Shown: positions 1 through 33,808 of the stretch, one piece after another
How the letters are laid out: every line of letters begins with the position of its first letter
Numbering within the stretch: position 1 is the stretch's first letter
Assembly: GCA_013152435.1 (NCBI GenBank)
Contig: JAADGJ010000096.1
Coordinates: 1 to 33,808, forward strand
DNA from: Chloroflexota bacterium
GTDB taxonomy: Bacteria; Chloroflexota; Anaerolineae; DUEN01
DNA: 33,808 bases
Direction: 5' to 3'
Position numbers and translations under genes: made by a program
The notes under the pieces: model-generated
What the model saw: only the letters and a program-made list of their open reading frames with translations
Database searches by the model: none
What the model was told of the DNA's origin: nothing

Positions 1-642
1 AGCAGCGGCTCTGTTGCCCGTCGCCGTAGACGGTGATGGGCTCCCCGCGCAGGGCCTGCCCCACGAAACGCGGCACGACCATCCCATATCGCCCCGTCTG
101 GCGCGGCCCCACGGTGTTGAACAGTCGGGCGATCACGACAGGCAATCCGTGCTCCCGATGATATGCCAGCCCCAGGAACTCGTCCACCATCTTGGAGGCG
201 GCATAGGACCACCGGCTGCGGGAGGTCGGTCCCAGCACCACGTCGTCATCCTCCTGAAAGGGGACCCGAACTCCCTTCCCATACACCTCGGACGTCGACG
301 CGAGCAACACGGGCACCCGATAGCGCGCGGCCGCCTTCAGCACCGCCTCCGTCCCCATCACGTTCGCCTCGATGGTATAGGTGGGGTGGCGCACGATCAG
401 GTCGACACCTACGGCCGCCGCCAGATGGCAGATGGCATCGCACTCGCTGACCAGGCGATCCAGGACGATCTGATGGAGTCGATGGCGAACCGGAAGCCGG
501 CCCGTCCCCGCAGATGGGCGATGTTCTCAAAGCGGCCGGTGGAAAGGTCATCGATGATCGTCACCTGGTGGCCATCGGCCAACATGGCCTCGGCCAGATG
601 CGATCCGATGAACCCCGCCCCGCCGGTGATCAGATAGTGCAT
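1..642 (-). pseudogene. NAD-dependent sugar-nucleotide epimerase/dehydratase, frameshifted and cut by the window edge
   Basis: This is an extended short-chain dehydrogenase of the type that remodels nucleotide-activated sugars for polysaccharide synthesis. The start at 642 gives [15 protein letters not shown], with the Rossmann GGAGFIG motif, and GGGGAGA lies just upstream. The frame runs to about 474. The homologous reading then continues one frame over (CAG at 472-470) with [27 protein letters not shown] and the catalytic YAASK (Tyr-x3-Lys), through NTVGPRQTGRYGMV, to base 1. In its own frame the first half would stop at about 409. The shift equals one missing base. Relatives, as I recall them, carry about three more residues here, so a loss of about seven bases also fits. 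It may be a true lesion or a sequencing or assembly error. The gene follows the NusG-like gene by 55 bases. The exact sugar substrate cannot be told. Confidence 0.85.
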
Positions 643-697
643 GACGTCTCCCCGATCCCGCGGCCGCCCTCGCTCGCCTCGGGCGTCGCGCTCGGCT

Positions 698-1279
698 TTA
701 CTTTTCGGCGTCCGGGTCCTTTCGAGAGCGAATCCGGCGCCCTTTTCCCCGTGTACGTCGCGTCCGGCGACGCACGTTATCCGGCACGCGCCGGACATCG
801 TCCACGGGGATCTCCACCTCCCGCAGCTGCCCCAGGAACTCCATCAGGACCCGCACCCGTTCGCTGGGTCGCATCGGCCCCTGGAAAACGACCTCCAGGC
901 CGCGCAGCGGGCCATGGGTGATCAGCAGGCGATCCCCCGGGCGGAAGCCGTGCGCGGGGAGCCCGCCTGCGGCCTGCACCTCCTGCACCCGCTTCTGCAA
1001 ATGGTCCATGACCTCATCCGGGATGGGAACGGGCCGCTCGCCGAAGGCCACCACACGGCGCAACCCCGGCGTCCACTGCACGACGGATAACCCCTGGGCG
1101 TCCAGATCCAGGCGGGCAAAGAGGTAGCAGGGGAAGAGCGGGCGCTCCACAGTGCCCAGACGACGGTGACGGGTGGGGATCAGGGGGAGGAAAACCTCGA
1201 TCTCCTTCGAGAGGAGAAGATCGGCGACCTGGAACTCGCGATGCGGCTTGGTGTGTAAGGCGTACCAATGAAGTGCCAT
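698..1279 (-). CDS. NusG-family transcription elongation factor paralogue (UpxY/RfaH-like)
   Basis: The protein has 193 residues. An NGN domain covers about residues 3-95 ([35 protein letters not shown]). A KOW domain begins near residue 112 ([19 protein letters not shown]). Housekeeping NusG normally sits with secE and rplK. This one stands alone before a sugar-nucleotide enzyme, which is typical of specialised NusG paralogues that let RNA polymerase read through long polysaccharide operons; that role is inferred. The last 30 residues (about 163-187) are strongly basic, with many Arg and Lys, beyond the usual KOW end. The ATG at 1279 begins the NGN strand directly, and upstream in-frame codons lead into the terminator and tRNA region. 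Only a weak ribosome site is seen. An intrinsic terminator lies about 50 bases upstream, and no clear separate promoter was found. Confidence 0.85.
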
Positions 1280-1329
1280 TTCTCGTCCGCCATGTCTCAG
1301 CCATGCAACAAAGCCGGGACCTCCACAAC

Positions 1330-1366
1330 AAAAAATCGGAAGAGAGGTCCCGGCACCTCCTCTTCC
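1330..1366 (-). terminator. Intrinsic terminator downstream of tRNA-Leu
   Basis: Read on the minus strand, a stem of about 11 bp (GGAAGAG(G)AGGT pairing with ACCTCTCTTCC, one bulged G) closes a 6-base loop. It is followed by GA and six T residues. It sits about 65 bases after the tRNA 3' end and about 50 bases before the NusG-like start. It should end the tRNA transcript or act as an attenuator for the genes beyond. Confidence 0.85.
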
Positions 1367-1432
1367 GTCAAGAAAACGGCCACTGTCCGCCCCTCGCTTT
1401 CCTTCGAGAACGCTTCCAGAGGCCCATATAGG

Positions 1433-1516
1433 TGCCCCCGGCCCGACTCGAACGGGCACGCCCTTATCGGGCACAGGCCCTCAACCTGCTGTGTATGCCA
1501 ATTCCACCACGGGGGC
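1433..1516 (-). tRNA. tRNA-Leu (anticodon GAG)
   Basis: An 84-base class II tRNA. The acceptor stem is GCCCCCG pairing with CGGGGGC, with discriminator A at 1433. The anticodon stem GCAGG/CCTGT encloses loop TTGAGGG, giving anticodon GAG (reads CUC and CUU). A long variable arm (GCCC-GATA-AGGGC) and a T arm GCCCG-TTCGAGT-CGGGC complete the fold. CCA is not encoded: the 3' flank reads CCTATA after the discriminator. It has its own near-consensus promoter and terminator. Confidence 0.97.
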
Positions 1517-1530
1517 TCTTCGCAGGCCCC

Positions 1531-1559
1531 ATTATAAACACGATTTACCCGCTTGTCAA
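1531..1559 (-). promoter_or_regulatory. Sigma-70-type promoter of tRNA-Leu
   Basis: On the minus strand the -35 box is TTGACA (1559-1554) and the -10 box is TATAAT (1536-1531), with a 17-base spacer. Both boxes match the consensus exactly. The tRNA 5' end is 14 bases downstream of the -10 box. The -35 box overlaps that of the opposite-facing plsX promoter. Confidence 0.9.
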
Positions 1560-1581
1560 TCGCGCCAGGCTATCGTAGAAT
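1553..1581 (+). promoter_or_regulatory. Divergent sigma-70-type promoter for plsX-fabF
   Basis: The -35 box is TTGTCA (1553-1558) and the -10 box is TAGAAT (1576-1581), with a 17-base spacer; each box differs from consensus at one position. The -35 box lies on top of the tRNA-Leu -35 box on the other strand. The expected transcript start near 1588 leaves a leader of about 170 bases before plsX. Confidence 0.7.
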
Positions 1582-1658
1582 GTCCTTTAAGCTCGCTTCC
1601 CGTCTCATCGGGAGCGGTCCAACCCGGACATACCCACCTCCAGGAGTCAGCACACCTT

Positions 1659-1760
1659 ATGAAAGCCCGTCCGCTTACCCTTCCTAACTTTGGGATCTCA
1701 GGACGTCACACCGAGGCACACCCCACCCCGCCACCGCCGGCAAAGGAGGAAGCCCCATGA
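1659..1760 (+). CDS. Possible 33-residue upstream ORF overlapping the plsX start
   Basis: A small open frame begins MKARPLTLPNFG and ends with a TGA that overlaps the plsX ATG (ATGA, 1757-1760). A GGAG lies 12 bases before its ATG, which is rather far. The product is Pro-rich and matches nothing I know. It is not ribosomal protein L32 (rpmF), which often precedes plsX: it has no Cys pairs and no basic N-terminus. The ATGA junction is the main argument for translation. Chance is the main alternative. Confidence 0.2.
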   Translation: MKARPLTLPNFGISGRHTEAHPTPPPPAKEEAP

Positions 1761-2815
1761 GAATCGCATTGGACGCCATGGGGGGGGACCACGCCCCGGA
1801 GGCCGCCGTAGCCGGCGCCGTACAGGCCGCCCGCGCGTACGATCTGGAGGTGATCCTGGTCGGCGATGAACGCCGCCTCCAGGAGGAACTCCGCAAGCAC
1901 GACACCAGCGGCCTCCGCCTGCCCATTGTGCACGCCTCTCAGGTCATCGGCATGGAGGAACACACGGTAGCCGTCAAACAGAAACGGGACGCGTCCATGG
2001 TGGTCGCCATGCGCCTGGTGAAGGAGGGGCAAGCCGACGCCTTCGCCTCCGCGGGCAATTCAGGAGCGGTGATGGCGGCGGCCCTCTTCGGGCTAGGCCG
2101 TATCCCTGGCGTGATCCGCCCCGCCCTGGTCACCATTTACCCCGCGCCGCCCCGACGCTATATCCTCCTGGATATCGGCGCCAACGCCGACTGCAAGCCG
2201 GAGTACCTGCTTCAGTTCGCCGTCATGGGGGCGACCTACGCGGAGAAGATCCACGGGATCCCCCAACCCCGGGTTGGGATCGTATCCAACGGCGAGGAGC
2301 CGGACAAGGGCTCCATGCTGGTACGGGAGACGTATCCCCTCCTGAAGGCCAGCGGGTTGAACTTCGTGGGCAACATCGAGGGGAAGGATATCCATCGCAA
2401 TCTCGCCGACGTGATCGTCACCGATGGGTTCACCGGCAACGTCATCATCAAGCTGACGGAGGGGATCATCAGCTTCCTCGGACGCATGCTCGTCCAACAG
2501 GTCACGGGCACGTGGCGTGACCGGATCGGTCTTCTCCTGATGGTGCCCGGTCTGGTGCTCACGTTGCCGGGCGTGCTGCTCATGACCCCCACGCTGCGAC
2601 GTACACGCCGCCAGCTCGACTGGCGAGAGATCGGAGGTGCACCGCTTCTCGGCGTCAACGGCGTCGTCGTCATCGGCCATGGGCGCTCCGACGCCTACGC
2701 CGTCCGACATATGCTGCGACAGGCCATGGCCGCGGTGGAACAGAAACTGGTCCCGGCCATTGAAGAGGGAATCCAACGAGTCGCCCAGATACCAGCCACA
2801 AGGAAGAGGGATTGA
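1757..2815 (+). CDS. plsX: Phosphate acyltransferase PlsX
   Basis: PlsX converts acyl-ACP and inorganic phosphate to acyl-phosphate, the acyl donor for PlsY in the first step of bacterial phospholipid synthesis. It is a peripheral membrane enzyme. At 352 residues it has the usual family length. It shows the family hallmarks: N-terminal MRIALDAMGGDHAPE, SAGNSGAVMAAA (about 96-107), LLDIGANADCKPE, GIVSNGEEPDKGS, NFVGNIEGKDI and DVIVTDGFTGNVIIK, and C-terminal GGAPLLGVNGVVVIGHGRSDA. GGAGGAA (AAGGAGGAAGC) precedes the ATG. Its stop overlaps the region of the fabF start, so the two genes are translationally coupled. The unusual point is the linkage: fabD, fabG and acpP, which often sit between plsX and fabF, are absent here. 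Confidence 0.97.
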   Translation: MRIALDAMGGDHAPEAAVAGAVQAARAYDLEVILVGDERRLQEELRKHDTSGLRLPIVHASQVIGMEEHTVAVKQKRDASMVVAMRLVKEGQADAFASAGNSGAVMAAALFGLGRIPGVIRPALVTIYPAPPRRYILLDIGANADCKPEYLLQFAVMGATYAEKIHGIPQPRVGIVSNGEEPDKGSMLVRETYPLLKASGLNFVGNIEGKDIHRNLADVIVTDGFTGNVIIKLTEGIISFLGRMLVQQVTGTWRDRIGLLLMVPGLVLTLPGVLLMTPTLRRTRRQLDWREIGGAPLLGVNGVVVIGHGRSDAYAVRHMLRQAMAAVEQKLVPAIEEGIQRVAQIPATRKRD

Positions 2816-2817
2816 CA

Positions 2818-4212
2818 ATGCAGTCGATAGAAGCCTTGCGAGAACGCCTACGCCACATGACCCCAACAGCCCGAAGGGTGCTGCTCCAAGCGCTTCAAGC
2901 CGTGGATGCAGATCCCGACCACACGGAGGTCTCTCCGGAAGTCTTGGCCGAACTGGCCGATCTGATGTCCCCGTCGCGGCCGCGGGTCGTCGTCACCGGC
3001 ATGGGGGCCATCACCCCTGTCGGCCTGAGCGCGCCGGAGAGCTGGGAGGCGTTCGTGGCCGGCCGCTCCGGCGTCGGGCCCGTCACCCAATTCGACGCCA
3101 CTCCCTATCCCACCCGCTTCGGGGCGGAGGTGAAGGGGTTCGATCCCACCTCGCACATCCCGCGAGCGGAAGCCCGACGCATGGCGCGCTGCTCCCAATT
3201 CAGCGTCGTCGCCGCCGGGGAGGCCCTGGCCGACGCCGGGCTGGACACGCTCCCCGACGGGGGATTCCGGACCGGGGTGATCATCGGCACGGGGCTGGGC
3301 GGGTTCGAATTCTACGAGAAACTCCTGCGCAGACAACCCAATAGCCCCATGCGCGTGCGGCCTCTGACGGCCACGGGCGGGCTGCCCAACATGCCGGCCT
3401 TCCACATCAGCCAGTTCTACGGGGCGCGCGGCCCCAACAACACCGTCGTCACCGCCTGCGCCGCCGGCACCCAGGCCATCGGCGAGGGGATGGAGTGGAT
3501 CCGCCAGGGGGCCGCTGATATCGTGATCGCCGGCGGCGTGGAGGCTTTGATCTGCGAGACCTTCTACGCCGGGTTCTCCGCCATGCGGGCCATATCCACC
3601 CGCAACGACGACCCGCAGCGGGCAAGCCGTCCCTTTGACGCCAAGCGGGATGGGTTCGTCATCGGCGAGGGATGCGGCATCCTGATCCTGGAGCGGCTGG
3701 ATCACGCGCTGGCTCGCGGCGCCCGCATCTACGCCGAGCTGGTCGGGCACGCCGCCTCCGCCGACGCGTATCACGTCGCCCAGCCCGACCCGGACGGCAC
3801 CGGGGCGATCCACGCGATGAAGTGGGCGCTGGCCGACGCCCACCTGCCACCGGAGGCGATCGACTACATCAACGCGCACGGCACGTCCACTCCCCTGAAC
3901 GACGCCATCGAAACCCGGGCCATCCGGCACGTCTTCGGCGCCCACGCGGACCGGCTGGCGGTCAGCTCCACCAAGTCCATGATCGGCCACTGCTTTGGAG
4001 GCGCGGGAGCCATCGAGGCCATCGCCACGGTGTACGCGGTGCAGCAGGACCTGATCCATCCCACCATCAACTACGAGTTCCCCGATCCGGAGTGCGACCT
4101 GGACTACGTGCCCAACGAGGCGCGCCGCACCCGGGTGCGGGCGGCCCTCTCCAACTCCTTCGGCCTGGGCGGGCAAAACGCGTGCGTGGTGGTCGCCAAG
4201 TGGGAGCCGTAA
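2818..4212 (+). CDS. fabF: Beta-ketoacyl-ACP synthase II with N-terminal extension
   Basis: FabF condenses malonyl-ACP with a growing acyl-ACP in fatty-acid elongation. The Cys-His-His triad is at C214 (TACAAGT), H354 (NAHGTSTPLND) and H391 (STKSMIGHCFGG). The intervals of 140 and 37 residues equal those of Escherichia coli FabF (C163, H303, H340). The catalytic core therefore starts about 51 residues in, at RVVVTGMGAITPVG. The first 51 residues are extra: two likely helices (ESIEALRERL, TARRVLLQALQA, LAELADLM) that I do not recognise. The ATG at 2818 follows AGAGGG at good spacing and lies 2 bases after the plsX stop. A TTG at 2812 in the same frame would overlap that stop. Confidence 0.96.
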   Translation: MQSIEALRERLRHMTPTARRVLLQALQAVDADPDHTEVSPEVLAELADLMSPSRPRVVVTGMGAITPVGLSAPESWEAFVAGRSGVGPVTQFDATPYPTRFGAEVKGFDPTSHIPRAEARRMARCSQFSVVAAGEALADAGLDTLPDGGFRTGVIIGTGLGGFEFYEKLLRRQPNSPMRVRPLTATGGLPNMPAFHISQFYGARGPNNTVVTACAAGTQAIGEGMEWIRQGAADIVIAGGVEALICETFYAGFSAMRAISTRNDDPQRASRPFDAKRDGFVIGEGCGILILERLDHALARGARIYAELVGHAASADAYHVAQPDPDGTGAIHAMKWALADAHLPPEAIDYINAHGTSTPLNDAIETRAIRHVFGAHADRLAVSSTKSMIGHCFGGAGAIEAIATVYAVQQDLIHPTINYEFPDPECDLDYVPNEARRTRVRAALSNSFGLGGQNACVVVAKWEP

Positions 4213-4417
4213 TACACATTCAGGGGATCACCCCGAGGTTCCGTCTGCAAGAGACGATCCCAGGCCCGGCCTGGGCCTGGGTCCCCGTCGGCGCCAGGGG
4301 CAAAGCGAGCCAGGGCACGTGAGCACCTGAAGATCACCTGCAGCCGCTTCCATGCCGCCCCTCGGCTCGGCGAGCGGAGGCGTTTCACCCTGTAGCAACC
4401 AGGAGGATGCAAACCGC

Positions 4418-5119
4418 ATGCGTGTGATCACGAACGATAAGTACATCGAACGGCGAGCCCGTATCGGGAATATCGCCAGTTGGGTAGGGCTTGGCATATT
4501 GGCGGCCGGCATGGCCGCTTCCTTTCGACCGGAGTACATCTACATCGCCTTCGCCTGCCTGATCCTGGGCTTCATCGCCGCCAACATCGGCACATACCAG
4601 CTCCGCCGCTTCGGGCGACGTCCGCGCCCGGATCAGGTCCTGAGCCGAGAGCTGAGGGGATTCGACGATCGATACGTCTTCTTCGCGTGGACAGCCCCCC
4701 TCCCATACGTCGTGGTCGGCCCGCCCGGCGTCTTCGTGTTCATCACCCGGGATCAGAGCGGCCGGGTGATCTGCGAGGGCGACCGATGGCGGCAGCCCTT
4801 CCGGATCACCCGCATCTTCGCGGCGCTGGGCCAGGAGGGATTGGGGAATCCGACCAAGGAGCTCCAGAGCGAGATCGAGCACATGAAGGAGTGGCTGGCA
4901 CAGCACCTACCCGAGGGGGAGATCCCACCCGTGTATGGGGCGGTCGTGTTCATCCATCCTAAAGTGCAGCTTGAGCTGCACGATCCCACCGTGCCAGTTC
5001 TGCCCGCCAACAGGTTGAGGAGCTGGTTCCGCAACTATGCCAGGAAGCGAGTGCTGAACGAGCGTCAGCGGCAGACGCTTGAGGAGCTTTTCCAGGGGGG
5101 GAAACGAAAGAAGAAGTGA
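4418..5119 (+). CDS. Two-TM membrane protein with a NERD-like soluble domain
   Basis: The protein has 233 residues. Two hydrophobic segments (about 17-34 and 40-58) form an N-terminal hairpin. A soluble region of about 150 residues follows, with YVVVGPPGVFVFITRDQSGRV, GDRWRQPF and YGAVVFIHPKVQLEL. The pattern of a strand with V-GP-GVFV, a Trp-Arg-Gln element and a late VVF strand resembles nuclease-related (NERD) domain proteins, in which catalytic activity is mostly unproven. The C-terminus is basic (GGKRKKK). AGGAGG lies 11 bases before the ATG. The 205-base gap after fabF holds GC-rich inverted repeats but no clear promoter, so co-transcription with fabF is possible. Confidence 0.7.
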   Translation: MRVITNDKYIERRARIGNIASWVGLGILAAGMAASFRPEYIYIAFACLILGFIAANIGTYQLRRFGRRPRPDQVLSRELRGFDDRYVFFAWTAPLPYVVVGPPGVFVFITRDQSGRVICEGDRWRQPFRITRIFAALGQEGLGNPTKELQSEIEHMKEWLAQHLPEGEIPPVYGAVVFIHPKVQLELHDPTVPVLPANRLRSWFRNYARKRVLNERQRQTLEELFQGGKRKKK

Positions 5120-5453
5120 GGGGAGCCGACCTGTGGCTCCTATTCGCATCAACTTAACAGCATAAGCGAGGCCCCCGCCTGTCGCTTTTTCCCTCCACGG
5201 GCGGTCGCACTTGAAAGGGGAGGTGCGGAGGGGAAGCCCCTCCGCAGAAAAACTCTTTCTCTCGCCTTTTACCTGCCTGGTTGGGGCTTTGGCCGGTGGC
5301 CTCCGGCCCCACGGGGCAGGTGAGGGCCTGAAAATAGAGTTCTTCGGAGGGGCTACCGCCCCTCCACCGCCCCTCCGAGCCACCCCAGAGATGCGGGGCC
5401 ACGCTTCCGTATCGCTTAATTTGATACCAATGGGGGAGCCGACCTGTGGCTCC
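5120..5453. repeat. Palindromic intergenic element A (about 334 bp, nested hairpins)
   Basis: The region between two converging genes is one imperfect inverted repeat. A 21-base unit that is itself a hairpin (GGAGCC-GACCTGT-GGCTCC) occurs as an exact direct copy at both ends (5120-5140 and 5433-5453). Inside lie related arms: left ATCAACTTAA and right, when inverted, ATCAAATTAA. Further in, each arm carries a strong hairpin: 5225-5245 (9-bp stem GCGGAGGGG) and 5346-5365 (8-bp stem GGAGGGGC). Each of these is followed inwards by an AGAA(A)ACTCT-type tract and ACCTGCC. The outer hairpins may terminate both converging genes. No protein is encoded. Similar arms occur near 10.1 and 14.6 kb. Confidence 0.7.
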
Positions 5454-5468
5454 CCTTCCATCACGGTA

Positions 5469-8186
5469 TCATCCCGGGGCTAGGCTGGGCTGCGGCACCC
5501 ACTGCACACGACGGTCGGGCGACACGCGGCGGGCTGAATTGACGATGAAGTCCTTCCCCTCCCGCTCGATCACGCGCACAAAGGCGGTCACCACGGCGGG
5601 GTCGAAGTGGGTGCCCGCACACCGCTGCAACTCCTCCAGGATCTGATCCGGCGACATCCCTCGCTTGTACGGGCGGTCGGACGCCATGGTCTCCACCGCA
5701 TCCGCCACGGCGAGGATGCGCGCCTCCAGGGGGATCTGTTCCCCGGCCAACCCATCGGGATAGCCGGTGCCATCCCAGCGCTCGTGATGGTGGCGCACGG
5801 TCGGGATCAGCCGGTGGAGCACATGGCTGCTCTCCAGCAGCTCCGCGCCGATGTTCACGTGTTCCTTCACCACATGGTATTCCTCATCCGTCAGACGCCC
5901 CGGCTTGTTCAGGATCGCATCCGGGATCCCCACCTTCCCCACGTCATGACACATGGCAGCCCGGCGCAACGTATCGATTTGGGTGCTCGACAGCCCCATC
6001 TCCTGAGCGATCGCCACCGCGTAAGCCGCCACCTGCTCAGAATGGTTGTACACGTAAGGGTCCCGGAAATCGATCACGTTCGCCAGCAAGCCGAGCAGCT
6101 CCTCGTTCACCTGACGGATCTCGGCGTTGGCGGCCATCAGGTCCTGGTTCAAGGCCTTCAGAGCGCGGATGTTGTCCGCCGTGCGATCGATGTACTGCTT
6201 CTGCGCGTACCGCACGATGAACAGCGGGACGAGGAAGGCGAAGACGCCGTACACCCCCAGGCCCGCATATGCGACGGCCAGCACCAGCGCCAGGAACCCC
6301 AGGGCGATGTAGTGCACCCACAGCCACTGGAACTGTTCCTTCCAGACCTGGATCGGATTGCGACGCTCATCCAGCGCCACCGCCGTGGAGACCAGACCCA
6401 CGTTGATCGCGTAGTACACCCCCGCAGCCAGGGCGCTGGGCACGATCAACGCCAGTAGCGACCGAGCGTTGACCGGAACGCCCAACGCCTGGAACACCAG
6501 GCTGGCGGCCGTGCCGGCCAACATGTGAGCCGCCAGGTTGTACGCCGCCTGATACCACGGCGGCCGGCGGCGATAGGCGTGGGTCAGCGCGATGACCGGG
6601 GCCAGCGCGGCCACGCCAGGCGGTCCCAACAGGAACGCAGCCGCCAGCGACATCACGAAGCCCAGGGAAACGGTGCTGGCCATGTAGAGGTCCAGCGCCA
6701 AGCCCTCGCTGGCCCAGGCCAGCGCGATCAACATGATCAACGCCGTGAGATCGACCGAGGTCGCACGCGGCAGGTAATACACCATCAAAGCCGCCCCAGC
6801 GGCCACCACCACGGCGATCAGCGCCCACAGATCCCAGCTCGGCATATCCGACTTCGCCGCGCCGGCGATCACCTTGGGCTGCTCCGCCGGGGCCTTCTTC
6901 ACCTCGGCGCTCTGGACGGGCGACGAGGACCGTTCCTCCTGCAGCCGCATGTCCACAGCGCTCGCCACGCATACCTGATTGCGCCCCCGGTCCTTCCCCA
7001 GATACAATGCCGCGTCCGCCCGACGCAGAAGATCGATGGGGGTTTCCGCGTCATCCGGATACGTGGCGACGCCCACCGTGATCGTCACGTGAATTGGCTT
7101 CCCGCCCTCCGACGGGGTGAGCGACAGCGCCTCCACCCGCTTTCGTATGCGCTCCGCAACGGCCAACGCCTCGTGGGTATCGCTGCCGGGCAGCACGACC
7201 ACGAACTCCTCGCCCCCAAAGCGCGACACCACACCTCGCGGCCCCACGGTGGATCGGATCACGTCGGCCACCTGTCGCAGGACCTCATCCCCCACCAGGT
7301 GCCCATATGTGTTGTTGACCCGGCGTAGGCCATCCAGATCCGCCATCAACACGGACAGCGGCTGCCCCAGCTGCCGCGCCCGCCGCAGCTCCGTCTCCAA
7401 TACGACGTTGCCATGTTTGGCGTTATACAGCCGGGTCTTGGAATCGACGCGCGCCTCCTCCTCCAGGAGCGGTATCCCCAACGCCCGGCGCACCAGGATC
7501 AGGGATACGAGGGAGAAGAGGCTCAGCGGCGGCAGGATCTGCCACAGCACGACGAGGCTCGCCCCGATACAGAGCAGGAGGAAGTCGGTGCTCATCCCCT
7601 CCACGTCAAACGTCGGGGCTTTCCAGGAGGCCACCCCCCGGACCAGGAGGATGCCCAAGGCCACCAACACGTGGTTCACGGTGACGTAAATCACCGCGCC
7701 GGTCAGAAGCCCCAGCTCCCCCTTCAGGGATAGCAGGCTGCCATCGCCCACGATGCTATAGCACACCTGATAGGCGAGCCATCCCGCCAGGAAGTGGGTA
7801 GAGGCGTTAAAGGCGGCGATATACCACCGCTGCCGCTGCCGCCACGCCGCAACCCCGTACGAGATCGCGATGATGATACCGGCCAGCCCCGGCCCGACCA
7901 GGAAGAACGCGGGGAAGATGAAGCCCAGCGCAGCATGATAGATGGAGTAACGGAGGGCGGCCACCCCGAATAGCCGGGCGACGATCGCCCCGATCAATAA
8001 GAACACAAAAGCCGCCCAGTCCACAGACTGCGCCGGGAGCGTAAGCACCTCGCTGATGAACCGGGCACCCACCAGGACCACGACGCCGCCCACGAAAAGC
8101 TGGGCCGACAGCGATATCTCGCGAAACGGCTGCGAGGATGGGGTCAGGGTCTTCTTCTCCGGATATACTTTCCATTGCTGCCCCAT
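5469..8186 (-). CDS. Membrane GGDEF / HD-GYP protein with duplicated membrane module
   Basis: A c-di-GMP enzyme of 905 residues combining synthesis and breakdown domains. The first membrane block covers about residues 25-240. A diguanylate cyclase domain follows, with GGEEF at 324-328 (RFGGEEF, an active-type signature). A second membrane block spans about 450-660, then a short coiled linker (AEIRQVNEELLGLL). The HD-GYP phosphodiesterase domain is C-terminal, with HD at 747-748 (CHDVGKVGIP), HHHERWDGTGYPDG (GYP at 808-810) and ADAVETMASDRPYKRG. The two membrane blocks share F-L-x-GP, then WY-x-AA-(F/Y)N and H-x-LAG, which indicates an internal duplication. Both catalytic signatures look intact. 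The ATG at 8186 follows GGAGGAA; a longer frame upstream runs through a hairpin and is less likely. The signal sensed is unknown. Confidence 0.93.
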   Translation of the reverse strand: MGQQWKVYPEKKTLTPSSQPFREISLSAQLFVGGVVVLVGARFISEVLTLPAQSVDWAAFVFLLIGAIVARLFGVAALRYSIYHAALGFIFPAFFLVGPGLAGIIIAISYGVAAWRQRQRWYIAAFNASTHFLAGWLAYQVCYSIVGDGSLLSLKGELGLLTGAVIYVTVNHVLVALGILLVRGVASWKAPTFDVEGMSTDFLLLCIGASLVVLWQILPPLSLFSLVSLILVRRALGIPLLEEEARVDSKTRLYNAKHGNVVLETELRRARQLGQPLSVLMADLDGLRRVNNTYGHLVGDEVLRQVADVIRSTVGPRGVVSRFGGEEFVVVLPGSDTHEALAVAERIRKRVEALSLTPSEGGKPIHVTITVGVATYPDDAETPIDLLRRADAALYLGKDRGRNQVCVASAVDMRLQEERSSSPVQSAEVKKAPAEQPKVIAGAAKSDMPSWDLWALIAVVVAAGAALMVYYLPRATSVDLTALIMLIALAWASEGLALDLYMASTVSLGFVMSLAAAFLLGPPGVAALAPVIALTHAYRRRPPWYQAAYNLAAHMLAGTAASLVFQALGVPVNARSLLALIVPSALAAGVYYAINVGLVSTAVALDERRNPIQVWKEQFQWLWVHYIALGFLALVLAVAYAGLGVYGVFAFLVPLFIVRYAQKQYIDRTADNIRALKALNQDLMAANAEIRQVNEELLGLLANVIDFRDPYVYNHSEQVAAYAVAIAQEMGLSSTQIDTLRRAAMCHDVGKVGIPDAILNKPGRLTDEEYHVVKEHVNIGAELLESSHVLHRLIPTVRHHHERWDGTGYPDGLAGEQIPLEARILAVADAVETMASDRPYKRGMSPDQILEELQRCAGTHFDPAVVTAFVRVIEREGKDFIVNSARRVSPDRRVQWVPQPSLAPG

Positions 8187-8214
8187 AAGTCTCGTTCCTC
8201 CATGCGATACGACG

Positions 8215-8257
8215 AAGGCTGCCCACCCTTGCATACAAGGCACGGGCGGGCAGCCTT
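8215..8257. terminator. Hairpin between the subtilase and the GGDEF/HD-GYP gene
   Basis: A 10-bp perfect stem (AAGGCTGCCC with GGGCAGCCTT) encloses a smaller CCTTG/CAAGG hairpin. It lies 26 bases after the subtilase stop and 29 bases before the next start, both on the minus strand. There is no T tract on the minus strand and only TTT on the plus strand. It may therefore terminate weakly, protect mRNA ends, or act in the leader of the downstream gene. Confidence 0.55.
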
Positions 8258-8263
8258 TCGATC

Positions 8264-8293
8264 CTATAACGAGGGGAGAGGATCAATCGTCAA
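8264..8293 (-). promoter_or_regulatory. Possible promoter for the GGDEF/HD-GYP gene
   Basis: On the minus strand TTGACG (8293-8288) and TTATAG (8269-8264) are 18 bases apart. The -35 box overlaps the end of the subtilase gene. If used, the transcript would carry the 8215-8257 hairpin in its leader. Confidence 0.35.
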
Positions 8294-9857
8294 AGAAGTA
8301 AGCTCCCCAGTTCACGCCGCCCCAGTTTACGCCACCCCAATTCACACCACCCCAATTGACACCGCCCCAGTTCACGCCGCCCCAATTCACGCCACCCCAA
8401 TTCACACCGCCCCAGTTCACGCCATCCCAATAGATCGGCGTATCCGGCGGGGTCAGGAACTGGCTGATCTGAATGCCCACGTTGGCCGATTCCGTGGTGG
8501 ACATCTCCAACGCCCGCTTCACGCTCAAATAGCCATACCCGGCCCGGGCGGGATCCATGCCCGGCCAGGAGCGGGCGGCCATCCACAACCGATACTTCAC
8601 CTGGTCCGGCGTGAGCTCGGGCTCCTCCTCCAGCAGCAGCGCCACGGCGCCCGAGACCACGGCCGTGGAGGCGGAGGTCCCGGAGAAGCGGATGTACCAC
8701 TTATCCACGATGGCCTGCGGATGCTCCTTGCGGAACACCGACCGGGGAGCCAGGGTCGTCACCAGGCGAAGGCCCGGCGCCACCAGATCGGGCTTCACCC
8801 GCCCGGCCTCATCCACACCCCACGCGGACCATGCGGGGATCGTGTCATCCTGGATATCCGGGGTGCCCTGCTCGTCCGCGGCGCCCACCGTGATGACGAA
8901 CGGATCGTTGGCGGGCGGGTACAGGATGCCGTCGCCGCCGTTGTTGCCCGCGGCCACCACGACCACGAAGCCGTTGAACCACATGACCTCAACCGCGGCG
9001 TCCAGGGGGCTCTCGTGGTAGGATCGCGGCGTCGCGCCCGTGACGGAGAGGTTGATGACCCGCACGTTCAGCTCATCGCGATGATCGTACAGCCATTGCA
9101 ACCCCGCGACCAGATCCGACTCATAGCCCGTCCCATCATCGCCGCCGACCTTCACGCTGACCAGGTTCACCCGGGGCGCGATGCCGATGTACTTCCCACG
9201 GGAGATCGCCCCATCGCCCCCGATGATGCCCGCCACCGCGGTGCCATGTCCATAGAAATCGTTCACATGCGGGCTGATGGTCGATGTGCTGACCCGCACC
9301 TTCAGCCGGGTGCCTCGTCCCTGGCCAAAGTCGCTCCGGATACGTCCCTTCGCCGTCCTCTTCTCAACGCCACTGTCTACAACCGCTACGGTCACCCCCT
9401 GCCCGAGTATCCCCTCCATCCAGGCGGGAATCGCCTCCACGGACAGGTTATACGTATTCTTCAACCTCTTCACATCGTCATCATCGTCATCATCATCATC
9501 GTCGTCGGCCAGGCGTGCATGACGAACCAATGGCCCATCCACGGTGACCGCGCGCACGCTCGGATGGGCCGCCAGCCTCTCCAACGCATACTGGGGCACC
9601 AGCGCCACAAAGGAGTTGATCAAATGCAAATCCGCCAGAACCTGGCCGCCCAGAGAACGGGTGAACGCCTCCGCCGCCGGGCTGGTATCCGCCCGCTGCA
9701 CGATCACGCGTATCGGCTCGCCCAGATCACCCGCAACTGCTGGCGCTGCGCTCCCCACGATAGACAACAACAGCGCCAGAATTAACGCCATGCGGAACAC
9801 CCATTGCCACATGGCAGTGGACCTTCGACCACCCAGAGATGCAGAAGTCACGGTCAT
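8283..9857 (-). CDS. Secreted subtilisin-like serine peptidase (S8) with GVNWG repeat tail
   Basis: The protein has 524 residues. A signal peptide lies at about 1-42 (hydrophobic MALILALLLSIVG, AVA cleavage site). A propeptide-like region at about 46-110 (VIVQRAD...SFVALVP...VRAVTVDG) resembles inhibitor I9. Then comes a run of 11 Asp (near 117-128), and the S8 domain with D161 (VAVVDSGV), H204 (YGHGTAVAG) and S395 (FSGTSAS), plus AAGNNGG. All catalytic residues are present, so an active exported protease is expected. The C-terminus carries eight exact GVNWG repeats, then GAYFFDD. Related Trp-Asn-rich tails are known on subtilases of Chloroflexota and Actinobacteria, with no settled role. GGGAGGGGAT precedes the ATG, and a good promoter lies upstream. 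Confidence 0.95.
   Translation of the reverse strand: MTVTSASLGGRRSTAMWQWVFRMALILALLLSIVGSAAPAVAGDLGEPIRVIVQRADTSPAAEAFTRSLGGQVLADLHLINSFVALVPQYALERLAAHPSVRAVTVDGPLVRHARLADDDDDDDDDDDVKRLKNTYNLSVEAIPAWMEGILGQGVTVAVVDSGVEKRTAKGRIRSDFGQGRGTRLKVRVSTSTISPHVNDFYGHGTAVAGIIGGDGAISRGKYIGIAPRVNLVSVKVGGDDGTGYESDLVAGLQWLYDHRDELNVRVINLSVTGATPRSYHESPLDAAVEVMWFNGFVVVVAAGNNGGDGILYPPANDPFVITVGAADEQGTPDIQDDTIPAWSAWGVDEAGRVKPDLVAPGLRLVTTLAPRSVFRKEHPQAIVDKWYIRFSGTSASTAVVSGAVALLLEEEPELTPDQVKYRLWMAARSWPGMDPARAGYGYLSVKRALEMSTTESANVGIQISQFLTPPDTPIYWDGVNWGGVNWGGVNWGGVNWGGVNWGGVNWGGVNWGGVNWGAYFFDD
8304..8423. repeat. Eight tandem 15-bp units encoding GVNWG
   Basis: Exactly 120 bases make eight in-frame units. The peptide is identical in all eight, while the DNA units differ at third codon positions (for example AAC/AAT and GTG/GTA/GTC). 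This pattern points to selection for the peptide rather than a very recent slippage expansion. Confidence 0.95.
9474..9506. repeat. Poly-aspartate trinucleotide run inside the subtilase
   Basis: Eleven consecutive Asp codons (GAC and GAT mixed) link the propeptide and the catalytic domain. The tract could bind calcium or serve as a processing linker, and as a near-microsatellite it could vary in length between strains. Confidence 0.9.
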
Positions 9858-10338
9858 TATCCCCTCCCTTACACGCCAGCAGTCCGGTGAGATCTCTTGC
9901 AGCAGCTAGGCACCCATCGGTGCCACCCCTTTTACAATCACTCCCATTATACTCGGAGAATTTACGGATTGTCTACGGGTAGATTGAGCAACACAAGGTA
10001 TAATGACTGGTATTTTCGTCCCAGTGACCGTGGGAGAGCACCCTAAAGCATATCTGAGACATCCCCCCGCCCCTGCCGCGGAGAGGCCCGGAGGGGCGGC
10101 GCCCCTCCGAAACCCCTCTCTCACATCGACATACATGGCACAATGCGGGACGTACGGCTGTGCGCCTCCACACCACGGCGCTGAATTCAAGTGGGGACAC
10201 GGCGCGCCGTGCCGCCACAACACGCGGCCAGGAAAGCGGAGGGATCTTCTCCACACCCCCTCCCGTGGGGCATGTCGCAGGGGAATGCCCCCGGCACCTT
10301 GCCGGTATGTTCAGATACGCCCCGCAGGAGCGGGAAGG
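9858..10338. other. Intergenic region with subtilase promoter and hairpins
   Basis: This gap between two minus-strand genes holds the subtilase promoter and leader. It also has an isolated plus-strand TATAAT at 9999-10004 without a matching -35 box. The hairpin at 10089-10109 has a 9-bp stem (CGGAGGGGC) and a 3-base loop, and resembles the arms of palindromic element A. Two hairpins follow the sugar kinase stop (CCCGC-TCCT-GCGGG and CCGGC/GCCGG) without T tracts. I see no convincing gene here. Confidence 0.6.
9946..9975 (-). promoter_or_regulatory. Promoter of the subtilase gene
   Basis: On the minus strand the -35 box is TAGACA (9975-9970) and the -10 box is TATAAT (9951-9946), with an 18-base spacer. 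The transcript would start near 9939 with a leader of about 80 bases. That leader holds a 6-bp hairpin (GGCACC/GGTGCC, 9909-9924). Confidence 0.7.
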
Positions 10339-11337
10339 CTACACGGACACCTGCGGTCGACGCAACGGCTCGGGCATGGTAGCCCGCAACTGCTGGTACA
10401 CCTCGGGAGTGGCCCGCCCGCCGGCCGCCTCCAACGCGATCAGCCAGGCCCCGATCACCGGCTCGAACTCCGGGACGATGATGCGAGCCCGCGGGGCCAC
10501 GCGATGCACCGTCGCCCGGATGACATCGAAGAGCAACGGCCCCTTCCCTTTGAAGATGCTCCCGCCCAGCACCACCTCCACATCCGTGTCCTCAAGCCCC
10601 AGACGGCGGATGATCGTCCCGGCCGTGATCCCCACCTCCTCGCCCTGCATGGTGATCAACTCCTGGGCGACCGGGTCCCCTCGGTAGGCGGCCTCAAAGA
10701 TCAGGGGCGGCAGCTGATAGATCTTCGACCGCACATCGCCCTCATAGAGGGCGTGCAGCAGGGCCTCCATATCCTCCAGCCCGAACTCCTCCAGGATCAT
10801 CTCCGTCAGCATCGTCTGCGGGCCGCGTCCGTCCCATGCCCGCATCACGCGGCGGATCGCCTCCCGTGCCAGATCGCCGCCGCCCCCCCAATCGCCTGAG
10901 TGCCACCCCAGGCCGGGGAACACGATCTCAGTCCCATCCGGGCCACGCCCGGCCGCGTTGGTGCCCGATCCGCAGATCACCGTCACCCCCCACGGCCGAC
11001 TGAGCCCTGACCGCAGGGCGGCCATGGTGTCGTTCTTGACCGTGATCTCCTGCGCCAGCCCCAAGGCGCGCACCGCCGGGATCAGCATGGCGTAATCCTG
11101 GGGGAGATCGGCGCCGGCCAGGCAGAAAGCCCCATGAGCGATCTGCTCCCCCCGCAGGCCAGCCTGCTCCAGCGCCTCCTCCCCCGCCCGGCGATACTCG
11201 GCGATCACGGCCTCCAGGCCCGGCCCCTGGTGATTCCCCGGGCCACCGCGGCCAAACCCCAGGATACGCCCCTGCTCATCCCCCACCACGCAGAACGTCT
11301 TCGACGCGCCCGCGTCCATACCCAGGAAGTAGCGCAT
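10339..11337 (-). CDS. BadF/BadG-type sugar kinase (N-acetylglucosamine kinase-like)
   Basis: A 332-residue ASKHA-fold kinase. The phosphate-1 loop is GMDAGASKT (about 6-14). Further motifs are the nucleotide-fold ICGSGTNA, GLGWHSGDWGGGGDLARE, and a late adenosine-type LGGSIF. Members of this family phosphorylate N-acetylglucosamine or related amino sugars at the cost of ATP in the cytoplasm. The true substrate here is not set by sequence alone. The ATG at 11337 follows GGAGGAGGGG; an upstream in-frame ATG at 11352 lies within that Shine-Dalgarno stretch. It is the last gene of a set with the GH4 glycosidase (26-base gap) and the Gfo/Idh/MocA enzyme. This suggests that sugar freed by the glycosidase is phosphorylated by this kinase. 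Confidence 0.88.
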   Translation of the reverse strand: MRYFLGMDAGASKTFCVVGDEQGRILGFGRGGPGNHQGPGLEAVIAEYRRAGEEALEQAGLRGEQIAHGAFCLAGADLPQDYAMLIPAVRALGLAQEITVKNDTMAALRSGLSRPWGVTVICGSGTNAAGRGPDGTEIVFPGLGWHSGDWGGGGDLAREAIRRVMRAWDGRGPQTMLTEMILEEFGLEDMEALLHALYEGDVRSKIYQLPPLIFEAAYRGDPVAQELITMQGEEVGITAGTIIRRLGLEDTDVEVVLGGSIFKGKGPLLFDVIRATVHRVAPRARIIVPEFEPVIGAWLIALEAAGGRATPEVYQQLRATMPEPLRRPQVSV

Positions 11338-11363
11338 ATCCCCCTCCTCCACGCCAGATCCCG

Positions 11364-12674
11364 TCAGGAAGATTTCGAGCTCTCCCCGAAGAACTGGGGG
11401 AGGAACGGGCGATTCGCCTCCAGGAGCGCGTCGAGCAGCCCCTGGGCGACGGAGAACGACGGCACCAACGGATGCGCCAGCAACGCCTGCAGAGCGGCAC
11501 GTCGGTCGCCCTCCGCACCCGCCTTGGCCGCCAGCACCTCATACGCCTTCACCTGCTGGGTCAACCCCAGGATCTCGGGCGCCATGGGGGCCGTCACCAG
11601 GGGACGAGCGCCGCCCGCCCCCACCACGCATGGGATCTCCACGACCACATCCGGCGGGAGATCGGGCACGGCGCCCCGGTTCAACGTGTTGACGACGTGC
11701 ACCTCCTTCTTATCGTTCTCGATGGCGGAGATCAGCGAGACGGCCGCCTTGGAGTAGTAGGCCCCTCCCCGCTCCTCCAGCAGCTTGGGCTTCTCATGCA
11801 ACTGGGGATCCCGGTACATCTCCATCAGCTGGCGCTCGATCTCGATGACCTCCTCCCCGCGCGTCTTCTTCGCCTTAAGCTGCTTCTCCAGCACCCGATC
11901 CCGGTTGTAATAGTAGTTCAGGTACCCACACGGGATGCACTGCAGGGTCTCCAGCAGCTCCGCCGAGAACCCCCAATCATCGTCCTCACGCCGGCGGGCC
12001 TCCTCTACTGCCTTCTGGAAGACCTGATCCCAGACGTCCCGGCCGTCTACCCAGGCCCCTCGCAGCCAGTTGAGATGGTTCAGCCCCACGTGATCGATGG
12101 TGACGCGCCGTCGGTCCACGCCGAATTCCTTCGCCAGGCGCATCTCGATCCCGATGGGAAGGTTGCACAGACCGATCACGGAGATCTCACTGTAGCGTAG
12201 CAACGCCTCCGTGATGAGCCCGGACGGATTGGTGAAGTTCACCAGGAAAGCGCCCGGCGCGGCCAACCGCTGAATATCCCGGGCGATGTCCAGGAGGACC
12301 GGGATCGTGCGCAACGCCTTGGCAAACCCGCCCGGCCCCGTGGTCTCCTGGCCGATGACGCCGAAGCGCAGGGGGATCTTCTCATCCTGCACCCGGGCGG
12401 CCATCTGCCCCACACGAATCTGCGTGATGATGTAATGCGCCCCCTCGAGGGCCCTCTGGCGGTCGGTGGTCAATTCCAACTCGACGCTCACGCCCGCCGC
12501 CTGCAACATGCGCTCCGTCAACCCGCCCACGATGCTCAGCCGCTGCTCGTCGATGTCCATCATGGCGATGCGGGCCACGTTCAACTCCTCGCGGGCCTCC
12601 ACGAACCCCTCAATCAGCTCGGGCGTGTACGAACTTCCCGCCCCGATCACGGCGACCTTCAGATCACGACTCAT
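11364..12674 (-). CDS. Glycoside hydrolase family 4 (6-phospho-beta-glucosidase-like)
   Basis: A 436-residue NAD- and metal-dependent GH4 enzyme. GH4 cleaves by a redox-elimination mechanism rather than by two carboxylates. Seen are the dinucleotide loop [15 protein letters not shown] (about 9-23), [25 protein letters not shown], the metal-binding Cys in GLCNLPIG (near 170) and the His in GLNHLNW (near 198). The length fits the family. The closest named group appears to be 6-phospho-beta-glucosidases, but GH4 also includes alpha-glucosidases, galactosidases and glucuronidases, so the substrate is uncertain. No PTS gene is nearby to supply phosphorylated disaccharides. The ATG lies 3 bases after the stop of the Gfo/Idh/MocA gene. 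Confidence 0.93.
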
Positions 12675-12677
12675 TTC

Positions 12678-13694
12678 TCACCCAACCTCCTCATCCTTCA
12701 GATCGATCGGCTGCCCGGTCTCCGCCGAGCGATGCGCAGCCCAGCACAACCGGGTCACCGCATATCCCTGATCCACATCCGCCGAAAACTCCTCCCCGGC
12801 GGACAACCCACGCAGCCAGTGCTCCACCATCCAGACCGGGAACCCGCGCAGCACGCCATCGATCTCGCCGACCAGCGTGCCCGGATAGCTCCAGCGCTCG
12901 CCCGCCTGGTGGATCATCTGGTCCTGGGTATCGATGAACTGGGCGCCCCGCTCCCCCACCAGCTCAAACTTGAAGTCGTACACGGTGGGAAGCGACTCGG
13001 GGAGCGTCCATGCCGTCTCGAACACGGCCGTCATCTCCGGCTCGAACTCCACGGTCGTGTGCAACGCGTCCCAGGTGTCCACGCCACGCCCGGCCAGCTG
13101 TCCCCGCAGCCCGACGGCGTACACCCGCCGGGGTTGGGCGCCAGACAGCCACATCGCCAGGTCGGCCAGATGAGGCAACAGGAACCACCCCGGGCTGGAT
13201 CGAGCCGCCCATCCCAGCATGCCGGTGGGCACCCAGATGGTGTCGTTCAGGCGGGCGTTGATCCAGCGCACCGCGCCCAGGTCCCCGCGCTGGATGGCCG
13301 CCCGGGCGGTCACGAACGCCGGATTCCAGCGATTCTCGAAGGCGATCATGCAGCGCACCTCCGCCGTCCTCACCGCCTCCCGAATGGCCGCCGCATCCTC
13401 CAACGTCGTCGCCAACGGCTTCTCGATCAGCAAATGCAGCCCACGGGCGGCCGCGTCCAGCGCCGGCTCTCGATGGGCGAAATCCGGCGTGGCCACGATA
13501 GCGGCGTCCAACTCCGAGCGTTCGTACATCTCCTGATGCGTGGCATACACCGGGACCTCCAACACGCTCGCCGACCGCCGGGCGCGCTCGCTGACATCGC
13601 ACGCGGCCACCACACGCCCCATCCCCGACTGGTTGACGGCCCGAGCGTACATCATGCCACGGATCCCCATGCCGACGATGCCCACTCGTATCAT
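12678..13694 (-). CDS. Gfo/Idh/MocA-family NAD(P)-dependent oxidoreductase
   Basis: The protein has 338 residues. The Rossmann loop GIVGMGIRG is at 5-13. IEKPLATT holds the family Glu-Lys-Pro (91-93), with the Lys that helps orient cofactor and substrate. The C-terminal substrate domain has PHLADLAMWL (His-x-x-D type), which supports a catalytic sugar dehydrogenase. Substrates in this family range from inositol to glucose, N-acetyl sugars and UDP-sugars; none can be chosen here. The ATG at 13694 follows GGAGGA. The gene is first of the three-gene catabolic set and lies 38 bases after radC. Confidence 0.9.
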   Translation of the reverse strand: MIRVGIVGMGIRGMMYARAVNQSGMGRVVAACDVSERARRSASVLEVPVYATHQEMYERSELDAAIVATPDFAHREPALDAAARGLHLLIEKPLATTLEDAAAIREAVRTAEVRCMIAFENRWNPAFVTARAAIQRGDLGAVRWINARLNDTIWVPTGMLGWAARSSPGWFLLPHLADLAMWLSGAQPRRVYAVGLRGQLAGRGVDTWDALHTTVEFEPEMTAVFETAWTLPESLPTVYDFKFELVGERGAQFIDTQDQMIHQAGERWSYPGTLVGEIDGVLRGFPVWMVEHWLRGLSAGEEFSADVDQGYAVTRLCWAAHRSAETGQPIDLKDEEVG

Positions 13695-13732
13695 GTCCTC
13701 CTCCACACCTTCCCTGCCCGGGAAGCCCAGAG

Positions 13733-14428
13733 TTAAAATCCCAATCCCCGCTGCTTCAGGCTGACGTATCGCCCCTGCCCGATGATCAGATGGTCCAGCA
13801 CCTCGATGCCCAACAGATCCCCCGCCCGGACGGCATCCCGGGTCAGCTGCACATCCTCTGGGCTGGGGGACGGATCACCCGAAGGGTGATTGTGCGCCAG
13901 GATAACGGCCGCACAGTTCGCTCGAATGGCCGCCCGAAACAGCTCACCGATGCGCACCACGGCGGAGTTCAGCGAGCCCTTATAAACCGTCCGGATGGCC
14001 AGGACGCGATTCCGGGTGTCCAACAGGATCACCCGCATCTCCTCCTGCTCCAAAACCCCCATGTCCAGGGCGATCAGATTGGCTGCGTCGTCGGGCGTGG
14101 TCACCTGCGGCCTCTCCTCGGGGGACGCCACCAGCAGGCGCCGTCCCAGCTCCAGGGCCGCCTTCAGCTGAGCGGCCTTCGCCTCCCCCACGCCGTGCTC
14201 GGCGCACAGATCGGCAAAACTGGCCCGGGCCAGACCGGACAATCCCCCGTATTGGGCCAATAGCCGGTTCGCCACCTGGATGACGCTCTCCCCATGGACG
14301 CCCACCCGCAGGATGATCGCCAGGAGCTCGCCCGTGGAGAGGGCGCCGGCCCCATAGTGCTTCAGCCGCTCACGCGGCCGCTCCCCCACCGGCAGATCCC
14401 GGATCATCGGCCGGTATTCGACGCTCAT
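13733..14428 (-). CDS. radC: RadC-family JAMM/MPN+ protein
   Basis: The protein has 231 residues, the usual size. A helix-hairpin-helix region lies in the N-terminal half ([36 protein letters not shown]). The metal site is [14 protein letters not shown], with H179, H181 and D192 (HxHPSGxxxPSxxD). RadC was named as a DNA repair protein, but its molecular role is unsettled. [22 protein letters not shown] is a typical N-terminus, and GGAGGAGGCG directly precedes the ATG at 14428. The frame stays open another 41 codons upstream, but that part is not family-like. Confidence 0.95.
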
Positions 14429-14556
14429 CGCCTCCTCCGAACGGCAGCTGCCGGAGCGCATCCCCGTGATAGCGCACGGCTGTGCACCTTCGTGAGGCTG
14501 CCTCCTCACGACATTCGCACCAAGATACGCCACCCGGACCGAGTATTCCACAAAGA

Positions 14557-14825
14557 GGATACACTACCCACCACGCGATAGTGTATCCTTTTCGGTGAAA
14601 ATACAGCGGGGAGCTTTGAGGGGCGCAGCCCCTCAAAAGAAACTTCCCGGTTTCCGCCCCTCACCTGCCTCGCCCGGCCTTGCCCACCCGAATCAGGCCG
14701 GGAAAGGGCAAATGCAAAGCGGAAAAAGAGGATGTTTTGGCGGAGGGAGGTCCCTCCGCACCTCCCCTGTGGGCTTGCGATGGGCCTCGCGGAATTTCCA
14801 CCATTTTGGATACACTACCCACCAC
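14557..14825. repeat. Palindromic intergenic element B with direct and inverted termini
   Basis: An exact 18-base direct repeat starting GGATACACTACC occurs at 14557-14574 and 14808-14825. Between the copies, 29-base inverted termini (14579-14607 and 14789-14817) match at about 21 positions, including TAGTGTATCC. The first direct copy also pairs with the left terminus to form a hairpin (GGATACACTA/TAGTGTATCC, 12-base loop) followed by TTTT. Inside lie two stronger hairpins, 14615-14637 (10-bp stem TTTGAGGGGC) and 14740-14759 (9-bp stem GCGGAGGGA). Adjoining tracts resemble element A. No coding capacity is seen, so a MITE-like or REP-like element is the best description. Confidence 0.7.
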
Positions 14826-14834
14826 ACCATCCGT

Positions 14835-14863
14835 TTGCTTGCGTCCCCGCGGTCGGATATAAT
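14835..14863 (+). promoter_or_regulatory. Promoter of the zinc-ribbon membrane protein gene
   Basis: The -35 box is TTGCTT (14835-14840) and the -10 box is TATAAT (14858-14863), with a 17-base spacer. The expected start near 14870 gives a short leader ending in GGAGGG (14881-14886) before the ATG at 14897. The promoter begins 10 bases after the end of element B. Confidence 0.75.
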
Positions 14864-14896
14864 GGGCACACCTTAGCTCGGGAGGGTTCCCGCATT

Positions 14897-15409
14897 ATGT
14901 CACCCGATCTCATGAACACCATCGGCGTCGTGCTCCAGGTGATCCTGGCCCTGGCCGGCGCATTCTTCTTCGCCTTCTGGATCAGCCTGGTGATCTGGAC
15001 GTTCCGGGATATCCGGGCCCGCACGCGTGATATCTTCGCCCAGATCCTGGCCACGCTGCTGGTTCTGCTCTTCACCCCCTTCCTGGGCGCCGGGCTTGTC
15101 CTCTATCTGCTTTTGCGCCCCAAGGAGACCCTGGCAGAGGCCTACGAGCGGGCCCTGGAGGAGGAAGCCCTCCTGCGGGATATCGAGGAGCAGCCAGCTT
15201 GCCCACGCTGCCAACGCCCCGTCCAGGCGGACTGGCAGGTATGCCCTTACTGCCGGGAGACCCTCAAGACCCCTTGCCCGCGCTGCGGCAAGCTCATGGC
15301 GCTGGACTGGGTCATCTGCCCCTATTGCGCCCGGGAGACCACCCCACAGCCCCGCCGTCTGGAGGAGACGCTGACGCTGGAGACCGCCTCCCTGGACAGG
15401 CCGGAGTAG
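14897..15409 (+). CDS. Membrane protein with double zinc ribbon
   Basis: The protein has 170 residues. Two transmembrane helices (about 10-36 and 47-73) are followed by a charged helix (EAYERALEEEALLRDIEE). Two zinc ribbons follow: C102/C105/C116/C119 (CPRCQ...CPYC) and C127/C130/C141/C144 (CPRCG...CPYC). The ribbons should face the cytoplasm. Such small proteins are common in Chloroflexota and I know no tested function. The ATG at 14897 is placed 10 bases after GGAGGG, and the long frame upstream is only read-through of element B. Confidence 0.82.
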   Translation: MSPDLMNTIGVVLQVILALAGAFFFAFWISLVIWTFRDIRARTRDIFAQILATLLVLLFTPFLGAGLVLYLLLRPKETLAEAYERALEEEALLRDIEEQPACPRCQRPVQADWQVCPYCRETLKTPCPRCGKLMALDWVICPYCARETTPQPRRLEETLTLETASLDRPE

Positions 15410-15571
15410 CCATCTACATCCCCTGACGAATCGTTGAGCCGCTCGTCGCGCCCAACCATGGAGCACCTCGCCCACAAGGATCGCCAGGGCAGAGATGGCT
15501 CACAGCCCTTTCTTCTCCCCACCCAACGACACCTTATGTCAATATCGCCGCGATCGGAGGGCCAGATTCGA

Positions 15572-17509
15572 CTACTGGGACTCCACCACGCGCACGGACC
15601 CACAGGGGACCTCCGGCCCCAGAGGCTCTCCATCGGGGCCGACCACGGCCACCAGCATCCGATACTCGCCCGGGGGCGTGATCGGATTCAGGTTCACATC
15701 GTGCTCGTCCCGCACCACGGCATCGCCGGGCCAGGTATCCGGCGGATACATCGCCCACATGCCCTGCGGGCGCTCCAGGCCCGCCCCCCAGATCTGCCCC
15801 AACCCGTCGACCAGATGTAATCGGGGCCGGGCGTCCACGGGGGGATCGCCGGACCGCCGCCAGTACAACGCCACGTGGACCCACCCGGACGGGGGATGAT
15901 AGATATCGTCTCGGGCAGTCACCGTCGTCTCACTCAGCCGGCAGCCCGCCAATGTCAACCCCGGCGCCAGGGTTTCCTCCAACGGCCGCACCCCGGATGG
16001 CAGGTCCGGCAGGAACCGCCGCACCGCGTACGCGCGGATCACGACCCCCGCCGGGAATTGTTCGGTGACCAGCGGATACCGCTCGCCCAGCCAGCGCTCC
16101 ACCAGGCGATCGTCGTCCACGTTCTCCAGGTGCGATTCGACCAGCCAGATGGTGTCAAAGCCGCTCATGCCCTCCAGGGGAGGGGCCACCTGGGCCATGT
16201 CATCCAGCCGGCCGCCAAAGGGGAAATACACGGGCAGCTTCCCCCGATAATATCGCAGGAACGCCGTGCGCACGTAATCCACGTGGATCAAGATCGCGTC
16301 GTTGGGACCCTCATGAGCCTCAATGTAGCGGGCCGCCGCCCGCCAGTCCTCGCGTCGCGTCTCCGGCCGCCAGTCCCACGGCAGCGCCGCCAGGTTGGCG
16401 GCCAGCAGAACGGCCAGAAACGTCCCGCCCAACAGGAGCGTCCCGGGCGTGCGCCGTCGGATCAGCCGCACGATGCTCAGCCCCCACCCCAGGCAGAGGA
16501 ACGGCACCAGAAAGAGCCAATATCGCGTCTCGGCAAAGGTCGCCTGGTTGCGAGCCAGCAAGATGTTCCCTATCAGCCAGGGGACGACGAGGATGACGAG
16601 CAGCTCCCCCACCCCCTTCCGGTCCCGCGACGGGCCCCGGAGCCCCTGCATCACCAGGGCCACCAGCGCGGCCGCCCCCGCCAGCACGGCCACATCGCCG
16701 AGCGCATCCAGCGGGGCGCGATGGATCAGGAAGGCACGGCTGAACCGCCTCAGCGTGATGCCCGCATCGGCGAAGGCGCGCCCCGGGGTCGATTCCACGC
16801 CGCTCACGAACCACGCCTGCCACGCCAGCGGCAGGAATCCGATGGCCACCCCGGCCATCGCCAGGACGCCGGTCACGGCCAGCCACCGCGTCCCCCGGCC
16901 GTCGCCGGATCGCCACCGCCGGGCCAGGGCCATCAGCCACCAGATCCCGGCGGCGGGGAGCAGCAGCGCGTTGAACAGGTACGCGTATACACCAGCCAAC
17001 GACATCACGCCGAACACGATCCAGCCACGCCCATTCATGTCCTCCGTCGCCCGAACTAGCCCCCAGAACCCGAACAGGGCGAAGGTGGCGGCGGGCATGA
17101 ACATGCGCGCCTCCTGCGAGTACCAGACGAGGAACGGGTTGAGGACGAACAGCAGGGCGGCCACAGCCCCGGCCGCCCTCCCCCCCCAGCGACGCCCCAA
17201 AGCGTACACGGGGAACACCCCCAGGGCGCCCAGCAGCACGCCCAGGGAGCGCACGGCCGCGTCTCCGGTCCCAAACAACAGCGTCCAGCCCCGCAGGAGC
17301 AGATAGTAGACGGGGGGGTGCTTATCGCGAACCAGCTCCAGCCCCACGCGCACGATCTCCGAGGCCGGGCGGCTGGCCCAATACGCGCTCACCGATTCAT
17401 CAAACCACAGGCTATGGTATGTCAACCGCCACAGGCGAATGGCCAATGCGAGCAGGAACAGGGCGACCGGCTCCCACCGCGCCCAACGCCTCCGCGCCCA
17501 CGAGAGCAT
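15572..17509 (-). CDS. GT39-type polytopic membrane glycosyltransferase
   Basis: A 645-residue integral membrane protein of the ArnT/PMT (GT-C) superfamily, which transfers sugars from lipid-phosphate donors on the outer face of the membrane. After the first helix comes LWFDESV, with the Asp-Glu pair expected in the first external loop, and then DKHPPVYYLLLRGW, a typical family motif. About ten to twelve hydrophobic segments fill residues 1-400. The C-terminal 240 residues are soluble, with a beta-rich end (YHPPSGWVHVALYWRRSGD) likely outside the cell. Acceptor and donor are unknown. The ATG at 17509 has only a weak ribosome site. A poor promoter candidate (TTGTGC, 19 bases, TATACT) lies near 17596-17626. 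The gene converges on the zinc-ribbon gene. Confidence 0.88.
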   Translation of the reverse strand: MLSWARRRWARWEPVALFLLALAIRLWRLTYHSLWFDESVSAYWASRPASEIVRVGLELVRDKHPPVYYLLLRGWTLLFGTGDAAVRSLGVLLGALGVFPVYALGRRWGGRAAGAVAALLFVLNPFLVWYSQEARMFMPAATFALFGFWGLVRATEDMNGRGWIVFGVMSLAGVYAYLFNALLLPAAGIWWLMALARRWRSGDGRGTRWLAVTGVLAMAGVAIGFLPLAWQAWFVSGVESTPGRAFADAGITLRRFSRAFLIHRAPLDALGDVAVLAGAAALVALVMQGLRGPSRDRKGVGELLVILVVPWLIGNILLARNQATFAETRYWLFLVPFLCLGWGLSIVRLIRRRTPGTLLLGGTFLAVLLAANLAALPWDWRPETRREDWRAAARYIEAHEGPNDAILIHVDYVRTAFLRYYRGKLPVYFPFGGRLDDMAQVAPPLEGMSGFDTIWLVESHLENVDDDRLVERWLGERYPLVTEQFPAGVVIRAYAVRRFLPDLPSGVRPLEETLAPGLTLAGCRLSETTVTARDDIYHPPSGWVHVALYWRRSGDPPVDARPRLHLVDGLGQIWGAGLERPQGMWAMYPPDTWPGDAVVRDEHDVNLNPITPPGEYRMLVAVVGPDGEPLGPEVPCGSVRVVESQ

Positions 17510-17828
17510 GACGATTCCACCTCAGGATCAGGATCAAGCGATGAGCCCACCTTGTCCGGTCAAAGCGAGGGACAGACCTCGGGGACATCGGCCGCAGTAT
17601 ACCATACAGCCACCACGCGGGCACAAAGTGCAGAGGAGAAGGGGGCTCAACAGTAGGTAAGATACGATAGGCAATATCGTGCGCCGAAGGGAAGCCGGGA
17701 GGGCGCGCAGGCGAACGTGACACGGGCATGCCCCTTAACGAACTTGCGGCGGGAGGATGTCCCGCCGCAAGTTTTCACACGTCTGGATCGCTTCTGCACG
17801 CCACGAGCGCGCCGGAACTCCTATCCCT
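17510..17828. other. Intergenic region holding a 14-bp perfect hairpin
   Basis: The gap holds the 17741-17773 hairpin and a weak minus-strand -10-like TATACT (17601-17596). No small gene is convincing. Confidence 0.6.
17741..17773. terminator. Strong hairpin downstream of the regulatory-repeat gene
   Basis: AACTTGCGGCGGGA pairs perfectly with TCCCGCCGCAAGTT over a 5-base loop GGATG. It lies about 55 bases after the stop of the minus-strand gene ending at 17829. On the minus strand only TT-CG-TT follows. On the plus strand the TT closing the stem runs on with two more Ts (TTTTC in all). It is a likely terminator of the minus-strand unit, perhaps working in both directions. Confidence 0.7.
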
Positions 17829-19130
17829 TCACGGCTGTCCGGTGGCGATGCGGGCTGCCAGCGTCGCCCGCACGGCATCCGGCCCGCCGCTGATGCGCTC
17901 CACCTGGCAGCCGGCGGCCACCAGGCCCGCCTCCTCCAGCTTGCCATACCCATCGCCGATGATCGTCACCCGCGCCGCCTGCTCCGCGTCCACCAGCGAA
18001 TAGCCAAAAGCCAGGCGGAAGTGCATGATATACTCGGCGGCCAACAGGAAGTTCGTCCGCTCCCCCGGGGCGCCCACAGGCCCCAGCAACACGTAATGCG
18101 TCAGCGTCCGCTCCCCCGTCTCACCGCCGTCCGTGGTCAGCGTCAGCTCAAGCGTCTCCGTGGCCCCGGACGCCAGGATGATCGCCTGGCTCACCAGGGA
18201 GGTTCCCTCTACAGCCACGACGTACATCCCGGGGTCCAACCCCTCGATACGGAACGACTCGTCTTGGGCGACGGTGGCGCGTCCGGCCTCCGTGGTACCA
18301 TCGCGCAGCGCGACCACCACGCGTCCGGCCCCGCCGTTCACCCACCCCTCGATCACGCCGGGGATCAGCGGCACCGTGAGCTCGATCTCGGCCATGTCCT
18401 GGCCATCCAGGGTGACGGGATCCGAGGAGATATCCATCCCCTCCACGCGCACCACGTAAGTCCCTGCCGGCAATCCCTCAAACCGGAACCGCTCGTCCGC
18501 TCCCACGTCAGCCCGGGCGACCTCCTCCTCCCCCCGTAGCAAGACCAGTGTCTGCCCCGCCCCATTGCGCACCAGCCCGGCCAACACGCTCTCGGAGGGT
18601 TGATCGCTGACCACGGTTCGCTGAAACACGACCAGGAACGAGTGATGGAACAACGTGTTGCCCGGCGCCTCATCCGGGTGTCCGGTATGCAGGTTCTCCA
18701 CCCGGTCCGACGGCAGCCCCACGCCCTCGACGGCGCACACCTGCCACTTCCACATGGGGAAGTCGGCCCCGGCCTCCTCATCCGTCTTGTCGATGGTGAC
18801 GATCTGCTCGCCACCCTCCCAGGTCACCCGCACCTGAGCGCCCATGATCCGTTGTTCCTGCTCGTCGAGCATGTCCAGGAAGATATGATGCCTCCCCCCG
18901 TTCTCCTCCGGCGTCAGGTGATGCACGCGCACCACCCGCCACAGCGGCTCCCCAGGGGTCGCATCGATTTGGATGACGCGAACGCCGTACGCCTCGGCGT
19001 CATTGATCGGATCACCATTGCCCATGGGCTGTGTCTCCCTCTGCATCTCACCCGAACGCCCAGACGGCGTCTCCTCGGTGGGCGGACGACCTACCACCCA
19101 ATCCAGCACCCGTCGTCCCCATTCGCTCAC
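17829..19130 (-). CDS. Protein with regulatory-like beta repeats and a CWB2-like C-terminal domain
   Basis: The protein has 433 residues. After a charged N-terminus, a domain of about 130 residues (45-175) contains EPLWRVVRVHHLTPEENGG and WKWQVCAVEG, and I do not recognise it. Two prealbumin-like beta repeats follow (about 183-262 and 266-340), each with the pattern F-(R)-I/F-EGL-x-G-x-Y-V-V-x-VEG. The last 90 residues (HYVLLGPVG...RVTIIGDGYGKL...AGCQVERISGG) match the C-terminus of the upstream neighbour and resemble cell-wall-binding repeat 2. No signal peptide or membrane helix is seen. The start is a GTG at 19130 after GGGGGAGG, 14 bases from the neighbour's stop, so the two are co-transcribed. 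Confidence 0.75.
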   Translation of the reverse strand: MSEWGRRVLDWVVGRPPTEETPSGRSGEMQRETQPMGNGDPINDAEAYGVRVIQIDATPGEPLWRVVRVHHLTPEENGGRHHIFLDMLDEQEQRIMGAQVRVTWEGGEQIVTIDKTDEEAGADFPMWKWQVCAVEGVGLPSDRVENLHTGHPDEAPGNTLFHHSFLVVFQRTVVSDQPSESVLAGLVRNGAGQTLVLLRGEEEVARADVGADERFRFEGLPAGTYVVRVEGMDISSDPVTLDGQDMAEIELTVPLIPGVIEGWVNGGAGRVVVALRDGTTEAGRATVAQDESFRIEGLDPGMYVVAVEGTSLVSQAIILASGATETLELTLTTDGGETGERTLTHYVLLGPVGAPGERTNFLLAAEYIMHFRLAFGYSLVDAEQAARVTIIGDGYGKLEEAGLVAAGCQVERISGGPDAVRATLAARIATGQP

Positions 19131-19144
19131 GAGCCACCTCCCCC

Positions 19145-22100
19145 TCAGTCGATGGCCTGCAGCCGTTCCTTCAACGCCTGCTCGATCTCGTACAGGTCAC
19201 CGGCCAGACGCTCCACGACGCAGCCGGCCTCCCGCAGCGCATGCTCATCCTCGGCGCTCACCGCGTCCTCCCCGCCGATGATGGTCACCCGCTGGGCGGA
19301 CATCGCCTCCTGCAGGCTGAATCCCGCCACGGCCCGGCTGGCCGCCACATACGGCTGCGCCAACAGCAGGCCCGTGCGCGTGTCCGGGTCGTCAGGGGCG
19401 CCGAACAACAGATACAGGGGTAACGTCTTCCCTCCGGCGGCGGACAGGCGATAGCTCAGCTCGACTCGATTCCGCCCGTCCAGCTTCACATCCCGGTGGA
19501 TGACCCCCACGCCCTCCAGGGAGATCATGTACTCCCCGGCGAGCAAACCGGTGAACGTGTATCGGCCCTGCGGATCGGTGACATCCTCGCCCACCCAGAT
19601 ATCCCGATAGAGCATCACCTTTCGCCCTGACACGGGTGCGCCGTCGGCGTCTAGCACCTCTCCCTCGATCACGCTCTCCGCGGGAGCTCCCTCCGGCACC
19701 AGCGTGACCTCCACCTCGGATACGCCGTCGAGGACGATGTTGCGACGCACCAGGCCCAGATCGGGGACACGCAGCTCATAAGTGCCCGCCACCAGGCCGC
19801 CAAAGGCGAACCACCCGTCCTCATCGGTGGTCGCCTCCCCGGCCACCTGCTCGCCCTTCCACAACTGGACGACCACCCCCACCTGAGGCGTCGCCGCGGC
19901 GTCCAGCACCTGGCCGCGCAGCACGCCGCGCATGGTGCCGCCCAGATCGACCACGGGAGCCGTGAATCGCCCGACTCCGTCGCACACGGCCTGCACCTTG
20001 TGGCGGGCGTCGATCTCGATCTCGTAAGGGGCGGCCGGCAGGTTCGTGAACCGATAGCGTCCCTGGGCGCTCACCTGCGCCTGTTGTGTCCAGTCCCAGC
20101 CCGGGATCAGGGGCCGCAGCGTCACCGTCATGCCCGATGTCGCGCCCCGCACCGTCCCCTGGATGACTCCCCGCATGGGGAAGAGGACGTTCACCTCGTT
20201 CAGCCCATCCAGGTTGATGTGGTCACGGATCAGGCCGATCCCCTCCAGCTCCAGTTGATAGGTCCCCCGCCCCAAATCGGTGAAGAGGAACCCGCCATCG
20301 CTGCCCAGGGTGGTGGTCCATCGCTGCCCGCTCTCGCCCTCGATCAGGAAGACGCGAGTCCCCTCGGCGCCCCCCGGCACGCGGCCGCGCACCACGCTGG
20401 CCTGGCCACTGCTCATCGGCTTGAGCTGGAAGTTCACCTCCCAGGTGATGGCATCCCCCTCTCGCCCGGGGATCCCCGTCGTCTTCAATCCATCGGCGAC
20501 CTCGCTTTCCCAGTCGCCCTGGACCACCTGGATCATGAACTCGCCGGGAGTGTGCACGAACTCGTAAGATCCCGGCGGCCGGAATGGGTCGTGCCCGGTG
20601 CGCACGCGAGGGAAATCGGTGTCGGGATCGGCCCCCACCCAGCGCATCTCCACCAGGACGCCATTGATCCCGTTGCCGGACGGGTCCAGTACCCTGCCGT
20701 AGAACACGTTTCGCCCCTGCGTTTCCTCGGGCGGCAATAGACGCTTGGTCACGACCGCGTACATGTACCCCATGGGAGCGGGCACCGTGATGTCCAGCGT
20801 CTTAGCATCAAAGCCGCTCAACACGACGCCATCGATGCGCACCCGCTGGTCTCCCTCGGCCGCCTCCAGGCGGAAGTGACCCGCCGGGAGCCGGGTCAGC
20901 TCGTAACGCCCATCGCGATCGGTGGTCGTGGCGGCCACCTCCTCGCCCAGCAGCGTGAGCAGACGGACCGGGACGTTCCCCATCCGGGTGCCTCGCGTAT
21001 CCGTCACGCGGCCGCTGAGGGAGCTGAAGTTCCCCACCGGCACCCGGAGGTCCACCTCCACCGTCTCGTCCTCGGGCACCTGCACCCGCTGGACGACGTC
21101 GCCATATCCGGCGGCCAGGTCGTATGCGCCCGCGGCCACCTGATCGAAGGTGTAGCGGCCCTCGTCGTCGCTGGTGGTCTCCCGCTCCCTGGCCGTCTCC
21201 TCCAGAGGGCGCAGGATGACCGGGAACTGTGGCACGGGCTGGCTGTTGTCATCTCGCACCACGTGCCCGGTGACCACGGAGTTCCCCTGCGGCCCCAGTC
21301 GGGAGACGCTGGGCAGGTCCTTCAGCGCCTGAATCACCGGCAACTGCCCGTTCAGACCGAACCGTTCGTCCCAGGCGTGGGTATACCAGCTCATCTGGTC
21401 CCATGTCGGGTTGAAATCACCCAGGCCGCGTGAGGCCAGCAACCAGGTACAGCAGGTGAAGTAGTAATCCGGGGCCTCCTCCTGGAGGAAGCGACAGATC
21501 TCCACCTGCCACTCGGCGTGCTGATCGGGGATCACCTTGGGGTACCGCTTGTCGTCCCCCCAGCCCACCACGGGGCCGCCCTCCGTGGAGATGATGGGCA
21601 CCATGAAGCCCAGCGCCTCCTGGATCATGCGAGCAGTCCACAGATATCCACGGAAGCAATTCGGGTCGTCATAGACGGTCGCCCCCGGGTTCTTGCGCTC
21701 CGCCCGAAGCCGGTTGATCTCCTCGATCGATCGGTAGTCCCAGGCCCACGCGCCGAATCGATCGTACTCCTCCTGGGTCAGCGGAGTGCCCAACTGGTTC
21801 ACATCGTCATCCGGATAGTCCAAAGGATGGTTCAGAGTGTAGTTATGAATGGCCACCCAGCATCCGTTCTCAAACAGATCGCCCCGTTTCTTCCGGATGA
21901 CCATCTCGACGGGATTGTCCTTGCTCCCGGCCCCCATGGCCGGCAGAGCCAGATATCCGCCCGCATCCAGAACACGATCGGCATCGTAAATGAAGTTCTC
22001 GATGACGATCTCAAGCCAGTTGTCCGGCATGTGGGTACTCCACTCCGCCGGCAGGTCGGGCTCATTGTTCGTCTCAAAGTAGCGCACGCCGATCGCGGTC

Positions 22101-22384
22101 AGCTTCCGGATGGTCTCGATCTCACGGCCGCCGATGTGCCCCGGGTTGGGCTCCTTCCGGTACAGCCGCACGATCGGCATGATGTCGGCGTCCAGCAAGC
22201 GCTCGCACAGCTCCAGCGAGGAGCCGCCGCCATCATCCAGCAGCTTGACCCATTTGATCTTCATGGCCAACAGTTCGTTGATCCAGAAATCCAGGTCGGA
22301 GCCGCTAGGGTGGTAGACGCTGGCCGACCAATGTACGCCACGTCCGTTGTCATCTTTGGGACGAGGGAAGTCCTCGATGCGCAT
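19145..22384 (-). CDS. TIM-barrel glycosidase-like protein with regulatory-like repeats and CWB2-like tail
   Basis: The protein has 1079 residues. Residues 1-360 look like a clan GH-A (beta/alpha)8 barrel: KWVKLLDDGG, then FETNNEPDLP with E108 in the acid/base-like Asn-Glu-Pro position, and IISTEGGPV with E268 where the nucleophile would fall. Seven or so carboxypeptidase-regulatory-like beta domains follow (370-980), with repeated DGRYEL-x-x-LPAG and LAGTYEL motifs. The last 90 residues (PLYLLFGAPDD, RVTIIGGEDAVS, AGCVVERLAG) form the domain shared with the next gene. There is no signal peptide, which is odd for what looks like a wall-associated polysaccharide enzyme. Catalysis is inferred only from the two Glu motifs. 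A GGAGGA sits just before the ATG. Confidence 0.78.
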   Translation of the reverse strand: MRIEDFPRPKDDNGRGVHWSASVYHPSGSDLDFWINELLAMKIKWVKLLDDGGGSSLELCERLLDADIMPIVRLYRKEPNPGHIGGREIETIRKLTAIGVRYFETNNEPDLPAEWSTHMPDNWLEIVIENFIYDADRVLDAGGYLALPAMGAGSKDNPVEMVIRKKRGDLFENGCWVAIHNYTLNHPLDYPDDDVNQLGTPLTQEEYDRFGAWAWDYRSIEEINRLRAERKNPGATVYDDPNCFRGYLWTARMIQEALGFMVPIISTEGGPVVGWGDDKRYPKVIPDQHAEWQVEICRFLQEEAPDYYFTCCTWLLASRGLGDFNPTWDQMSWYTHAWDERFGLNGQLPVIQALKDLPSVSRLGPQGNSVVTGHVVRDDNSQPVPQFPVILRPLEETARERETTSDDEGRYTFDQVAAGAYDLAAGYGDVVQRVQVPEDETVEVDLRVPVGNFSSLSGRVTDTRGTRMGNVPVRLLTLLGEEVAATTTDRDGRYELTRLPAGHFRLEAAEGDQRVRIDGVVLSGFDAKTLDITVPAPMGYMYAVVTKRLLPPEETQGRNVFYGRVLDPSGNGINGVLVEMRWVGADPDTDFPRVRTGHDPFRPPGSYEFVHTPGEFMIQVVQGDWESEVADGLKTTGIPGREGDAITWEVNFQLKPMSSGQASVVRGRVPGGAEGTRVFLIEGESGQRWTTTLGSDGGFLFTDLGRGTYQLELEGIGLIRDHINLDGLNEVNVLFPMRGVIQGTVRGATSGMTVTLRPLIPGWDWTQQAQVSAQGRYRFTNLPAAPYEIEIDARHKVQAVCDGVGRFTAPVVDLGGTMRGVLRGQVLDAAATPQVGVVVQLWKGEQVAGEATTDEDGWFAFGGLVAGTYELRVPDLGLVRRNIVLDGVSEVEVTLVPEGAPAESVIEGEVLDADGAPVSGRKVMLYRDIWVGEDVTDPQGRYTFTGLLAGEYMISLEGVGVIHRDVKLDGRNRVELSYRLSAAGGKTLPLYLLFGAPDDPDTRTGLLLAQPYVAASRAVAGFSLQEAMSAQRVTIIGGEDAVSAEDEHALREAGCVVERLAGDLYEIEQALKERLQAID

Positions 22385-22570
22385 CTCGTCCTCCTGGGCG
22401 ATCTCTCTGAGGATTCAGGGAAGCGAGGATGCCCCTCCCGAATACGCCAGGAACAGGGCGATCGCTATGATCGAATCAGCAATTTATACGTGTATCAGTA
22501 TAACACAACCGGCCGGGCACAGCAACGAATCAGGCCCGCGGTGACGTATCCAGGATGGTGGGAACGCCGC

Positions 22571-22604
22571 GCTCCCCGCTGTATTTCCACCGAAAAGATA
22601 CACT
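22571..22604 (-). repeat. Fragment matching one end of palindromic element B
   Basis: Read on the minus strand, this 34-base stretch (AGTGTATCTTTTCGG...) equals 14580-14614 except for one base change and one missing base. It lies between the GT39 gene end at 22624 and the next gene start at 22384. It is an independent copy of one element terminus, so the sequence is dispersed in the genome. Confidence 0.8.
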
Positions 22605-22623
22605 GCCAGCCTGCGGTCCGCGC

Positions 22624-24300
22624 TCAAGGCGTCACCCGGATCACCAGGAAGAGGGGACGCTGCGTACGCTCCCGGATCACCTGCTCCACCACCACGCGAT
22701 ACCCGGCCTCACGCGCCATCGCCTCCAACGCCTCCCGCCGCCCCCGGAAGACGGTATCCTCCGGGGCGTGGAGGATATAGAGCGTCTCCGGCCGATCCAG
22801 ATAAAGCGCCACTCGATCCGCAAAGCCCGGATCGGGCGCGTCCAGACGCTCATATCCGAACAGCTCCACGGGGTTGACGCGCCCGGCGGTCAGAAACTCC
22901 ACAGGGGCATCCATCCCCCAATCCAACGCCACCACAGGACGACCCGGCCGCTGATCCAGATAGTCCGCCAGCCGGTAGATCGCATCGGAATGCGCGCTGT
23001 GGCCGCCGCTGATGGATAGCGCACGGTGGTAGCGCGCATCCACGCCCACGGAGCCCGCGACCCAGCTCAAAACCAACGCCATCGCCACGATCGTCCCAAC
23101 GCGCCCGGCCGTCCGCGCCGCCACGCCGGCCGCCAGCCCGGCGGTCAACATCAGGAACGGCAGCAGGGTCGCGTAGTGGGTGACGAACAGGTCGGACACG
23201 GTGAACGCGCTCTGGGCCACGTAGAAGGCGACGAACGCCATCGCTCCGATCAGCGACATCAGCATCGCAGGCCGACGCGAGGGATACACCCCCCAGGCGA
23301 CGATGGCTAACGCCACCAGCGCCGCCAGCAACCAGGGCGCCGTCCGGTTGGATGCCACCGCGCCCAGATACCAGAAGTGCTCCCCGCGCAGCAGCACGCC
23401 CACCTGCGCCGCCCGGTGCGCCACATTGTGCAGAAAGTCGGCGTTTTGAACCCCGTAATAGGAGCGATCCAGATTGGAGAAGATGGAGATCAGGGTGCCA
23501 CCCGTCTGCAGGTTAAAGATCCACAGAGGGAGCCCCCCCAACAGGAACGCGCCGAGGCCGACCACCGGCCCGATCCGGCGCCGAGGTGTCTCAGGAGGAG
23601 AAGGGAGAAGCCCACGCCGCTGCGCCCCAACGGCGGCCAGCGCAACCACCAGCCCGCCCCCGATGACCCAGACGAACAGCAGCTTGGCCCATAAGCCCAG
23701 GCCACAGAGCCCGCCCAACACCGCCCAATCCACCGGACGCCCACGTCGGGCAACCCGCAGGGACGCCCCGGCCGCGGCGACCGCCAGCAATGCCGTGATA
23801 TTGGTGACAAAGATCCCCTGTCGGCTCCAGAAGACGAACGAGGGATCGACGGCCAGCAGTAAGGCAGCCACCCCGGCCGCCACGGGCCCACCCAGCCGCC
23901 CGGCCAGCCGATACGTCAGGAGGAGCGTCAGCGCGGCCGTCAGGACGGGCAACAGCCGCAGCGACACCACACGGATTCCCCCCGCCGCCAGGAACGGGAG
24001 GGCCAGATAGACGTTGAGCGCGCCGATGTAGTCCTGGACCATGAGGGGAAACGCCTGGCCCGCGATGCGTATGGCCGCCCCCCGAAAGGCCTCGACGGGC
24101 TGGCCCAGCAACAACTGCATCGCGTTCACGCCCGCCTCACGCGCCTCATCATAGTGGAGGCCGGGCAGGGAAAGGTGATAAAGGGAGAGGCCGAGGAAGA
24201 GGCACAACGGGATCAGGAAGCCGATCCGCCGCAAGATCAGGGGGCGAACGAAGTGAGAGGGGGGAACGGTTGAGAACGAAGGAGGGGTCTCAGCGGGCAA
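22624..24300 (-). CDS. GT39-type membrane glycosyltransferase
   Basis: A 558-residue polytopic protein of the ArnT/PMT type. After the first helix, LHYDEAREAG supplies the Asp-Glu pair of the first external loop, and VDPSFVFWSRQGI resembles the conserved NPF/YSQ-like segment. About ten hydrophobic segments lie in residues 25-420, with a soluble C-terminal part of 140 residues. The start appears to be TTG at 24300, overlapping the stop of the FecR-domain gene by 11 bases, with GGTGGGAG just upstream; no better start is seen before the first helix. It is the last gene of the operon and no good terminator follows. Donor and acceptor are unknown. The FecR neighbour suggests a role in cell-surface structures. 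Confidence 0.85.
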   Translation of the reverse strand: MPAETPPSFSTVPPSHFVRPLILRRIGFLIPLCLFLGLSLYHLSLPGLHYDEAREAGVNAMQLLLGQPVEAFRGAAIRIAGQAFPLMVQDYIGALNVYLALPFLAAGGIRVVSLRLLPVLTAALTLLLTYRLAGRLGGPVAAGVAALLLAVDPSFVFWSRQGIFVTNITALLAVAAAGASLRVARRGRPVDWAVLGGLCGLGLWAKLLFVWVIGGGLVVALAAVGAQRRGLLPSPPETPRRRIGPVVGLGAFLLGGLPLWIFNLQTGGTLISIFSNLDRSYYGVQNADFLHNVAHRAAQVGVLLRGEHFWYLGAVASNRTAPWLLAALVALAIVAWGVYPSRRPAMLMSLIGAMAFVAFYVAQSAFTVSDLFVTHYATLLPFLMLTAGLAAGVAARTAGRVGTIVAMALVLSWVAGSVGVDARYHRALSISGGHSAHSDAIYRLADYLDQRPGRPVVALDWGMDAPVEFLTAGRVNPVELFGYERLDAPDPGFADRVALYLDRPETLYILHAPEDTVFRGRREALEAMAREAGYRVVVEQVIRERTQRPLFLVIRVTP

Positions 24301-25651
24301 TCACTCCCACCTCCGATACCATGCTCTGATAATTCCATCCCGAGGCGTAGATGCGAATGGAGTTCAGCCGGGCGGGGCGCGTCTCCTGGAGAAGATCGAT
24401 CAGGTTCGGCGACTCATAGGGATACCACACGTAGGCCGGAATCTTCTCCCCGTTGATGATGGGCCAGTTGCTATCCGGGTCCGGATCACGGTAATAGAAG
24501 CCGTGGACCCACTCCAGCTGTTTGCCGTAGATATCCGTGTAGCTGAGGCGCACCATCACCGGGAACTCGGAGCTCAGATAGCCGCCGCCCGGGAGCGACT
24601 GATGGATCAGCCGCACGTCCAGCCGCACGCTCAAATAGTCGTAGTCCAGCACGTCCTTGTCCAGCGTCTGCTCGATCCAGGCCTCCGTATGCACGCCCTC
24701 CTCGGCCTGGCGGGAGAAATAGACCGCGCGCCGCCCGCCGACGTCCACCACCTCCACGGTAGCTGGGGCGACGTTCGGCGTGTGCTGGTACGTCCCCACC
24801 TGCCAGGTCGTCTCCAACGGCTCCTCGAAATTGCCGTTCCGCACCAGGTTGCGGGCGGCCGGCAGCGGCTCGGAGGGGGGAGCCCCAGAGCGGAACACAG
24901 TCCGCTCGCCCGTCTGCACCACCATCGTCGCGCCGCCGGAGCGAACGGTGGCCTTCCCCGTGCGCGCCGTCACCTGCGACTCGTCCTGATCGACCTCGAT
25001 GGAAAAGCTGCCACGGGTCAGGTCCACAGAGCCATGAGGGGTATACACCCGGACGATCAGCGCACGGCTGAGAGGCTGCAGGTTGAGGATCCGCACCTGG
25101 CCGCGGTGCAGCTCCAACTCCACCTGATACGGTTCCCGGCTACGCCGGAACCGGGGCTGCCGAGCTCGATGCACCGTCAGCTCGGTCTGGCTGTAAAGCT
25201 GCACCGTGCTCAGAGCGCCTTCCGGCTCGTCCGGCTCCTCGATGGTCAGGATCGCCCGGGCATCCCCCGTGCGGATCGTGTCCCCCTCCCGGATCTCCCG
25301 GGAGGACTCCACCGCGGTGGGCTCGCGCGCGCCCGGTGCCACCACCAACACCGTGCCGGAATCCGCCAACACATCCACACGAGCCGGCTCAGGCTCCGTG
25401 GAGTAGAGGACGAACCAGCGGATCCCCAACGGAACGGAGGTTACCAGAACGCAGAAAAGGAGAAAGGCGGTGATCAGGACCGTCCACGCCAGCCGCTCGG
25501 GATTGGCGCGCAGGCCTCGACGGCTCGCCCAGGACGGCGGCGCATCGATTTGGTCCGCCAAGGGGGCCCCCTGTGCGCCATGCAGCTGCTGCGCCGGGGT
25601 CGACTCCACGGCGGGTGACGCCGGCCTCGATCGGCCCACTGGACCGCTCAC
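24290..25651 (-). CDS. FecR-domain single-pass membrane protein
   Basis: The protein has 453 residues. A cytoplasmic N-terminus of about 55 residues is followed by one membrane helix (LAWTVLITAFLLFCVLVTSVPLGI). The external part holds a FecR-like beta region (DSGTVLVV, EGDTIRTGDARAILTI, LHRGQVRIL, YTPHGSVDLTRGSFSIEV, ARTGKATVRSGG). The C-terminal 170 residues begin NLVRNGNFEEP, a pattern common at the start of carbohydrate-binding-like jelly rolls. FecR domains are known from sigma-factor signalling, but no sigma or anti-sigma gene is near, so here it is more likely a surface domain. The start is GTG at 25651 in a GTGA overlap with the acylphosphatase stop; a TTG at 25654 is possible. Confidence 0.83.
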   Translation of the reverse strand: MSGPVGRSRPASPAVESTPAQQLHGAQGAPLADQIDAPPSWASRRGLRANPERLAWTVLITAFLLFCVLVTSVPLGIRWFVLYSTEPEPARVDVLADSGTVLVVAPGAREPTAVESSREIREGDTIRTGDARAILTIEEPDEPEGALSTVQLYSQTELTVHRARQPRFRRSREPYQVELELHRGQVRILNLQPLSRALIVRVYTPHGSVDLTRGSFSIEVDQDESQVTARTGKATVRSGGATMVVQTGERTVFRSGAPPSEPLPAARNLVRNGNFEEPLETTWQVGTYQHTPNVAPATVEVVDVGGRRAVYFSRQAEEGVHTEAWIEQTLDKDVLDYDYLSVRLDVRLIHQSLPGGGYLSSEFPVMVRLSYTDIYGKQLEWVHGFYYRDPDPDSNWPIINGEKIPAYVWYPYESPNLIDLLQETRPARLNSIRIYASGWNYQSMVSEVGVIAR

Positions 25652-25959
25652 CAAAATCTCACCTCAAATCCGTGATACTGCCCCGTGTAGGGGCCCCAGA
25701 TCACGTTCACACGTTGTACCCGGGCCGACGACGGTCCCCGCCGTACGGCCTCCAACAAGCGCTCCAATGCAGCACGCGGCCCCTCGGCCTCCAGCTCCAC
25801 ACTGCCATCCCGCCGATTGCGCACCCAACCGCTGACGCCCAATCGACGCGCCACGCTTTGCACGAAATACCGGAACCCCACACCCTGCACTCGCCCGTAC
25901 ACCTCCACCCGCACCCTGGCCAGGGATTCCGGATCCTGGACATCGTGCCGATCGGTCAT
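25648..25959 (-). CDS. acyP: Acylphosphatase
   Basis: The protein has 103 residues. It hydrolyses acyl phosphates such as acetyl phosphate or 1,3-bisphosphoglycerate. The signature GRVQGVGFRYFVQ contains catalytic R30, and SGWVRNRRDGSVE contains catalytic N48. Their spacing of 18 equals that of the classical enzyme (R23, N41). The ATG at 25959 follows GGAG. A GTG at 25965 in a GTGA overlap with the preceding stop is an alternative and would add two residues. It sits inside the operon between the radical SAM gene and the FecR gene with no spare bases. Its link to their function is not obvious. Confidence 0.95.
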   Translation of the reverse strand: MTDRHDVQDPESLARVRVEVYGRVQGVGFRYFVQSVARRLGVSGWVRNRRDGSVELEAEGPRAALERLLEAVRRGPSSARVQRVNVIWGPYTGQYHGFEVRFW

Positions 25960-25961
25960 CC

Positions 25962-26912
25962 TCACTCCACCGTCCAGAGCATCCAGCGAGTGCGAGTGCG
26001 CCGATCCAACCGATGAAGGCCGGCGGCGCGCACGATCTCCTCCGCCTGCCGGACCTCCTCAGGCGTGACCGGCCGATCCAACGGCGGAAATTCCTCCGCT
26101 CGATAGGCCGGGCGATACTGCCCCATGACGTTGATATAGGTATGAGGAGAGATCTCCTCCGCCAGGAAGCGTGCGATCTCCGCCGTCCCCGCCAGCCCCC
26201 CGGGCAACACCAGATGCCGGACGAGCAGGCCTCGCCGGGCCACCCCTCGCTCGTCGATCACGAGATCGCCCACCTGACGATGCATCTCCTTGACAGCAGC
26301 GCGGTTGACTTTTGGGTAATCCGGCACGCCGGACAGGCGACGTGCGACGGCTTCGTCCGCATACTTCATGTCCGGCATGTAGATATCGACCACGCCATCC
26401 AGCAGCCGCAACGCCTCCAGCGAGTCGTATCCGCCCGTGTTGTAGACGATCGGGATGCACAACCCGGCCTCGGCGGCGATCACCAATGCCCCCAGGATCT
26501 GAGGCACGACATGGCTGGGAGATACCAGGTTGACGTTATGACATCCCTGCGCCTGCAGGTCCAACATCATGGCCGCCAGCTCTTCCTCGGTGACCTCCCG
26601 GCCCTCCCCGAGCTGGCTGATCTCATAGTTCTGGCAGAAACGGCAGCGCAGATTACACCACGAGAAGAAGATCGTCCCCGAGCCGCGCCAGCCACGCAGG
26701 CAATCCTCCTCACCGAAATGGGCGAAATAGCTGGAGACGACCGCCCGCTCGCCTGTGCGGCAGGACCCCCATTGCCCGGCCAGGCGGTCCACATGGCAAT
26801 GTCGGGCACACCCCACGCAGTCCCGCAACATCTCACGGGCCTGCTCCGCCCGCCGCTTCAGCTCTCCCGACGCCAACAACGCTCGATAAGCGGGCTCATG
26901 TGCGGCGGTCAT
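25962..26912 (-). CDS. PflX-like radical SAM protein (COG1313 type)
   Basis: The protein has 316 residues. The [4Fe-4S]/SAM motif CNLRCRFC places Cys at 86, 90 and 93. Four further Cys near the N-terminus (C32, C35, C39 and C51, in DCVGCARHCHVDR and WGSCR) suit the extra cluster region of this family. Related motifs include FSWCNLRC, NLVSPSHVVPQI and YNTGGYDSLEALRLLDGVVDIYMPDMKY. The family resembles pyruvate formate-lyase activases, but no glycyl-radical enzyme lies in this window and the substrate is unknown. The stop overlaps the acylphosphatase start region, and the gene begins 14 bases after the TPR gene. Confidence 0.9.
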   Translation of the reverse strand: MTAAHEPAYRALLASGELKRRAEQAREMLRDCVGCARHCHVDRLAGQWGSCRTGERAVVSSYFAHFGEEDCLRGWRGSGTIFFSWCNLRCRFCQNYEISQLGEGREVTEEELAAMMLDLQAQGCHNVNLVSPSHVVPQILGALVIAAEAGLCIPIVYNTGGYDSLEALRLLDGVVDIYMPDMKYADEAVARRLSGVPDYPKVNRAAVKEMHRQVGDLVIDERGVARRGLLVRHLVLPGGLAGTAEIARFLAEEISPHTYINVMGQYRPAYRAEEFPPLDRPVTPEEVRQAEEIVRAAGLHRLDRRTRTRWMLWTVE

Positions 26913-26926
26913 TGAACATCACCTGC

Positions 26927-27589
26927 CTACTCGTCACAACGCTCCGCGGGGGCATCCGGTTCCCCGCTGGCCCCCTCATCCCCCACATCAGCGGGGCGCT
27001 GCGCTCGCTGGATGCGATCCAGCCAATAGCGGGCGTCCCGATCCCCGGGATTGATCTCCAGCGCGCGCCAGAAATGCGCCGCCGCCCGCTCCAGCTCCCC
27101 GCGCTCTTTGTAGATCAGGCCCAGGTTGTAGTTCACGTTCGGCGTCCGGGGATCGACCAGCAGCGCCCGCTCGAACGCGGCGATGGCCTTGTCCTGCATC
27201 TCTCGGCTGGACAGCTCCAGCCGGCCGAGATAGGCCGCCGCCAGATTGACCCACACCATGGAGTTATCCGGCTCTCGCTCCGAAGCGGCCTCCAGCACAG
27301 GTACCGCCTTAGAGAACTTTCCCTGCATCACATACGCGCCGCCCAGGTTGATGGCCACGGCCACATCCTCCGGGGCGAGCAGATAGGCCTCCTCGAGCAC
27401 CGCGGCCGCTTCCCCAGGGCGCCGACTGCTCAGCAAGCGCGCCCCCTGATTCAGCAGCTCTCGCACCCGCAGCGCGCGCTCCCGCTCGGCGCCCTCACCA
27501 GCCGTCCGCTCATCCGGCCCCTGGACGGCAGCAGGCTCCTCAGGGACGTCGTTTTCCCGCTTCTTCCGATCCATCGCCTCCTCGCTCAC
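26927..27589 (-). CDS. TPR-repeat protein
   Basis: The protein has 220 residues. A charged N-terminal region of about 40 residues is followed by four tetratricopeptide repeats (about 43-76, 77-110, 118-152 and 153-187), with typical Gly-Ala-Tyr and Asn-Leu-Gly positions (AVAINLGGAYVMQGKFSKAVPVLE, NYNLGLIYKERGELERAAAHFWRALEINPGD). It is cytoplasmic, with no signal peptide, and probably a protein-binding scaffold. The start is GTG at 27589, overlapping the previous stop as GTGA. An ATG at 27574 is an alternative, but its AGGAGG is only 2 bases away. Confidence 0.88.
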   Translation of the reverse strand: MSEEAMDRKKRENDVPEEPAAVQGPDERTAGEGAERERALRVRELLNQGARLLSSRRPGEAAAVLEEAYLLAPEDVAVAINLGGAYVMQGKFSKAVPVLEAASEREPDNSMVWVNLAAAYLGRLELSSREMQDKAIAAFERALLVDPRTPNVNYNLGLIYKERGELERAAAHFWRALEINPGDRDARYWLDRIQRAQRPADVGDEGASGEPDAPAERCDE

Positions 27590-27933
27590 CCTCCGACCTG
27601 CTCCAGCTCGTCCTCCTCCGGGATGTTGTGCAGCAGTTCGTACTCAGCCAGGGTGGGCGTGAAGAACTCGACCGCGTAGGACTCCGGCACCCCCATGGGC
27701 TGGCTGACCTCCGACAGGAGCGCTTCCACCAACGCTCGCCGCTGGGCTGCCGGGATATGCTCGGCCACATCTCGCCAGAGGAGCAACGTGCCGTACATCC
27801 CCTCGGCCGTGAAATGCAGATCGAGCTTCCCCACGCTCATGGGCTCCAAGGACGCGTCCAGTCGATCGAGATCGAAGAGAGCGTACTGCTCCGAATAGGG
27901 CGTGCGGACCAACCGCTTCAGTTTGAGGTTCAT
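27586..27933 (-). CDS. Conserved-type 115-residue protein of unknown function
   Basis: MNLKLKRLVRTPYSEQYALFDLDR opens the protein. Then come GKLDLHFTAEGMYGTLLLW and an acidic end (HNIPEEDELEQVGG). I have seen similar small proteins in other Chloroflexota but know no function. It has no membrane segment and no Cys. It lies 16 bases after the HEAT-repeat gene and overlaps the TPR gene by GTGA. A partnership with these two repeat proteins is a reasonable but untested guess. Confidence 0.75.
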   Translation of the reverse strand: MNLKLKRLVRTPYSEQYALFDLDRLDASLEPMSVGKLDLHFTAEGMYGTLLLWRDVAEHIPAAQRRALVEALLSEVSQPMGVPESYAVEFFTPTLAEYELLHNIPEEDELEQVGG

Positions 27934-27949
27934 ACGGCCACTCCCCGAT

Positions 27950-28975
27950 CTACCACTCGTCTTCTATGTCCTCGTCTATGAAATCCCAGAACGCCGCGTC
28001 GTCGATGTCCTCGGATTCCTCATCGTCCTCGTCCAGATCGTAGATGGGGAACCGCAGCACATCCTCGCCGAAGGCCAGCTCCTCCAGGGCCTCCTCTGCG
28101 GCGTCACGGATGGCCTCCACCTCGCTCTCGACATGCGCCAGGAGGATGCGTCGCGCCTCGGGGCCGCCGATCCGTCCCAGGGCCCACAAAGCCGCCAGAC
28201 GCACCTCGATGTCCTCATCCTCGACCAGCCGGGCCAGACCGGGGACGGCCTCACGCAGCTCGAGCTCGCCGCACGCCCGGGCGGCCTCAAAGCGCATGGC
28301 CGGCTGATCGCTATTCAGCTCGGCCATCACCACGCGCCGCCAATACCGATCGGCACTGCGCCCCATGGCGAATACGGCGCTGATGCGCATGAGATCGTCC
28401 TCGTCGTAGTAGGCGTTCCGGATGATATCGCGAATGCCGAACTCACCGGAGTACGCCACAGCCTCCACGGCGCGGCGCCGGACCTCCACCGATTCCTCAG
28501 GCGTATGAATGGCGGCCAACAGCGCCTTCTCCGCCACCATCGCCAACGCCGCCTCGATCTCCCCCAGCTCGCCCAGCAGAACGAATCGACCCAGCGCGGT
28601 GGCTGCGGCCGCGCGCACCGCCTCGCTCGCGTCCTCCCGCAGCATACGGGCCAGGGGGCTGATCAGGTTCACGTCCTCGTCCTCCCACAGCCCCTCGATC
28701 GCCTGCACGCGCACCTCGGGGTCCGGATCCCCCAGCAGCCAGCGGAAGATCGGATGATAGTAGAGCTCCACGCGCTCCTCGGCCAGCTCCACCAGGTTTC
28801 GAGCGACCCACCTCCGACGCTCCGTCGGCAGATCATCCCACACGGCCTGAAAGCGCAGGAGTTCCTCCCTTCCCAGATCAGACAGACTGAATAAGGTGGA
28901 GAGTTTCGGACGTCTCTCTACATCCGCCAGATGCGCCAACACCGTATCGATATCGAGTTTTGTCTTCACAGCCAT
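27950..28975 (-). CDS. HEAT-repeat protein with acidic tail
   Basis: The protein has 341 residues, made mostly of about seven helical HEAT / PBS-lyase-type repeats (for example DPDPEVRVQAIEGLWE, ASEAVRAAAATALGRF, DEDIEVRLAALWALGRIGGPEARRIL). The last 28 residues are almost wholly acidic and aromatic (DEDDEESEDIDD, AFWDFIDEDIEDEW). The opening residues (LAHLADVERRPKLSTLFSLSDL) look like a small N-terminal domain of their own. It is cytoplasmic. PBS-lyase-like repeats do not imply a phycobilin role here, and a scaffold is more likely. It heads the seven-gene operon, 72 bases after the LysM gene. Confidence 0.88.
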   Translation of the reverse strand: MAVKTKLDIDTVLAHLADVERRPKLSTLFSLSDLGREELLRFQAVWDDLPTERRRWVARNLVELAEERVELYYHPIFRWLLGDPDPEVRVQAIEGLWEDEDVNLISPLARMLREDASEAVRAAAATALGRFVLLGELGEIEAALAMVAEKALLAAIHTPEESVEVRRRAVEAVAYSGEFGIRDIIRNAYYDEDDLMRISAVFAMGRSADRYWRRVVMAELNSDQPAMRFEAARACGELELREAVPGLARLVEDEDIEVRLAALWALGRIGGPEARRILLAHVESEVEAIRDAAEEALEELAFGEDVLRFPIYDLDEDDEESEDIDDAAFWDFIDEDIEDEW

Positions 28976-29047
28976 CTCTACCAGCGAACGAAATATTTTC
29001 TCGGTCCTTCAGCCCGGCATTCCACCGACGATCCGACCGCCCCCGAT

Positions 29048-30376
29048 TCAACTCCAGGTAAAGCCCCAAATGGCACTGCGCGGGCTGCGAGGCACCCGCT
29101 CAATGATACGCCCGTCGGCATCGCGACGAATCTGCTCCACCTGCACGTACCAACGGAAGGAACGCCCCATCTCCTGAGGCGCCAGCGCCTGAAAGGCCCC
29201 CGGCACCCGCCAGCCAGTGCCCTGTACGGTATCCTCGTAGAACCAGGTGATCTGCTCCGGCGCCACCAGGAACCCCAGATGCACCACATACACCTCGCCC
29301 GGCTGTAGCGGCCCCACATCCTCCCAACGCAGCTCGATAAACGCCTTCTCCCCGCCGGAGAAGGGCGTGCCATCGGCCGGGCTCAGAGGCTGCGGCGCCG
29401 GATACACCAGCGCCACCGTCGGCGTGGGCGTGGGCGTCGGCACCGGCGTGGGCGTGGGCGTACGGGTAGGCAGGGGCATCCCCGAGGTCGGGATGAGCAG
29501 CTGCTGGTTGACCCGCAGCCGGCTGGTATCCTCAATGCCGTTCAGCTGGGCCAACGCCTCCACGGTCACGCCGAACCGACGGGCGATCGCGCTGAGCGTA
29601 TCGCCGGGAACCACCACGTACACCAACTCCTCCGGCTGGGGCGTGGGCGTAGGCTCCTCTTCCCCCTGCGGGATGATCAGTTGCTGCCCCACCCGCAGCT
29701 GGGCATCTTCCTCGATGTGGTTGGCCCGGGCCAGCGCCTGCGCAGAGACCCCAAAGCGACGAGCGATCGTGCTCAGGGAATCGCCCGGGGCCACCACGTA
29801 CAGGTTCTCCGCCTCCACCGTCGACGTGCTCACAACCGTCACCGTCAGCGCCGCCGTCGGCGTAAGCGTCGGCGTCTCCGTGGCCGTCACGGTAAAGGTC
29901 GGGGTCGGCGGCTCCGGCGTCGGCGTATCCGTCGGCCTGGGGGTCGGCGTACGATCCTGGTAGGCCACCTGCTCCTCCGACGGCGGCGTCGTCGCCAGCG
30001 GCGTCCGCGTCGCCACCTCCGTCGCGGGCGTCTCCAGGGCGATCGCGGACTCCAGCGTCGGCAACGCCGTCGCCATCCACGCCGTCAGGCCCTCCTCCGG
30101 CACCCACGCGAGCAGGGTCGTCCGGACCGAAGGCAGGGCGATCAGCCCGACCACGACCAGCAGGATGATCGCCAGCGCACCGCCCCACACGATCCGGGAG
30201 AGGCCCTCCGGTCGCCGCTCCCGCCCGCAGTTCGGGCACAACGTCAGCTCGGCGGAGAAGCGATGCCCGCAGTAACGGCACCGCACCTGTCGCGGCCTGG
30301 CACGCAGGTTAGCCCCACAAACGGGACAAACCGCCAGGCCTCGATGGATCTCCGCACCACATCGGCTACATTCCAT
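29048..30376 (-). CDS. Zinc-ribbon / single-TM / double-LysM surface protein
   Basis: The protein has 442 residues. Two zinc ribbons lie at the N-terminus: C3/C6/C17/C20 and C33/C36/C47/C50. One membrane helix follows (about 63-83). The outside part begins with a Thr-Pro-rich linker. Two LysM domains (YVVAPGDSLSTIARRFG... and YVVVPGDTLSAIARRFG...) bind glycan such as peptidoglycan. A second PTPTP linker leads to a C-terminal beta domain with WYVQVEQIRRDADGRI. The plan puts zinc ribbons inside and LysM outside. The ATG at 30376 begins the first ribbon and follows GGTGGGG. The gene starts after the rseP terminator, so it has its own promoter or reads through. Confidence 0.9.
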   Translation of the reverse strand: MECSRCGAEIHRGLAVCPVCGANLRARPRQVRCRYCGHRFSAELTLCPNCGRERRPEGLSRIVWGGALAIILLVVVGLIALPSVRTTLLAWVPEEGLTAWMATALPTLESAIALETPATEVATRTPLATTPPSEEQVAYQDRTPTPRPTDTPTPEPPTPTFTVTATETPTLTPTAALTVTVVSTSTVEAENLYVVAPGDSLSTIARRFGVSAQALARANHIEEDAQLRVGQQLIIPQGEEEPTPTPQPEELVYVVVPGDTLSAIARRFGVTVEALAQLNGIEDTSRLRVNQQLLIPTSGMPLPTRTPTPTPVPTPTPTPTVALVYPAPQPLSPADGTPFSGGEKAFIELRWEDVGPLQPGEVYVVHLGFLVAPEQITWFYEDTVQGTGWRVPGAFQALAPQEMGRSFRWYVQVEQIRRDADGRIIERVPRSPRSAIWGFTWS

Positions 30377-30417
30377 GACCCCACCCGGCCTCGCAAAACC
30401 CACCTATCGCCTGCAAC

Positions 30418-30444
30418 AAAAGAGCGAAACCAACGGCTTCGCTC
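30418..30444 (-). terminator. Intrinsic terminator of rseP
   Basis: On the minus strand GAGCGAAGCC pairs with GGTTTCGCTC (one G-T pair) over a 3-base loop, followed by TTTTG. It lies 30 bases after the rseP stop. Confidence 0.8.
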
Positions 30445-30473
30445 CTATGAAGTGAGCACGAGATCCTACAGCC

Positions 30474-31553
30474 CTACAATCCCGGCCCCACCCAATCGAT
30501 CTGAGGGACTCCCCGAATGATGTCCTGATACGTGATCAAAATCATCAGGGTGAAGAGCAACACCATGCCGATCAGGTGAACCAGGCCCTCTTTCTCGGGA
30601 TCGATCCGACGTCCCCGAATCGCCTCGATCACCACGAACAGGAGACGTCCCCCATCCAGCGCCGGGAGCGGCAACAGGTTGGTCACCGCCAACGCCGCGC
30701 TGAAGATGGCCACAAGCTGCAGAATCGGGAACGCCATCCCGGTGGCGACGGAGACCTCCACCGCCCCGCCGGTCAACTGAGCGATCCCCAACGGGCCAAT
30801 GGGACGAGCGGCCTCCATCGGGATCAATCCGCGCAACAGCAAAATGGGCAACATCAGCGTCATGAAGATGAAGGAGCCGGTCATCGCCAGGCCCTGAAGG
30901 AACGCCTGCCCCAAAGGCAGCCGCCGAAACTCGGAGGCCGAATGGATGGCCACCCCCATGGGCCCCTCGCCCTCCGGCGGGTTCACCCGGGGCGTGACCG
31001 TGACCCGGACCATCTCCCCATCCCGGCGCACTTCCAACTCCACGGGCTCCCCGAGATGCTCTTTGACGAGCTGAACCAGATCGGCCGGCGTCTCAACCGG
31101 TTGATCCGCGACGGCGAGGATCACATCCCCCGGCTGCAATCCGGCGGCCTCCGCAGGAGACCCGGGGGCGACGGCCGTCACCGCAGCGCCCGGCGCCAGC
31201 AAGGGTCGCCCCAACAGGAACGAGGCCGTGAACAGGACCACGGAGAGGAGCAGGTTCATCCCGGGCCCGGCCAGCAACACGGCCGCTCGCACCCGCTTCG
31301 GCTGAGCGGAGAAGCTCCCCGGCCCCTCCGCCACATCCTCCCCGCGCATACGCACGAAGCCGCCAAAGGGGATGGCATTCAGCGTATACGCAACCCCATT
31401 TCGCTCGAACAGCACGGCCAGTCGCGGCGGGTATCCAAGCCCAAACTCCTCCACCACAATGCCGCTGCGCCGGGCGACAATGAAATGACCGAACTCGTGC
31501 ACCAGCACCAGCACGCTCAGGACAACAAAGAAAGAGACCGCCGTGACAAGCAT
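30474..31553 (-). CDS. rseP: Site-2 membrane metalloprotease (M50)
   Basis: A 359-residue intramembrane zinc protease that cuts membrane substrates such as anti-sigma factors after a first protease has acted. HEFGH (H19, E20, H23) in the first helix supplies zinc ligands and the catalytic Glu. The third ligand is D300 in LPALDGGRLLF. A PDZ domain spans about 115-190 (VTAVAPGSPAEAAGLQPGDVILAV). FGGFVRMRGED follows the first helix, as usual. The start ATG at 31553 follows GCGAGGATAAAGG. The gene has its own promoter and terminator and appears monocistronic; dxr, often its neighbour in bacteria with the MEP pathway, is not here. Confidence 0.95.
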   Translation of the reverse strand: MLVTAVSFFVVLSVLVLVHEFGHFIVARRSGIVVEEFGLGYPPRLAVLFERNGVAYTLNAIPFGGFVRMRGEDVAEGPGSFSAQPKRVRAAVLLAGPGMNLLLSVVLFTASFLLGRPLLAPGAAVTAVAPGSPAEAAGLQPGDVILAVADQPVETPADLVQLVKEHLGEPVELEVRRDGEMVRVTVTPRVNPPEGEGPMGVAIHSASEFRRLPLGQAFLQGLAMTGSFIFMTLMLPILLLRGLIPMEAARPIGPLGIAQLTGGAVEVSVATGMAFPILQLVAIFSAALAVTNLLPLPALDGGRLLFVVIEAIRGRRIDPEKEGLVHLIGMVLLFTLMILITYQDIIRGVPQIDWVGPGL

Positions 31554-31637
31554 CCTTTATCCTCGCAGAAACTCCCGCACAGGCCGAGGCCTTCATTCGA
31601 CCATGCGATCATCGCCCAGCCTTTATCCAGTGTGAGG

Positions 31638-31666
31638 ATTATACCTAGTTTCAATGGGCGTGGCAA
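31638..31666 (-). promoter_or_regulatory. Promoter of rseP
   Basis: On the minus strand the -35 box is TTGCCA (31666-31661) and the -10 box is TATAAT (31643-31638), with a 17-base spacer. The start would fall near 31631, giving a leader of about 78 bases. Confidence 0.75.
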
Positions 31667-32027
31667 ACCCCGGGTTTCCGCAACCATCCGACGAGGGGTA
31701 TATCCCTGGGCGTAACCCGACAGAAAGTTGTGCCTCGCGTCGTTCCACGACCGGATCCCAACCCTGCGGAATCCACACTCGACGGCCCTCATCCTCTCAG
31801 AGCGCGTCTGAGCAATGCCGTTGCCTCTGCCGTGGGGAGACCCCAAGGGGCCCGCCCCTCCGGAAAAAGCCGTTCTCCCACCTTCGACCTACCCGGCCTC
31901 GGCCCGGGTCCTTCGGGAAGGGCCGAGAAAGGGAGGTGCAGGCCGGACAAGAGAAGTTTCCGTGGAGGGAGGGCTCAACCGTTACGCCGCATGACACACC
32001 ACCGTGCCCCTACGCACGGCGGCCAGG

Positions 32028-32065
32028 AAAAAATAGGGACCAGAGGCTTTTCGACCTCTGGCCCC
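32028..32065 (-). terminator. Intrinsic terminator of the selA-DUF126-IPK operon
   Basis: On the minus strand GGGGCCAGAGG pairs with CCTCTGGTCCC over an 8-base loop (one G-T pair), followed by TA and six T residues. It lies 24 bases after the IPK stop. It is one of the strongest terminators in the window and closes the operon. Confidence 0.92.
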
Positions 32066-32089
32066 CTGAACGTGACGATCGTAGGTGAC

Positions 32090-32914
32090 TCACTCCTCAG
32101 ATCTCAGGCGGGTGCCGGCCGGATACGTCGCATCGCTCAGGACTCCGGCGACGTGCCCAGGCGTCTCTCCGCCGATCAAATGCACCTCCAACCCCGGCAT
32201 GGCCTGCACCAACCCGGCCATGATGCACACCTTGCTGGCCATCCCCCCGGTCACATCGGCGCCAAACGCCTCGCCCAGCCCCGCGTGGCCGGACAGGACC
32301 TCCTGCGGGGTGAGCTCCGGGATGCGTCGAGCATCGGGGTTACGCAGCGGGTCGGCTGTGAAGACGCCGTCCACCCGCCCCACCAGCACGATCCGGGCCG
32401 GCCGCAGGATGGGCGCCAGGAACGCGAACAGCTCCTCCGTGGAGGCGATGGTCCCCCCACGCACCTCGTCCAGTGCGACATCTCCATAGATCAGGGGCAC
32501 CAGCCCGACGGACAGCGCCCGTTCGATGGGCTCCCACCCCAACGCGATCAGCCGGCCGTCCCGGCAGAGCGCCGTCGCCGAAGGCTGGATCGACCATACG
32601 GGCAGCCCGGCCGCCAGCATCTGATCCGTCACGATCCGGTTCAGCCGCGCCGCGGCGGCCGCCGTCTCCGCGAACCCCCGCCAGCCCTCCGCACCGCGCA
32701 CGCCCGCACGCGTGCCATAACGCTTCCCCACCACATGTCCAAAGGATCCGCTGCCATGCCCCAACAGCAGTCGCAAATCGGGCCGCTCCGCTCGCGCCTG
32801 GGCCAACTCCTCAGCCAGGCGGGCGATGACATCGACCCGGGCCGTGGACGGGCGCGTCTTATCCGTGATCAGCGAGCCGCCCAGCTTCACGAAGACGAGC
32901 TCGCCCGCTCCCAT
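32090..32914 (-). CDS. Isopentenyl phosphate kinase
   Basis: A 274-residue amino-acid-kinase-fold enzyme that phosphorylates isopentenyl phosphate to isopentenyl diphosphate with ATP, the last step of alternative mevalonate pathways. FVKLGGSLITDKT carries the phosphate-binding Lys (K10). LLLGHGSGSFGH ends in H60, the His that marks isopentenyl phosphate kinases within the superfamily; DVTGGMASK is the late glycine loop. LVGRVDGVFTADP is also typical. The ATG at 32914 shares its A with the TGA of the DUF126 gene (TGATG) and follows GAAGGGGG. A start 27 bases earlier would add residues outside the family pattern. IPK is rare in bacteria but known in Chloroflexota such as Roseiflexus. Confidence 0.94.
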   Translation of the reverse strand: MGAGELVFVKLGGSLITDKTRPSTARVDVIARLAEELAQARAERPDLRLLLGHGSGSFGHVVGKRYGTRAGVRGAEGWRGFAETAAAAARLNRIVTDQMLAAGLPVWSIQPSATALCRDGRLIALGWEPIERALSVGLVPLIYGDVALDEVRGGTIASTEELFAFLAPILRPARIVLVGRVDGVFTADPLRNPDARRIPELTPQEVLSGHAGLGEAFGADVTGGMASKVCIMAGLVQAMPGLEVHLIGGETPGHVAGVLSDATYPAGTRLRSEE

Positions 32915-33330
32915 CACACCCCCTTCGCGGGCCAGACCCACACCTCGCCGTCTTGCACCCGCACGCGATCCCCGGTATGAATGCGGGAGATGTCCACCCG
33001 ATCCACCATGGGGATATCCGCGATGATGGCCCCCACCGCCACAATCGCCTCGCTCTCCCGATTGACGATGGCCACCGGAGCATGTCCACTCCGCTGCAAG
33101 CGCAGGATGGTGTACGAGCCGACGGTGCTCCCCTTGCCCGATGGGAACACGAGCACACGTCCGGCCACGCTCTGTCCCTGCAACGGATGCCCCGGCTCGA
33201 TCACGATCCCCGTGTCCGGATCCACCCCGCCCAGGAAGCCGATCGGCTCCGGCGAGACCAGGGCGATCCCCTCGGCCCGTCCCGGCCGGATCACCCGCCC
33301 GCGCAGCCGGATGGCCTCTCCCTCAGCCAT
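32914..33330 (-). CDS. DUF126 / aconitase-X swivel domain: phosphomevalonate dehydratase small subunit
   Basis: The protein has 138 residues. The pattern is that of the DUF126 swivel domain: RGRVIRPGRAEG, GFLGGVDPDTG, GHPLQGQSVAGRVLVFPSGKGSTVGSYTI (SGKGS at 64-68) and IVNRESEAIVAVGAIIADIPMVD. In archaea this small subunit, with a large DUF521 subunit carrying an iron-sulphur cluster, dehydrates mevalonate 5-phosphate to trans-anhydromevalonate 5-phosphate. The GSTVGSYT form and the overlap with an isopentenyl phosphate kinase gene favour that role over the bacterial hydroxyproline-type aconitase X. The large subunit is not in this window. The ATG at 33330 overlaps the selA end by 8 bases. Confidence 0.87.
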   Translation of the reverse strand: MAEGEAIRLRGRVIRPGRAEGIALVSPEPIGFLGGVDPDTGIVIEPGHPLQGQSVAGRVLVFPSGKGSTVGSYTILRLQRSGHAPVAIVNRESEAIVAVGAIIADIPMVDRVDISRIHTGDRVRVQDGEVWVWPAKGV

Positions 33331-33808
33331 GGGCGCGCTCCCAGGCGATCCGGACCGCCTCCAACAACGCCGACTCCTCCTCGGGCTGGACCGTGCGGGG
33401 ATCCAACCACACCTGCTCCTCCACGACGCGAGCCACCACAGGCGGGTCCCCCTCGCGCAGCGCCCGCCCCAGCGCCTCCGCCGATCGCGGCGTCAGCACC
33501 ACGGCGGTGGAGGGCAACGTCTCACCGGGCAGGGAGCCGCCTCCCACGGCCGAGCGCGTCGCGGCGATCGCAGCCTCCACCCCCTGCGCTCGTAACGCCT
33601 CCGCCCAGGTTCGGGCCCGGCGCTCCAGAGCCTCCGGCCTCGCCGCGATCATGCGCCACACGGGGATCTCCCGCTCCGCTTCCCCCCGCAGGTAGTGCAA
33701 TAGCGTGGCTTGAAGCCCGGCCAGGGTGGTCTTGTCCACGCGCAGCGCCCGCGCCAGAGGATGGCGGCGCAACGCACGCACCCATCGCTCCCGCCCCACG
33801 ATGATCCC
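33323..33808 (-). CDS. selA: L-seryl-tRNA(Sec) selenium transferase, C-terminal part (cut by window edge)
   Basis: SelA is a PLP enzyme that converts seryl-tRNA(Sec) to selenocysteyl-tRNA(Sec). Only about 161 C-terminal residues lie inside the window, and the reading frame is open to base 33808, where it reads GIIVGRERWVRALRRHPLARALRVDKTTLAG, a hallmark of the family. Later motifs are PVWRMIAARPEALERRA and VGGGSLPGETLPSTAVVL. The PLP lysine lies upstream, outside the window. Its presence predicts selenoproteins in this organism. Its stop overlaps the DUF126 start, so it shares an mRNA with the isoprenoid genes. Confidence 0.93.
   Translation of the reverse strand, partial: GIIVGRERWVRALRRHPLARALRVDKTTLAGLQATLLHYLRGEAEREIPVWRMIAARPEALERRARTWAEALRAQGVEAAIAATRSAVGGGSLPGETLPSTAVVLTPRSAEALGRALREGDPPVVARVVEEQVWLDPRTVQPEEESALLEAVRIAWERAHG

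Follow-up and report, generated by a model that had tools for sequence, protein, structure and literature searches.

The window analyzed here is a whole contig (G000:C96) of 33,808 bp. It belongs to a draft genome of 4.97 Mb in 149 contigs, which is 95.8% complete with 4.0% contamination. At the high-numbered end of the window the following features were found.

32035..32066, minus strand: intrinsic-terminator-like hairpin with a T tail (13 pairs, 23 bases after the IPK stop)
32090..32914, minus strand: isopentenyl phosphate kinase (IPK), 274 amino acids from the ATG at 32914 (NF040647, solved relatives, junction)
32914..33330, minus strand: predicted phosphomevalonate dehydratase (PMDh) small subunit (S), domain 4, DUF126/AcnX swivel, 138 amino acids (PF01989, PRK03955, residues, tree)
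33323..33808, minus strand: C-terminal portion of SelA (L-seryl-tRNA(Sec) selenium transferase), truncated where the contig ends (TIGR00474)

The initial annotation had read this locus as a DUF126 gene and an IPK gene that share one base, and both the protein families and the junction confirmed it. The protein encoded at 32914-33330 scored over the cut-off for AcnX_swivel/DUF126 (PF01989, E = 8e-35) and for the NCBIfam family PRK03955 (DUF126). It contains a GKGSTVG motif including Ser68, which is the general-base serine. The IPK reached 160.6 bits with the NCBIfam equivalog NF040647, for which the cut-off is 120, and its nearest solved structures are the archaeal-type IPKs 7n9d/7lnt. At the junction, ...GGGGGTGTGATGGGAGC, the TGA stop of S and the ATG start of the IPK have one A in common (TGATG); the mechanical open reading frame of the IPK has a longer alternative start, GTG at 32941. 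A hairpin followed by a T run (32066-32035, folding z of -3.8) lies directly 3' of the IPK gene. The number of terminator-like sites in the region was near chance (one seen, compared with a mean of 0.9 in shuffles). Despite this count the hairpin was accepted as terminator-like because of its position exactly after the IPK gene and its folding score.

On the upstream side, the stop of selA overlaps the start of the DUF126 gene by 8 bases. Considering this overlap and the base shared by the DUF126 and IPK genes, selA, DUF126, and IPK look like one transcript, cotranscription being predicted from the gene arrangement. selA is a neighbor of S-IPK and not a member of the pathway. The same neighbor immediately precedes the DUF126 gene in eight further related loci (L088, L089, L091, L094, L098, L100, L102, and L109), in four of which the IPK gene then follows. 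Named relatives retrieved with the S profile were Anaerolineae, Caldilineales, Thermoflexales, and Ardenticatenia metagenome-assembled genomes (MAGs), which makes Anaerolineae in a broad sense the most likely identity of the class. The record of L088 is labeled Rhodospirillales (isolate Prado228), yet it contains a Chloroflexota-type selA-S-IPK locus; since it groups with Caldilineales-like loci of this type, the label is probably wrong. The remainder of the window's selA was located on contig C147. The ends of the two contigs overlap (window 33426-33808 and G000:C147:1-383, 383 bp at 97.1% identity), which is due to either a strain mixture or an unmerged assembly.

As the initial annotation had remarked, the large subunit (L) is not adjacent to the DUF126 gene. 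An AcnX/DUF521 large subunit was found in the same genome on another contig (C104:10253-11530, 462 bits). Large and small subunits are therefore encoded as separate genes, and both are homologous to archaeal PMDh. The nearest solved relative of S was 7cnr_B, the corresponding subunit from T. kodakarensis (E = 4e-40, compared with 2e-17 for hydroxyproline dehydratase), and S is more than 50% identical to a solved relative. For L, the nearest solved relative was likewise the T. kodakarensis subunit, with an E value of 1e-90 compared with 1e-62 for hydroxyproline dehydratase and an identity of 44% compared with 35% to the At enzyme. The crystal complex of T. kodakarensis AcnX with mevalonate 5-phosphate (MVA5P) gives the residues that bind this substrate (PMC8184944). 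At all 15 tested positions of the MVA5P site, the proteins of the window genome were identical to the T. kodakarensis enzyme, so that the active-site residues of TkPMDh are kept. In T. kodakarensis numbering these are Ala47, Gly48, Val49, Ser50, Asn53, Asn79, Cys110, Glu129, Ser131, Cys283, Cys342, and Lys361 in L and Leu27, Ser62, and Val64 in S. The cluster cysteines of sites A, 1, and B (Cys110, Cys283, and Cys342 in T. kodakarensis) correspond to Cys122, Cys313, and Cys370 of L. At site C, L has Val372 and no cysteine in the alignment to 7d2r, which is the S449C/C510V mutant and conceals the wild-type difference.

The homologous fold and the general-base serine are also features of hydroxyproline dehydratase, and the best NCBIfam full-length match of L carried the name C3LHyp dehydratase. 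On these grounds the two proteins could be taken for a hydroxyproline-type enzyme or another dehydratase. The match reached 311 of 700 bits, far below the cut-off, in a collection that holds no equivalog for bacterial PMDh-L. Hydroxyproline dehydratase differs from the proteins of the window genome in its substrate-site residues and cluster ligands. The C3LHyp-specific residues Trp35, Thr72, Asp203, and Ile206 are replaced in the window genome by the archaeal residues Leu, Val, Ala, and Ser. Two paralogs from the same class (L066 and L068) carry hydroxyproline-type residues at discriminating positions, and the residue test therefore separates PMDh from the hydroxyproline type. The tree of S placed the hydroxyproline enzyme, together with the paralogs, on a separate side from the window S with a support of 100, and the PMDh-type proteins all grouped together in the tree of L (100/100). 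In relatives, furthermore, S and L share an operon with the genes for mevalonate kinase (MVK), the decarboxylase described below (AMPD), and IPK. The assignment of S plus L as a phosphomevalonate dehydratase (AcnX type IIb), predicted by homology, is supported by these results. The dehydratase of the archaeal modified mevalonate pathway of Aeropyrum pernix, as described by Hayakawa et al. in 2018, is reportedly of AcnX type IIb.

The other genes of the route were found scattered over the genome, the complete set being distributed over contigs C96, C104, C62, C52, C38, and C93. On C62, the MVK gene (TIGR00549 over cut-off) overlaps the gene of a UbiD-family decarboxylase by 4 bp. UbiX was found on C38, HMG-CoA reductase on C52, and a type-2 IPP isomerase (IDI-2) on C93. 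One genome thus holds MVK, PMDh L and S, a UbiD-type decarboxylase, UbiX, and IPK. No match was obtained in this 96% complete draft for DXR (PF02670), IspG (PF04551), or a PMD/MDD-type decarboxylase (PF18376, MDD_C). The remaining GHMP kinase matches were two galactokinases, one heptose-kinase-like protein, and one further protein, with no recognized IspE or phosphomevalonate kinase among them. A UbiD on C147 was rejected as the pathway decarboxylase, being of the menaquinone type (TIGR03701 over cut-off). A weak and only partial AcnX match on C117 (20.8 bits) remained below the cut-off.

The initial annotation had proposed, from the DUF126 and IPK genes, that this bacterium uses the anhydromevalonate route or has both this and the phosphomevalonate decarboxylase route. 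The first proposal agrees with the residues, with the tree, and with the genes found: DUF521, MVK and the adjoining UbiD-type decarboxylase, the prenylated-FMN synthase UbiX, and HMG-CoA reductase were present, and DXR and IspG of the MEP pathway were not found. Its extension to both routes was not borne out, as no PMD/MDD-type decarboxylase was found in the genome. From gene presence, active-site conservation, operon linkage, phylogeny, and the rival-route marker genes not found, the isoprenoid precursors of the bacterium are very probably made by the archaeal mevalonate route.

The route would proceed as follows. HMG-CoA reductase and mevalonate kinase would supply the substrate of the dehydratase. 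PMDh-S, as domain 4 with Ser68 as general base, would close over the [4Fe-4S]-bearing L encoded on the other contig, and the two together would remove water from (R)-mevalonate 5-phosphate to give trans-anhydromevalonate 5-phosphate. This product would be decarboxylated to isopentenyl phosphate by the UbiD-type enzyme with prenylated FMN from UbiX. IPK would then convert isopentenyl phosphate to isopentenyl diphosphate, from which the type-2 isomerase would make DMAPP. The activities of the enzymes are predicted, as is the joining of S with an L encoded at a different locus.

The archaeal mevalonate pathway has been described, with its enzymes, in Aeropyrum and other organisms (PMC10040528, PMC8184944), and as late as 2023 the pathway was called unique to archaea (PMC10040528). 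The window genome has in common with Aeropyrum pernix the MVK, PMDh L and S, the UbiD-type decarboxylase with UbiX, and the IPK. It differs in the bacterial host, in the placement of MVK-AMPD, L, and S-IPK at three places, and in the selA gene upstream of S. The pathway has been reported in Ca. Promineifilum breve, a member of the Chloroflexota (Kanno et al. 2024, AEM 90:e0110624, cited as reference 64 in PMC13001223). At the level of the title and citation of that report, the pathway and the phylum are the same as here; the organism and, as far as known, the gene arrangement are different. The pathway of the window genome is thus an addition to one already published for a Chloroflexota bacterium, and what may be new is the breadth across the class, the division into two clades, and the single-chain form, all presented below. 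Kanno et al. are said to have tested the PMDh and the decarboxylase of Ca. Promineifilum breve.

A different source of isoprenoids is used by Roseiflexus castenholzii, where an alternative mevalonate pathway with MPD and IPK operates without a MEP pathway (Dellas et al. 2013, PMC3857490). It shares HMG-CoA reductase, MVK, and IPK with the window genome, as well as the lack of a MEP pathway, but an MDD-like phosphomevalonate decarboxylase takes the place of PMDh and UbiD. The distribution of both routes was followed in an even sample of 150 genomes of the class, each at least 85% complete and including the window genome. IPK was found over its cut-off in 134 of the 150 and HMG-CoA reductase in 145, while IspG was found in none (0/150). 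Matches to DXR in 13 of the genomes were discarded: none exceeded 27 bits and almost all were confined to the first 35-46 positions, which makes them spurious or uninformative. AcnX over cut-off was present in 68/150 genomes, and the same number (68/150) had an AMPD, i.e. a decarboxylase sharing at least 45% identity with the UbiD of C62; the two occurred together in 63. A PMD-type decarboxylase was found in 73/150. Fifty-seven genomes had AMPD only, 62 PMD only, 11 both, and 20 neither, so that the two tend to be mutually exclusive (Fisher p of 1.3e-13, not corrected for kinship). The broad presence of IPK and the occurrence of the PMD-type decarboxylase in about half of the class would fit a supply of isoprenoids by the Roseiflexus-type route of phosphomevalonate decarboxylase and IPK. 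For the window genome itself, where no such decarboxylase was found, this route is very unlikely. Four genomes of the class (G020, G099, G127, and G143) combine a PMDh of the archaea-nested clade with a PMD-type decarboxylase and possibly have both routes in one cell.

The position of L away from S was further analyzed by comparing the gene order in relatives. Contiguous MVK-AMPD-L-S-IPK clusters occur in relatives from the class (e.g. L052, L092, and L115), and the same order is found in Bathyarchaeota (e.g. L112, L114, L124, L140, and L165). In the family of the window the operon has come apart into three pieces, MVK-AMPD, L, and S-IPK, as seen in the window genome. L and IPK are on different contigs also in the family members G079 and G022. 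The latter consists of few contigs and has L on C13 and IPK on C12, its L being 84% identical to that of the window genome. Because L lies directly upstream of S in relatives, its absence beside S is a lineage-specific rearrangement of the window's family and does not indicate a different enzyme. The relocation of L could also be viewed as decay, with S-IPK left as a degenerate operon remnant in a bacterium that imports isoprenoid precursors or obtains them otherwise. This is extremely unlikely, as the catalytic residues are all intact, the other pathway genes are all present, the overlapping gene starts and the terminator are retained, and there is conservation in the genus and family.

Since the pathway of this draft genome is spread over several of its 149 contigs, with 4% contamination, archaeal contigs binned into a bacterial genome might mimic it, and the near-duplicate contig ends (97.1% over 383 bp) are a sign of strain mixture. 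But S-IPK overlaps a bacterial selA, and other genes on the contig of L read as ordinary bacterial genes. The same genes are present in genomes of the same genus and the same family, and 27-30 large subunits from Chloroflexota cluster in a clade separate from archaea. The recurrence across independent genomes refutes a binning artefact, the probability of which we regard as negligible.

The history of the pathway was assessed with trees of L, S, and the decarboxylase. In the L tree (83 rows), Chloroflexota appeared in two groups. The large group, which includes the window, is the clade apart from archaea; the second consists of seven Chloroflexota sequences placed among archaea, beside an unassigned archaeon and Aenigmatarchaeota. 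Forcing one Chloroflexota clade was rejected both for the full tree (AU p 6e-07) and after removal of long branches and outgroups (AU p 2e-10). The decarboxylase tree contained the same two Chloroflexota groups and also rejected a single clade (AU p 6e-91); here the clade of the window itself lay inside archaea. The S tree alone, with 134 columns, was compatible with one as well as two Chloroflexota origins (AU p 0.60). The simplest reading of these trees would be that exchanges between archaea and the Chloroflexota of this class took place at least twice. With its outgroup on a long branch, the PMDh tree allows only a tentative root and hence only a tentative direction for the older transfer. 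On balance we favor a history in which the archaeal lower module is standing in the class, having been exchanged with archaea at least twice and swapped with PMD, and in which one family has a single-chain dehydratase. Under this history the two exchanges would, with similar moderate confidence, correspond to the large clade of the window and to the other one, which lies among DPANN and unassigned archaea. The class serves as a natural experiment, both for the replacement of one essential pathway by another and for the passage of entire operons between archaea and bacteria.

The single-chain form was found in six genomes of the class family f32. Their AcnX proteins consist of one chain of 593-616 amino acids in the order large-linker-DUF126, encoded at L174:2315-4129, L175:2474-4324, L176:2520-4310, L177:6860-8704, L178:2021-3826, and L179:2312-4093. 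The gene directly follows that of the decarboxylase in G032, G061, and G103. A few kb separate the two in G084 and G145, and in G119 they are on different contigs. The three cluster cysteines, Glu129, Lys361, and the Gly48-Val49-Ser50 phosphate loop are retained, with Asn53 replaced by Thr and Ser131 by Asn. The proteins occupy a basal position in the PMDh group, and a PMD-type decarboxylase was found in none of the six genomes (0/6). They are candidates for a single-chain phosphomevalonate dehydratase. To our knowledge, the order large-linker-small in one chain is not among the known AcnX types. The class is a source of many bacterial PMDh enzymes, possibly including single-chain ones, which could be expressed more easily than those from hyperthermophiles.

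Further AcnX genes were observed in the class. Two of the f32 genomes, G032 and G061, have a second AcnX gene each. A second AcnX gene in G103 (L182:1490-3230) has the order large-then-DUF126 and hydroxyproline-type Asp/Cys residues and is interrupted by a run of N; it suggests a fused hydroxyproline-type relative. Split L and S paralogs were seen in L066 (G016), L068 (G065), and L075 (G019). All three have Asp at the Ala47 position, the first two have Trp/Thr at the discriminating DUF126 positions, and G016 encodes a pathway-type AcnX in addition to its paralog.

Two pairs of genes, named from the appearance of their sequences only, were seen on the contigs of S and L. In the window, a radical-SAM activase-like gene (25962-26912) overlaps an acylphosphatase-like gene (25648-25965) by 4 bases. 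On C104, a second gene of a comparable type with a MEMO-like neighbor is located near the AcnX large subunit.
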